The position numbers were made by a program, and so were the translations under genes. This document shows, one piece after another, positions 1 through 64,000 of a stretch of DNA of 64,000 bases. Within the stretch, counting starts at the first letter, position 1, and each line of letters starts with the position of its first letter. Under the pieces are notes generated by a model. The model was not told the DNA's origin and did no database searches. It was given only the letters and a program-made list of their open reading frames with translations. Source of the stretch: Cucumis sativus (taxonomy: Eukaryota; Streptophyta; Magnoliopsida; Cucurbitales; Cucurbitaceae); the NCBI RefSeq assembly GCF_000004075.3, contig NC_026658.2, positions 22,928,075-22,992,074 of the forward strand, written 5' to 3'.

Positions 1-774
1 AACAAGTCCAACAGGATAAAAAGGTGGGGCTGCAAAGAGGAATTCGTTGACAAAGAACATATCACATGTGATTCCAACTCCTCAAATGTATTGATAAAGA
101 ATACATTTTACATCAGATTTAGTTATTTTAACATGTTCATGGCACCAAACAGCATTATTGTTAATAAAGATGATACTAGGAATGACTTTACTTGGAACTT
201 GATTCACTAAACTTGATACACTCAAATCAACATTTGAATCCTTCAGTTGTTGAATTACTTCATTACTACTATTATTCTGTGCGTAAAGTTGTTCAAGATA
301 TAAACTAAAAAAAAAAAAAAAAAACCAGCACCAGAAGTGCAATACGCATAAGAAGGAACCTCAAATTCATTAGCTATATCAACCATGGTAGAGCAGAACA
401 TGTCCAACACAAATCCAACAAGATGGTTAGTGGAGGTAGTAAGAAAGGAGATAAGAGCCTGTTTGACATGGGGTTTGTAGCTTTCAAGAACTATTTCCAG
501 GAAGAAACGGTTCCCATTGTTTGGTATAGCAGGTAATGCAGGAAGAACAATAAATCGTATATGGATGTATTGTTTCTGTTGCTGGTATTACGAGGCTGTG
601 CAGAAAGTGATTGGATATATTCATTAGCTTTGAGATCCAAGGGTATAGCTTAATGGCAATCATTGTGACAGCGAGACGATGATCTCGAGCGAGGAGAATA
701 TTTGCCATCTCGACCATGGAAATGATGTGACCGGATCCTGGCATTGGTATGAAAACCAACTCAAATTTCTTCAT
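1..774 (-). pseudogene. UGT71-like glycosyltransferase pseudogene, exon 1 part, cut by window edge
   Basis: On the minus strand the start codon lies at 774 and opens with [10 protein letters not shown], then the GSGH motif that carries the catalytic histidine of family-1 plant glycosyltransferases. The copy aligns colinearly with exon 1 of the intact gene at 10755-11838. It is broken. The frame shifts by an extra base soon after the conserved AVTMIA segment, and a run of about 18 A (near 308-325) replaces the stretch that follows the YxYxTS motif. The middle part (82-342) is still readable in another frame. The C-terminal part of exon 1 and all of exon 2, including the UDP-sugar-binding PSPG box, would lie left of the window. 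It is almost certainly non-functional. Confidence 0.85.
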
Positions 775-1029
775 TTTGAGCAAGCTTGCAGAGAAGATTA
801 AAAGAAATGGGAGATGTTTTGTTTGCACTGTGTAGAAGTAATTATTGATGGGATTTGGTTGTGTATTGTTGTAGAAAGGAAAGAGATTTTTTAAATGAAA
901 CCAAGTACTGGAGCAATGTTTATGGAAAAAATGAATAGTTTGAATTGCATATGGAATGATACTGTTTAAGAAAGGTATCCTTTTTTAACACTGTATAAGA
1001 ACTTTTTCTCATGGAAATCAAAGGAAAAA
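775..1029 (-). repeat. Duplicated UGT upstream region
   Basis: The DNA just upstream of the pseudogene start resembles the DNA upstream of the intact UGT (about 11845-12110), with the same order of short blocks such as TTTGAATTGCAT and TATCCTTTTTTAAC. The duplication that made this copy therefore included the promoter region and was not a retrocopy. Boundaries are approximate. Confidence 0.7.
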
Positions 1030-1135
1030 CTTTAACATAACACAACGATGGAATTAGAGCAAGAGTTGATGAGGCTGAGCAGAGGGACGGAATATATTGA
1101 TTAGCTTTGGCATCAAAGGCCGGTAGGTTGAAGAC
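1030..1135 (-). pseudogene. UGT71-like gene fragment next to an LTR-element fossil
   Basis: Minus-strand translation gives LPAFDAKANQYIPSL, matching LPAYDAKANE of the broken copy at 12785-13818 and [13 protein letters not shown] of the intact gene. Only about 35 codons remain. Homology stops at the end of the neighbouring retroelement fossil (1136), which suggests that the element landed in a UGT copy. The preceding N-terminal codons are not visible on the far side of the element. Non-functional. Confidence 0.6.
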
Positions 1136-2500
1136 TGAAATAAACGTGATGATCAATAATATTCTCTAGCTATATGTAAAGGTATTTAACTGCAGAAATA
1201 ACTATCATAACCGAACCATATAATAATCTATCAACAAAGCATCTCCATATAAATATTCCACCAACACCTCCATATAATAATCTATCAACAACATCTTATC
1301 AAAGCTAACTACCAACTCCCCCTGTGAACATAAAAAAAATTACCATTTAAGATTGGTTCGCAGAGCTGGATGGTGGCAATAGGGACTTCAAATGACGAAC
1401 AAGCCTATCAACTTCCAGTCTTCGATCAGAAAATAAATTGATGGATGTGCTAAGAGCTCAAGATTCAGCAGTGAGAGTATTAATAATCCGCGATGCCAAA
1501 TCATGAGGAGTATGAATATCTTCCGCAGTTACATCCACACCTTCGAAGTCAAAAGTTCTAGGAGTCTTGGCAGGCCGCATAGAATGCTCTATATCAGGGA
1601 CATGTGATCCCTGAAATAGTCTATAACTGAGTGATAATATCTTTGGGATCAAGCCCTGGGGCATCTTGCCCAGAAAGAATTCCAGGATTCAAATATGAAG
1701 CAATAAGCTGCAGAAGAATCTATGCAAAGCAATCGAGATCTTCACACCATACGTCCCTACATGTCTTAACAGCTGAGTATAGATGAACAAACCAACATCG
1801 ACTAAGAAACCCATACCAATTTGATACAAAAGCATACCCAAGGTAGCTGAAACACTTGAAACATGAGATGATGGGAACCAGTTGACAATGCCTATCTTAT
1901 GTAATATAACATATTTTATACTCAAAGAGACAACTGGAATACGATTAACAGACCAGACTGATAAAGTACTACCTGATAAAATCGAAGTTAATTCATCATT
2001 TGAAGGCAGAGATGGGGCACAGTTAGAAGAAACATTATTCCCAAGTAAACTATTAATAATAGCTGAAGAAATTCTGAATTGAGACCCTCGTATATGCACA
2101 AGCTGAAAATTTGAGCTACTAGGATCATTAAAGTAAGAACGAAGGTTCACAATGAGTTCTCTAATTAATCTTGGATAGAAAGGACCCACATTAGCAATCG
2201 TTTTGGAGAGGCCAGCTTTAAGAAATTCATAACACTAATGCAGAAGTGATGTTTATCATAGATGTTAACTTCATCTGCTATTCTTTTCTAGACAACATAC
2301 TTCCACTATCGGACACTTTCTTCATGGTGGAAACAGATTAAATATTTGGTGGTCTGAGTTTTTGATCCACCTTCTTGAAGCATCTCCCTCGATCAAGAAC
2401 CACGCTCTGATACCAATTGAAATAAACGTGATGATCTCAATAATATATCATCTAGCTATATGCAAAGTTATTAACTGCAGAAATAACTATCATAACAGAA
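1136..2500 (-). mobile_element. LTR retrotransposon fossil with envelope-like coding remnant
   Basis: The two ends share a direct repeat of about 80 bp (1136-1215 and 2418-2500) that ends in TTTATTTCA on the minus strand, as LTR 3' ends do. Two bases inside the right-hand copy is TGGTATCAGAGC (2404-2415), the primer-binding site complementary to initiator methionine tRNA. A purine-rich tract near 1315-1320 abuts a plausible 3' LTR of 1136-1314 that starts with TG. Between them, 1458-2189 encodes pieces of the plant retroelement 'envelope-like'/putative plant transposon domain known from cucurbit elements (for example ILHKIGIVNWFPSSHVSS). No gag, protease, reverse transcriptase or integrase is visible. 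The element is broken at several places and looks old. The 5' LTR may extend beyond 2500. Superfamily not decided. Confidence 0.6.
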
Positions 2501-2738
2501 CGAGAGAAATTTGTTAATCCAGTTTCGTGAATAACACCTACGTTTGAGGAGTTTTCTGCTCAGATAAGATTCAACAAAGTAAATATTTTGTCTCATCTTA
2601 CTGGTAAGCTCTTCTAAAAAAGCTATTGTATTAAAGTTATAACAAACACTTAAATAAAACAGACTCTATGCATATATGATTGAATCTTATTGAAGATAAC
2701 TCTGGCTTCCCTGAGTTTGTTGAATGTCGATCAACTAT

Positions 2739-3240
2739 CACTATAAGAATTTTGGTCTTTGACGACGTATAAAAATGTGGGCAGTTCTTATGAAAAATGT
2801 GAGTCAAGCTTCTGTCGACGTTTTTTTTTTGGGTGGCCGAAACACAGTCATCTTTTTCTTTATCCACGTTTTGACATTGCGTCGACAGAAATGCCCATGC
2901 AAATTAAAATTGTGAGCAGAAAAGATATTTCTAGCCACGAAAAAGACATCAACAGAAAGATATTTTTGCCGACCAAAATATACTTTTTTGCCACGAAAAG
3001 AACGTTGGCAGAAATGTATTTTTGTCCACGATCATCATTACGTCGACAAAAATATACTTTTTGGCCACGAAAAAGAGGTTGGAAGAAAGGTCTTTTTGCC
3101 AATGATCATCATTACGTCACCAAAAATAAACTTCGTGTCCACATTTGTCTCGTAGACAGAAATTGTTTCTGCCAACGAAAAGATTTTTGTGTTGAAAAGA
3201 AAATTTCTCCCACACTAAATTTGTTGACAGAAGTACATAG
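2739..3240. mobile_element. CACTA (En/Spm-type) transposon end fragment
   Basis: A terminus reading CACTATAAGAATTTTGG begins at 2739, close to the CACTACAAGAA consensus of plant CACTA elements. It is followed by about 480 bp of degenerate subterminal repeats on both strands, built from short modules such as ACGTCGACAAAAAT, GCCACGAAAA and TTTTTGCC. Subterminal repeat arrays of this kind bind the CACTA transposase. A matching inverted terminus (TTCTTATAGTG) is not visible downstream, and no transposase is encoded, so this is a truncated or internally deleted copy. The 249-codon open frame crossing it is a by-product of the repeats. Confidence 0.65.
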
Positions 3241-3524
3241 TGCACGTAGCAAAATTTTTAAATTTTTTTCACATTTATTATTAATATTGTATGCTTTTGA
3301 ATTAATTTTCAAATATATAATGAATTTTCTAGCTATAACAAAATATATTAAAATTGCAACAAAAAAATTAAAAATGAAAATATTTCTAATCATTTATACT
3401 TTGCCAAAATATGATAAAACCATAAATTATGATCATAGTTCTTCATTATATTTCTTATCACAGTTGCAACATGAAATCACTGGTAGAATCTTCAGTAACA
3501 CATTATGAATCGAAGAAGGCTGTG

Positions 3525-4135
3525 CAGTTGTGATATACTTGTATTATATGTATTAGTTGGTTAATATACTTACTACGTGATTTTCATTTTTTCAAATTTT
3601 ATGCAGTTCATTAGAATATTATTAAGTATATGAACGATGTAACTCAGTGTATCATTATCAAGTATATCAACAATATATTATTAAAGCATATCAGTAAAGT
3701 GAATCATTATCAAGTATATGAATAGAGTTTACAAGTGTATATCAATAGCATATCAAGTGTATAAGTAGAACTTCAAGCATATCAAGTCCATTTAATCAAT
3801 CAATTGTATAAGTGAAGAATACTAAATGTATATGTAATGTATCAGGTGTATCAAACATATATTAGTATATTTCGATATCGAGTGTATTAAAGAGTATCAT
3901 GCACATCAAGTGTATCAAGTGTAATATCAATGGGTATATTAGATGTATCAGACGTTTATTAGGTGTATCAGACTTGTATAAGATGTATCAAACGTATATT
4001 AGTAACAAGGGCATTTGGAAAATTTTACCTCTTGATGTGTGCAGAACTTCATTTTTGCCATTTTCGTAAGTAATAAAATGTGTGTACTATGAACTTAATT
4101 ATTATAACTTATTTTGCCATTTTCGCAATTGCCCT
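3525..4135 (+). repeat. Dispersed repeat with GTGTATCAAG minisatellite, copy 1
   Basis: This segment is repeated in the same orientation at 9405-9822. Both begin with TTGATATACTTRTATTATATG-like sequence, carry an array of variants of GTGTATCAAGTGTATCAGG, and end with AACAAGGGCATYTG followed by a short unique tail ending in GCCATTTTYGCAAWTGCCC. Copy 1 has the longer array (about 3640-4010). No coding capacity is seen. It abuts the left arm of the defensin inverted repeat. Confidence 0.75.
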
Positions 4136-4244
4136 TAAATATATATTGAAAAAGTTGTAAAATTATAATTTCCAAATAAACTTTATGTAGTTAATCATGG
4201 GTTTATAATAAAATTATTGAAATAGAAAATTAGGAGGTTGAACA

Positions 4245-4622
4245 TCAACACTTGTGTACACAAAGACAACTATGAGGACCAGCGCATGTTGCAGACTTTC
4301 CTGGCAATAGATGATAATTAAGACTACACAAGAAATAACATTGTGAATCGACGCAAGGTGTTGCATCAGACAACGGCAAAACAGTCGAGCATCCTTGGGC
4401 GCTTACCGTCACCATTTTCTCTCCTTCAATAATACAAACGAACACTTCAAAAACAAATTTTAAATATAAAAGAAAACGAGATATGTAAAATTCAATTGAA
4501 ATACAAAATTAATGGTTAATATAAACAAGTTCTCTTCTAAAACATTAATGATAGGAAAAGACTTGCCTACCATTGAAAATGAGGAATAGAACAACTATGA
4601 CCGAAATAATGTTAGATTTCAT
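4245..4622 (-). CDS. Defensin-like secreted cysteine-rich peptide, left copy
   Basis: Two exons: 4622-4571 (52 nt, 17 codons plus one base) and 4444-4245 (200 nt), with a phase-1 GT-AG intron at 4570-4445. The 83-residue product starts MKSNIISVIVVLFLIFN, a typical hydrophobic secretion signal split from the mature part by the intron, as in most plant defensin-like genes. The mature region has eight cysteines in the order C..C....C-x3-C..C..C-x-C-x3-C (TPCVDSQCYFLC, then HSCLCVHKC), the cysteine-stabilised alpha-beta arrangement. Probably secreted, with an antimicrobial or signalling role, but the target cannot be told from sequence. It differs from the right copy only by two conservative changes in the signal and pro-region. 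The short exons make it easy to miss in automatic annotation. Confidence 0.8.
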
Positions 4623-5394
4623 TTTTTCGGTTTTCTTTCGAGATAAATTTTTGCTAGCATATAAGTATTGCTTTCTTTTGATCATTACAATATATATATA
4701 TATCACGACGATGATAGGCATCTAAAAACCATTTTTCATTTTGGTAGCTAATTTAATATACAATCTTTTTCTTGTTTTAATTTTACTAATTATTATAATT
4801 TCTTTAGCATATTTATACTTATTCATGTACATACAGATATATCAAATGTTTCATATTTAATTTTATATGATTAATTTCTTTTTATAGTATTATTTACTTA
4901 ACACATATAATAAGTAAATAAAAAGATATTTCTAATCCGATAAGAAAAAGGTCTTTAAATGGATTCTATTCTTATAAGGGACAAACAATGAATCCATTCA
5001 AAGACCTTTCTCTTATGAGATTAGAAATATCTTTTTATTTACTTATTATATATGCTAAGTAGATAAAGCTATAAAAAGAAATTAATCATATAAAATTAAA
5101 TATGGAACATTTGATATAGCCATATGTACATGAATAAGTATATATATGCTAAAGAAATTATAATGTATGTACATGAATAAGTATATATATGCTAAATAAA
5201 TTATAATAATTTGAACCATACAAAGTAAAAATAAAATCGGAAAAAGATTGTATATTAAAATAGTTACCAAAATTTAAAAATAAAAAAGGCTTTTAGATGC
5301 TTATCAACATCGTGATACATATATATTGTAATGATCAAAAGAAAGCATTACTCATATGCTAGCAAGAACTTATCTTGAAAGAAAAATAGAAAAA

Positions 5395-5773
5395 ATGAAG
5401 TCTAACATTATTTCGGTCGTAGTTGTTCTATTTCTTATTTTCAATGGTAGGCACCTCCTTCCCCATCATTACAGTTTTAGAAGAGATTTTGTTTATATTA
5501 ACAATTAATTTTTTTATTTCAATTGAATTTTACATATCTCGTTTTCTTTTATATTTAAAATTTGTTTTTGAAGTGTTCATTTGTATTATTGAAGGAGAGA
5601 AAATGGTGACGGTAAGCGCCCAAGGATGCTCGACTGTTTTGCCGTTGTCTGATGCAACACCTTGCGTCGATTCACAATGCTATTTCTTGTGTAGTCTTAA
5701 TTATCATCTATTGCCAGGAAAGTCTGCAACATGTGCTGGTCCTCATAGCTGTCTTTGTGTACACAAGTGTTGA
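5395..5773 (+). CDS. Defensin-like secreted cysteine-rich peptide, right copy
   Basis: Mirror copy of the gene at 4245-4622. Exon 1 is 5395-5446 and exon 2 is 5574-5773, with a phase-1 intron at 5447-5573. Splicing joins AATG to TGTTCATT, giving LIFNVFICIIEGEK and an 83-residue precursor. The signal peptide is MKSNIISVVVVLFLIFN and the mature peptide carries the same eight cysteines, C-x3-C and C-x-C signatures. The mature sequence is identical to the left copy. Both reading frames, splice sites and stops are intact. Reading straight through the intron would give a longer spurious protein from 5423. Expression is unknown; the two genes share the roughly 770-bp region between their starts. Confidence 0.8.
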
Positions 5774-5872
5774 TGTTCAACCTCCTAATTTTCTATTTCA
5801 ATAATTTCATTATAAACTCATAATTGACTACATAAAGTTTATTTGGAAATTATAATTTTACCACTTTTTTCA

Positions 5873-8800
5873 ACCCTCCACTTTTGTTTCAGATATGGAT
5901 ACATATATTTGTTTCACCAAGCTAATTTTTTAATTAAAGCATTAATTCAAGGGTTTTGTGTGGATGATTAGTGTCACACCCCCTTCTAGGTCACTCGCTT
6001 GGAATCTTAAAGGTGGTGTGATGTCGACTCAAAGCATGCATTCTCCCTTGAAACAACTTCAGCTGACCCTTAACTTGAAAACATAAACATTTGCAAACGA
6101 AAGTCTTTAAACTAAGAAACAACCCAAAATTGTAGTGTAACCCATTTGGAAATGACTTTAAAAAATACCAAGTAAAATGTATAAGACATGGAAGTATAAA
6201 TTTTCATAAAACATAATACTTCTAATAAATCATTTGCTTTCATGACTGAAAACTAATTGGCAATTTACAATCAGTACCTGGGAAAAAGGGAACACATTTT
6301 GAAAGGGCAAGTTGATAGACTTAATGAACAACAGTTCTATAAAACAAGTTTTTATAAATAGTTTAACATAACATTTATCAATAAATAGTTTAACATAACA
6401 TTTATCAATAAATAGTCATTTCATGATATGAAACTTGACACATTGAACTTTTGTATAGCTTTTGGAAGACAATAACGCATAGCCACAGGCAGTATTAAAC
6501 CTCTTCGTTCTAAGATGAAACAATCGATAGGAAACAACTTTCATTGTAATCCTCCTTTTTTTAAGGCATAAAAATATACCCTTTCTGATAGCCCTTAAAC
6601 TATAGACTTGTCAAACCCTACCGACAACAATATATACCGACTAGGAGTAGGAGCAAACCAAATTGTGTAATAACTAAGAAGAACCTATATACTCGATTTT
6701 ATGAAAGGAAGAGGAATTCTTAAAAGCAAAATCGGTACATTGAATGCCCAAGTTGTATAGAATAAGAAATATCATTGCTTGAAGAACGTTGGAAGCCTAA
6801 AGATACAAGTCCAACTTTTTCATTCCATTAAACATAACATTCATGAGGTTGAAGAACAAAACTCCTAAGATCTTACTTCCATCAATCACGATGTTCACTT
6901 TCATTTCAGTCCTAAACACAGTCATCAGTAATCATATGTAGGGGGCACTATTAATATTAAAAAAAAGTAACTGTAGTAGATGAGATATGAACCCAAGACA
7001 AGTTTTAAAGAAGGAGGGCACAAGCACTATCTCAAAGGTAGAATATGAGAAAAACAAAGCATTATTTAAGATATATTGTAATTTAACGCTTCAAAATTAA
7101 TATTAAAATACAAAAATCGGGAATGTGAGAAGGGGGGCACGTGCTCCCCCTGGCCCCTTAATAGATCTGTTCATGGTCATACTAGTTATGGACATGATAG
7201 TAACTAATTGGATTGTCCGTTGTTCAAAAAACAATGAGGCCAACAAACATTGAACCCACCCGATTCAACAAGATTCAATTTCACAAAAAAATGTTTATCA
7301 AGAAGTTAGTTTTTTATGTGTTAATTATATACCTAGAATTCTACTCATTGTGCTCCTAAAACACCTAAACAATAAGAACAAAGTTTAAGAGGCAATGCTT
7401 AGTTGGAAAACCTTAATCGAACTACAAAAATGCCCAACAGACACGTTCTTATCTTCAAAATAATATCAAAACTCAATTCAAACACTTTTAATCAATCTCA
7501 CACTACAATTAGTGAATTTTCATGCATTATAAACTACAATTAGAGTTGCAAAAGTAGAACCTTAAATAGAAAAGAAAACTTTGGAAGTTAAATTAATCGA
7601 TAATGTTTTGAAATTACTCTTTATCAATAACTCACTTGATATTGACAATGCATATAAAAAATAACTGAAATAGCAAGACAACCACCACATGAACAAAACA
7701 TATCAATTTTTTAACAAATATGAACCTTTAATGTTGATGAATTTGGGACTAAAAGAAACCATCTTCTTTTAACAAACCATTCCTTCATGATAATAAAACT
7801 TGAGGCAAAGTTAAATTTGATATCAAACAAATATCATAAATAAAAAGAATGAAAAAAAGATACAAATTGACATGGAAATTGAACAAAAGATTCTCAAACA
7901 ATAACCATCAAAAGTGGAAAAGTATTATTGTAATTTATTTTGCTAGTAGATTTGTTTGTTTTATTGTAATTTGCTTTTTATTTATTTTTAATTTAAAATT
8001 AATTATTAATAAATACATATATATTAATAATTTTAACCTTTTCTTTCCAATTAATTATATCATTAACAATTTTCTAAAACCATTCACATCTCTCTATCTT
8101 CCACCTATTTCATATTAACTATTTTGTAATTATTTCAACCTTTCAAATTCTTTCCGTTTTCAAATTTTTAGGTATAAATATTCAATTTTTTTTTTATTTT
8201 TTTTCATGTTCAAGTCACAACAAAAAGTTGTGTGTGAAGAAATTAGTCTTCCAATAAGTTCAAATGAAGATTTGTGAGCCAAGGCTACAAAAACCCTCTG
8301 TTTTATGGTTGCTGCTGAGGTTACACACAATTTGAGGGTGAGGGGTTGTCTTCTGAGTTTATGTCATCATTTTGGTGCTGCTTGCAAACTTGAAGAGAGA
8401 TTCCTATGTTGTTTCTTAGTCACTCTTGTTTTTGTCTAACATTATAAATAGAGAAAAAAATTGGATAAGCGAGAAGGAAAAAAAATATTGTTGTTTAGGC
8501 CTTATGGAAATTGAATAATAAGAAAATTTATTTTTTGTTAGCCGATTATTTTCTTTTTATCTATTGGTTTGGTCATCTTAATGTGTTGAAATGATCTTGA
8601 TTTAAGTGAAAAACATATTTTTCTTCTAGAGCGTATTATTCAAAATTTAAATTTTAAATGTTATTTTCTTGGGCAGTCATTGAATTTATCCCAAAATTAT
8701 TTTTGTTATTTTAAACATTCGATATGTAATTGATACATGAAAAAAGTTTTACTTATCAATATAAAGCTTATTGAATGGATTGTTTCATAGTCATACTATC

Positions 8801-9404
8801 AAATTCTTTATATTGTTTAGCTCATTCTATTTATACATGCATATAACAAGTCTCGAGGAAAAACTCTCTCTATAAATAAAGTTCAAAAATGTATTTTCAA
8901 AAATTATTTTAAAAAATCATGAGTAAATAAATATAGTTTCATTCTATTTGTGTGAAAATTAACGTCAAACTGCATAGGATAGCATTTTGAGAATATGATA
9001 TAGCAATTATAGCACATTGCTTTAGAATTTTGCAAATATGACAAAAATTTTATTTCTCAATCTTAAATTTGATATTATTCCTAAACTATCATTCAATAAC
9101 TTATTTCTTTTCCATTTATTTATATATGCTCCCACTTTTTAAGGCCCTAATTATTTGTTTATTCTTATACTAGAAAAATTATTTATTTTTTATGTCTTAA
9201 TCCTAATTTTAAAATATCAATAGTACAATAATTGCAATAAGAAATATAATATCATGGTTGTTGATCGGAGTAATTTAACTTTATTTGTGATTTTTTTTTC
9301 TTTACTTTCTTCAATGTGTATTTTGAGTTGAATCTAATTCCAAATGATTTTGTTTTATTTTTTTATATTATTTTTTTGTTTTACTTTGTCTCAGTTTCGT
9401 ATAT
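5873..9404. other. AT-rich intergenic DNA with undefined repeats
   Basis: I see no gene here. From about 5972 a segment starts TGTCACACCCCC, which looks like the edge of an LTR, but no partner end was found. A 27-bp unit is duplicated at about 6350-6410 (TTTAACATAACATTTATCAA). Around 6940-7170 there is a repeat-like block containing AGGGGGCAC and the near-palindrome GGGGGGCACGTGCTCCCCC. The short open frame at 7849-8118 is low-complexity. 8220-8430 is less AT-rich but has no convincing coding frame. Confidence 0.5.
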
Positions 9405-9822
9405 TAGTGTTATGATATACTTATATTATATGTATTAGTTGGTTAATATACTTATTACGTCATTTTTTGTTTTTCAAATTTTATGCAGTTCATTAGAGTA
9501 TTATTAAGTATCTGAATGATGTAACTCAGTCAATCAATTGTATAGGTGAAGAATACAAAATGTATCTGCAGTGTATCAGGTGTATCAAAGAGTATCAGGT
9601 GCATAATCAAATTTATCGGGTGTATCAAGTGTATCAATTGGTGTATTAGGTGTATCGAACGTGGATAAGGTGTATCAAACATATATTAGTAACAAGGGCA
9701 TCTGTGACATTTTACTTCTTGATGGGTGGGTTGGACTTCGTTTTTGCCATTTTTACAAATAATAAAATGTGTATGATATGAACTTAATTATTATAACTTA
9801 TTTTGTCATTTTTGCAAATGCC
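9405..9822 (+). repeat. Dispersed repeat with GTGTATCAAG minisatellite, copy 2
   Basis: Second, shorter direct copy of the repeat at 3525-4135. The array of GTGTATCAGG/GTGTATCAAG units spans about 9560-9690. The leading and trailing unique blocks match copy 1 closely, including ATTAGTAACAAGGGCAT and the AATAAAATGTGTRTRMTATGAAC tail. No coding capacity. Confidence 0.75.
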
Positions 9823-10228
9823 CCATTTTATTATCTCAAACTATATCATCTTGAATTGCGCTGATATTTATGAATCTCACTCCAACAACGAAATAGAAAA
9901 AGGTAAACAATATTTAAGAAAAAAAGAAAAAATAGTAAGTGACGTTGCAAACAAATGATTGGAGAATTGGATGGGTTGTAGATAGATGGGTAGAGCGATG
10001 GATGTATCCAAAAATTTGACTAATAAAATGAAACAACTACTCTAACGACACTTACACATATATACTATATGTTCAAGGGGCTCAATCCCTCCTCAACTTT
10101 ACGTTCCTTACAATTAGCTAGGTCTAGTGATAAATTTGGCTTCTAGCTAGCCTCCTTCACACCCAAGTTATAACTTTTTCCTCGATACCAAGTTATAACT
10201 TTTCAATTTGTCACTGCCTACTACATCC

Positions 10229-11838
10229 TTAGTTTCCTCCTGTTGTAGAGTTGCTCAAAACATCATCAATAAATTTTCCTAATGAGATGAAAGAGGATCC
10301 ACCTTCTATTACACTTTTTCTGCATTCTTCACTTTTTGTTTTCACTTTCTTCCTTATCTCATTTTTGTTGTTGTCCATCAACTTTCTAATTCCTCTTTCT
10401 ATCTCTTCTGCCATTATTATTGGGTTGGCTTGTTCTTTAAGTTCAATACAATAACTTATCTTGATCTCCACAGCCAATCCCAATTCTACCACCAGATCAA
10501 ATGCGTTGAATTGTTGCTCTGCATACATTGGCCATGTTGCCATCGGCACGCCATGCCACAAACTTTCCAACGTCGAGTTCCAACCACAATGTGATACGAA
10601 CCCACCTATGACCAAGAATTAAAATATCTGTATTAGTGTTTCAATTTTACAAAGACATCAATAAAAAATTGTATTTGAAGGATGTTTTCTTATATATACA
10701 TATATATACACTTAAGATATTTTCACTTCTAAATCCAAGTTGTAGGATCTTTACCTGTGGCTGGATGGCCTAATATCTCCACTTGCGGTGCCCAGCTGAT
10801 GACTCTCCCAATGTTCTGTGTTCGATCAAGAAATCCCTTAGGTAAGATGTCTTCAAAATTTGTATAGTCGATTGATGATTGAAACACATTCCCTGGTCGT
10901 CGAAGAGACCAAATGAAACGAACTCTACTTCTCTCAAGCGCTCGTGCAATCTCCTCCACCTGATCCTTTTTGAAAGCTCCTCTACTTCCAAAGCACAAAA
11001 ACACCACCGATGAAAGTGGTTGATCATCAAGCCACTTCAACACATCTCCATCATCCATAGTCTCAGTGTTCTTGTTCAAGTGCAAAACAGGTCCGACAGA
11101 ATACAAAGGTGGGAGTTGCAAAGAGGAGTCAGTTGACAAAGAAGATAACGCATGTGATTCCAGCTCCTCAAATGTATTGATAAGAACACCTTTTACATCA
11201 AATCTAATTCTTTTAGCTTGTTCATGAAACCAAACAGCAAAATTGTTAATAAAGAAGACACTTGGAATGGTTTTACTTGGAACTTGATTCACTAAACTTG
11301 GTACACTCAAATTAACATCTGAATCCTTCAATTGTTGAATTACCTCATTACTACTATTATCTTGTGTGTAGAGTTGTTCAAGATGTAAACTAAAAGCAAG
11401 ATAGGCAGCACAAGAAGTGTAGTACACATAAGAAGGGACCTTAAATTCGTTAGCTACATCAACCATGGTTGAGCAAAACGAGTCCAACACGAATCCAGCA
11501 AGATGGTTGGTGGAGGTAGTAAGAAAGGAGATAAGAGCTTGTTTGACATGGGGTTTGTAGCTTTCAAGAACTACTTCCAGGAAGAAACGGTTCCCATTGT
11601 TTGGGATATCAGGTAATTCAGGAAGGACAATGAATTGTATGGAGTTGTTGTTGGTAAGAGACTGTGCAGAAAGGGATTGAATATATTCATTAGCTTTGGG
11701 ATCAAGGGGTAGCTTAAAGGCAATCATTGTGACAGCAAGACGATGATCTCGAGCGAGGAGAGTATTTGCCATCTCAACCATGGAAGCAAGGTGACCAGAC
11801 CCCGGTATTGGTATGAAAACAAGCTCAAATTTCTTCAT
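10229..11838 (-). CDS. UDP-glycosyltransferase, group E (UGT71-like), intact, two exons
   Basis: Exon 1 is 11838-10755 and exon 2 is 10605-10229, giving 486 residues, normal for plant family-1 UGTs. These enzymes move glucose from UDP-glucose to small lipophilic acceptors (flavonoids, terpenoids, hormones) in the cytosol. Visible landmarks are the catalytic His16 in GSGHL, the activating Asp119 in [14 protein letters not shown] in the linker, and the 44-residue PSPG box at 349-392, starting [10 protein letters not shown], with HCGWNS and ending WPMYAEQ; the terminal Gln suggests UDP-glucose use. The intron (10754-10606, GT-AG, phase 1) lies inside the PSPG box between HPAT and GGF. The N-terminal sequence resembles UGT71 enzymes, but the acceptor cannot be predicted. 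It is the only intact member of the minus-strand array; both neighbours are broken. Confidence 0.9.
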
Positions 11839-12159
11839 TTGGAGCAGGCTTGCAGAGAAAACTAAAGGAAATGGGAGATATGTTTAGTTTGCAATGTGTA
11901 GAAGTAACTAATTGATGGGATTTGGTTGTGTTGTAGAAAGGAGAGAGAGTTTTGAAATGAAACCAAGTGGATAATGTTTATGGAAGATTGAATGGTTTGA
12001 ATTGCATGTGACATAATGATAGTGTTTATAAGAAGATATCCTTTTTTAACATTTTACAAGAATCAATCTCATATATTTTGTCATTTCTTTCTCATGGTGA
12101 AAGGATAAAAAAAAATTACACAACAGTCTCATATATTTTGATAAAAAAATGTTTTCAGT
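11839..12159 (-). promoter_or_regulatory. Upstream region of the intact UGT
   Basis: This stretch holds no gene. Its first 270 bp are shared with the region upstream of the broken copy at 775-1029. Specific promoter elements cannot be assigned with confidence. Confidence 0.4.
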
Positions 12160-12240
12160 TGGCCATTTTGATGGTGAATGCAAGGTGACCAATTCCAAGG
12201 GGCAGATATGAAAATGAGCTCAAAGATCTTGATCTGGTAA
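12160..12240 (-). pseudogene. Short UGT N-terminal fragment
   Basis: Minus-strand translation gives remnants of a UGT start in two frames: ELIFIS followed, after a shift, by LGIGHLAFTIKMA. This corresponds to the GxGHL catalytic-histidine region of group-E UGTs. Nothing further of the gene is visible, so it is a relic about 25 codons long. The intergenic DNA up to 12784 shows no exon 2 for the broken copy next door. Confidence 0.55.
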
Positions 12241-12784
12241 TGAACTACTTACAAATTTACAGAGAATTGTTAAGCAATGGTAGATGGGGAAGGAAAGTGT
12301 TGTTGTTTATATAATATCAAAGATAAGGTTGGGACCAAATATGTGTGGCTCTTGAATGAGCAGAATATATGAATGTGGTAAGATCAATACACTCTTTTAA
12401 TCACGTGTTGCTTCTGCTCATTTGCTCTATGGAGATTGGATCCAACTTTTCTTACTTTAGAGAGTTACTATTCATTTTACGTACTTTAGTAAATTGAAAT
12501 GGCAGTTACTATTCCTGTTTAAACCACTCTAAAATCACCTCTACTATACTTAATATTCTTGAGCTTTCTCTATGAAAATTCTTTCGACAAACTATGTCTA
12601 TTGATTATAATTTAAAGTTACTCCAACCATGGTCTCGAAATTAAGCTATGTGTGCCTTCTTTTTTGGTTCATGATGACACAAGTATTCTTTTTCTTTTAT
12701 TATTTTACCACAAAACTTTTCTAGCATACATTACTTTAGTTATTCTTCATTTTGGGATGTATTGACAGATATTTGAACCCTTAC

Positions 12785-13818
12785 CTGTGGCGGGATGGGC
12801 TAATATCTCCACTTGTGGTGCCCAACTGATGACTCTACCAACATTTTTGGTTCGGTCGAGAAACCCCTCGGGTAAGATGTCTTCAAAGTTTGTATAGTCT
12901 ATTGCTGTTTTCATCCCATTTTGTTCCAACGGTTGGCGGAGGGACCAAATGAAACAGTGCTCGTCCAATCTCCTCCACTTGGTCCTTCTCGAAGCTTCCT
13001 CGACTTCCAAAGCACAAAAACACAACCGATGGTGGAGGTTGGTCATCAAGCCACTTCAACACATCTACACGATCCATAGTCTCAATATTCTTTTTCAAGT
13101 GTAAAACAGGTCCAACAGAATACAAAGGTGGAAGTTGCAAAGAGGAGTCAGTAGACAAAGAATATATCACATGTGATTCCAACTCCTCAAATGTATTGAT
13201 GAGAATACCTTTCATTTCAGTTCTAAGTCTTTTAGTTTGTGCATGAATCCAAACAGCAACTTCGTTAATAAGGTAGAGACCAGAAATGACTTTACTTGGA
13301 ACTTGATTAACTAACCATGATGAACTCATCTTAACATTACTACTATTATTTTGTGTGTAAAGTTGTTCAAGAAGAATCGTAAAAGCAAGATTGCCAGCAC
13401 CAGAAGTGTAATAATACCCATAAGAAGGAACCTCAAACTCATTAGCTACATCAATCATGGTTGAACAGAATATATCCAACACAAAACCAGCAAGATGGTT
13501 GTTGGAGGCAGGGAGGAGATAATAGCTTGTTTGACGTGGGGTTTATAGATTTCAAGAGCTTCTCGTATAAATGCTTTGCCATCATCGTCTTTTGGGGGAG
13601 TTTGTAATTCCGGAAGGACAATGAATTGTATGGAGTTGTTGGTAAGAGACAATGCAGAAAGGGATTCAATATAATTCATTAGCTTTGGCATCATAGGCCG
13701 GTAGCCTCATGGCAATGAATGTGACAGCAAGACGATGATCTCGGGCTTGGAGAGTATTGGCCATCTCGAACATGGAAGCGAGGTGACCCCCATGCCGGTG
13801 CCGCTCAAATTTCTTCAT
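12785..13818 (-). pseudogene. UGT71-like pseudogene, exon 1 only
   Basis: The start codon is at 13818 (MKKFER) and the exon ends at 12785 with the same HPATG/GTAAGG splice donor as the intact gene. Most of exon 1 is recognisable, including [49 protein letters not shown] and [15 protein letters not shown]. It is broken: residues around the catalytic histidine are lost (KKFERHRHGGHLAS in place of [18 protein letters not shown]), at least three frame changes split the exon, and no exon 2 with the rest of the PSPG box follows before the next UGT. It cannot encode a working enzyme. Confidence 0.85.
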
Positions 13819-13939
13819 TGAAGGAAATGGAGAATGCTTGGTTTGCAATGGGTAAAAAGCAAGTGTTGATGAGAATTGGTTGTACATGGGTAAATGGATT
13901 TCAGTTTTTATTATTTTGAGTTTATTTAGTTTAAAGTAG

Positions 13940-14130
13940 GGAAATTTTTAAAAATATAAAACTTTACAAACTATCTGCAAGTCTATAGTAAAAATTTTAA
14001 ATTTTATCACCAGTAGCGAGTGATATGCTACAGTGATAAAAGTCTATCATGACTATAATTGATACAATCTAAAATTTTGATATAACTTTTAAATATTTTA
14101 ATTTATTTTGCTATTTTAAAAAATATCCAT
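13940..14130. repeat. AT-rich palindromic MITE-like repeat
   Basis: One of a family in this window. Members start near ATTTTTAAAAATAGCAAA or a variant, contain a central self-complementary block built on GATAGAAGTCTATCA, and end with TTTTGCTATTTTTAAAAA. They are about 130-210 bp long and have no coding capacity. I associate similar sequences with cucurbit genomes. This copy is degenerate. Confidence 0.6.
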
Positions 14131-14504
14131 TTAGTTGGATTAATTAATTTCTTTGATTTAATGGTTAAAATTGATAATAAATTATAATTAATTCAAATAT
14201 AAAGTACACATCTATGATTATAATTATGGACTAAACTAAATTGTTTTTAGAAAAATTGCACCAAATAAAAAAAATATTTAGAAAAAAACAGCTAATGACA
14301 CCAATTTTTTGTATATTATGAATATGAAAAAAATAGTGATATAAGACGGTAATTATAAGGCTATCAGATGGTAATCATACGGTTATCCGAGCATCACTAT
14401 TAAATTGGTTACTTTTGTAAATTTATGCAAATTTAGAAATTGTTGTGACATATGCACTATTATCTTTTCTTTTTCTTTTTCTTTTTTTTGTTATTTTTGC
14501 GAAA

Positions 14505-14665
14505 TGAACACTTTTAAAAATAGCAAAATAAATTAAAATATTTATAAGTTATAGTAAAATTTTAGGTTCTATCAATGATAGTCTTTTATCACTATAAATA
14601 CATCACTGACTATTAATGATAAAATTTGATATAGGCTTTAAGTATTTTGTAAAATTTGCTATTTG
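14505..14665. repeat. AT-rich palindromic MITE-like repeat
   Basis: Same family as 13940-14130: starts TTTTAAAAATAGCAAAATA, has a central TCTATCAATGATAGTC block and ends near TTTGCTATTTGTGAAAA. The surrounding DNA (14131-15129) is AT-rich with no gene that I can support; a partial edge of the same family lies near 15058-15112. Confidence 0.55.
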
Positions 14666-15129
14666 TGAAAATTCTGTTTGCAAAACCCCTTGTTTTTATC
14701 TATGGTTGAATTATTAAGTGAAATGTAAATTGTAACTATAACTACACTTATTTGAAGAAATGCATCAAGATTAGAAAAACTCAAAATAATAAAGATGACA
14801 TGAAACGTTTCAGTAAAAGAAAAAGTAAATGATTTTGAAATTTTGTAAAAAAGAAGAAGAGAATTGAATTTGATAAACAAAATATTATCCAAATTTTAAA
14901 AATGGTTGAGAAAAAAGAAAATTATATTAACAATAACTCAAGAACATTAATTGTAAATTTAGTTTTTTAAAATTAAAATAAATTTGGTTGAAGAATATAA
15001 ATAGTATAAAAAAATTAAAAAGTAAAATGTATTGAAAATAGGAAAAAAAAAATAGAGCATTTTCAAAAATAGCAAAATACATAGAAACTGTTTATAAAAA
15101 TAGTAAAAATGTGAATGGATGTGTTGTTT

Positions 15130-15269
15130 GAAAGAGACTCAAAGAGATTGAATATGTTCATTAGCTACGACATCAATGGGTAGCTTCATAGCAAGAATTG
15201 TAACGACCGTTGATGCAGGCGACCCGTTCCAGATGTCAGTATGAAAACCACCTCAAACTTCTCGGTCAT
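15130..15269 (-). pseudogene. UGT N-terminal fragment
   Basis: A start codon at 15269 opens MTEKFEVVFILTSGTG, the N-terminus of a group-E UGT, then the frame shifts and continues as ILAMKLPIDVVANEHIQSL before stopping. The segment that normally links these pieces is shortened. It is a broken remnant of about 45 codons and lies in the same orientation as the rest of the array. Confidence 0.65.
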
Positions 15270-15819
15270 TTTTAACAAGCATACAGAGTCTAGTCAATTG
15301 TAGTTTCTTAAAAGATGAGAAACGAAAACAAGAAATAGGAACATTATCGAACAAGTCCAAAGTGAACTTTTTTACGACTAATTGGCTAAATTACAATACA
15401 TATATAACTTTACAATTTGTTTCAAAAATACATGTATTGTTTCAAAAGGTGCAAAATTACTCAAGAACTTTCTAACCATTTCAAAACTATCCCAACAATT
15501 GAAATTGATTAGAAAAAAAATTGAACATAGTTTGAAAGTGGCATGAAGTAGAATTTGGGGTTGATCACCACCACACTCAGTTCAACCATCTTAGGCCTCA
15601 ATTTTTGCAAATGAATTCGTTCCATTATTGCAACAGTCACAGAGTCTCCTTTTCTTCTCCAGAATTTATTCAAGTGCTCGAAAAAGAATATATGACGGTT
15701 ATGGTCACTTCCCTGTCAAAGAGCATCGACAAGACCATGAACAACAAAGATCAGCTTATGTTAGTGTAATTCTGATCGTAATGCTCGAAAGTAAAAGCAA
15801 GAGAGTTCACACTAGAAGT

Positions 15820-15990
15820 TTAAAACACATAATAACAAATCTCAAATTCTTTCTCAGCCACATCTATATCATGGTGGTGCAACATATCGACAACAAATCC
15901 AACAACGCGAGATGAGTCAATAAGTATCGTCACAGCTTCTCTGACACAAGGCTTTTTAGCATTCTTTGATGTGGAGCATGTTCCAGAGAT
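15820..15990 (-). pseudogene. UGT middle fragment
   Basis: Minus-strand translation includes VREAVTILIDSSRVVGFVVDM and DVAEKEFEI, matching the region before and after the activating aspartate of group-E UGTs (compare VKNAIVDLAVPVVGLVVDLF in the gene at 32206). The sequence between the two blocks is altered (LHHHDI in place of FCxxMI) and the frame then stops. Weak similarity may continue to about 15640. Because a middle fragment lies upstream of the N-terminal fragment at 15130-15269, these are two separate relics or a rearranged gene. Confidence 0.6.
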
Positions 15991-16270
15991 AGCTTCTTAA
16001 GTCGTTGATAGACTAAAAAACTTAAGCTAATGGTTGAGGATAAATTTAATGTAATATCTACCACTCCCTTCACCTGTAAATTTGAAATATGAAGAATTAT
16101 CCAACAAGTAAAAATCAATATTAACGAGGAGGGAAATTAAGGCTTGAACACAAGACCTTCCTAGACCATCTACTTTGATAACATCTAAAATCACTAATCA
16201 ACCCAAAAGCTTAAGCTAGTGGGTGAGGGTAAACTTAATGTAACCTCTTTTTTTTACTATTACAGGGAGG
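15990..16270. mobile_element. Possible degraded LTR-end fossils
   Basis: Two related blocks (about 16018-16065 and 16200-16250) share CTTAAGCTARTGGKTGAGG. The second follows a string resembling a decayed tRNA-iMet primer site and LTR edge in the opposite strand (CTTTGATAACATCTAAAATCAC). This fits the edge of a Copia-like LTR seen widely in dicots. Broken and old; assignment is tentative. Confidence 0.3.
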
Positions 16271-17095
16271 GGGCAGTTGAGGGAGGTTGATAAAGCGAAC
16301 AAATTTACCGGAACAAAACGCAGAGAGTCATTCAAGATGTTGTGCCATGTTGGTGATGAAGGGTAGCTTGTAGATGATCTTTGTTATAGAGATATTTTGA
16401 CCTGAAATCAATCATTACAGCGTGAAATCAGTCCAGTGGATGAGTTTCCACTTTCCATCTCTCCGTCTAATGAACAGAACACGGCAAAAAGCCAAGAGGG
16501 CTTGGTCCTCAAATTTTCTTGAAATGGACTTCTAACATATGAATCATAATCAACTTGAGTTCCAATGCAACTATGGATGCGTCATTGCTAGAGTTTTCCT
16601 GACGCCAGCAAGGGAAAGCAGATCCATGCCTGTTTCCTCGTTGCCACCAGGGTCCTAGTAGGCGGTACTGCCATCTGCAGGGGATCATGGTTAAACGCAT
16701 CATTCATTCATCCAAACCATACAACTCTAAATAGCTTTTCAATATGGTATAGCTTTAAACAGCACGATATCTAAGATTAGGAAAACACTTAACAGGAAAG
16801 TAGAAGCTGATAGGCATGATTAACTTTGAGCTATGGTTCGCTTTCACAGACTAATACCAGCCTGGAGCTGCTTCAAAATGATTATCCTCTAACAACAAAG
16901 CCAATCAAATATAGCAGCATATAATTTCAAATTAAACTTTGGGCTGCACATCATAAAACTAACAATAGAAATACAACGATGGAATTTCAAAGTCAAGTGA
17001 TTGGCCTGCTCAAACCTTATCCAGCCTACAAGTGTTTGTGAGGCTAAATCATCAAGAGCTAGACTGCTTCTTCTGCTCCTGAACTGGAAAATGTA
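16271..17095. other. Region downstream of AEF1, no supported gene
   Basis: This stretch probably contains the AEF1 3' untranslated region next to 17095. A 64-codon open frame at 16509-16703 has no family I recognise and looks fortuitous. No RNA gene was recognised. Confidence 0.4.
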
Positions 17096-19549
17096 TCATT
17101 CATCAGGCTCCAGAAAACCACCAAGATAGGAAGTGGATAGTGGCCTATAACCAGCATGTTTCATCTCCATCAGTAATTCCTCCAACATGCTGTATATCTG
17201 ATCAGATTGTGGATGCTTCCTATCCTTTGATGCAAAATGGTTCATATAACCAGCAATCTCAATCCAACTGCTTCCAGTTTCCTTTTTCAAACCTCTTTCC
17301 CTCATCTGTTTTCTAACGATATCAACATTTTCCCAGTTTCTTTCCTCCGCATATATATTTGAAAGCAAAACATGGTAACCGGTCTTCCCATTTATTTTCT
17401 CCATTTCAAGCAACTTCTTGGCAACAAGCTTCCCTAATTCAAATTGTTTATGAATCCTACAAGCAGCAAGAAGAGACCCCCAAATTTCCATCACATTACC
17501 TTTTTCCCCTAAACCTATGACAAACTCATAGGCTTTGTCTACTCTCCCAGCCCTCCCCAGCATATCCGCAACACAACAGAAATGTTCAGTGGATGGTTGG
17601 ATGTTATATACAGTTCTCATTGACTCGAAAATTTGAAGACCTTCATCGACCAAACCAGCATAACTACAGGCAGACAAGACAGCTACCAAGGTAACTGCAT
17701 CAGGCTGAATGCCAGATTTTTGCATTCTGTGAAACATAAAGAGAGCACTCTCACCCATCCCATGTTGACCATAACCCAGTATCATGGTGGAATAAGTGAC
17801 TATACTTTTCTCATTGGCCTTGCTAAAAACATTTTCAGCATGGGCGATTGACCCTGACTTGGAATACATGTCAATAAGAGCAGTTGCAACAAAAACATTT
17901 TGGTCCAAGTCATTACGGATAGAGAACCCATGGAGTTGCTTGCCCCAGTCTATGTATCCTGATGGATTACAAGCAGGAAGAATTGAAGCGAGGGTCACAA
18001 CATTAGGCATTACCTTTTGGTCAAGCATCTGTCGCAAGATGAGAAAGGCCTGATCAACAAGTCCATTTTGTGTATAGCCGGACATCATGGAATTCCAAGT
18101 GGCTTGATCTCTTTCATGACTAAAGCTTTTCTCAAAGACATTTTGAGCAGCCTCAATCAAACCAGATTTAGCATACATGTCTATAAGATAGCTGTCCATT
18201 CCCTCAAATTGAATTCCATTCCTAAGTAGATAGCCGTGAGTTTGCTTTCCAATATCAGGGTTTCTAAGATCCGAAGCTGCTGAAAGCAGAGCGGTAACAG
18301 TCACAGAATCAACCATTAAGTCTTGCTTCTTCATCTCATAAAACAGCATTAATGCTTCATCATTCAGTCCATTTTGTACAAAAGCAGAGATCATTGTATT
18401 CCATGAAACAACATCCTTTTCAGGCATATTATCGAAAATTTTAAATGATGTATCAATTGAATTGCACCTAGAATACATAGCAATGAGAGCATTCATTACA
18501 CAAACTTGTGTCACGGCTACATTCTTGATGACAAATGCATGCAACTGTTCTGCTAATTCAAACTTCTGCAAGTGAGAAGCTGCAGATATAGCTGAAAGAA
18601 GAGTCACTTCATCGATAGCAGCATCTTCAGATTCCACAGCTTGAAAAAAAAGTTGAATTCCTTCAAGAGAAAAATTATTCTGAACAAAAGCACTGATCAT
18701 TGTATTCCAAACCTCCGTGTTTCTCTCCAAACAATTGTCAAAAACCTTCTTAGCAAATTCAAGACAGCCAAGCTCTGCATACATGAAAATTGCAGAGCTC
18801 ACAACATACAAGTCGTTAACATATTCGCTACCTAACTTCACAAGCATTCCATGAACAACATTGGCATTCTTAAAGTCCCCCAAACTTGAAAAGGCAGGAA
18901 ACACATTAACGAAACTGACTGGACTTGGCTTTATTCCAATTTTCATCATCATGCTAAACTGTTTCACAGCTTCAGCATACCTCTCCGTTCTCACATACCA
19001 AGCAATAAGGGTATTCCAAGCAACGACAGTTCTCTTACGCATTGTATCAAACACCTTACGTACCAAATCACACCGGGAATAACCAGAAACCATTTTACCA
19101 TCTGGGGTAGTGCTCGAACACATAGAATACATATTCAAAAGGGAATTATACACAATTCTACTAGGATTCATTAGACATCGAAGAAAATGAGCATGTACGG
19201 CCTTTCCAACCACGAGATTGCGGGTATCGGCACAGGCCTTGAGAACAGAAGAGTAAGTATAGGAATCGCACTTAACTTGTGGAGAAGAAGATTTCATATT
19301 GCTGTAGAAGAGAAGGGCTTCATCGGGGAAGTTGTTACAGACTAATCCGATGATAATTGTGTTCCAAAGAACAGTAGAGGGGCGAGGAAGAGCGTCGAAG
19401 AGTTGGCGGGCAAGATGAAGCTGACCTTCTTGGCAAAGTCTACTGAGGCGGTAACGAATGGTTGGGATTTTGGGGTTGGTTGAATGGGTATGAAGGGGAA
19501 GATGAGAAGGTGATTGAGAGAGAGGAAGAGGGGTTGCAGAGGAAGCCAT
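17096..19549 (-). CDS. AEF1: PLS-class PPR protein, AEF1/MPR25 orthologue (organellar RNA editing factor)
   Basis: A single uninterrupted frame of 817 codons, intronless like most PPR genes. From memory it matches Arabidopsis At3g22150 along its whole length (TIRYRLSRLCQEGQLHLARQ at the start, VSFVNVFPAFSS, RDQATWNSMMSGYTQNGL and TMILGYGQHGMGE inside). That protein, AEF1 or MPR25, is needed to edit chloroplast atpF and mitochondrial nad5 transcripts. The first roughly 45 residues, rich in Ser, Pro and Thr, fit an organelle transit peptide. About twenty PPR motifs of P, L and S type follow (repeated xWNTMISAFVQNG modules). The C-terminus has E and E+ type motifs (GSSWIEIAGYMNHFASKDRKHP) and no DYW deaminase domain, so a separate deaminase partner is expected. 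Length agrees with the Arabidopsis protein (about 820). The start codon is the first ATG before the transit peptide. Confidence 0.93.
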   Translation of the reverse strand: MASSATPLPLSQSPSHLPLHTHSTNPKIPTIRYRLSRLCQEGQLHLARQLFDALPRPSTVLWNTIIIGLVCNNFPDEALLFYSNMKSSSPQVKCDSYTYSSVLKACADTRNLVVGKAVHAHFLRCLMNPSRIVYNSLLNMYSMCSSTTPDGKMVSGYSRCDLVRKVFDTMRKRTVVAWNTLIAWYVRTERYAEAVKQFSMMMKIGIKPSPVSFVNVFPAFSSLGDFKNANVVHGMLVKLGSEYVNDLYVVSSAIFMYAELGCLEFAKKVFDNCLERNTEVWNTMISAFVQNNFSLEGIQLFFQAVESEDAAIDEVTLLSAISAASHLQKFELAEQLHAFVIKNVAVTQVCVMNALIAMYSRCNSIDTSFKIFDNMPEKDVVSWNTMISAFVQNGLNDEALMLFYEMKKQDLMVDSVTVTALLSAASDLRNPDIGKQTHGYLLRNGIQFEGMDSYLIDMYAKSGLIEAAQNVFEKSFSHERDQATWNSMMSGYTQNGLVDQAFLILRQMLDQKVMPNVVTLASILPACNPSGYIDWGKQLHGFSIRNDLDQNVFVATALIDMYSKSGSIAHAENVFSKANEKSIVTYSTMILGYGQHGMGESALFMFHRMQKSGIQPDAVTLVAVLSACSYAGLVDEGLQIFESMRTVYNIQPSTEHFCCVADMLGRAGRVDKAYEFVIGLGEKGNVMEIWGSLLAACRIHKQFELGKLVAKKLLEMEKINGKTGYHVLLSNIYAEERNWENVDIVRKQMRERGLKKETGSSWIEIAGYMNHFASKDRKHPQSDQIYSMLEELLMEMKHAGYRPLSTSYLGGFLEPDE

Positions 19550-20516
19550 TGATGAGCTTTATGAGCTTCTTCTACAATGGCGTTTCACCTTCCACTCACA
19601 GTGGACAGTGGATGGATAGAGTGCCCAACTCACCAATATTTTGTTTATCTAACCGTTTTTATTTTATGTTCTTTTCCTCTCTTTTTTTCTTTCTTTCTTT
19701 TAAATATTTCTTTTACTTTTAATCAAAATATTTAGGTTAAAAATCACTTCTAAACTTATGTAACAATTTACATCCATTTTTATTCTAAACCAACTTTTAA
19801 TTTTGCAACAATTTAATCTTACACTTTACCATATAAGAATTAAATCATTACAAACCAAAGTTCATGAACTAAATTGATACTTATATGCATCGAACATTAA
19901 AATGATCTTTCAAATATTTATAAATATAATAAAATAATTAAAAATATCTTTTAAATATTTATAAATATAATAAAATGTGACTATTTACTAATAATAAACA
20001 TTTTATTAACTTAATTCTTTTAATTGAATTATAAATTTATGATACAAGTATTGAACATTTTTTAAGAGTGTCAAATAATTTTGTGATCACTAATTAGATT
20101 GTCTTCTCTTCTTTTAACTGTTCCAGTGGTAGTTTGTTTGGGATTTTTTTTTCTTTTAAAGAAAGACGATAATAATAATTATTTGTATTTTACGATGAAA
20201 AATCATTAAAAGATAAAACCTACACCACTTAAATTTGTGAGTCATTTTTTATATTTTGTTTGATGGTGTGTGGTGTTATATTTGCAAAAGGTACACATAT
20301 ATTCACAAAAAGTACACAGATCTATTCCGTGGGAAAGAGAACTCTTCTTCTAAGTTCCTAATTTTGTATATTATTACGTAAAAGAATATTGGATTACATA
20401 TTGGCATCACAACAAAGAATGGAATCAAATAACACAATCAATCACAAAACCTTTTTCTTTTTTTACTTTTTCTTTTTCCCCCTTGGCAGTAGTAAGAGAG
20501 AGCAACATCCAAAGCA
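19550..20516. other. Intergenic region between AEF1 start and SAC9 stop
   Basis: It contains the AEF1 5' flank with a pyrimidine-rich tract (19670-19700) and, towards 20516, the SAC9 3' untranslated region. Between them is AT-rich DNA, including a tandem repeat of about 43 bp near 19915-19975 (AAATATTTATAAATATAATAA). No gene seen. Confidence 0.5.
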
Positions 20517-23500
20517 TCAAACAGCTGAAAGACTTGCCCATTTTCCAAGTTCATAAGGGTCTGCATAGTAATATAGCTTAACTCTATTGGACAATGACAA
20601 CCCTGCTGCAAATGCCCTAAATCCAGAATCATCTTGCTCCGCTGGGTCGTCAGAAAACGCTGCAACGTCTCCAAGAAGTTTGAATATAACTCTCCTCGTT
20701 TGTACGAGCCTAGGAAGATCAAAGTAAAATCCTACTCCAGCCTTTGCTTCCGGTAGTCGGTACTCAGCAACTGTTACTATACTGTTGGACTCCTGTAAAA
20801 ATAATGCCAATTGTTTTTAATGAAATGAAACCTCCATGATTCAATCACTTGCTGAATTGACTTTTGAGTCACCCTTATTGGAGTACTAAGTAACTTCCCA
20901 GGAAAACTATGCAAGCATTTTGAATCTCTCAAATGAGAAAATCGGCAACAGAATGAAATATTTTCTTGTGATGAGATAAAGGCACAAACCATGCTAGAAT
21001 AAGATCCTTCGATGCAATATTGTTGTCCATGAAAAACAGTTAATTGATTGTATTCTAATTACCTGGACAATGGAAACTTGTAGATACAGTACAGCAGGAT
21101 AGATATGTCTATCTTCTAAAAATGTAACTGATGCATCCCAGATTTGTGCATCTGAAGAAGGTGAGTGGGTAACACGAGGTTTTATTGCGCCAAAAGCTTC
21201 CAGACGGAACCCAGCAATCATTGGGGAAGCTGGAGATAAATACTGTTCCAAGACAAGATCGTTGTCCATAACCCTTTCAGCTTCAATTGGAACCTAAACA
21301 AAACAAAAGGACAGTTAAATAAAATTAGTACTGCCCGATTTTTGACAGAGGCCACAAAGGCTTAAGACATTATAGACCACAAAGGATTTTCTACCTTGAA
21401 TCTCCTTACTTGAGGAGCTCTCTCCAACCAGGTCCTGTTAGACATTTGGTCCGAGCCGGAAGATGATTCAAGGCCCGTCTCTTTTCTCACTGGGATTCCA
21501 ACTATTATAATCCTTTTAGCATGAAGACAAGGAATAGCTTCACTTGATCCTCCAAATGAAGCACGTCGATTAACTTGTGGATTAACTGGTGCAAAAGGAT
21601 TTTCATCAAGAGACAAGAGGTTAAAATCTCTCTCATAGTTAACAGAACTGGAACCAGGGCGTTGAAGGCGTAGGGTCATCCAAATGATTCGGCATCTAAC
21701 AGGATTTTTAAAGGTAAACCGGACATGCCTCGGCACTGTATCCTCGCTGTATTTTTTTTCTGGCTCAGAAAAATCAAATGAAGAAGGAATCAAGGATTGG
21801 ACATCCCACTTCCCAACGTACGACCTTTCTTCCTTGTGAATAAAATTACTCCCCCAGATTTGTACCTGCAATGTGAGAAGAGGACAAGTCTCAAATCTGA
21901 CAAGAATTCAATCTCCACCAAGATTCCGAAGGTCAGTAATAATATATTCTAAATTCATGGTTCAAATTTTAATCCCATAAAAGTAAAAACATGAATTCAA
22001 TCCCCACCAAGATTCCGAAGGTCAGTAATAATATATCCTAAATTCATGGTTCAAATTTTAATCCCATAAAAGTAAAAACATGAAATTTTGTAGAAGCAAA
22101 ACAAACTACTTGTACCTCGGATTTTGCATTTCTTAAAACATATTATGAAATGACGAGGATAAGTATACTACCTCAAGGTGGTAACAGAAAATTGATATAT
22201 AGACAACATAAAAACGCAAAATCACATAAAAGCACAGACTAGACTGATTCTAACATATAGACGTCTAAAAAAAACACACACAAAAACAAAAAACTAACAC
22301 AATTCGAAGGTTATATATGTCATGAGTCAGTTAAAATGATTCCATGTCCTTGAGAACCATCCATTTCCAAAGCATCCCACAGTGACATATTTAACTAGAT
22401 TCTTGCGAGATGCACTTCTGGAACACAGTGACAAGTAAATAGCTAAATAATTTATAATAATAAAGCCATTGACCACCAACACACTAACAGAGAAGCATAT
22501 TAAGCACACAAATATCAGTACTTACAATTGGAGTGTCTCCTGCAGAGTACCCGCAAGGGCTTACAAGCAAAATGACCCCACTAACATCAGAAATGGAATC
22601 AAGAACAATAACAAATTCAGCTGAGGTAGCATTTGGAGGAGCTTTCCAATATGAACTATATGAACCAGAATCTAAGGGGGCAAGCAATGACAAGACTGGT
22701 GCTGAATCTGCTGCTGTTTCAACCTACAATTACACAGAACCTTGCCACTTATTGTGAATTACAAAGACAACAAAATGGAAGACTTTTGCAAGCTAGATGA
22801 TCAAACAATTTTCAAGAGATCAATCTTGCAGTTACATCTTCCAAAATAGAGTAATTAAAATTTGTATTAAAAAGACACAAAGGGTGTAGTTTTAGTTATA
22901 GCTATAGTTATTTAAAAAATAATGCTTGAAAAGTAATATATAAAACATAATCTCACAGTTATATTCGTAGACGAGAAAATCATATGCAACACAGTGGTAG
23001 AAAAAAGGTTGAGTGTGTAGTTAAGATTCAAAATATTTACCGAGTGTAAAATGCTGGCAAATGGAAATTCAGCAACAGATTCCTCTCCATTAAGCAATTT
23101 TCTTAGGACCTTGTGTACTCTTTGGCCAGGATAATGCAGATTCTTTCCAGAAACCCAATCCCCTACTGATGATCCAATTATCTGGTTCAGAGCTTCATAT
23201 GCAGCGTCATCAGCACGGGAACTTCTTCGTTCACTAATTAATACCCTTACATAGTCCAAGATCAATGCATCAAGCAGAACGTTGGGACAGCATTTCTTAC
23301 AGAGAATACCATCCGAACCATTTGATACATCAATTCGGCACCCATGACCTGATCCTCCCTGGCTTGAATAACCACTGTTTGGGACTTCCCTCGAGCTAGA
23401 GCTTGTCAGAAGTTGAGCCCCTCTCCCAGCACAGCATACTTTACAAACCTTTCTTCGGCATTGTGAACATACCAAGACAGGTTGGGAAGCCGCCACTGAG

Positions 23501-26500
23501 GACGCTTTAGAGGGAACTTGAACTGGTGTTTTAATTTCAGCACGCACCTCACAAGTTCCACCAAAACAGGTCTCCCCAATTTTTGTGATGTTCCAGAAAT
23601 CCACAAGATCGTCAACTTTATCAAGTCCAATAGCAGCAGTAATTTTGTCTTCCAGATAAGTGTGCGCAACTAATGCAAGATTGTTTGCCAATCTGCATAA
23701 CCTTCCAACATATATCTCGTCAAGTAATAGATTTGGATTTATGGTAGCAGGATCGGTTCCAGTGGATAATAATGCTCTATCCCTCTCAGCAGCTGAAAGA
23801 TTAAGCCGGAGGCGCTCAATTTCAAGCTGCATCGCTTCTTGGAAGCTGAGCTTCTTTTCCTACATTATTGCATAAATATTATCTTTCAAGATATATTACA
23901 TTAGGATCAGAATAAAAATACCGGATGGTTAAATTATCTTCATTCGTATATTCAAAAAGGTCGTATTAAATCCATCTTTTACACACATAACACTCAACCC
24001 AAATAATGGCAGGCCCAGGCGTTGAACTTCTGGTGAATGGTGTCCATAAGATAGCCTTGAAACTAAGTGGAATCACAGAACTTATACTAGAAACTTTAAC
24101 CTTCAAAGCAAGCCAAGTTATTACCACTACCAATGTCATAGTAACAATTACCTAGTTCATCCTGATGTTAAAAAAACCACCACTTCAATAATCAACGTGC
24201 AGAGAGGCATTTAGTTCAACCTTTTGAAACATGAATTTTAAAATAAAATGTCAGATTATCTGATAGGATCTGCAGCTAAAGGAATGTTATTATTAGTGAA
24301 ACGCTGACTGGTGACTGGTCCTAACACAAGACGAATAAGCAACTTTCAAGAAAGCCCTCCTGCCTGCTGATTCCTAGCTGAAAACCTCATCCGAATTTCC
24401 TTTCTCCTATCTATTGCCTCTTGTAACCAACCAAAAACTTTCTCCAAACAAATTGACTGTCTTAGCAAGCTCCCCTTTATTTTCCTTTTCAGCACTCATA
24501 AAACACGTATGCATTACCAGGGATCATTATCCTTTTGTATATTTTTTTTCGTATAGTTATTTTCTTTCATTTTTACCCAATTTGTTCAGATGAGCTAAGT
24601 ATCTAATATGTTCTAATGATTTGGTTACTGTCATCTACTTTTAGGTTAGCCAGTTTTGAAGTTACGTTTTTGTCACTTAATTTGTAGGTTAGCCTGTAAC
24701 CTGTAAGTGGAACAAGGTTGCCAACTCTGAAGCAATGCCAAAATTGGAATCTATATAGTGCACCTTTCTCATTTAGAATGACATCAGGATGACCAAACAA
24801 AACATAAAAATTGAAACATACCATGCGGGGTCCTGCAAGTGATACGAGACAGTTTATGTACAGTTGGGAACAACTATCGGTAACCTTTGGATCTTCTGCA
24901 GAAGAAACTTTGTGGTTGGCTTCAGCAACATTAGATCCAACATGCTGATCCAAAAAACCAAGTAAGTCGTCTCTCTGATGTACAACAGGCCCACTAACTG
25001 GTTGAGAAATTGTATCTGAAAATGTGACTTCTCCAGTCAAAAGGTCAACTAATTGGTCTGCAGAAGCACTCGTTTTAACTGACTTTGAAAGGTCTTCATT
25101 TATCGAAGGGACCAAAAATGGGTTGGTTCCTGATCCAGAAGAAAAATGGTTGATTTCCTTATGATTCTTTTCAGTAAGGTGGGACAATCTTGCTCCAGGT
25201 CCTTCGTCATAAAACACCCCCCTCCAAGGAAGAGAAACCCCAAGGATCTCTATCTATAATACAAGTCAACAAAGAAATTACAAAGTAGAACAAGGAGCAA
25301 ATCTTAACGTAATAGTAATACATGATAAAGAAATAACAAAACAAAAAAAATGTGATGAGAGAGAGAGAAGTACTAAAGATTTAAATTAGCGACCTATAAC
25401 AATAATAATGATAACGAAGTCAACTTCCTTAAATATGTCAATGTAACATTAGGTCAATGAAAAACTAAATTTCTTTGATTCTAAACAAAAATAAGATAGA
25501 AAGAAATGAGACAGGGAAAAATATATATACAAATAGAAACAAACAAACCAAATGATTTTCAAAAGAAAAATGCCAAATGAAATAATGAATTAAATTTTGA
25601 TATATGCTTCTATCCATTCACAGAGAGAGCGGAAAAACAGAGGGGTTCTAATATCCATTGCCAGAATCTAGATAACATGTTAAATATTACAGGTCCCTTA
25701 TCAACATGGCCTCTAAAAAATTATTGTGTAACTAAACCAATTATAACTTCTCACCTCACCAAGTGTCATTGAACTTCTCCCAGAATCAGCAGGATAAAAT
25801 GTAACGGCAACAACACGAGTAAGAAAGTCCAATTCACCCTCTGGTTCTTCAAAATCATATAATAATGGAAGTGTTGATGCATCTTGGGAATGGAGGCGTG
25901 CACCAGCACCTGTGATAGCCATATCCTCGGGACTAACTGGCCCTGGTAAGGTTATTAGAAGATTCGTCCCATTTTCACATTGGGGAATGGAAGCACCCTG
26001 CCAGAAACCAACAAAGCTATTTATGAACAACAAAATCGAACATTCATATTAACCAAGTGCTTACATACTAACGGTCCAAGAATGCAGTAACACATGGATG
26101 GCACAATATGCAGCTTCACGTATTTTTTTTTTTTCTTTAGTGTGAAATTGGTTCTTATATTTCTGGATACAAGTAGAGACGGATGTAGATAACTTGTTAC
26201 AAATTTAAATTAATTCATTTTTAAAATATATACATAAGCTAGAACTATAAGCAATATGCAGAGGATATATTGCAACATTGTATAACAGTGTAATATTGAG
26301 TGGCTGACCATGTGAAAGGTCCTTTCAGTGTTTCATTTAACTGCATCTACAAGTAATATCCAGACAAAGAGGAAAACACCAAAATGACCCAGTGTGCAAT
26401 AGAACAGCTGTTGAGAATATGTAACTGCGTGAAATCAATAGTAGCTTTTTTTTTTTTACGAAGTAAATGTCACGTGAATAAGCAGCCTGGCAAAACAATT

Positions 26501-29500
26501 TCTTTATGCAACTGCGGTCTGCACTATCAAAAGAGCTGTACCTTCTACATCACATGACATTGAACAAAAGAAATTCTAGGAGAGAATATATACCTCAAGT
26601 ATTAATTTTAGCCCATCTAAATTACGGCCAGTTCTTACATCGACGGTTGCAGGATAAGTTGAGTCATCTGCACCATGAGCTACAGTAAGAAGAAGCTGAC
26701 AGACATGGCAAGGCTCAGTTAGGTAAATGAACAGTTCAACAACATCTGCACCCTGCGGAAAAACCTGTAGGACAAAGTACACAATTATCTCGAGAAAAGG
26801 CAGCAAGACCAATCAATTCATCAAGTTTCTCAAGCAACAAAATTTATAGTAAATTTGACTGTATATTATCATGTTTCCATTAGAACATATTATTCCTGTG
26901 AGAAGAGGATTGTCAGTACCCAGATCTCGCCTTTCTTCTTAAAACTCAGAAGACCCGTTCCACCATTAGAACTTGGAAGCATGTTGGTAACAGGTTTAAG
27001 TAAAAAACTGGATGCTCGTGAGAGTACCTACACCAATCCATAATGTCAATCAACACAAAAACAGAAAAGTGGAGCACAATTAACACGTGATAACCATATG
27101 AGCAATATAAGGGCAATAACCAAACAAAAAAATCTCAAATTGTAAATTAGGAATAGCTACAACAAAACTCCTCCTTATAGATATAATCCCAAGGAGCTAC
27201 AAGGAGGCTTCCTGTGCAGCCTAAATAATGAAACTTCTTTTAGAAGATAATAACTTTGAGATAAACATGAGGTGAAAAAGGCCTCTCGATAAAAGGGTTA
27301 TAAATCACATTACTTCCATTGGCCTCAAAATTAGCAGCTTTCTACAGTCATTAGATAAAACCAATACCACTCTTTGATGCTACAAAAGCTTGGATCTAAG
27401 ACTTCTATGATATTTAATCCATGATAGAGCTCCAATGAAAACTTGAACTCATGTATCCCAGATGAATCCAAAGGGCTTCTACCGACTTTGACATCATGCA
27501 AGTAAAACTTAATATATACACTATATTGCCTTGTTATCAGCTGCCTTAAGGATAACTATCCATATATACTAAAATAACCATGTGGGAAGAGTTTTATTCA
27601 ATGTACGCCAGTTACACTATAATATCAAGATGTCAAATTCTACAAAATATTGATTATTTGATGTCACCTTTTCACATAAAACATGGAGTCAATCATAACA
27701 AACGCCCAAGCAAATAAGATAATAACTTTATAAATAGAATTTTTTTTTTTTTTTTTTTTGGATGCACTAACTACCACATTAAGGTGAAAGGCACAATAAA
27801 ATCATAAGACTTCCACACCCTACACCCCCAAAATAAGAAAAATAGGTAAATAAATAACAAATATGAGTCATAATTCTCCAATTACTGGGTATTGAAGACC
27901 AAATGGTCCAGAAAATTATCAGAAACATACATTAAGAGGCTGAATAGGTATTGATGGAAGATGTTTGAAAAGCCTCATTCCAAGAAACATCTCCAGCTGC
28001 TTTTGTCGAGAGCTGTCAACAACTGCATTTTTATATCTTCTCTGCAAAGTAATTTTCATATTTTGTGCTGCCGAAAATTGTTTAAACTTTCCTGCTTCTT
28101 CATTGAATATGTTAAGGATTTGACTATGCATAGCTTTGGAACCAGTATAAAGGGTGGCGTGAATATCCCCAGCAAGCAAAAACAAATCTGCTAACTGAGA
28201 AACTGGAAATAAAATTGTTGATCTCTTGAATTCTTCAAATGTCATATCAAACCTTTTCCAAGGTTTATCAGGACAAGGATGGGTCCATGTTGTGGTCCTA
28301 GTATTATGATCGATATAATATGTTTTCCCTGTCACAGCATCACTCCTTTTTTCCCAGCCTGGTGGCAGAGGAGCTGTATATCCACTGGCTGTATCCATCG
28401 TACGATAACCCATTGCCCAGTCATTATCTAAAGATATCCCTAGCCGCCTGCATTGCTCCATGAAAACTTGGAGAGCACCAAAATAACTAGCAGCATTGGT
28501 TCGATCCAAGGAATCAGCACAGTTAAATCGTATGACTCCACTTTGATGTGACCTTATGCAGAAATCACCTTCAAAGTCGTCATTATGTATGATTTCACCT
28601 CTATAATCCTTAGTCTGTAAGCGGGAAGGTAGATAGTCCCCCTCAGAAACACCTATTGATATGGTAGGTCCTTTTAGAAGCTTCCACAGCCCTTCAATTG
28701 TTTGCTGTTCGCCCTTTAACCTTGTGCTTGCATGCCAGTCGTAATTTATTAAATGAATTCTAGTACTTGGAAGTTGACCCGATGATTTAACAAAATTCAC
28801 AGATTCCTCAAAGTGCTGGACTAAAATCGATTCTGATTTTCCTTCTCCATACCTAAGCAAATTTATGCATACTATAGGAACCAAAGCTTGTTTGTTTTGA
28901 TTTCCTCCACCAACAACATTGATATTCCTAGCATCATATCTCTTATTCAACCTCTGATAATACTGAGCACTTCCTTTGTAAGGATCGCAATCAGAAACAT
29001 ATATTTCTGCTTCTGCAGCAGTGATCTTCAGCTCTGCACCCCACCAAATTGGGATCGTGCCTCTTCGCCAAATGTACGTGTTAAAAGGAGTGCTCTGACC
29101 AGGCTTTTTAGGTATCCATACCAGTTGCTCACATTCAACCTCGTTTCCTGTCAGATTTGGAGTATTTGTAACTTGACCTTTGAATATATTTCTTACCAGA
29201 CAGAGGGAATGAATCAACATACAATAGGAACAGATAAGATGCAGAGAATTACAACAGTGGGAAGTTAATTCATTTCTAGTAATGAACAAATGCCACAATA
29301 CCTGTGCTGAAGCAGGAATTCAATCCTCTGGCCAAATATCGAGTGCCAGGATGCAGCCTGCTTCGACGAGCAATAAGCGCGACAATACCTTCCATCTGAC
29401 CTGAACTCCCAAAACTTCTACACTCTGCAAACCCCTACACAATATTACCGACTAAGACAACAGTCCAAAAAGTACTCCAATTTACGACAAACAAAAAAAC

Positions 29501-30173
29501 TGTAAAGGATTATGGAGATTATGCTGATGAAATAAGCAAGAAGAAAAACCTGTAGAAGCGTAACGCAATGATGTGGCAACCCAATGTTTTTGAAGGCCAT
29601 CGAGAACCAACTGTTCCAAACGAACTCTTCATCGGGCTTATCCGAAGGCATCCGGCTAGGAAACGGTCTCGTGATGTCCCTCGATTCACAAAAGTAGTGT
29701 TTCCCATCAATATCAAGCTCGACCAATTCTTGCACGTTCTTAAGCTCCCCCTTCCCCTGAACCTGCGGATTCTGCAGCGATATCTTGATGCACTGACTCT
29801 CCAGAACCGTGAAAATGCATCCTCCACCGGGGAAATTCGGCACACTGGCGGAAAGCTTGGTGGCGACAAAGAGTAAACCAGTACCACCCAAAGCAACGTA
29901 TCCTAAAATGGCTCTGGCTTGGACGGATGACTTGCAAAGCCATCGCGATCCGTTAGTAATGGAATCAATTGCCTGTGACTCGGATTTGAAGAGGTCAAAG
30001 CCAGGGTTCCCATGGTAGCGAAGAGCACCGGTGGTGGGATCGATGTAGATCAGCTGGGTGTCGTTCCTGGAAGACAAACTAGCAACAACATAGACTTCGC
30101 CGGATTCGAGTGTTAGAACGACTATGGATGTGTCTCTGGAAGTTCGGCCACCGGGTGTGGGTGAAAAAGCCAT
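20517..30173 (-). CDS. SAC9: SAC9 phosphoinositide phosphatase (SAC and WW domains)
   Basis: Twelve exons can be joined with in-frame GT-AG junctions: 30173-29550, 29434-29302, 29147-27931, 27027-26920, 26764-26594, 25997-25755, 25253-24822, 23859-23041, 22723-22526, 21865-21395, 21293-21063 and 20792-20517. They give 1640 residues (Arabidopsis SAC9, At3g59770, is about 1646). The N-terminal half is a SAC phosphatase domain with the CX5R catalytic motif [10 protein letters not shown]; Cys462 corresponds to the catalytic cysteine known in Arabidopsis. A WW domain follows at about 510-545 ([20 protein letters not shown]). The long C-terminal region, typical of plant SAC9, has a cysteine cluster ([14 protein letters not shown], then CKKCC) that may bind metal. 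In Arabidopsis SAC9 hydrolyses phosphoinositides, mainly PI(4,5)P2, and acts in membrane traffic and stress signalling. All exons look intact. Confidence 0.95.
21904..22081. repeat. 89-bp tandem duplication in a SAC9 intron
   Basis: Two adjacent copies with period 89 (21904 and 21993) differ at only two or three bases. They lie in intron 9, between the exons at 22526 and 21865, with a junction at CATGAATTCAATC. The close identity indicates a recent duplication with no effect on the coding exons. Confidence 0.85.
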
Positions 30174-32142
30174 CGGTGGCGATAAATCTTGCCGGACCGA
30201 AACGAAAATTTTTGATGAGATTCAACAGAATTGGGCGGATCGAGCACATATGAAATTAGATATATCAGTCAGAAAGAGAATTCAAAGAGATCAATTTTTC
30301 ATTTCTTTATTTCTTTCAATCTTTTTTTTTTTTCTTTTTCTTCTCCTTTTTCTTCTCCCACTCTTATGACTTTCTTTCTTTCTTTCTTTCTTCTTTTTAA
30401 TTACAGTTTAATGAAAATTTGTTTAATCAAACTATTTACAAGTGATCTAAATTTTATACGAACTCTACTCTATCAAAATCTATTCATTCTTGAAAATATA
30501 TATATTGGTTAAATAGTAATTTTAGTGCAATGGACTCTTTCAAATTATAGTTTTGGTCCAACACGAATCCACTAAACACAAAATCTAAACTATAGAGCCA
30601 ATATAAGCTCGATTCACTAACACCTATATTTATTCAATAATACAAGATCTCGAGTTCAAATTATCTCTACTCAAGTTGTACTAAAAAATATCTAAACCAT
30701 AGAAATCATATCTTATCAATTAAATACTTTTTAAAACTTTAGTAAAAATATATGGAGAATTGTCAAAATAGCAAATTTGACAAAATATTTACTAACATAT
30801 ATCAAACTTTTCATATTCTATATATCAATAATAGACATTGATAGACTTCTATCATCAAGTGGCAGTGATAGAAGTCTATCAATGGTTATCATTAGTATAA
30901 TCCAAAATTTTGCTTGTAAATATTTTAATTTATTTTGTTATTTTAAAAAATGCCCCAAAATATATCTTATAAATTAAAGAGATGTTTTCAAAAATAGCAA
31001 AAAAAAATTATAATAATAAAGTAACAAATTTAAAAGCATAACTCTTTGATAGTTATTTAATCTCTTATATATATATATAATTTCAAGAAATATACTTATT
31101 ATAAATAAGTCTATAAGTTACCCACCTCAACCGCGTCAAAAAGATAAGTATTTATCTCAGACTTAGATGAGCTAAATACTTTCAATACTAAACAATCAAA
31201 CTACTATTGTTGTTTGTATTTTCAAGCAATTACTCTAACACTATTTAATTAATTTCAATAATAAAATAATAAAATTACATAAAAATCCTATTATTTGTAT
31301 TATCGAGTAGGAAGGTTCTAAAATCTAACTTAAATTGATATCATTTAACTACTAATAATCAAAGCAATTATACATGAAATGTATGTGTATATATATAATT
31401 TGAAAAGACGTGACTATTTCAATTTTAAAATTTGATTTCAAAAGTGGAAAATTTAAAAAAAAAAAAAATTGAAAGAATAAAGTAGAAATTGAAAAATTAA
31501 TACAACATATAAAAATGGAGCTTTCGAACCTATTTTCAAAATGGTAAGTAAAGTTATAAAATGATTTTCTAGAGAAAGAATAAATATTCTCAAAATAAAA
31601 ATGTTATTAATTATTAAAATTTGGAGAAATTAAACAAACATTGAACTTTGTAAGAGGAGAAAAGATTGTAGAGATGGTAAAATAGCAATAATTTTTTTTT
31701 TAAAATCATGCGTTGTTTCTGATACACCTATAGAATTGAATAATTGATGTATGGGGTGAGAGAAAGAGAAAAAGAATAGTATGTGTGTGTATTTTGATAA
31801 AAGAAAAAGAAAGTTATTTTTATCTTTTAGATGTACTATTTCTCATGAGAAAATTGTATAGATATTTCACACATAATTTGTGGTTATAATTGAAAATTTA
31901 GGATTAGGATGGAGTTAGGAGGCGTACGTAGTTGAGTTTTGATTGTTTTGGTTATTACATTATATCATATGATCATTTGGATTTGAGTACTTTTAAATTA
32001 CAAGTGTGTGACGTTTCACCTGTTCATTGGCAGTACATGAGAAAACGAGACTTTGGTGGAGAGTGATTGAAGCATCTAACTTTAACGGAAACTTATTTAA
32101 ATCCGAAAAGATAATACTACCAACCAATCGAGTTTGTTCATT
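30174..32142. other. Intergenic region between divergent SAC9 and UGT
   Basis: Just upstream of SAC9 is a pyrimidine-rich stretch (30290-30400) with CTTT repeats, a likely 5' untranslated or promoter feature. The rest is AT-rich DNA containing a palindromic MITE-like element (30755-30960). No further gene seen. Confidence 0.5.
30755..30960. repeat. AT-rich palindromic MITE-like repeat, best-preserved copy
   Basis: It starts near GTCAAAATAGCAAATTTGAC and ends near TTTTGTTATTTTAAAAAATG. The middle contains the clear inverted pair ATTGATAGACTTCTATCA and GATAGAAGTCTATCAAT, separated by about 14 bp. It belongs to the same family as 13940-14130. Confidence 0.65.
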
Positions 32143-32180
32143 AAGAAGAAGTAGAAGTAGAAGTAGAAGTAGAAGAAGGA
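32143..32180 (+). repeat. GAAGTA microsatellite in the UGT 5' leader
   Basis: About four units of AGAAGT/GAAGTA end 26 bp before the start codon of the UGT at 32206. It is probably transcribed as part of the 5' untranslated region. Confidence 0.8.
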
Positions 32181-32205
32181 ACACCACGGATTCACTCTTC
32201 CCTAG

Positions 32206-33648
32206 ATGGCGACGGCGGAGCTGGTTTTCGTCCCCACCTCGGGAGTCGGTCATCTCGTCTCCACCATCAAATTCATTACCCAATTCCTCAACCGTGACCC
32301 TCGATTCACCGCCACCATTCTCGTCTTCAAATACCCATTCACCCCGACGGCCACTGACGGAACCTCAGATCCGCCGCCGTCTAACCCCGCCATCGCTCCG
32401 ACCACGTCGCGTATTCGTATCATCCATCTCCCCCCTCCCTCCGATCCTCCTTCTCCCAAAATTTTATCCAAGTCCTTCGAACATTACTACTCTCTCTATA
32501 TCGCGAGCTACCGGACGCTGGTTAAAAACGCCATTGTTGACCTTGCCGTTCCGGTTGTTGGGTTGGTTGTTGATCTTTTCTGTACTCCCATGATCGATGT
32601 GGGTAATGAACTTGGCATCAATACGTATGTCTTCTTCACTTCCTGTGCTGGATTTCTCGGGTCGATGTTTCATCTTGAAACCCGCGATCGATGTGTCGGT
32701 GTGAAATTCGACGAATCGGAAGCTGATATGATAATTCCTGGTTACGCTCACCCAGTTCCGGTGAGGGTTTTGCCTCGTTATTCGTTTAACCGCTACGGAT
32801 TCGAGTCCATGGCAATTCACGCTCGGAAATTCAAGGAAGCGAAAGGAATCATCGTCAATACCTTTGCTGAGCTTGAACCTCATGCTTTCAGTTCATTATC
32901 TGAAGACGGAATCCCTCCGATTTATCCTGTGGGGCCGGTGGTGGACCTGGAAAGCGAAAATAGGCCAACACCAAATGAAAATCAAAGCAGTGAAATTAGG
33001 GTTTGGCTCGATAATCAGCCACCGTCATCAGTGGTGTTCTTGTGCTTTGGTAGTCGGGGAAGTTTCAGCCAACCCCAAGTAGTGGAAATAGCAAACGGTC
33101 TCGAAAGTAGCGGAGTGAGGTTCCTCTGGTCCTTGCGCCGGCCACCGCCGCCGCACAAGAAATTTGAATCTCCATCGGATTATGCCGATCCCGACGATGT
33201 CTTGCCGGAGGGATTCCAGGAGAGGGTTAAAGGGAAAGGAAGAGTCTGTGGGTGGGTTCGGCAAGTTGATGTTTTAGCCCACAAAGCCATTGGAGGCTTC
33301 GTTTCACACTGCGGATGGAACTCTGTTTTGGAAAGCATTTGGCATGCGGTGCCGCTCGTGACTTGGCCGCAATATGCTGAGCAACAGTTGAACGCTTTCA
33401 TGATGGTTAGAGAATTAGGATTAGCAGTGGAGTTGACGATGGATTACCACAGGGAAGGTGGATCCCTGGTGACTGCAGATCAGATTGAGAGAGCAGTTCA
33501 TCGTTTGATGGACGGCGATGAAGCAGAGGAGGTGAGGAAGAGAATGGAAGAAATTAGCAAGAAAAGTAGAGAAGCTCTCGTTCCTGGTGGTTCCTCTTAC
33601 ATTTCATTTGGGAATTTGATTGATGATATGTTGGCTAGTTCTGTTTAG
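32206..33648 (+). CDS. UDP-glycosyltransferase, group E (UGT71-like), intronless
   Basis: A 480-residue single-exon UGT starting MATAELVFVPTSGVGHLVST, with catalytic His16 and activating Asp123 (VVDLFCTPM). [14 protein letters not shown] leads into the PSPG box at 350-393, with HCGWNS and WPQYAEQ; the final Gln fits UDP-glucose as donor. It differs from the array at 1-16 kb in having no intron at the PSPG box and in lying on the opposite strand, so it is an older paralogue and not a recent tandem copy. The PSPG start is WVRQVDVLAH, where almost all plant enzymes read WAPQ; Arg352 replaces a near-invariant proline. The frame is otherwise intact and codon use is more GC-rich than in the array copies. 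Acceptor unknown. Confidence 0.92.
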   Translation: MATAELVFVPTSGVGHLVSTIKFITQFLNRDPRFTATILVFKYPFTPTATDGTSDPPPSNPAIAPTTSRIRIIHLPPPSDPPSPKILSKSFEHYYSLYIASYRTLVKNAIVDLAVPVVGLVVDLFCTPMIDVGNELGINTYVFFTSCAGFLGSMFHLETRDRCVGVKFDESEADMIIPGYAHPVPVRVLPRYSFNRYGFESMAIHARKFKEAKGIIVNTFAELEPHAFSSLSEDGIPPIYPVGPVVDLESENRPTPNENQSSEIRVWLDNQPPSSVVFLCFGSRGSFSQPQVVEIANGLESSGVRFLWSLRRPPPPHKKFESPSDYADPDDVLPEGFQERVKGKGRVCGWVRQVDVLAHKAIGGFVSHCGWNSVLESIWHAVPLVTWPQYAEQQLNAFMMVRELGLAVELTMDYHREGGSLVTADQIERAVHRLMDGDEAEEVRKRMEEISKKSREALVPGGSSYISFGNLIDDMLASSV

Positions 33649-33872
33649 TATCTTATATCTTATCTGATATTATGTTTTGAGTCTGCTTTTTCATGAGAAT
33701 CTATCGATCTATGGAACCAATCATGGAAAATAAGAATGAGCATTGATTCACAGAGAGAATAAAGTTAATTACATATATTCTGTTCTTGCATAATAGTGGA
33801 AATGAATTTGAAAAGAAAAAAAAAAAAAAAAAAAAAGACACTGTAGATGATATGATTCTATGAATGAGTGTT

Positions 33873-34508
33873 TTAGAAATAGAGTTTCATTTGAGAAGTG
33901 GGATCCTTCTTCTTCTTCTTCTTGAAATGCTTGGTGGCTGCTCTCAGTAACTTGCTCCACCCCTAAACATTCATGGAGTATTAGTTAAACTACAGCGAAG
34001 AACAGCAAGAATAATAACAATACACAGATCTTGCAGCTTTCCAAAGCTAAAAGAATGGAATCGATTAAGAATCAAAACTAACCTTTTTGTTATTAGGATA
34101 GCAAGCACCACCTTGTATAGGCGTAGGGGAGAAATCAGACACCAATTTCTTGTTCTTCATCTTCCTGTAGCTTTTCGAAATCCCAAAACAAACACTGAAG
34201 CCATTATATAGGAACTTCTTCCTAAGGTTGGAGGTAGCTTTCTTGAAGCTATTCTTCCCAGCCATGGCGGTCACCGGGGCGTTTTCGAAATCAGAAGGAA
34301 GCTTGATAGGGGTAATTACATCCAAATCCATGGAATTGTAAGGCCGAGGGACCAAAGGAGACCAGATGGTACTCTGAGAGTAATCGAAATCAAAGGCAGA
34401 GTTATCTGGGAATTTGCAGAGAAGCTCTTTGGACATCAATGGCTCCAAATACTCCACCACTTTGATCAATCTCTCCTCTTCATCATCTTCCCAAGATTGC
34501 AAATTCAT
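33873..34508 (-). CDS. Uncharacterised conserved plant protein, two exons, 171 residues
   Basis: Exon 1 is 34508-34083 and exon 2 is 33962-33873, joined in phase 0 (NNKK followed by GWSKLLRAATKHF). I do not recognise a named family or domain. The N-terminus is acidic (MNLQSWEDDEEERLIKVVEY) and the middle has the proline-rich stretch STIWSPLVPRPYNSMDLD. The C-terminal half is strongly basic, ending with KHFKKKKKKDPTSQ, which could be a nuclear-localisation or membrane-binding signal. There is no signal peptide or membrane segment. Continuous frames, a clean intron and ordered charge blocks argue for a real gene. Without the splice, exon 1 would read a few codons into the intron and stop. Confidence 0.75.
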
Positions 34509-35672
34509 TTGGGAACTTCTTCTGCTGCTTCTTCTGCTTCTGAGTTGTGTTTGATGAGGTGAGAAAAGGATGAATGTTTCTTTGTTTTGGTTGTGAATTG
34601 AAGAAGGGGATTTCTTCTTTAATTTAATGGTGTGGAGAGAAAGAGAGAAAGGGAAAGGGAAGAAGAGAGTGAAAAGTTACCGTTGGAATAGCAGAGTGGT
34701 TGTGGGCTTTGTGGTGGTTCCCTAAAAGTGGGTTTGAATTGGGTTGGGTTGGTATTGGCCCCGAATCCCTACTATCACATTTTCCTTTTATTAAAAACAA
34801 TTTTACCTAACACCAAAAACAATTCACCTCCCTTTGATTCCCATTGTCGGTTTTAAAGCAATCTCGATATAATATAATAACAGATTGATTGGATTGATTT
34901 CATTTGGATTGGCTTTTCCGTTTGGTTTACAGTTTCGGACTGTTTTTTGTAAAACTAAAAAAAGAATTAAGTAAGAAGTTAGTTATTTTACTTAAATATG
35001 CCAACCAAATTAAACGAAAATATACTTATGTAAATTAAACGAAAATATACTTATGTTTTAATTAAACGGAAATATACTTATGTTTTAATTAAACGAAAAT
35101 ATACTTATGTTTTAATTAAACGAAAATATACTTATGTTTTAATTAAAGGAAATTGAACATTGGAATATGATTTGAATGGTGGATTTTTGTTTATTCTATA
35201 TTACAAAACCGCTTATGTTTCCTTCTTTGTTAAGCATATGTATCTCTGTTGCATTTAGTTTGTTTGATTCGCAATAATTCGGAACTTTGAAAAAGCTCAA
35301 TCATAGATCCCAGATACACCCACAGACATTCACACACTAATCTCTCTTTGAGTAGAAACCAAGCAACATTTAAAGTTGCCCAATTCTCCATTTTCTTCAT
35401 CTTCCTCCTCTCTCAAGCAAGAATCTATCCCCCATTTTTTTTTGTTACAGACCAACCAAAGGTTTACGCTTTCTATGTCTTCTCCATTCCATTACACTCA
35501 CACTCACTCTCACTCTCGCTCTCACTCTCATTCTCATTCTCATTCTACTCTTTCAATTTCATTCATCACCCAAAACGAATCATCCTTTATTCCCTTTTCT
35601 CCCACCTTTGCCCACCTAGTGTTTGTATAAATGCCCCTTGGAGATGGACATGTTTGGAGTGCTCATTGAGCT
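34509..35672. other. Divergent promoter region between the 171-residue gene and the X8 gene
   Basis: No gene lies here. It holds the 27-bp minisatellite at 35007-35152 and, in the likely 5' leader of the X8 gene, a CACTCT/CATTCT microsatellite at about 35495-35555. The 131-codon frame at 35348-35743 comes from this pyrimidine-rich leader. Confidence 0.5.
35007..35152 (+). repeat. 27-bp minisatellite, five copies plus a partial
   Basis: The unit is close to TTAAACGAAAATATACTTATG with a 5' TTTTAA spacer; the first two units are slightly shorter. Copies differ at only one or two bases. Confidence 0.9.
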
Positions 35673-38413
35673 ATGGAGAGATTTTGTGTTCTCCTACTTT
35701 ACTTCTCTTTCGCATTTTCACCCACTGTTCTGGCTATTCCTAGTGGTAAGGAATTCAATTATGTTTTTGTATTCTTTTAACTGGGGTGTCTGTTTTTATT
35801 ATTATTGTTGTTGTTGTTGTAAGTTTTTCACGAGAGCTCTCTTTTGCAGACGATGGATTTTACTCCAGAAAGTTCAAATTTGAGATTCATGGACATGGAC
35901 TTAGTAGAACTTCCACCTATGAGTCGTCCTTGAAGAAGCTGAAACTACAAATTCAAAAGAGGTTCATTTCAAAACCCCAACTTAAATTCTTAGTCGATCA
36001 ACCAAATGCTGTCACTGTTAACTCTCCATTCTCATTGCCTCCTTTTGATTCACTTGGACCAACTCCATTGCCCATCAACTCTCCTCCTTTCTGTGAAGAC
36101 TCACCACCCCAAACTCCTCGATCATCTTCGTCGCCGTCGCCTCCACCACCACCACCTGGGATGATCTATTCCCACACGCCGCCTCCTCCGCTGTCTGGGA
36201 TGATCTATTCCCACGCTCCACCTCCACCACCACCAGGGTTTCAGCCTAGTGTTCCAAGCAGAAGCCAAAGCCCTCCACCAGGCTCACCCAGCATCTTCCC
36301 CATAACGCCAATTGGCCCCTTGGCCCCAAATCCTCCAGCTAACATATCCAGCCCCACCCCACCAATTGGGCTTCCAAGCCCACCTCACCATTATGGGCCA
36401 CCGAGCCCACCAAAACATGGTTATGGGCCACCGAGCCCACCAGTGTTTCTGCCACCAATGGTGTATCCACCGCCGGCTGGTCCACCTCCGGCAGGAGGGC
36501 ATGGGGGGAAGCCAGGGTCGAGTGGTGCAGCATGGTGTGTGGCTAAGCCAACAGTGCCTGATCCAATAATTCAAGTGGCTATGGATTATGCTTGTGGGTC
36601 AGGAGCTGACTGCAAGTCCATTCAACCTAATGGACATTGTTATGAACCTAATACTGTATTGGCACACGCCTCATATGCTTTTAATAGCTACTGGCAGAAC
36701 AACAAGGTGAGTGGTGGAACCTGTGATTTTGGAGGGACTGCCATGATTGTAACTGTGGATCCAAGTAAGTTCACTACTTTCCCCCTACTTGATCTTTTCA
36801 AATTGCACACTACCACAACTAAACTAAAAACTAGAAACCAACAAGTTGAGCATACCATTGATGAAGTTTTGTTACCATTGATGAAGTTTTGTTTGGTATC
36901 CATATGATTTTAAAATTAAATACAATTTTATTCCAATTTCTTATCCCGATTGTATATTTCTTTTGGTCATTTTTAGACAAATTTCAAAAACAAAAACAAC
37001 TTTCATATTGTTTTTTAAAAAATAGAAAACAAAATCAGTTACCAAACTTTTAATAAACAAAAATTAAAAAAAACAAAATACAATCAATTGAAATAGCTAT
37101 GAAACAAGGTTTTAGTTTTTCAGATCTAGTTAAGATATGAGGAATGTTTAGTTGGTAATCTCGACTATGTTTTGTGTTTTTGGCAAACAATCTCAATTTT
37201 GTTTTTAAAACTATGATGGATGATGTGATTCAAACTATTCAAATTGAAAAAATAACTTCTTTTTTTTATATATTTTCAATACACATATTTTAAATTATAA
37301 TATCAAGTAGGAAAATTTTTAAAAATAACAAATTTTACAAAATATCGACAACCTATAACAAATTATATCACTGATATACCATAGTGATAGAAGACTATCA
37401 TTGATAGAATCCAAAACTTTATTTTGTTATTTTTAAAAAATGTCTCTATCATATATAATAATTTTTTAAATTAGAATCAGATTCCTCTATCTATTACCAA
37501 ACACATATTTGAAAACATGAAATACATATGTGTTTTTATTATGAAAGTTTTTAAAAATAGTAGATTTTACAAAATATTTACAATTTATAGCAAATTCTAT
37601 CACTGATAATGATTGATATGTTGATATGCTATAGTGATAGAAAACTAAATTTTGCTATAGTTGGTAAATATTTTAATTTATTTTTGTTGTTTTTATACTA
37701 CCTATCAAACATATCCTAAATATCTCTTTTATGAAAATAAGAAAAAAACAAAAAAGTTCCGTGCCTAAATCTTGAATTTTAATCTCTTTTATGAAAATAA
37801 GAAAAAAACAAAAAAGATCCGTGCCTAAATCTTGAATTTTAAACTCTTCCAAATTGTATTTATAAATGCATCAAATTTGTAAAGGCTTTAAATCAACACT
37901 TGATGTCCAAACACTAACAAGAGTTTAGGTCAATTGGCATTTATACCTATCTAAGCATAAATGTCATGAGTTCAAATCATCCACCCCAATTTGTACTAAT
38001 TCAAATATCTAACTAGGTTTTTAAAAACAAAACAAAAAAATTGTTAAGTACAATGATAAGCCAAAGCAAGCATAGTTAAGAGGGAACAAGGATAAGGAAA
38101 GTTTGAATTCTCTAACTCGAATGAAAATTAACTTAATTTTAAAATACTAAAGACGAGAAAATGAGGTTGTTACCAAAATGGACTTAACGTTACACAATTA
38201 AGCACATGAGAGTGATTTTGATCTTGACTCAAAAGACTTCCAAAACTATTCGCAAACATGTCCTTGATGTCGGCCTAGAACAAGATTACTTATAGGTCAT
38301 TTTCATTAAATCGTATAGACCTTTTGATTATGATGAAAATGTGTAACATTAATTGGATGAGAGTGACTTTGATTGTGGCAGGTTTTGAAGGGTGTAAGTT
38401 CGTCCTCGGTTGA
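35673..38413 (+). CDS. Proline-rich secreted protein with C-terminal X8/CBM43 domain
   Basis: Three exons give 339 residues: 35673-35745, 35850-36764 and a 32-nt exon 38382-38413. Exon 1 encodes a signal peptide (MERFCVLLLYFSFAFSPTVLA). A low-complexity extracellular region then runs to about residue 240, rich in PPPPP and PPSPP motifs. The X8 (CBM43) domain starts GAAWCVAKPTVPD and has the usual cysteines in WCV, DYACG, DCK, HCYEPN and GTCDFGG. The sixth cysteine comes only from the tiny last exon (SFEGCKFVLG, stop), reached by a GTAAGT donor and GTGGCAG acceptor across a 1.6-kb intron. X8 domains bind beta-1,3-glucan (callose); relatives sit at plasmodesmata or in the wall. There is no GPI-anchor tail. 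If the intron is retained the frame ends at 36907 with an incomplete domain. Confidence 0.85.
37310..37690. repeat. Two AT-rich palindromic MITE-like copies in the X8 gene intron
   Basis: Copies at 37310-37450 and 37548-37690 each start with TTTTTAAAAATARYARATTTTAC, contain ATAGTGATAGAAGACTATCA or a variant, and end TTTTGTTRTTTTTA. Both lie inside the long last intron of the X8 gene. The same intron also has a 60-bp tandem duplication at about 37731-37850 (ATCTCTTTTATGAAAATAAG). Confidence 0.6.
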
Positions 38414-41400
38414 GAAAACATTATAAATGGAGACACAACAACAATTTGGTTCATCATTTTTGACAATATTGAATAAAAACAACATTTTCTCTCTCAATTT
38501 CAAACTTTAATTTTGATTTTTGTATTTCTCCATCAATGTATCATCAACTACTTTTTTTAAAAAAATTAATTTCATTTCCCTTCTTAATCTCCTTTTCTAA
38601 CTTTCTCAACTCCTTTTCCATTAGTCTTACTTCAACACATATCTCCACCTCAATCTTCCGCTATTCATGCGAAAGAAAGTTGTATAATGCTATCTCTTCC
38701 TTCTTTCCTCAAATTATATATGATTATTATCTATCTCAATTCTTATTTTCTTACTATAATTTTCACTCATTAAATTACTACTTACATGTAAAAGTTCAAC
38801 AACTAAGAGTGCTTTTTTAACTCGTTCGTAGAAATAATGCTTAGGTTAAAAAGAAATTAATGTTTTGGTCGCTCACGAAACATTGAATTTAGATTCTCAA
38901 AGTTATTTAATTTTATCGAAATTGTTTGAATAACAATAATACTTTTCAAGCAATGAAATATAATACGAGAACATCTCTCCAAAATTCACAATCAAAGTAC
39001 TAATAAATAAATAAAGATAAATTGAAAACAAAGGTCGAATAGATACTAAAGTCGAACAATTGAAAACATAGAAATAGTTTAAGATTATAAACTTCGAAAT
39101 CGAAAATAGTGTTTTAACTTCATAACTATAAACTTAAATTTTAAAAACTAAAAATCAAAGGGTCTTTTTTTCAAAAATAGAAAAAATTAGCAAACTATAT
39201 TTACACTCTATACAAAACTATTAAAAAACAAAATTTATTACACTTTATTTTAAAAAAAAAAAGGTAAATATTTTATTATTTACAATTTTCTAAATCAAAT
39301 TAGGTATCAAATATGAACTTTTTTTTTTGGCAAATTACAAAAATGACCTTTAAAGTATGGTTATAGATGTGATTCTACCTTTAAGCTTTCAAAGTTAAAT
39401 GTTAAGTCATCACTTATCTAAATTTTAAAATTGAACTCTCAAACTTACTTGTATAAAATGTAGTAATTATATAAGTTTGATGACTCCGTTTTCGTTATTT
39501 ATAGATCTAATTTTTATCATTCTTATAAGTTCGAGGGTCAAAACTAGTGTTATAAAAAGTTCGAAGTATGTTAGGTAACCGTAGTTTAAGGATGGCTTTT
39601 AGGAGTACCCTTGTTTTTATGGACCATTCCACTAGATTACAAGAAAACCCAGCTAGCTATTCAAGTACTTGTCTTCATTTCTAGACCCCTCCCTACTTCA
39701 AATTGCATTTGTTATCTTCTTAATAATAATAATTATTATAATTTTTATTTTTCTACTACTAATATAAAATATTTAATTAGAAGAATTTTAGCTCTTAATT
39801 TGGCCAACTAAGTCAAAATATTACATTCTTTATCCAACTTATTCCACACTTTAAGCCAAAATGTTTCATTGCTTAAAAACAAAAATCAATAGTTTTAATT
39901 TAAGTCATTAAAAAAAGGAGAGTAGCATTTTACTTTATATTAAATGAGACCTTAATAAACTTAGCATATACCATTAAATATTAATATTGATATTTAATTC
40001 TTACAAAGTAATCTTACATCATTCTCATTTATATTTCATATCTTGAAAACTAAAATGAAAAAGAGTCTAAAATTTTGCTGAAAATCATCATCAAAGAACT
40101 AGAAGGAAACAAACAAAATCAAATCTAAATTTACAATGACCCATTAATTGTAAAGCTTTTACATTGGTTTGTAATTTAACATAGTAAGAGATGAGATGAT
40201 CATATGTTAATAACAAAATTATCAACTTAAATACCATTACAATATCTTATTCTTTTTATTCATATTATAAAACAATATTTTAAATAATAATAGATATCGT
40301 TTTATATTTAAAATGATATTATCGTGACAATCAATTAGTGAGAGTAATATCGTTCCTACTATAAGAAAATTTAATGGAATCAGTTTGTAATGTAATGTGA
40401 ATCAAACTTTTGTACAACTATTTTATTAATTTCTCATTTTTTCAAAGACATTTTTAAAAATATCAAAATATTTATCGACATATCAATCACTATTATGAGT
40501 GATAGAAATATTTGTTATATAGGTTGTAAATATTTTATAAAATCTATTTTTTTTTAATTTTCCAAATAAAAACATATGGGCATAGGAATAAAGATTTTTT
40601 TTGCCTTTGACCAATTCAAAAGAAAATTTGATTTGTGGTGGGAATTATTTTGGATGAATGGATGGATGAAACTTCCTATTTAACTAAACCATATATATAA
40701 GAAGACAAAATTAATTAATTAAATCAATCAAATAAAATAAAAAATTAAAAAAAAATTGACACAAATGAATAAAGCCAATAATCTCTTTCTTCTTCCCCAT
40801 TGAAATTTCATGAGAAAGACAATAAACAAGTGGAGTATTTGGTATTTTAATTGAGTGAATTAATTAATTTTGGGCATAAATCTTTGAGTTGTAATTGAGA
40901 TCTTGAATGTCAGTGTATTTTTTTATTTTATAAATATAATTCCCATATAATATAATTTAGTTTCTTTCTTCTTTGGAATATAATTTAATTCCACTTTAAT
41001 AATTATTGTTAATTCCTCTTCTGTGGGCTCCATTATTTAATGTGATATTTGCAAGCAATAACAATCCCAATCGCCAATTCAACAATTTGGATTTTTCTTC
41101 TTCTTTTCTTCATCTATCATCTTCTAATATTTGATAAATAAACCCTACGGAATTATTATATATATTACCAAAAACAAGTTGCCTTTATTAATAGGGAATT
41201 GGATATTATTGTTGGCTTTCGGAAAATATTCTTTCAAAATAATGTGTAGTGAAATCCATATGAATATTTTGATATTGCCATTATTCAATCAAGATCATGA
41301 AAAAATATATATATATATAATTCTAAACTTTGTTTAGGAGGTTTTAATTAATAAACATGAAATTATTTATAAATTTAAGTTAGATCTGTGTTGATCATGA

Positions 41401-44400
41401 TATTTGTTGAGATAAACAAGAGTATGGTTTTTCTACCTTACTTATTACATTATTTATCTTATAAACAATATTTGAATCTCATTTTCCAAAAGTCTAATCA
41501 TTTCATCCACATTTGAATGTATATATATATTCATTATTTAGTACAACAAATGGAATACAAGAATTTGAATGCATGTCTTCATAACTATTACCAAGTTGTG
41601 TAATATGAAGACAAAAGATAATTTGTATAAACAAAGTTCTTATAAATAGCAAAAACAGATCCAAACTATTTTACAATATATATTAAAAAGAAAAGAAAAC
41701 TTTAAATGAGATATTAGAAATTAAAAAGAGAGAAATGGTAATAGATGGATGAGGATAAAGATGAAGAGAAAGAAAATGATGGGGTGAGAATGGCCGACAT
41801 CACGGATTCATTTTGTATACCAAATGCATGGCTGGATCATATGCCTCTTTCTTTTCTTCCTTTCATTATTCTTTATTATTAACAAACTAAATTTATTATA
41901 AAATATATTAGAAAAATATTCAACCAAATGTAAACATCTATTATTCAAATAATATGAATTTTTTTTTGTTATATTTCGTAAATATTTTTATCAATTCAAA
42001 ATTTCATTCATTCTCATATCAATACCAAAACCATAAAAATATCGATAAAATTGTCAACACAATCGTCTAAAGAAAAATAGTATTAAATTTAAATTAGGTC
42101 AACTTAGATTTACGTGAAATTAAATCTCACCCTAATGATTTTATGATATTTTCTTTCTGATTAAAAAATTAAAGTCACGGACTCTAATAAGGCCATTCTA
42201 ATAATGCAATCTTTTTCTTTTTCTTCTTTTTCATTATGTCTCTGCTATCATATATTAACTATCATTTTCATCTCTTATACTCATCACAAATTCCTAAAAT
42301 TTCAACTAAATATATATATCCCATCTTTTCACAAAAGTACATATTCATAATATCATTTTTCTTCAATAATATGTAACAAATTTCATCCACTCATTTAATC
42401 AACGTTGTGTATGATAGGTCCACTTGTTTAACATTTTAGTGTGTGTGATGAAATGTCTCAATCAATCTAAACCATTTTAAACGACGATGTTTTTCTATCA
42501 TTTTGATATATCTATTTAGATTGGCCGCACATAGTTTTGATTAATTAGTACGGTTCATAATTTCATTCCCTCTCTCTCATTTGTCACCAAAACACACGTA
42601 CACCTAATTTACTATATTTGTCACTCACACAAATAACTATTGCTATTGTTATAGAGTTTCGTCTCTTATTTTTACCAATAATTTTAGGTAAGTGTCTTTT
42701 TTAATATATCTCAAACCCTAATTCCATTTCATTATAGATTTTTTTTTTTTTGTACATTTATGATTGCTAATATACTATATTATTATTTGAAAATAAGTTT
42801 GCATGACTCTAAAATAATCTCATATTATCACATTTTGTGAATTTTTTTGGCCATGTAACATCCCACCATCATTGTAAATATATGGATGATTTTTTGAGAA
42901 AGCATCCTAATTAGAATTTCAATGCACCTAAATTCAATCAACAACAAGCACTTCACGATATATTATCTAATCGTATAATTGATGTTACGTCTAAATTGTA
43001 GTTAATATTCCAAAAGTCAAAGAAAATATTGTTTTCCACGGAAAGTGATGTTTACAACACTTAGTAACTTTGATGAAGTGTATTAGTATTTAATGACTTT
43101 TTTTAATAATTGTTAAATGATAACATAAAAAACATGTCATAGCATTGAAAAAGTTCATAATTTTATGGGTATTTTCATATCAAAATTATGCCTTTAGTTT
43201 TCATTTTAATACATTCCATCACTCTTTCTTATAGTCATAAATTGATGACAAAAAAACCCCATTGAACGAAATTTTCATAAAACTTCATTTTTCCTCGCAA
43301 AAAAAAAACGCGTGAAAGGAGTTTTATGACTAAATATTCTTTACTCCCTCGTCCATTTCAACTATTGTTCATGAGTACTAATAGAAGTCCAAATTTGTTA
43401 TAGTAACTTTAAAGGTACTAACTTATATGTTTTTCTAACAATACCAAAAGGATTTTGGTACCAATAAGTAGTTGTTTTTACCCTAATTTGTTTCGGTTCA
43501 ACAATATAGAGCAAAGGATTCAAAAAATCTAATATATATTTAAAACAAATGTATATATATCTAGTCAGAAAGTGATCAAATTTTTTCCCTTGTGTAGCAT
43601 AAATATTCTCAATTTGATCAAAGTAAAACTATGCATTTCTTAATATAATAGAAATAGAAAGTCTTCAACTACAAACCTAGCTATTGATAATTACTATTAC
43701 GCTTATATATGAATATGTCAATTAAGGTAGGTACATTTTGATTATTTTAAGAAAATATATATATACTTTTAGTATATGTTAGCTTTTTATTCATTAAAAT
43801 AGAAGATTTATGGTAGGTAATTAAAAGAGTGGGTAAAGATAAAAGGATGCTTCCCCCTCTTGTGGGTTAACTTAAAACATATAGGAAATTAAAAGTAAGA
43901 AGAAAAAAAAAAGTAATACCAAGTTTAGTATGTTAATGATTTAGAAGAAAGGTGATTCAATTGTTTTCATCATATGATCACAAGAATAAGAGAAAGTAGA
44001 ATAATATATGTATAATATATAGTTTGGGAAAGTGTACATGTTACGAAGCTCATTTAACTGCGATTTTTTCGCTTCTTCTTTCCACATGCTCTCTTCTCTT
44101 ATTTCCCTTTCCCTCTCTCTCTCGAAGTCAAACTCTTTTCCTTTTTCTCCTCATTTTTGCATTATGTATACAAAAATAATCAAAAATGTCTACATTTTAA
44201 TTTAACAATTATTGTTGATAATCTTTTTAAACTAAGTGTGGAAATCAATGCACAATTTTTCTAAATTATTTATTCAATAACTCTCTTTTTTTTTTCATTC
44301 TTCTTTTGCTTATTTCTATGTTTTTACTATATAATAAAAACGATAGATTTACTCTCTAATTATGAAAATATCGTTCGAGAGTGATAAGTGATTAAGAACC

Positions 44401-45182
44401 ACTTCTTTTCTTACATCAAATGAGATGGTGTATGCATTACATAAATTAAAGTTTATTATTGTTTCTTTCTTTATTTAAAATTCTAATTTTTTTAAAAAAA
44501 GAAACAAAAAATTTGATTATTCTACTTATATAAATTATACGAGTGTGTATATATATAAATACAATTAGTCGTTAAATTGGGTAATATAGATTTCTTTTTC
44601 TTTTCTTTGATGAGCTAAAAGAAACACGTAAGAAATTAGAAAGAAGAACTTTGCAGTTTACTCAATTCCTACTTCAATAATTATTTTCAGTAATAGATAT
44701 ATTTTTCTTTTTCTTTTCAAACTTTAAGTCTTTTTTTCTTAACACTCCTCTCCTATATGACATGTTTTTCTCAAGATTTTACCTTTTCCAATCCTATTCT
44801 CTATCTCTAAAACCCCATTTTTCTACCTAAAATTTAACTTAAAATATTGGTTCTATTACTTTTATTTTCTTTTCAACAAATTCAACCTTTTCCCAAACTT
44901 TTCTTTTCTACCTTAAAACTTTTTGATATTGTTAATTTTTAAAACTCAGGGTAAATTTATAATAGTTTAAAATTTGGAATTAAGTTTTTCTAATATATTT
45001 AAAGAACTTGACATTGTGATATCAAAATTTATCTTAAACAATCCTTAACAATATTGACTTTGAAATATTTCGATTTACGAATAATATAGGACGACAAATA
45101 TTTTAATGCATATACCCATCAAACAAAAAAAAAATCATTCTTTGTGGGATCCAAAAACTTCCTCCCACCCACATCTCTTTGC
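38414..45182. other. Gene-poor AT-rich stretch
   Basis: About 6.8 kb without a supported gene on either strand. The open frames at 38536-38820, 39611-39811 and 41131-41337 are short and of low complexity. A degenerate palindromic MITE-like copy may lie at 40440-40560. Pyrimidine-rich tracts occur near 44070-44160. I looked for conserved plant microRNA sequences and tRNAs and saw none. Confidence 0.45.
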
Positions 45183-45190
45183 TATAAAAA
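45183..45190 (+). promoter_or_regulatory. TATA box of the HyPRP gene
   Basis: TATAAAAA lies 63 bp before the start codon at 45246, a normal distance for a strongly expressed plant wall-protein gene with a short leader. Confidence 0.6.
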
Positions 45191-45245
45191 CCCCAACACC
45201 TTCGCCAAATTACTTCACAAAATCTCAAATAGAAAGAAGAAAAAG

Positions 45246-46009
45246 ATGGGGATGAAGCTCTCCATTTCCCTTCTCCTCTTCCTCTTCTTCAACCTCTCTT
45301 CTCTTCTCAATGCAAACACTCTTGCATGTGATTGTGACAAGTCCCCATCTTACCCTCCTTCCCCTAAACCCAAACATCCGCCGCATTATCCCCCTAAACC
45401 CCCCAAATCTCCTCCTCCCTACAAACCCCCCACTGTCAACCCACCTCCCCCATACATCCCAAAACCACCTCCTCCCTACGTCCCAAAGCCCCCACCGTCA
45501 AACCCCCTCCTCCTTACGTCCAACCCCCCGTAGCTAAACCCCCACCACCACCGTCCCCTCCCCCTCCAGTCGTATACCCGTCACCGCCTCCCCCTCCAGT
45601 CGTATACCCCTCACCACCTCCCCCTCCAGTCGTATACCCCTCACCACCTCCCCCTCCTTATGTTCCAGTGCCCAGTCCACCATTAAAGCCAGCGCCGGTG
45701 GTTCCATCCCCATCGACTCCTTGTCCTCCTCCGCCGCCGAAACGGGAGACATGCCCCATTGACACGCTGAAGTTGGGAGCGTGTGTGGACTTGTTGGGTG
45801 GGTTGATCCATATCGGAATTGGTGACCGTACGAAACAAACTTGCTGCCCTGTTCTTGAAGGACTAGTGGATTTGGATGCGGCAGTTTGTTTGTGTACCAC
45901 CATTAAAGCTAAGCTTCTGAATATTAACCTTATCATTCCCATTGCCCTTCAAGTTCTTGTGGATTGTGGCAAACACCCTCCCTCTGGTTTCCAATGCCCT
46001 AATTACTAA
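45246..46009 (+). CDS. Hybrid proline-rich protein (HyPRP, 8-cysteine motif), apparent frameshift
   Basis: Starts MGMKLSISLLLFLFFNLSSL, a signal peptide ending near NANTLA, followed by DCDKSPSYPPSPKPKHPP and a long proline-rich region. The C-terminal 8-cysteine motif runs from ETCPIDTLKLGACVDLL through CCPVLEGL and CLCTTIKAKLL to the final two cysteines in VDCGKHPPSGFQC. This is the layout of DC2.15/CWLP-type HyPRPs, thought to link cell wall and plasma membrane. The first half and the 8-cysteine half lie in different frames: one base seems missing near 45498-45500, so the first frame stops at 45533 while the second is open to 46009. Three perfect-to-near-perfect 30-bp units (45561-45650) encode PPPPVVYPSP. 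It may be a null allele, a recent pseudogene or an assembly error in repetitive DNA. Confidence 0.8.
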
Positions 46010-49000
46010 ACTCACTCTACTCCTCCGATCCCTTTCAGGTAATAAATAAATAAAATATGTTGAGATCATAAACTTTCGTAATCAACTTTTAAGTGAGCTT
46101 TTAACAACCTCTTTAAACATGGCAACGTTAAACTGAAATATTTACAAGTAGATGGTTAAGTTAAGTTAGTAAAGTGTGTTGTTTTTATGCATAATAAAAA
46201 TTAATTGACATGCATACGATATAGTGGTTATGTTTATGGTATGAATGTGGAGTGTATCGAAAAAGAAAAAAGGATGGAAATGAAAGTGGTAGGTTGAGTG
46301 AGACAGAGACATGGAATCTTAAACATAATGTGGTGGAAAATTGATGAAAAATGTAAATAATTGAATGGTTAAAATAATTCTGACTTATATTTTGAATATT
46401 GATTTTGGATGAGTGCAGGGATGGAGTCACGGGCGCAGCTGTGTACCTATTATTACTTCATAAAAATAATATTCGAAATTGGGAACTGAGAAGCAAAAGA
46501 CAACACTCTTTTTCTTCTTTCTTTTCTTTTCTTTTCTTTTCTTTTCTTTTTGCTCATGAATTTTATTTTTGTTTTCTTAATTAGAACGTCAAATGTTTTC
46601 TTATTTTTTAGTTTTAGTTTCAGTTCCTGTACTCTTTAATATCAAATCTATGTATTGTATTGTGCCATTAAATGTGACTATTAATAATGAATCTTCATTA
46701 ATCATTTCATGTGTTAGTTCTCTTTCTTTTTTTCTTTTTTACAAATGAATGGTAATCTTTAATCATAGTTCGACTTACGTGATTAAAAATTTAGGTTAAA
46801 CGATATATGTATTTTGTATTATGTTTACGTTGAATATTAAGTTACAAATTTAGTTCGTTAGGTTTTTGGAATACAATGATTTGGTTTTTGGTCTAGAAAA
46901 ATTAAATCTAATAGTTTTTCTAATTATTTACATTTTATTTTTTTTAGTGGGTTAACGTGTAATTTTTCAGCCAAATTTGGTTTGTAGAAGGGAAATTATT
47001 TTAAATAGTAAAATTTTTAAAAATATTTACAAAACAGCAAATTAATAGCTACCATCATGATACATGTAGGGAGTGATAACATTTTATATTTACAATATTT
47101 TGTAAATATTTTTATTTATTTTATCATGTTTAAATTTTAAAAAAATTGTAAAACATTTGTAGAGATTATTAAGTAAACCAACAATTTATAGGTGAAATAG
47201 GTGCTTGTAATTTTAAAAAACTAAAAAAGAGAATTCAAATAATTGGGGAAATGGAGTTTTGGATTTTGAAAATTAAATATTATTTCTTTTAATTTCTTAC
47301 CAAAGTTTTTACAACGTTTTAATAAAAAAAAAATCAAATTCTTAGTAAAATTATTTTAAAGGCGAAAATTCCATTTGTAATGAGAGAGTAATAAGTGTTA
47401 ATGGAAGCTTAGATTTTATTCTTTCTATATAAATCTCTCTCGATAATGATATATTCAAAGAATCGAAATATATGTAGGATATTATAAATTTGAGAAAACA
47501 TGAGCTCGTTAGGTCTCATTCTAAGAGTTATATCTCAATTTGTAAGTCAAGAAAAGTAAGCTATTAACCAACTTTTGGAGTGAGAAAAAAGTGAACGAAT
47601 GTTGAGAAAGTGAAAATGTCGAGTTGCACTTTCCTCATAAAAGTTGGTTTGTCTTTTATTTAATGCATTTGTTTCTATTCTTTTTGTGTTAATCTTTTGA
47701 ACATCGAACATTCTAGACACGTTTGTTAGACACAAAAATGTTGTGGTGGATGAGTTGGCTCACGACAATGACTAAAAACGCGTTTTGGTTTAAAGTGTTT
47801 ATTGAAATGTTTTGAAAATCACTCAAAATAACATTTGGAATTGTTTGCAAATTTATTCTAAAATACTTTTTTTCTCTGCTAATCAATCTTGGCTGTGTCT
47901 TCTAGAGATATTTGTCACTTTTTATTTCTAAAGAAATTATACTTCATTCACTAATTACCAAAATAGTTGCTTTTTTCTAAATAAAAATAAATTAGTGATT
48001 AATATTTCAATAATTCATTCCATGATTAATTTAAGTTTTTTTTTTTAAATTAACAAAAAAAAACTATTTACACTCTGTAAAATAAAAAATCCACTAAAAA
48101 GCAAAAATTCATTACACTATAAAGGATAAATATTTTATCTATTTTATGATATCTCTTAAATTTTCGATACAACAATTAATAAAAATAAAAGATACCTAAG
48201 AAAATATAAGAGAATTCTCCCACACAAAACTTATAAATTAAAGACATATCCGCCTTTTGAATTGACTTAGAAAAAAGTATTTTCCAAAAATCTTACTTTT
48301 GTAAATTAAACATTTGAAATCGTATTCTAACCCACCATTCGAGATTGAGAAACCATTGTTAGACGAAAATTTTGTATGACCATTGAAGTCATCAAATGTA
48401 TAGATAGTTCTTCATGGTTAAAGATCAAATGACTTTACCCTTCACCAAAACTTTACAAAGGATTAATCAATACTTTCACACATATACACACAAATAGGTA
48501 TATCTCAATATATACGTATATATATTTGTCAACCTAATAACCACACGTTTTTGCCAACATGAGTTTAGTTCAACTGGTACCTGTATGAATAAAAAATTAT
48601 AAAAACAAAAAATTCAAAAAAATAAGGGAAAAATAATGCATTTTTTAAAAACTCATTTTCAAAAAAAGTGTTTAAAATAAATGTTTTATTATAATTTTGA
48701 GATGAGTAACATCTTTATTATATATTAGTGACATTTTGATGTTTATTTTATGTGATTTATAATAAATCTGACTAGAATCTAATGAAAATATTGATTCAAT
48801 CTACGTATCAACGTCAAATATATAAAATCATAAAAGCTTCGATAATATTCTTAGGAAAATAATAACATAAATAAATATAACGGTAAATAGGAGATGAAGA
48901 ATTATATTCATTAGTCTCCACTCTCCATCCCCATTTTGCTCCCAAAAGGAATAAAGAGGCACAAAAACATGAAAGAAAAAAAAAAAAAAAAGTAAATTTA

Positions 49001-49383
49001 CGTAAATATAACAAAAATACTAAATATTTGCGGCCTTATATAACAATTTAAGAAAAGTCGATAAAACTCGATTACTTTTTTATATGAACTTTTTCATAAA
49101 TTCCATATTTTCTTTATTGGTTTTGATTAGTGTGAGACGATTTCTAAGTTTTTTTTCTTATTCTTTGCGACATATTGTTCGCTTCATCATATTATTTTTT
49201 CTCCTTCTTTCTTATTTTTATTGTTTCTTGTTTGCCATTTCTAATTTTTTTCTTCCAAAATTTATTGGTTCTTCTTCCTCTCTCGTCTTCCTTCGTTTTT
49301 AGTTAATGACTAAAAGATGGATTATTTCTTAAAAAATCCCAAAAAGAATTGTAATATTAATTGAAAAAGGAACTCAACTATGA
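46010..49383. other. Intergenic AT-rich DNA downstream of the HyPRP gene
   Basis: The first part may be 3' untranslated sequence of the HyPRP gene; a possible intron runs from GTAATAAAT (46039) to TGCAG (46420). A TTTTC microsatellite lies at about 46515-46550. A degenerate palindromic MITE-like repeat is at about 46990-47150. Beyond that I see no gene. Confidence 0.4.
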
Positions 49384-49402
49384 TGGGCCGTAACTAAGCC
49401 CA
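49384..49402 (+). promoter_or_regulatory. Two Site II (TGGGCC/T) promoter elements of PAC1
   Basis: TGGGCC at 49384-49389 and AAGCCCA (TGGGCTT on the other strand) at 49396-49402. Paired Site II elements are typical of proliferation-linked plant genes, including those for ribosomes and the proteasome. They lie just before the probable first untranslated exon. Confidence 0.5.
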
Positions 49403-49429
49403 CTTAGAAACCGAAGTTTTCTTGAGGAA

Positions 49430-51405
49430 GAAGCCGATGCTTTTGTGCCTGAACTTGCGAACTCCATCAGCGATCTGAGCGACCGGATTTGCTGACAAGA
49501 TTGATCTTCCATTTGTTGCTGTTTCTGAATTTCGCTTTCAGGTGATGTTCTACTTCGTCTCTCTCACTTGTTTCTAATTTGGAATATGCAGGCTTTTGCC
49601 AGTTTCTTTAATGGAAAAATGGTTCTTCGAGGGGTGGGTTAGCATAGGGGATGGAATTTAGACGGAAATTCTTGTGTTTTTTTTTGTTGGGTCGCCTTTA
49701 CTTACTTTGGCCATGTGAGAAGTGGTCATTCTGAGTTGAATATGGCAGTGGAATTCTGAAAATACATTTGGGTTTTTGGGGAATTGGGATTTTTACGATC
49801 CATTTCATGATTTAGTTAATGTTTTGGTTATATATTTGTAGTTGTGAGTTCCTATATGAACTATGTTCTTCTTCTATCTCCCTTGCCCGATTTTTTATTG
49901 GCCTCTCAAGCGTTTGGAGCTACTTTTTGAGTTTTCTCCTATTAAGAAGGAACATTCTTGGTGTTTACATTTCAAGAAAATGTTGAAGAATCTAAAACCA
50001 CTCTCATTCAAAGAGAGAAGATTCACACGTATTCAAGTTTTGTCTTCCTGTTGTTGCTTTCATTTTGGTGTAATTGGATAAAATGTCAGAGATTTCCTTT
50101 AAGAGGGTATAGAAGGTTGAGGATTTTATTTGGTGAATTGGGTGACTGTAATTCTACCTTTACAATTATAGGTGGTATCCTTAATGTGGAAGGAAGGAGG
50201 TGTTAGTTGGGAAATGGCCGTGGAGATCTCTGGCATATTATCTTTGTTGGGCAGTATCGAATGGACCCCTTGTTGAAGAACAATCAAACATATAATATTG
50301 TAGAAGTGTTGTGAGCCTTTAGCTTTTCTGTTTATGATCGATTTGAAAAGCTGGTTTACGTCAATTGATTAGTGCAAGTTGCTAGAATGAGGGCTGGGAG
50401 ATTGTTTAGATGGGTAAGCAAAGGTTTTTTAACTTCTCTATTCGCTTATTTTACAAAATGAATGCACATGGAGTTGTTATCAAGAACCCATATTGAAAAG
50501 GTCCTTGTCATGCTAGATTCAACTATTTTGTTGCTAGATGTTCGAAGAAGAATCTATTACATTCTCAACTGAGTCCTCTTTTGGAGATTTCTATGCAGTC
50601 AATTTGTTCTCTGTAATTGTCAAATGTCAATGAAGATAGCCTGGAAAGTTATATTTCCTTAAGACTGCACAATTCACTTTCTGAACTTCAACACCTGTTG
50701 TAGGTTACAAATGGGGAATCTCACTAACATATTAATACTTGCAAATGTTTCTCTACTCTATAAGGTGGACTGAGGGAATTGGACCATTCATTCAGTTCTT
50801 AAAAGTACTTGACTGGAGTATGGAATTGTCAAGCTAGACCACTCATTGATGCATCTTAATGCACACAAACAAATAATGTCATTATCTATAGATTTTTGTT
50901 ATCTTCCCTTTGGATTGTTTTTCCTGTGTTCTGTTTTGATCCCATTAGTTCTTGATTGAAGTTAAATCTCTACAAGATAGACTGTAGAATTTGGATCATT
51001 AAGGAGGAACAAAAAATTATTTTGTTACATAGAGAGGGGAGCAAACTGAAATTATTGGAGAGCAGCAACTCATGGGGGATGAAGGAAGCAAACTGAAGTT
51101 ATTCAGGTGTGGGTTAGATTGACGAGAGGGAGAGGGATGCAATGGAAATATAGTGTATTTCTGGATCCTCAGATATAAAACAATTCATAATGTTTTAAAA
51201 TGTTGAAGCATATAAAAATATATAAATACAACACATTTTATTGTCCTCATTGTTTCTTTCTTCCCCTTCTTTGAATAAATATGTGCCCTCAGCGTTGCGT
51301 TGTTTGTCTCCCATTAATGTATCGGTGCTCACTTTCAGGATTTTTATCTTGCCCTACCAGATTATCTATTCAAACTGTCCTCTTTCCGTAACGGGATAAC
51401 AAAAA
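49430..51405 (+). other. Probable 5' untranslated exon and long leader intron of PAC1
   Basis: A non-coding exon likely ends at 49541 (CTTTCAG followed by GTGATG) and resumes at 51339 after ACTTTCAG, giving a leader intron of about 1.8 kb before the start codon at 51406. The intron interior has no supported gene. The exon start is not defined by sequence alone. Confidence 0.5.
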
Positions 51406-52158
51406 ATGTCCAGAAGATATGATAGCCGAACAACAATATTCTCTCCAGAAGGCCGTCTTTACCAGGTTGAATACGCAATGGAGGCAATTGGAAATGCAGG
51501 TTCTGCAATTGGGATATTATCTAAAGATGGAGTTGTTTTGGTAGGTGAAAAAAAGGTAACTTCCAAACTCCTACAGACCTCAACTTCCACAGAGAAGATG
51601 TACAAACTTGATGATCATGTTGCATGTGCTGTGGCTGGAATAATGTCTGATGCAAACATTTTAATCAACACTGCAAGAGTTCAAGCCATGCGATACACTT
51701 ACGCTTACCAAGAGCCAATGCCTGTCGAGCAACTAGTTCAATCCCTTTGTGATACAAAGCAAGGCTACACTCAGTTTGGCGGTCTACGTCCCTTCGGTGT
51801 TTCATTTCTGTTTGCAGGATGGGACAAAAATTACGGCTTTCAGTTATACATGAGTGACCCAAGTGGAAACTATGGTGGTTGGAAGGCTGCTGCAATTGGT
51901 GCAAACAACCAGGCAGCACAGTCAATGCTCAAACAAGATTACAAGGATGACATCAGTAGGGAAGAGGCCATCCAGCTTGCACTTAAGGTGCTTAGCAAAA
52001 CCATGGACAGCACAAGTCTTACTTCAGAAAAACTTGAATTAGCTGAGGTTTTTCTTTCACCTTCTGGCAGTGTCAAGTATCAAGTGTGCTCACCTGAGTC
52101 AGTAAGCAAGTTATTGGTGAAGTCCGGTTTGACTCAACCAGCAGCTGAAGCTTCCTAA
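51406..52158 (+). CDS. PAC1: 20S proteasome subunit alpha type-4 (PAC1)
   Basis: A single coding exon of 250 residues, the same length as Arabidopsis PAC1 (At3g22110). The N-terminus [20 protein letters not shown] contains the alpha-subunit signature ([18 protein letters not shown]) that gates the outer ring of the 20S core. The rest is the conserved Ntn-hydrolase fold without a catalytic N-terminal threonine, as expected for alpha subunits ([49 protein letters not shown]). It acts in the cytosol and nucleus in ubiquitin-dependent protein degradation. In many plants the coding region of this gene has introns only in the leader, and that fits here. No defects are seen. Confidence 0.96.
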
Positions 52159-55100
52159 ACACCTCTTAGTTGTTGGATTACTTCGCCGTGCTAGGTCTGG
52201 CATATTTCATGAACTTCAGTTGACTCGAAGTGAACACTGGTGTTGGGATATGTTGTTAGATTGTTGAGCTTATCTTTAATTTGCACTTTATAAAGTTCCT
52301 ATGTAACCATGTTAATGGTCATTATCTTTACATTGAAATTATTTACCGCTTCTTGTTTAATGAACATTGAAATTTGAAATCAGGTAAGTTCTGGACTTGC
52401 ACTATAGTTTCCTTTTCATTCTCAAACTTTCTGTTTCCTTGGGTTTTGTGTTCGCCATTCAAACTTTGCTGGGGGAGTCTTTTGTACATTAGTTTACATT
52501 AAAAGTTTGCAAAATTCTCTCTGTTGGGATGCCCTTTTTGGTTCTTTATAGGATGCCTGATGGGCTTGTGACTGATTTATTGGTTTGTTATTGGCTAAAA
52601 TTTTGTTGTTGAAGCTCATTTTGAATGAATGGGTTGGGATTTATGTGGAGTAAAAGCTCTTTAATCCATTCCACCAACTGGTCGTGGATTGATCGCCTCT
52701 TGGGCCATTTGTGTCCGACATTCAACATCTCATAAAGTTTGTAGGAAGCTGAATGTTTGGATGGATTTTTTTTCCCTCTTCTTTCCTTGTTTTTTCCCTT
52801 TTCTTGTGGAATTTCATGATCAAACATGTAACAATTCATTTCTTGTTTCTTGTTCTCTCATCTTTTAACTTTCTTTATAACGGAGAAAGTTCAAGAATAG
52901 CTAAGAGCAAGATCAAATGTCGAGTCATTGAGAATGATAATGAGAATCTAGCATTGAGGGCCACTTGCAAGCATCAAAGGATTACTACGCTAATTTCACT
53001 ATACGATGATGATGTAAGCATAATGAAGAAAATTAAGTTTTCTAAAAAGTTAGTCTCCTTTTTATTTGAGTACTTAAAATGGATCATCCGTACAAAATTT
53101 CCTTGGTTATCGACTAGATAGCTGATTTGAGTGCTATAAATACATATGAAGCAAAATTAGTGAGATTTTGGGATGATGGGTGATTTCCATGTGTTGTAGA
53201 GTAAAATAAGTGAGATTTGATTGGGTTTTTTAGTTTAAGATAGAAAAAAGAAAAGCTCCAAAATTGTTCACATGGAAGAGTGCGTCCATTTGCATTTCAG
53301 TCAGAAGAGCATAAGGTACGATTATTGAAGCTCTCTTGGATGTTACCATTACCAAATCATGGCGGATGTTCCCAATTGTGGGCTCTACATTACCAACACA
53401 CCTTATTCATCCATCACACTCTAACATTATTTTATAAATATACAAACTAGAGCATCCTAAATTATTGAAGCACCTTATAACATGTCTCTTTATATCATCT
53501 CTATATTAATATCTCATCTTTATTTTAGACTATCTAAGATGGATCCAAAAAGTAAACACTTCCTCTAAAACAAGGATCTTTTGTATAATGATACCTTCTA
53601 GTTAGAAAACCTCAACCTATCTTAAAATGGTGGTTTGTTGAATTTAGGACTTAATGATGGTTGATCGATATGGTTGCAATCACAAGAGAGTGATTGAGTG
53701 AGTGGAAATTCCAAAACACAAGCAAAATAAACATATGTTTAAGGAGACGTTCTTAAAAAAGGGTTTAGTTCGGAAAGAAAAGAAAACTCTCAACAAATTA
53801 GAACTAATCCCGATCAATATGAAGTTTAAAGATTTCTTGATTAAGAAAAAATATAGTGAAATAAGCGACCGGTAGCTTGCCTAGCTTCGCTCGAAACATG
53901 TAACGAAACGAGCCTTTTGTCATTTCGATAGTATACTCCTAGATATTACCGGAACAATCTCACCTTATCACATCTATGTGGAACTTCTATACTATACTAT
54001 ATGTGCCATGGTGGTATGAAAAGATAAACATATGTAAATTATAAAAGATAATGTACCCATGGTTGAAGCCATGTGCAGGTGGCTATACTATAGCATTTTA
54101 TGGTGACAAGTTTAGGTCTCCATTTGATTGTCTTTCTTTTTTGCTTTTGTGTGTATTTACCAATATGTTTTGTATTCAATATTGACTTTGTCTGACATCT
54201 TTGTTTTGATTAACATATTTGCAAATAAATTATAAACAGCTCCCATCAACAAATCTACCTTTGTTATTGCACATCCACTCACTCATTCACATCTTTGTCA
54301 TATGTGCATTCAATTTTGTATCACTTCCTTCTTTTGTTTAATTCATACCTATATCTTTTTCTTTTTCTCTTTTAACACTTTACCTTTTCTGTTTGAATAT
54401 TTTAAGTCATACATAAATTATTTTGCCACTTTATGCTACATTCATACTTAATTTAACTCACTCTCATGTTAACAATACAATGACATATATGTAGTCTAAA
54501 GAAAGTTAGAACTTAATTAGTAAGTAGGTTTGATAAAAAATTTATAAATAGTTTTTGCTCGAGTAAGTTGTTTATTAGACCAAATTTTCCATTTAATTAT
54601 TTTTTTCAAATGAATAAGGAAGAAGTAGTCAACATCCTCATATGTCAACGAGCATAAACTAAAAGTCATATCACTGTTTCAAAGGACGTCGATGGTTACA
54701 CTTTTTTTCTTCTTTTGAAAGATGTTTTCGATTTGATTAATTTAGTGAATAAGGACATCAACTACTATTTCAAAAGTTTGATAGTTCAATTATATATCTA
54801 GTTTTATCCTTTTTTTTTTCTTTCATTACCTTGGTGGTTAGAATGTACTTTCTTTCCTCGACGTGTTGTAAATATAATCATTGAAAACGTATAAGAGAAC
54901 AAACTATTTATTGATATATGTGTAAGGTGGTTTAAGAAAATGAATTCTTGGAAAATAAGTCTTACCAAAAGTATTTTTATATATAAAAATGTTATTGTAA
55001 ATAGTAAAATTGTTAAAAGTATTTCTATAAATGTTTATCGGTATCTATTATTGATAGAAATGTTTTTGTAAATATTTCAGTTCATTGACCTATTTTGTAG

Positions 55101-56235
55101 TGTAATATCCAAATATTTTCTTAATATTAGAAAAAAAAAAAGAGTACAAAGGTAATGGAAGTGTATATAAAGAAAAATGTATGATTGTTTGAAGCCTTCT
55201 AAGTCTACAATTAAAGAAACCTTAGATATTACTCTAAATTAAAGGAAATCTTAAATATTGTATTAAAGTCTTTTTTTTTTCAAATATTTGTTATGCTACC
55301 ATTTTTTTCTTACCTTAACAAATATATAAAGTTGGGATCCAACTTTCAAAGAGAATAAATTTTAAATCAACTTTATCTCAATAAATATCAATTTTCATCT
55401 CTCTTTTCTTCCCCACTTATTTTAAGTCAACAAAGAATTTTTCAACTTTAGTAGAAGGAATTTGTAGAAGCAACAAAATTCATCTTCTTGAAACAAAAGT
55501 GATCCTCCTGAATATTTAATGATAAAACTATTTTAATCTTTCCACTGTTCATCTCTTTTTCTTTCTTTTTATATATATTTAAAATTTTAACTTAAGAATT
55601 CATGAAAATGGACTTTTTGTAATAATCGTTGTTGGAAGTAGATTTAATAATCGGTATATTATTTAGGTAAGTGTTAGATATCTCTTCAAAGAAACTTATT
55701 CTCCTAAGCAAACAATGAAATGATGGTGCATCAATTTGTTTTGCTCTACAACCCTTACCTCATGTGGTCTCTTGGTGTGGTGTGAAGAGAGTTGATTTTG
55801 TAGTTCTTTATATTATTTAAATGGTTAATATAAGCATAAGTGAGAGTAGTTTGAATGAAAAAGTAATTATTTTGTGACAACTAATATAAAAAGTTGTCAA
55901 AACCGAAGGTAGAGTTATTTATTAGAGTTGGGGACTATATACATCAAAGTGTTAGTAACATCACTTTCATAACTTTAAATTTGTGTGTTTTAATATATAG
56001 TGTAGAGTGGACCTAAACTCATATAAACTACTCGTTTTTATTTGGATCAAATACCATTCTTTTACATTACAAACAAATATTTCAAATCCCCAATCTCTCC
56101 TTCTCCTTCTCCTTCTCTCTCTCTCTCTCATATTATTTTGAAAAACTCCAAAATTTCCTCTGTTTTTTCTTTGGTTTATACCCTCAAAATCTCTCTCACC
56201 ATTATTCTCTTCATCCATCGTCTTCCTCTGCTCCA
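52159..56235. other. Intergenic AT-rich DNA between PAC1 and the LRR gene
   Basis: The first 200-250 bp are probably the PAC1 3' untranslated region. A 122-codon frame at 52753-53121 has no recognisable domain. A degenerate palindromic MITE-like repeat is present at about 54985-55110 (CTATTATTGATAGAAATG). A CT-rich leader tract (56096-56132) precedes the LRR gene. Confidence 0.45.
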
Positions 56236-57501
56236 ATGGCTGCCACTCCCTTTTCTCTCCCTTTCTTTCTCCTCCCCCTCCTTCTTTCTCTCTCTTCTCT
56301 CTCCCTTCAATTTCAGCCCGCCATTGCCATCGCCACCGCCGACCTCCAAGCTCTCAAGGCCATTCGTAACAGCCTCACCGATCTCCCATTCCGCCGGAGC
56401 TCTTCCGGTACTCCTGGATTCTTCTCCACCTGGGACTTCTCCTCCCCTGATCCCTGCTCCTCCTTCTCCGGTCTCGTCTGCGATCTGGGCCGTGTCACAA
56501 TTCTCTCCCTTGGTACTGGCCGCTCCGATTCCCCTGGACTTGCTGGGTCTCTTCCCACTGCCATTTCCGACCTCTCTGAACTCACCCAACTCATCCTCTT
56601 CCCCGGCATTGTCACCGGTCCGATCCCACCGCAACTGGGCCGTCTTCGTAACCTCCGTGTTCTTTCCTTAACGAACAATCGTCTCACTGGCGTAATTCCG
56701 AACACCCTCTCTACTCTTCTCCATCTCCACACTCTTGATCTCAGCCACAACCAGCTCACCGGAATCATCCCACCGACACTCACTAAACTTCCCGAACTCA
56801 AAATCTTAATTCTGTCTTCGAATCAATTATCCGGCGAAATCCCAGCCGACATGTCGTCCCCTCTCCTTCACCTTGACTTGAAATCCAACAAATTAAACGG
56901 TAGCCTTCCGGTGATGCCGGTTTCTCTCCGGTACATGTCGCTATCGGAGAACTCGCTGTGGGGCCCTCTTCACAACGGACTTGATTCTCTATCGGAGTTA
57001 GTGTTTCTCGACTTGAGCGTGAACCGATTCACTGGGCCCATCCCATTCTCTCTCTTCACACGCTCTTCTCTCTCCTCCCTTTTTCTCCAACGGAACTTTC
57101 TCTCCGGCGAGGTCCCACCACCCCCACCCGACCCCACAACCGCCGCGGTGTACGGCGCAGGATCCGTCATCGATTTGAGCCACAACAATCTCACCGGAGA
57201 GATGTCCGCAATTTTCGCCGGCGTCGAGACACTGTTCTTAAACAACAACCGGTTCACCGGCCCCGTACCGGCCGAGTATGTGAAGAGCGTCAGCAGCGGC
57301 AGCACCACTACTCTGTACCTACAGCACAATTTCATATCGGAGTTCCCGTTGGAACCCGGCACGGTTTTGCCAGACACAACGGCGCTTTGTTTGTCTTATA
57401 ATTGTATGGATCCACCGGTGGAGGTTCAGTCTTGCCCTGCCAGCGCCGGTGCGCCGCTGTCTCGGCCGCCGTGGCAGTGCCCTTTGCTAAAAAGTCCATG
57501 A
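56236..57501 (+). CDS. Secreted leucine-rich repeat protein (At4g03010/At1g03440 family)
   Basis: An intronless 421-residue protein. A signal peptide (residues 1 to about 32, rich in Leu and Ser) is followed by an LRR N-cap with the cysteine pair DPCSSFSGLVC. About ten plant-type extracellular LRRs then run through blocks such as LRVLSLTNNRLTGVIPNTL and LHTLDLSHNQLTGIIPPTL. The C-cap has CLSYNCMDPPVEVQSCP and a final WQC. There is no transmembrane helix, kinase domain or GPI signal, so it is probably an apoplastic LRR protein. The order of motifs matches, from memory, Arabidopsis At4g03010 and At1g03440, whose function is not established. The coding DNA is markedly more GC-rich than its surroundings, normal for intronless plant genes. 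Confidence 0.9.
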   Translation: MAATPFSLPFFLLPLLLSLSSLSLQFQPAIAIATADLQALKAIRNSLTDLPFRRSSSGTPGFFSTWDFSSPDPCSSFSGLVCDLGRVTILSLGTGRSDSPGLAGSLPTAISDLSELTQLILFPGIVTGPIPPQLGRLRNLRVLSLTNNRLTGVIPNTLSTLLHLHTLDLSHNQLTGIIPPTLTKLPELKILILSSNQLSGEIPADMSSPLLHLDLKSNKLNGSLPVMPVSLRYMSLSENSLWGPLHNGLDSLSELVFLDLSVNRFTGPIPFSLFTRSSLSSLFLQRNFLSGEVPPPPPDPTTAAVYGAGSVIDLSHNNLTGEMSAIFAGVETLFLNNNRFTGPVPAEYVKSVSSGSTTTLYLQHNFISEFPLEPGTVLPDTTALCLSYNCMDPPVEVQSCPASAGAPLSRPPWQCPLLKSP

Positions 57502-60500
57502 ATTAATGTAGCTATAAAGAATAATTAATAGATTATAGAATACAAAATTTAAATTTGGGTTTTCTGTTTTTATATTTTGAAAATGGGATTCTTATATATC
57601 TTTATGTAATTTGTTTTGATATATTTTGATGAAATGAAGATGAAACAGTTTAGTTTGTTGGTTCATATCAGACAAAGAAATATTCACTTCAACTCAACCA
57701 TTTTTTGCCAAACTCTATAATATTTGTTTCTTCATATATAATTATTATTCTTTTCTCCAAGTTTTTTTTTTCCTTTTTAATTTCACTTTCAAAAAAGGTT
57801 TCTTTTATTATAATATATCCAAATCAATTAAGGTCCATATCTTGGTGTCGTGACAAATATCAATTCATACCTCTAAACTTTAAAATTGTATTGGTTGTAT
57901 TAATTTAAATTATAGATGTATCGATTTATGTTTTATTGTGATTAGCTTTGAAAATCGTTTGTGCATTGATGCTTGAATGTGTGTAGAAATTCTTCGTTGT
58001 TTGATTTTCCAACATTAATAACTATATTAGATGTATAAACGATTCTCAAATGAAATTATGACTAAGAGTTTAACCTAAGTTGTTCCAAATGAAACGTTAC
58101 GAGTGGTGTAAATTGATAAATTTGTAGAAGTTTAAGATTTTAATTGATTTTATTATTAATTCATGATATTTTACTGTATGTTTGGCATTTACATATGATT
58201 ACTATTAGATTTTGTATAAGGTAGATTCTTGATTTCTACAGAACTTCTAATTAAAATTTAAAGCAAACTATTCTGATTTAGTTGACAAAATACTTAATTT
58301 ATTAGGTACGAAATTAAAATTAATTTATAGATTTATAACAATGTTTCTAAAGTCAATTATTAAAGATTTGATTAAAGGATAATTGTTTCCTCGTTCTCCC
58401 TTCACTTCGTTCGTCAACAAATAATGCTAATGTTCAATTCAATGATGTGGAGAGTGTGTTGGGATGAGATTATCTACATTGGAAAAATAAAAGAGAAATG
58501 AGAAATGAAGAGAGAGAGAGGAGATGAATAAATGGAGATGAGGAGGGAAGTGTGAGAAAGAAAGAGACAAAGTGTAATAAAAGAAGGGAAGTTTGTCACG
58601 AACCCAACCGACGCTGCCGTCGCCACCACCCAATTGCCTGTCTACTCTTTTCTACCGTTGCCTCCCTCCATTCCTATTGGATATTGAACTATTAGAGAAA
58701 AGTTTGGAATAAATTATAATGTGAGAAAGAACTCATTAATAGTAAAACTCATGCAAAACTCCTAAGATGTAGTGTGTAGGTTGCATGTGACCGTATAAAT
58801 AAACATCACAATAAATTGTGTTAAAATTTATGGACAACTTAGTTCATATTTACGATTTAAAGTTGTAAGTCAAGTTCTTCTATAAATGTGGTGTAAAAGA
58901 GAAAGACAAATATGAAATTTCTTGATAAATGTGTAATTGAAGTTGAGTTATTTAACCCTCGCTTTAAGTATACCACCATGTGTATAAGAATGAACATGGT
59001 TAAGATGATGAAAACGATTATGTGATATGTTGAAGCAATTGAATTTGACCGATCGTATTCATCACTTGTAATCTATAGCAAGAGATTTGCCCCAATTTAA
59101 GCTAAATGGAAGGACAAGATTTGCGCTATACACTAGATGTTTTTTCCTACCTATCCAAGTACTAATAATAAGCAAAACTAAATAATGGTGTAGCATTGAA
59201 TAATTTCATGGGAAGGAAATGTAGAATACCTGATCCAAGAAACATTATTGAGGAAAGAGAGAGATCAAATGAAAACAAAAATCTAAAGAAAACAAGGGCT
59301 TTATTTACCAAATAAATAAAGACATCAAAGAAATTAAGTATGGATAAGAAACAAATTACATTGGCATTAGACAAGGATTAAAAACAAAACCAGCCATCCT
59401 CAGCCAACTAACTACCTTTTACTAACACAATACCCCACATGGAAAAGGATAATAGTATTGCATGGTAGGGACATAAGGAATAGAAAGAGAAAAGACACTG
59501 CAACATAGAATTTCTAAGTAATATTTGAAACATATAATAATGGAAGTCAGAAAGAGAAAAGGCAGGAAATGCAGATCCATGGAGGTTCAAGAAATGGCCA
59601 TACCACTTAGCTTTAGACGCATGACTCCCATAATACACAGAGAGAAGGGCTTGGCATTTGGCATTTGGCATTGGGCACGCACTCACTGACACACCAATCT
59701 TAAAAGCTGTTTCTTTAAGCACAATATTGTTGCTCTTTCTCCCTCTTTGTGTTTGTGCTTCTGATCCCCTATCTCATTCTCACCAGGTTTGGTCTACGTC
59801 TTTGAATCTACGAAACATGTGCACTTTTTTTAAGTCCTTTTTGGTTGCTGAATAAATAATCAAGAGGACCACACTCACCTGTCTGCCTCAAGCTTACCCC
59901 CATGATGCCCCTTGGTATGCCTCTAGCCATGGCACCACATGTTGGAAGCCTACAAGACTAATCAGTGCAATCTTGACCAAATAATTGAAAGAGTGAAATG
60001 ATGAGAAAACATAATTGACACGTCCCATAAAAACCTTCATGAATGTATGTGTATTATGTATAACTTCAAATGTGAAACATACAATGATGCCAATAATGTT
60101 GAATGCACGTTATTCAATAAGAATTAAGTACTTTCACACTTTGGTTAGGTGAAGATTTGGTTGGTGGGATGATTCTTCAGGTTTTATGTATTTTATGGAG
60201 GATCTCTCCCACGTATAGAAAAGATGAGAAAAAGAGAAACTTGAATATCATGAGAAAAAATCCAAAGAAAGATTTGAGTTGGATTCCTGAGTGAGTGAAG
60301 GAAAATTGAACTTAATTGTCTGATTTAACAAATAACTACTATAATAAACCTTTCAATAAAAAGTAACTGATAATGAAGACTAAAACTAAAAGTGGTCTAT
60401 CTATGATGTTTTCTAAATGTTCTGTTCGTATAATAAATTACAGGTGACTCTTTTATTAAAAGTGACCCCCAATGTTGAAAGATGCTGAGGGGCAGCAGTT

Positions 60501-60698
60501 CTTGCAGTACAAAACCCTAATACACCTTGTAGGTTGTAACAAAACCAGCCATATGTTTCTACATTGCAAAAATTTCTTGGGATCACTACCGCATCAAAAT
60601 TTTACATCCTGCCTCTCCTGCATGATAAAGAGAAAGAAAAGTGAAGAGCTTAATTTTATTGGAACGCTGACTGGCTGCAGAACCATTATGGAAAATGT
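57502..60698. other. Intergenic DNA between the LRR and RCC1 genes
   Basis: AT-rich, with a GA-rich tract at about 58490-58570. The region 59550-59950 is less AT-rich and contains GGCATTT repeated three times (59653-59672), but no convincing gene; a possible short signal-like frame there has no ATG start. Towards 60698 lies the likely 3' untranslated region of the RCC1 gene. Confidence 0.4.
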
Positions 60699-63249
60699 TT
60701 ACCTTAAGACCAAGCACATTGCATGAGACGCACCAACTGCAACTGATAAAACATGGTAGGGACCCAACCCATCATCTTCCGTTAGAAATATGACCTCCAC
60801 GGGAGATGTTTGTACCTCTGGCAGCCCAGGAACACCCAATTGAGAATCCTTAGCATTTCCCCACATGTACAATTTACCCTCAGCTTTCACAATCCCAAAA
60901 TCAACTTATCAATGTCTTTTAGAGACAGGTTTAGAGAAATGATCGGAATGATATCTAAAAGTAAGAGCATAATTGAAAAGCAAGTATTTTACCTAACAAG
61001 TTAATGGTCGTTCTAAATTCTGAATTTAAAGAAATAATAAATAAATGATAAAAGACTGATTAAAACTGTGAAAATGACTTGAACGTCCTGCCTAACTGGC
61101 AAAAGAAAATGACATTGAAATATAGGACGCCCGAATAATTCAATATTAAATTCTACACACATAATAGAAGTAGATAACCATCGGCTACCTGTTACAGCGG
61201 CTGAAGAGGAACCACAACAGGCAATATAGATCACTCGCTTGTCAGCTAAAGCATCAATCACTCTGGGTACTTTTTCATTTTGTATTGAAGAATGACCCAA
61301 TTGGCCATGTCCTCCGTAACCCCAGGAAAGCACTTTTCCATCACCTGGTTTAGAATAACAAGAAACCTTAATAAACATGAGATGTGAACAATGACCTCTA
61401 AAAGCAAAAATAGCAAGTGAGATGAGGTTGCTTCCATTGTCAGTATACCAGTTAATACAAGCGAGTGGTATCCACCGCAAACTATCTGAATGATGGGTGT
61501 ATCTTCAAGACTAGGAACAGGTTTTGGTTCCCAACCACCAATGTTATTGCCTCTACCAAGCTCAAAGTTGGTGTTTGCTGCATAAGTTACCAACAACAAG
61601 ATATGCAATGTTAGCAATGTTGTTCGGCAAAGATCCTCTTTAGTCTAGGAAAGAACTGAGCACAAAAAGCTTCTTTATACAGGCCAAACCAACATCTCCA
61701 TGGCCCAAGGCCAGTAGAATGGAAGATGCAACAAAATTTATGAATTTTAAGCCTAAATGTAGAACACTACAAAGTAAAATGAGCTAACTGGTTCAGTTTC
61801 CCATGTTGTAAGATTCTGCAAGTAGATCTAAGTTCTGACATCTAAGTAGATGTGAAAAGAACCCAAATCCAATGTTTTAAAAGCTATTGAGGTTTACACC
61901 ATCTCCAAGGCTCTAAGTTTTAGCCTCGAGACTTATGCCTTTGTTGAACCATAAGAGGCTTACACCTCCCACAAATGAGGCTCGCGCCTTTGTGAAAACG
62001 CACTAAGGCTTAAAATCTCTATGCCTAGTCTAGTGATTAGAAAAATAATAGTGATTTGCCTAATTCTTAATTTTTTAAGGTTTGAGTTGTGACAATTTGA
62101 ACTATGACTATTTTTATTGTTGTGAACTTAAGAATGCTGAAAGCAAACATATATAGTATAATAAATCATGTTACTAATAATAGTAGTAGTAAGGATAATA
62201 AAGATGTCCTTTTAGAAATCTTATTAAGTGAAAATTGTGAGGGTGAAGTTTCTTTTTACACTTTTATATAACTATCTTATTTAACAATACTTGATCATAC
62301 CAATTTAGGTTTGGTAAAATGTTTTTAATGCATTATTTGAGGCTTACACCCCATACCGCCTAGAGGATTACACCTCGCCTCTTGAAGAGGAGAAGACTCA
62401 AGGCCGCCTTTAGCCTTTCAAAGCATTGCCCAAATTTGTTGATCAGTCCGATAATTTTTTAAACTCTCAATCATTCAACTGATCTAACGGGCACCGGGCT
62501 TGCCTTTATCCTGGCAAGTTCTTTTGAAGTAAAAATCTAGCAGCACAATACATCGACAGTCATTCATTTTAATGCATTCACCAGTCAGTTGCACATCTTC
62601 CTATATCTTCAACGCTTTTTCTGGCATTTAGCTAATTCTGTTAACGACCCATCCATCATTCTTTTATTGCAGCCTCTAAAACGCTGGTACAGCATAGTGG
62701 CTTATGAAGCAAGATTAAAAATCCTAAAACCTAAACAGCTTACTATAATCCGTTGAACTTTCTAAGACCCCAAATACAATGAAGCAGCACCAACAATTTA
62801 TTTCCTGATACTCCAATTATGGGGAAAATTCATGATCAAGCATCATACTTTTATTTCAATTTGTACACAAGTGTGATAATCTCAATCCAGTTTCTATCCT
62901 TTCAAATATGTAAACGAGTATGATAATCTTAATCCAGTTTCCATCCTTTCAAATATGTTAATGAGTATGATAATCTCAATTCAATTGTCATCTTATCAGG
63001 GAAACTTTATTTTATTGCCTCTTATGTTGCCGCACATTGAAATAAAATTCTTACCTCCCCAATTCCAAAGCTTCCCATCCACTCCTAGAGCCATTGTGAA
63101 GAAACCACCACAGGACACAGCAGCAACAGGTGCAGGCAATGCTCTCACTCTGCAAGGAATACTCAATCCTCCTCCTTCATTTGGGCCTCGACCTGGACCA
63201 AGGCCCAATCTACCATCTCCTTCATCTCGGCCCCAGGTATAGACCTCGC
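60699..63249 (-). CDS. RCC1-repeat protein (At3g26100-like), last four exons, continues beyond the window
   Basis: Exons on the minus strand: 63249-63055, 61577-61449, 61344-61189 and 60883-60699, all joined in phase 1. They encode GEVYTWGRDEGDGRLGLGPG, LWNWGANTNFELGRGNNIGG, GDGKVLSWGYGGHGQLGHSS and AEGKLYMWGNAKDSQLGVPG, ending CLVLR and stop. Each is an RCC1 blade (GxxxxWGxxxxGQLG with SCGGFFTMAL-type strands), so the protein is a beta-propeller of the RCC1/UVR8 superfamily. From memory it is closest to the Arabidopsis RCC1 protein At3g26100, not UVR8 itself. The N-terminal blades lie right of 64000. One position reads ACCGSSSA where relatives have ACGGSSSA. The function is unknown; RCC1 propellers usually bind proteins or chromatin. 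A 1.5-kb intron (63054-61578) hosts a MITE. Confidence 0.85.
61870..62428. mobile_element. hAT-like MITE in the RCC1 gene intron
   Basis: Terminal inverted repeats CAATGTTTTAAAAG (61870) and, on the other strand, CAATGCTTTGAAAGG (ending 62428) enclose about 559 bp. The flanks are CCCAAATC (61862-61869) and CCCAAATT (62429-62436), an 8-bp target-site duplication with one mismatch, as hAT transposons make. Subterminal regions are rich in GAGGCTTACACC and related modules on both strands. There is no transposase. Confidence 0.75.
62871..62984. repeat. 47-bp tandem repeat in the RCC1 gene intron
   Basis: About 2.4 units with period 47 (GTGTGATAATCTCAATCCAG and close variants), starting at 62871, 62918 and 62965. 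Confidence 0.8.
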
Positions 63250-64000
63250 CTGTACCAATGAACATAAAAGGGCAAAAAAACTTTAATACATAAAAGCTGC
63301 AAATTCTTACCCATTTCTGGTAAAGAATAGATGGTGCAAGTATGAAAGTAAAGATTGAGCAACTACAAAATTAATATTAATCTTTTTATAAGAAATTATA
63401 GTATGAAATCAACAGGTACAAGTGCACAACAATATCATTAAGTTCACAAGAACCATTTAGTCTATTTTAATTTGGGGTCAACCACAAATTGGGCATCGGC
63501 CAATATATAAAATACCACAGACCAAGAAGAGATTCTCATAACTTAGTTTTGCAAAACTCATAAGACCACCTGTTGTGGCAGTATACAATCGGGAAAGTAA
63601 GAAAGTTGGTGAGACTTGATCTGTGAGTCCAAGGGGATTTTGTTCTCGGTGTAAATATGGTTGCATGTAAGTCAAAGTTAAGCAGGCCATCTTTGAACAT
63701 TTTTTGAGTATTTTGTATTTTGGTATTAGGAGAAAATAGGTAGCTCCCAGTCCCACACTTAGCCTTATATCTTTCTCTTTAAGCATAAATAATAGAAGGC
63801 ATTCTACAATTTTGTTTCTGATAATAATAATAGTTCACTTGGGGCCTATCAGTTATCCCAATGAGTAAGGAAGTGAGGTGATATACCTGATTGCACTTTC
63901 AATTATTACTTATAGCATGACATATCCAGTTTTCACTTATATGAAACCAATAGGTGGGCTGAAAGTTTACACTTCACTGCTGAATGCTTTCAAATAAGAG
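63250..64000. other. Probable intron of the RCC1 gene at the window edge
   Basis: No further RCC1 blade is recognisable here, although the upstream exons must exist, so this is most likely intron. A 102-codon minus-strand frame at 63478-63786 has no recognised family. Confidence 0.4.

Follow-up and report, generated by a model that had tools for sequence, protein, structure and literature searches.

A head-to-head inverted duplication on contig C4 of the cucumber genome is a true, tight palindrome that carries two intact defensin-like genes, and it appears to have arisen as a side effect of gene duplication. In the reading that we prefer, to which we give a probability of roughly 80%, the locus belongs to an ordinary birth-and-death cluster in which two functional, secreted defensin-like genes, set on an old inverted duplication, would be transcribed divergently.

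A tight palindrome on contig C4

The window, i.e., the whole stretch of 64,000 nt that was analysed, corresponds to C4:22928075-22992074, and the genome searched comprised 226.6 Mb in 88 contigs (C2, 24.8 Mb; C4, 26.8 Mb). Positions are those of the window unless a contig is named. The following features were delimited:

4007..4136, no strand: MITE-like element in high copy number, adjoining the left arm; termini AAGGGCA and TGCCCTT by eye
4149..4966, no strand: left palindrome arm (self-comparison of the window, arm alignment)
4245..4423, minus strand: left gene exon 2, eight-cysteine peptide and stop, PF07333 at 24.7 bits
4424..4570, minus strand: left gene intron, GT-AG, acceptor revised against relatives
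4571..4622, minus strand: left gene exon 1, hydrophobic signal-like start read from the translation
4623..5394, no strand: divergent promoter region between the start codons (alignment of copies)
4967..4989, no strand: 23-nt spacer between the arms (spacer comparison among loci)
4990..5869, no strand: right palindrome arm (self-comparison of the window, arm alignment)
5395..5446, plus strand: right gene exon 1, hydrophobic signal-like start read from the translation
5447..5594, plus strand: right gene intron, GT-AG, acceptor revised against relatives
5595..5773, plus strand: right gene exon 2, eight-cysteine peptide and stop, PF07333 at 24.7 bits

The palindrome spans about 1.7 kb in total, and its arms are 86.1% identical including gaps over 882 alignment columns, with substitutions at 58 of 815 aligned sites (7%) plus indels. 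The best arm-to-arm match reached 1069 bits, while 100 dinucleotide shuffles of 4147-5872, used as a control, gave at most 28.3 bits (mean 15.2), which excludes chance as the source of the palindrome. The right arm also carries a 43-nt tandem duplication (5123-5207) that none of the six other aligned copies has. A previous sequence-only reading of this DNA had proposed that two intact defensin-like genes lie head to head in an inverted duplication around a spacer of about 23 bp; the arm alignment, the shuffles and the gene models confirmed this, and the spacer measured 23 nt.

Near the pair, dispersed sequence was limited to the MITE-like element and the 3' flank beyond about 6100. The element gave 545 first-look candidates, and the best 40 of these 545 were scored and all matched. 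Related direct repeats flank the C4 segment at 3527-4134 and 9409-9823 (91% over 128 nt, 72% over 341 nt), and by eye the same MITE-like element is recognisable in each of them. Downstream of the right gene, the 3' flank (6100-6990) is partly a dispersed repeat with 41 matches (best 40 of 155 candidates); among the matches listed, five lie in the gene family's own loci and most of the others fall within 6100-6622. A foldback transposon was considered and rejected, as sequences matching exon 2 (7) or the promoter (11) were confined to the C4 locus and one C2 cluster among the best candidates scored. Open reading frames around the pair, at 484-984, 10729-11883, 12883-13542 and 32206-33648, resemble plant UDP-glycosyltransferase sequences.

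Gene structure and the predicted peptide

Translation of the right gene starts at 5395 (plus strand) and that of the left gene at 4622 (minus strand), and both genes keep the ATG, GT donor, AG acceptor, eight cysteines and stop. Each encodes 76 residues, and the only difference between the two products lies within the hydrophobic start, leaving the mature peptide the same. Two candidate acceptors, both AG and in frame, lie 21 nt apart in each gene. The earlier of them, which had been chosen in the sequence-only reading (introns 4445-4570 and 5447-5573), is probably 21 nt too early, since relatives on C1 and C7 match the later site; by eye, the later acceptor is the counterpart of those in one C7 relative (L030) and one C1 relative (L022). 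The true introns are thus probably 5447-5594 and 4570-4424. By eye, each of the seven aligned copies has a TATATA-like stretch some 70 nt ahead of its ATG. As both start codons lie outward of the centre with this stretch upstream, the expected transcripts diverge and do not cross the centre. Because the genes are short and split, annotation may miss them.

Both products matched the Pfam family SLR1-BP (PF07333) at 24.7 bits against a curated cut-off of 22.7, that is, by a margin of only 2 bits, which shrinks to 0.9 (23.6 bits) with the earlier acceptor. Counted by hand, the cysteine spacing is C-x11-C-x4-C-x3-C-x13-C-x5-C-x1-C-x3-C; eight cysteines with CxxxC plus CxC near the end is what we take to be the SLR1-BP/LCR pattern. 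The gene models, built from the sequence only, likewise have the layout of this family, with two exons, a hydrophobic start on the first and eight cysteines. Single-sequence AlphaFold2 prediction for 50 residues of the mature part gave a best model with a pLDDT of 86.6 and the order strand-helix-strand-strand; two of the five models were confident and three had a pLDDT of 46-52. When this fold was compared with the PDB by Foldseek, plant defensins ranked first and second at E values of 0.46 and 0.60, unrelated proteins were interspersed with plant defensins further down, and none of the 338 matches reached an E value of 0.001. A PDB sequence search returned a single match, a Defensin-2 (E 0.79). 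The designation "defensin-like" is based on the gene structure, the cysteine content and the profile match; the predicted fold adds weak support. A protein search gave one match from one candidate: P0001, a reading of a copy of this family, is 63% identical across the entire query and is encoded on a contig of 740 bases that is probably plant DNA within a metagenome; because the P0001 sequence runs through the modelled intron, it provides no cross-species comparison.

Copies on C2 and distant relatives

At least seven close copies of exon 2 were found at five loci (all seven candidates): the left and right C4 genes (C4L, C4R), a second head-to-head pair on C2 (C2pL and C2pR, C2:7116238-7118485) and three further C2 copies (C2a, C2b and C2c, at about C2:7133.6, 7147.1 and 7152.7 kb). 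The reading frame is intact in six of the seven; in the other, C2pL, a frameshift towards the end of exon 2 leaves the gene without its final three cysteines. Homology between the C4 segment and the C2 cluster extends over approximately 4146..9181. Two fragments of about 260 nt, each comprising promoter sequence and the beginning of exon 1 but no adjacent match to exon 2, sit downstream of C2pR (C2:7119546-7119806) and C2a (C2:7135021-7135278). More distant relatives comprise one copy on C7 (33% identity) and eight on C1 (45% identity), the latter being same-strand exons with equal scores within 28 kb (C1:29243775-29271290, L022-L029).

History of the palindrome

Remains of a second arm were sought at the five loci by comparing each locus's right arm with the 1500 nt upstream of the spacer. 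The second arm measured 818 nt at C4, 1096 nt at the C2 pair (C2p), 145 nt at C2a and 148 nt at C2b, where some 100 nt separate the remnant from the spacer, and none was detected in these 1500 nt at C2c. The earlier statement that tight palindromes decay fits three of the four C2 loci: one arm survives at each, while of the other there remain 145 nt at C2a and 148 nt at C2b and nothing that was detected at C2c. The second arms of C2a and C2b end at the same point and their upstream segments are 98% alike, suggesting that the truncation was probably one event.

An exact 19-mer of the spacer is shared by C4, C2p, C2a and C2b, and it is inverted at C4 when orientation is read from the arm that bears the long 3' flank; by eye, C2c shows a spacer orientation similar to that at the other C2 loci. 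Given this shared spacer, one old palindrome is the simplest reading, and the palindrome probably predates the C4 copy. Its centre at C4 would then have been inverted by arm-to-arm recombination or another rearrangement. Trees did not resolve the order of duplication, with none of four inner branches fully supported for the promoter and one of four (C2a with C2b) for the gene body. Against a single old palindrome, the four arms of the two full palindromes group by locus, C4 with C4 and C2p with C2p (48/79 promoter, 85/89 gene body), and this grouping, weaker in the promoter, would also fit separate origins or conversion within each locus. Separate origins of the C4 and C2p palindromes appear unlikely because the spacer is shared. 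Plant sequences accumulate roughly 7e-9 substitutions per site per year, a rate at which a divergence of 8% would correspond to about 6 million years, as a rough guide only.

Constraint and possible gene conversion

The two C4 genes differ by six synonymous changes (dS 0.127) and one non-synonymous change (dN 0.006). Assuming no conversion between the arms, the probability of this 6:1 split is 0.00075 if both genes evolved neutrally and 0.012 if one did, and the excess of synonymous differences suggests that both genes are under constraint. The pooled pN/pS was 0.29 over 15 non-independent pairs of the six intact copies (C2pL excluded). Mean pairwise divergence by region was as follows: promoter, 8.3%; intron (limits of the earlier acceptor), 5.8%; positions 5574-5617, 7.1%; exon 2 from 5618, 2.0%; 3' UTR, 6.0%; and 3' flank (without C4L), 12.8%.

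Between the C2p arms, five of 526 sites differed in the gene body vs. 24 of 272 in the promoter (Fisher test, 6e-8), and intron plus UTR (3/241) also differed from the promoter (9e-5). Fewer differences in the gene body than in the promoter were found at P < 0.05 in six of eight pairs, indicating that constraint explains part of the C2p contrast. At non-coding sites, the C2p pair was the only one of seven pairs tested to fall below 0.05, with C2pR-C2c at 0.051, and we infer that gene conversion may have caused the low-divergence tract between the C2p arms. At C4, homogenisation of the arms was considered and rejected, the promoter differing at 34 of 345 sites between the C4 arms vs. 25 of 352 between C4R and C2a; likewise, conversion was not seen at C4 in the comparison of promoter (27/289) with intron plus UTR (17/242; P 0.35).

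The five loci can be read as one apparent palindrome, present in full at two, with a second arm of about 150 nt at two and an undetected one at the fifth. With the inverted spacer and the conversion-like tract, they document in nature, on a small scale, how palindromes of this tight kind survive or decay, and this record is datable in related species.

Gene duplication, decay or a source of small RNAs

Under the preferred birth-and-death reading, an old inverted duplication within the cluster would have set two genes of the SLR1-BP/LCR type head to head, and each arm, having its own promoter, would support divergent transcription and thereby an added dose of secreted peptide. The head-to-head unit of the C2 cluster would have been copied to C4, in the direction that we infer, and on C2 would have been duplicated further, with one arm mostly or wholly lost in three copies. 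Expression and secretion of the C4 peptide are predictions, and it might act in defence or in pollen-pistil signalling. Palindromic artefacts occur in long-read data, and an assembly or sequencing error such as a hairpin read is conceivable as the origin of the C4 palindrome, but we regard this as very unlikely, because the arms have diverged by 7% plus indels and C2 holds a palindrome of the same kind; the 43-nt duplication confined to one C4 arm and the partial second arms kept at C2a and C2b likewise speak against it. That the C4 genes are decaying remnants without function is improbable: the frameshift of C2pL indicates that not every copy is maintained, and C4L has lost its downstream flank and adjoins the MITE-like element, but six of the seven frames are intact and the differences between the C4 genes are six to one synonymous.

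The sequence-only reading also suggested that the pair may be its own silencing source. In this view, which we consider unlikely, a transcript that begins within or outside one arm would run through the centre, fold into a hairpin and be diced into siRNAs that silence the C4 and C2 copies. The single strand of 4500-5500 folds into one long hairpin at -522 kcal/mol (native sequence alone), although such folding in silico is expected of any inverted repeat. The longest perfect arm-to-arm runs measure 100 and 64 nt. The two C4 arms share 251 identical 21-mers, and each of the five C2 copies contains between 93 and 188 of these. Against this, both genes are modelled outward from the centre, so that a hairpin requires a special read-through transcript, and both appear constrained. 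No structured-RNA family was matched in 3900-6100 at Rfam gathering scores, which is weak evidence. A precedent for read-through siRNAs is given by VIM4-VIM2 of Arabidopsis Cvi, which has 100% identity over the first exon and first intron (PMC13213937), whereas the C4 arms are 86% identical overall. A more elaborate variant is a dual-use locus, in which divergent transcription yields peptide and occasional read-through hairpins yield siRNAs that hit all seven members and set the dose, the inverted spacer being a trace of recombination that keeps the arms pairable; this seems decidedly unlikely. The birth-and-death reading remains the one that we favour.

Comparison with known systems

The C4 pair resembles the DEFL/LCR genes of PF07333 in its profile match, its two-exon, eight-cysteine layout and its clustered duplicates, and differs from them in that its copies form a tight head-to-head palindrome. 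In SP11/SCR dominance in the Brassicaceae, a locus other than the peptide gene supplies the small RNA. This system likewise involves a small cysteine-rich peptide gene, there under small-RNA control (PMC8268441). Among the literature matches listed, no title or abstract opening described a palindromic defensin-like pair, and the passages considered from a study of cucumber pollen tubes named no cucumber defensin-like gene (PMC9845374). In Arabidopsis, the defensin-like AtLURE1 genes (CRP810_1) form tandem arrays that arose by duplication and/or conversion (PMC3525529); they are similar to the C4 and C2 genes as a local group of recently duplicated defensin-like genes that includes a pseudogene, whereas the peptides are other ones and a pollen-tube attractant role has been shown there, the C4 peptide being a predicted one.

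A structural parallel exists with VIM4-VIM2 and PAI4-PAI1 of Arabidopsis Cvi, both inverted gene pairs, and the C4 locus has the structural part of this type, namely an inverted pair, a short centre and foldable arms. VIM4-VIM2 is a head-to-head palindrome of about 6.4 kb with a 50-bp non-palindromic centre, and siRNAs and the read-through that produces them were shown there (PMC13213937). For the C4 palindrome, both would be predictions from the sequence; it measures about 1.7 kb and its arms are less alike.
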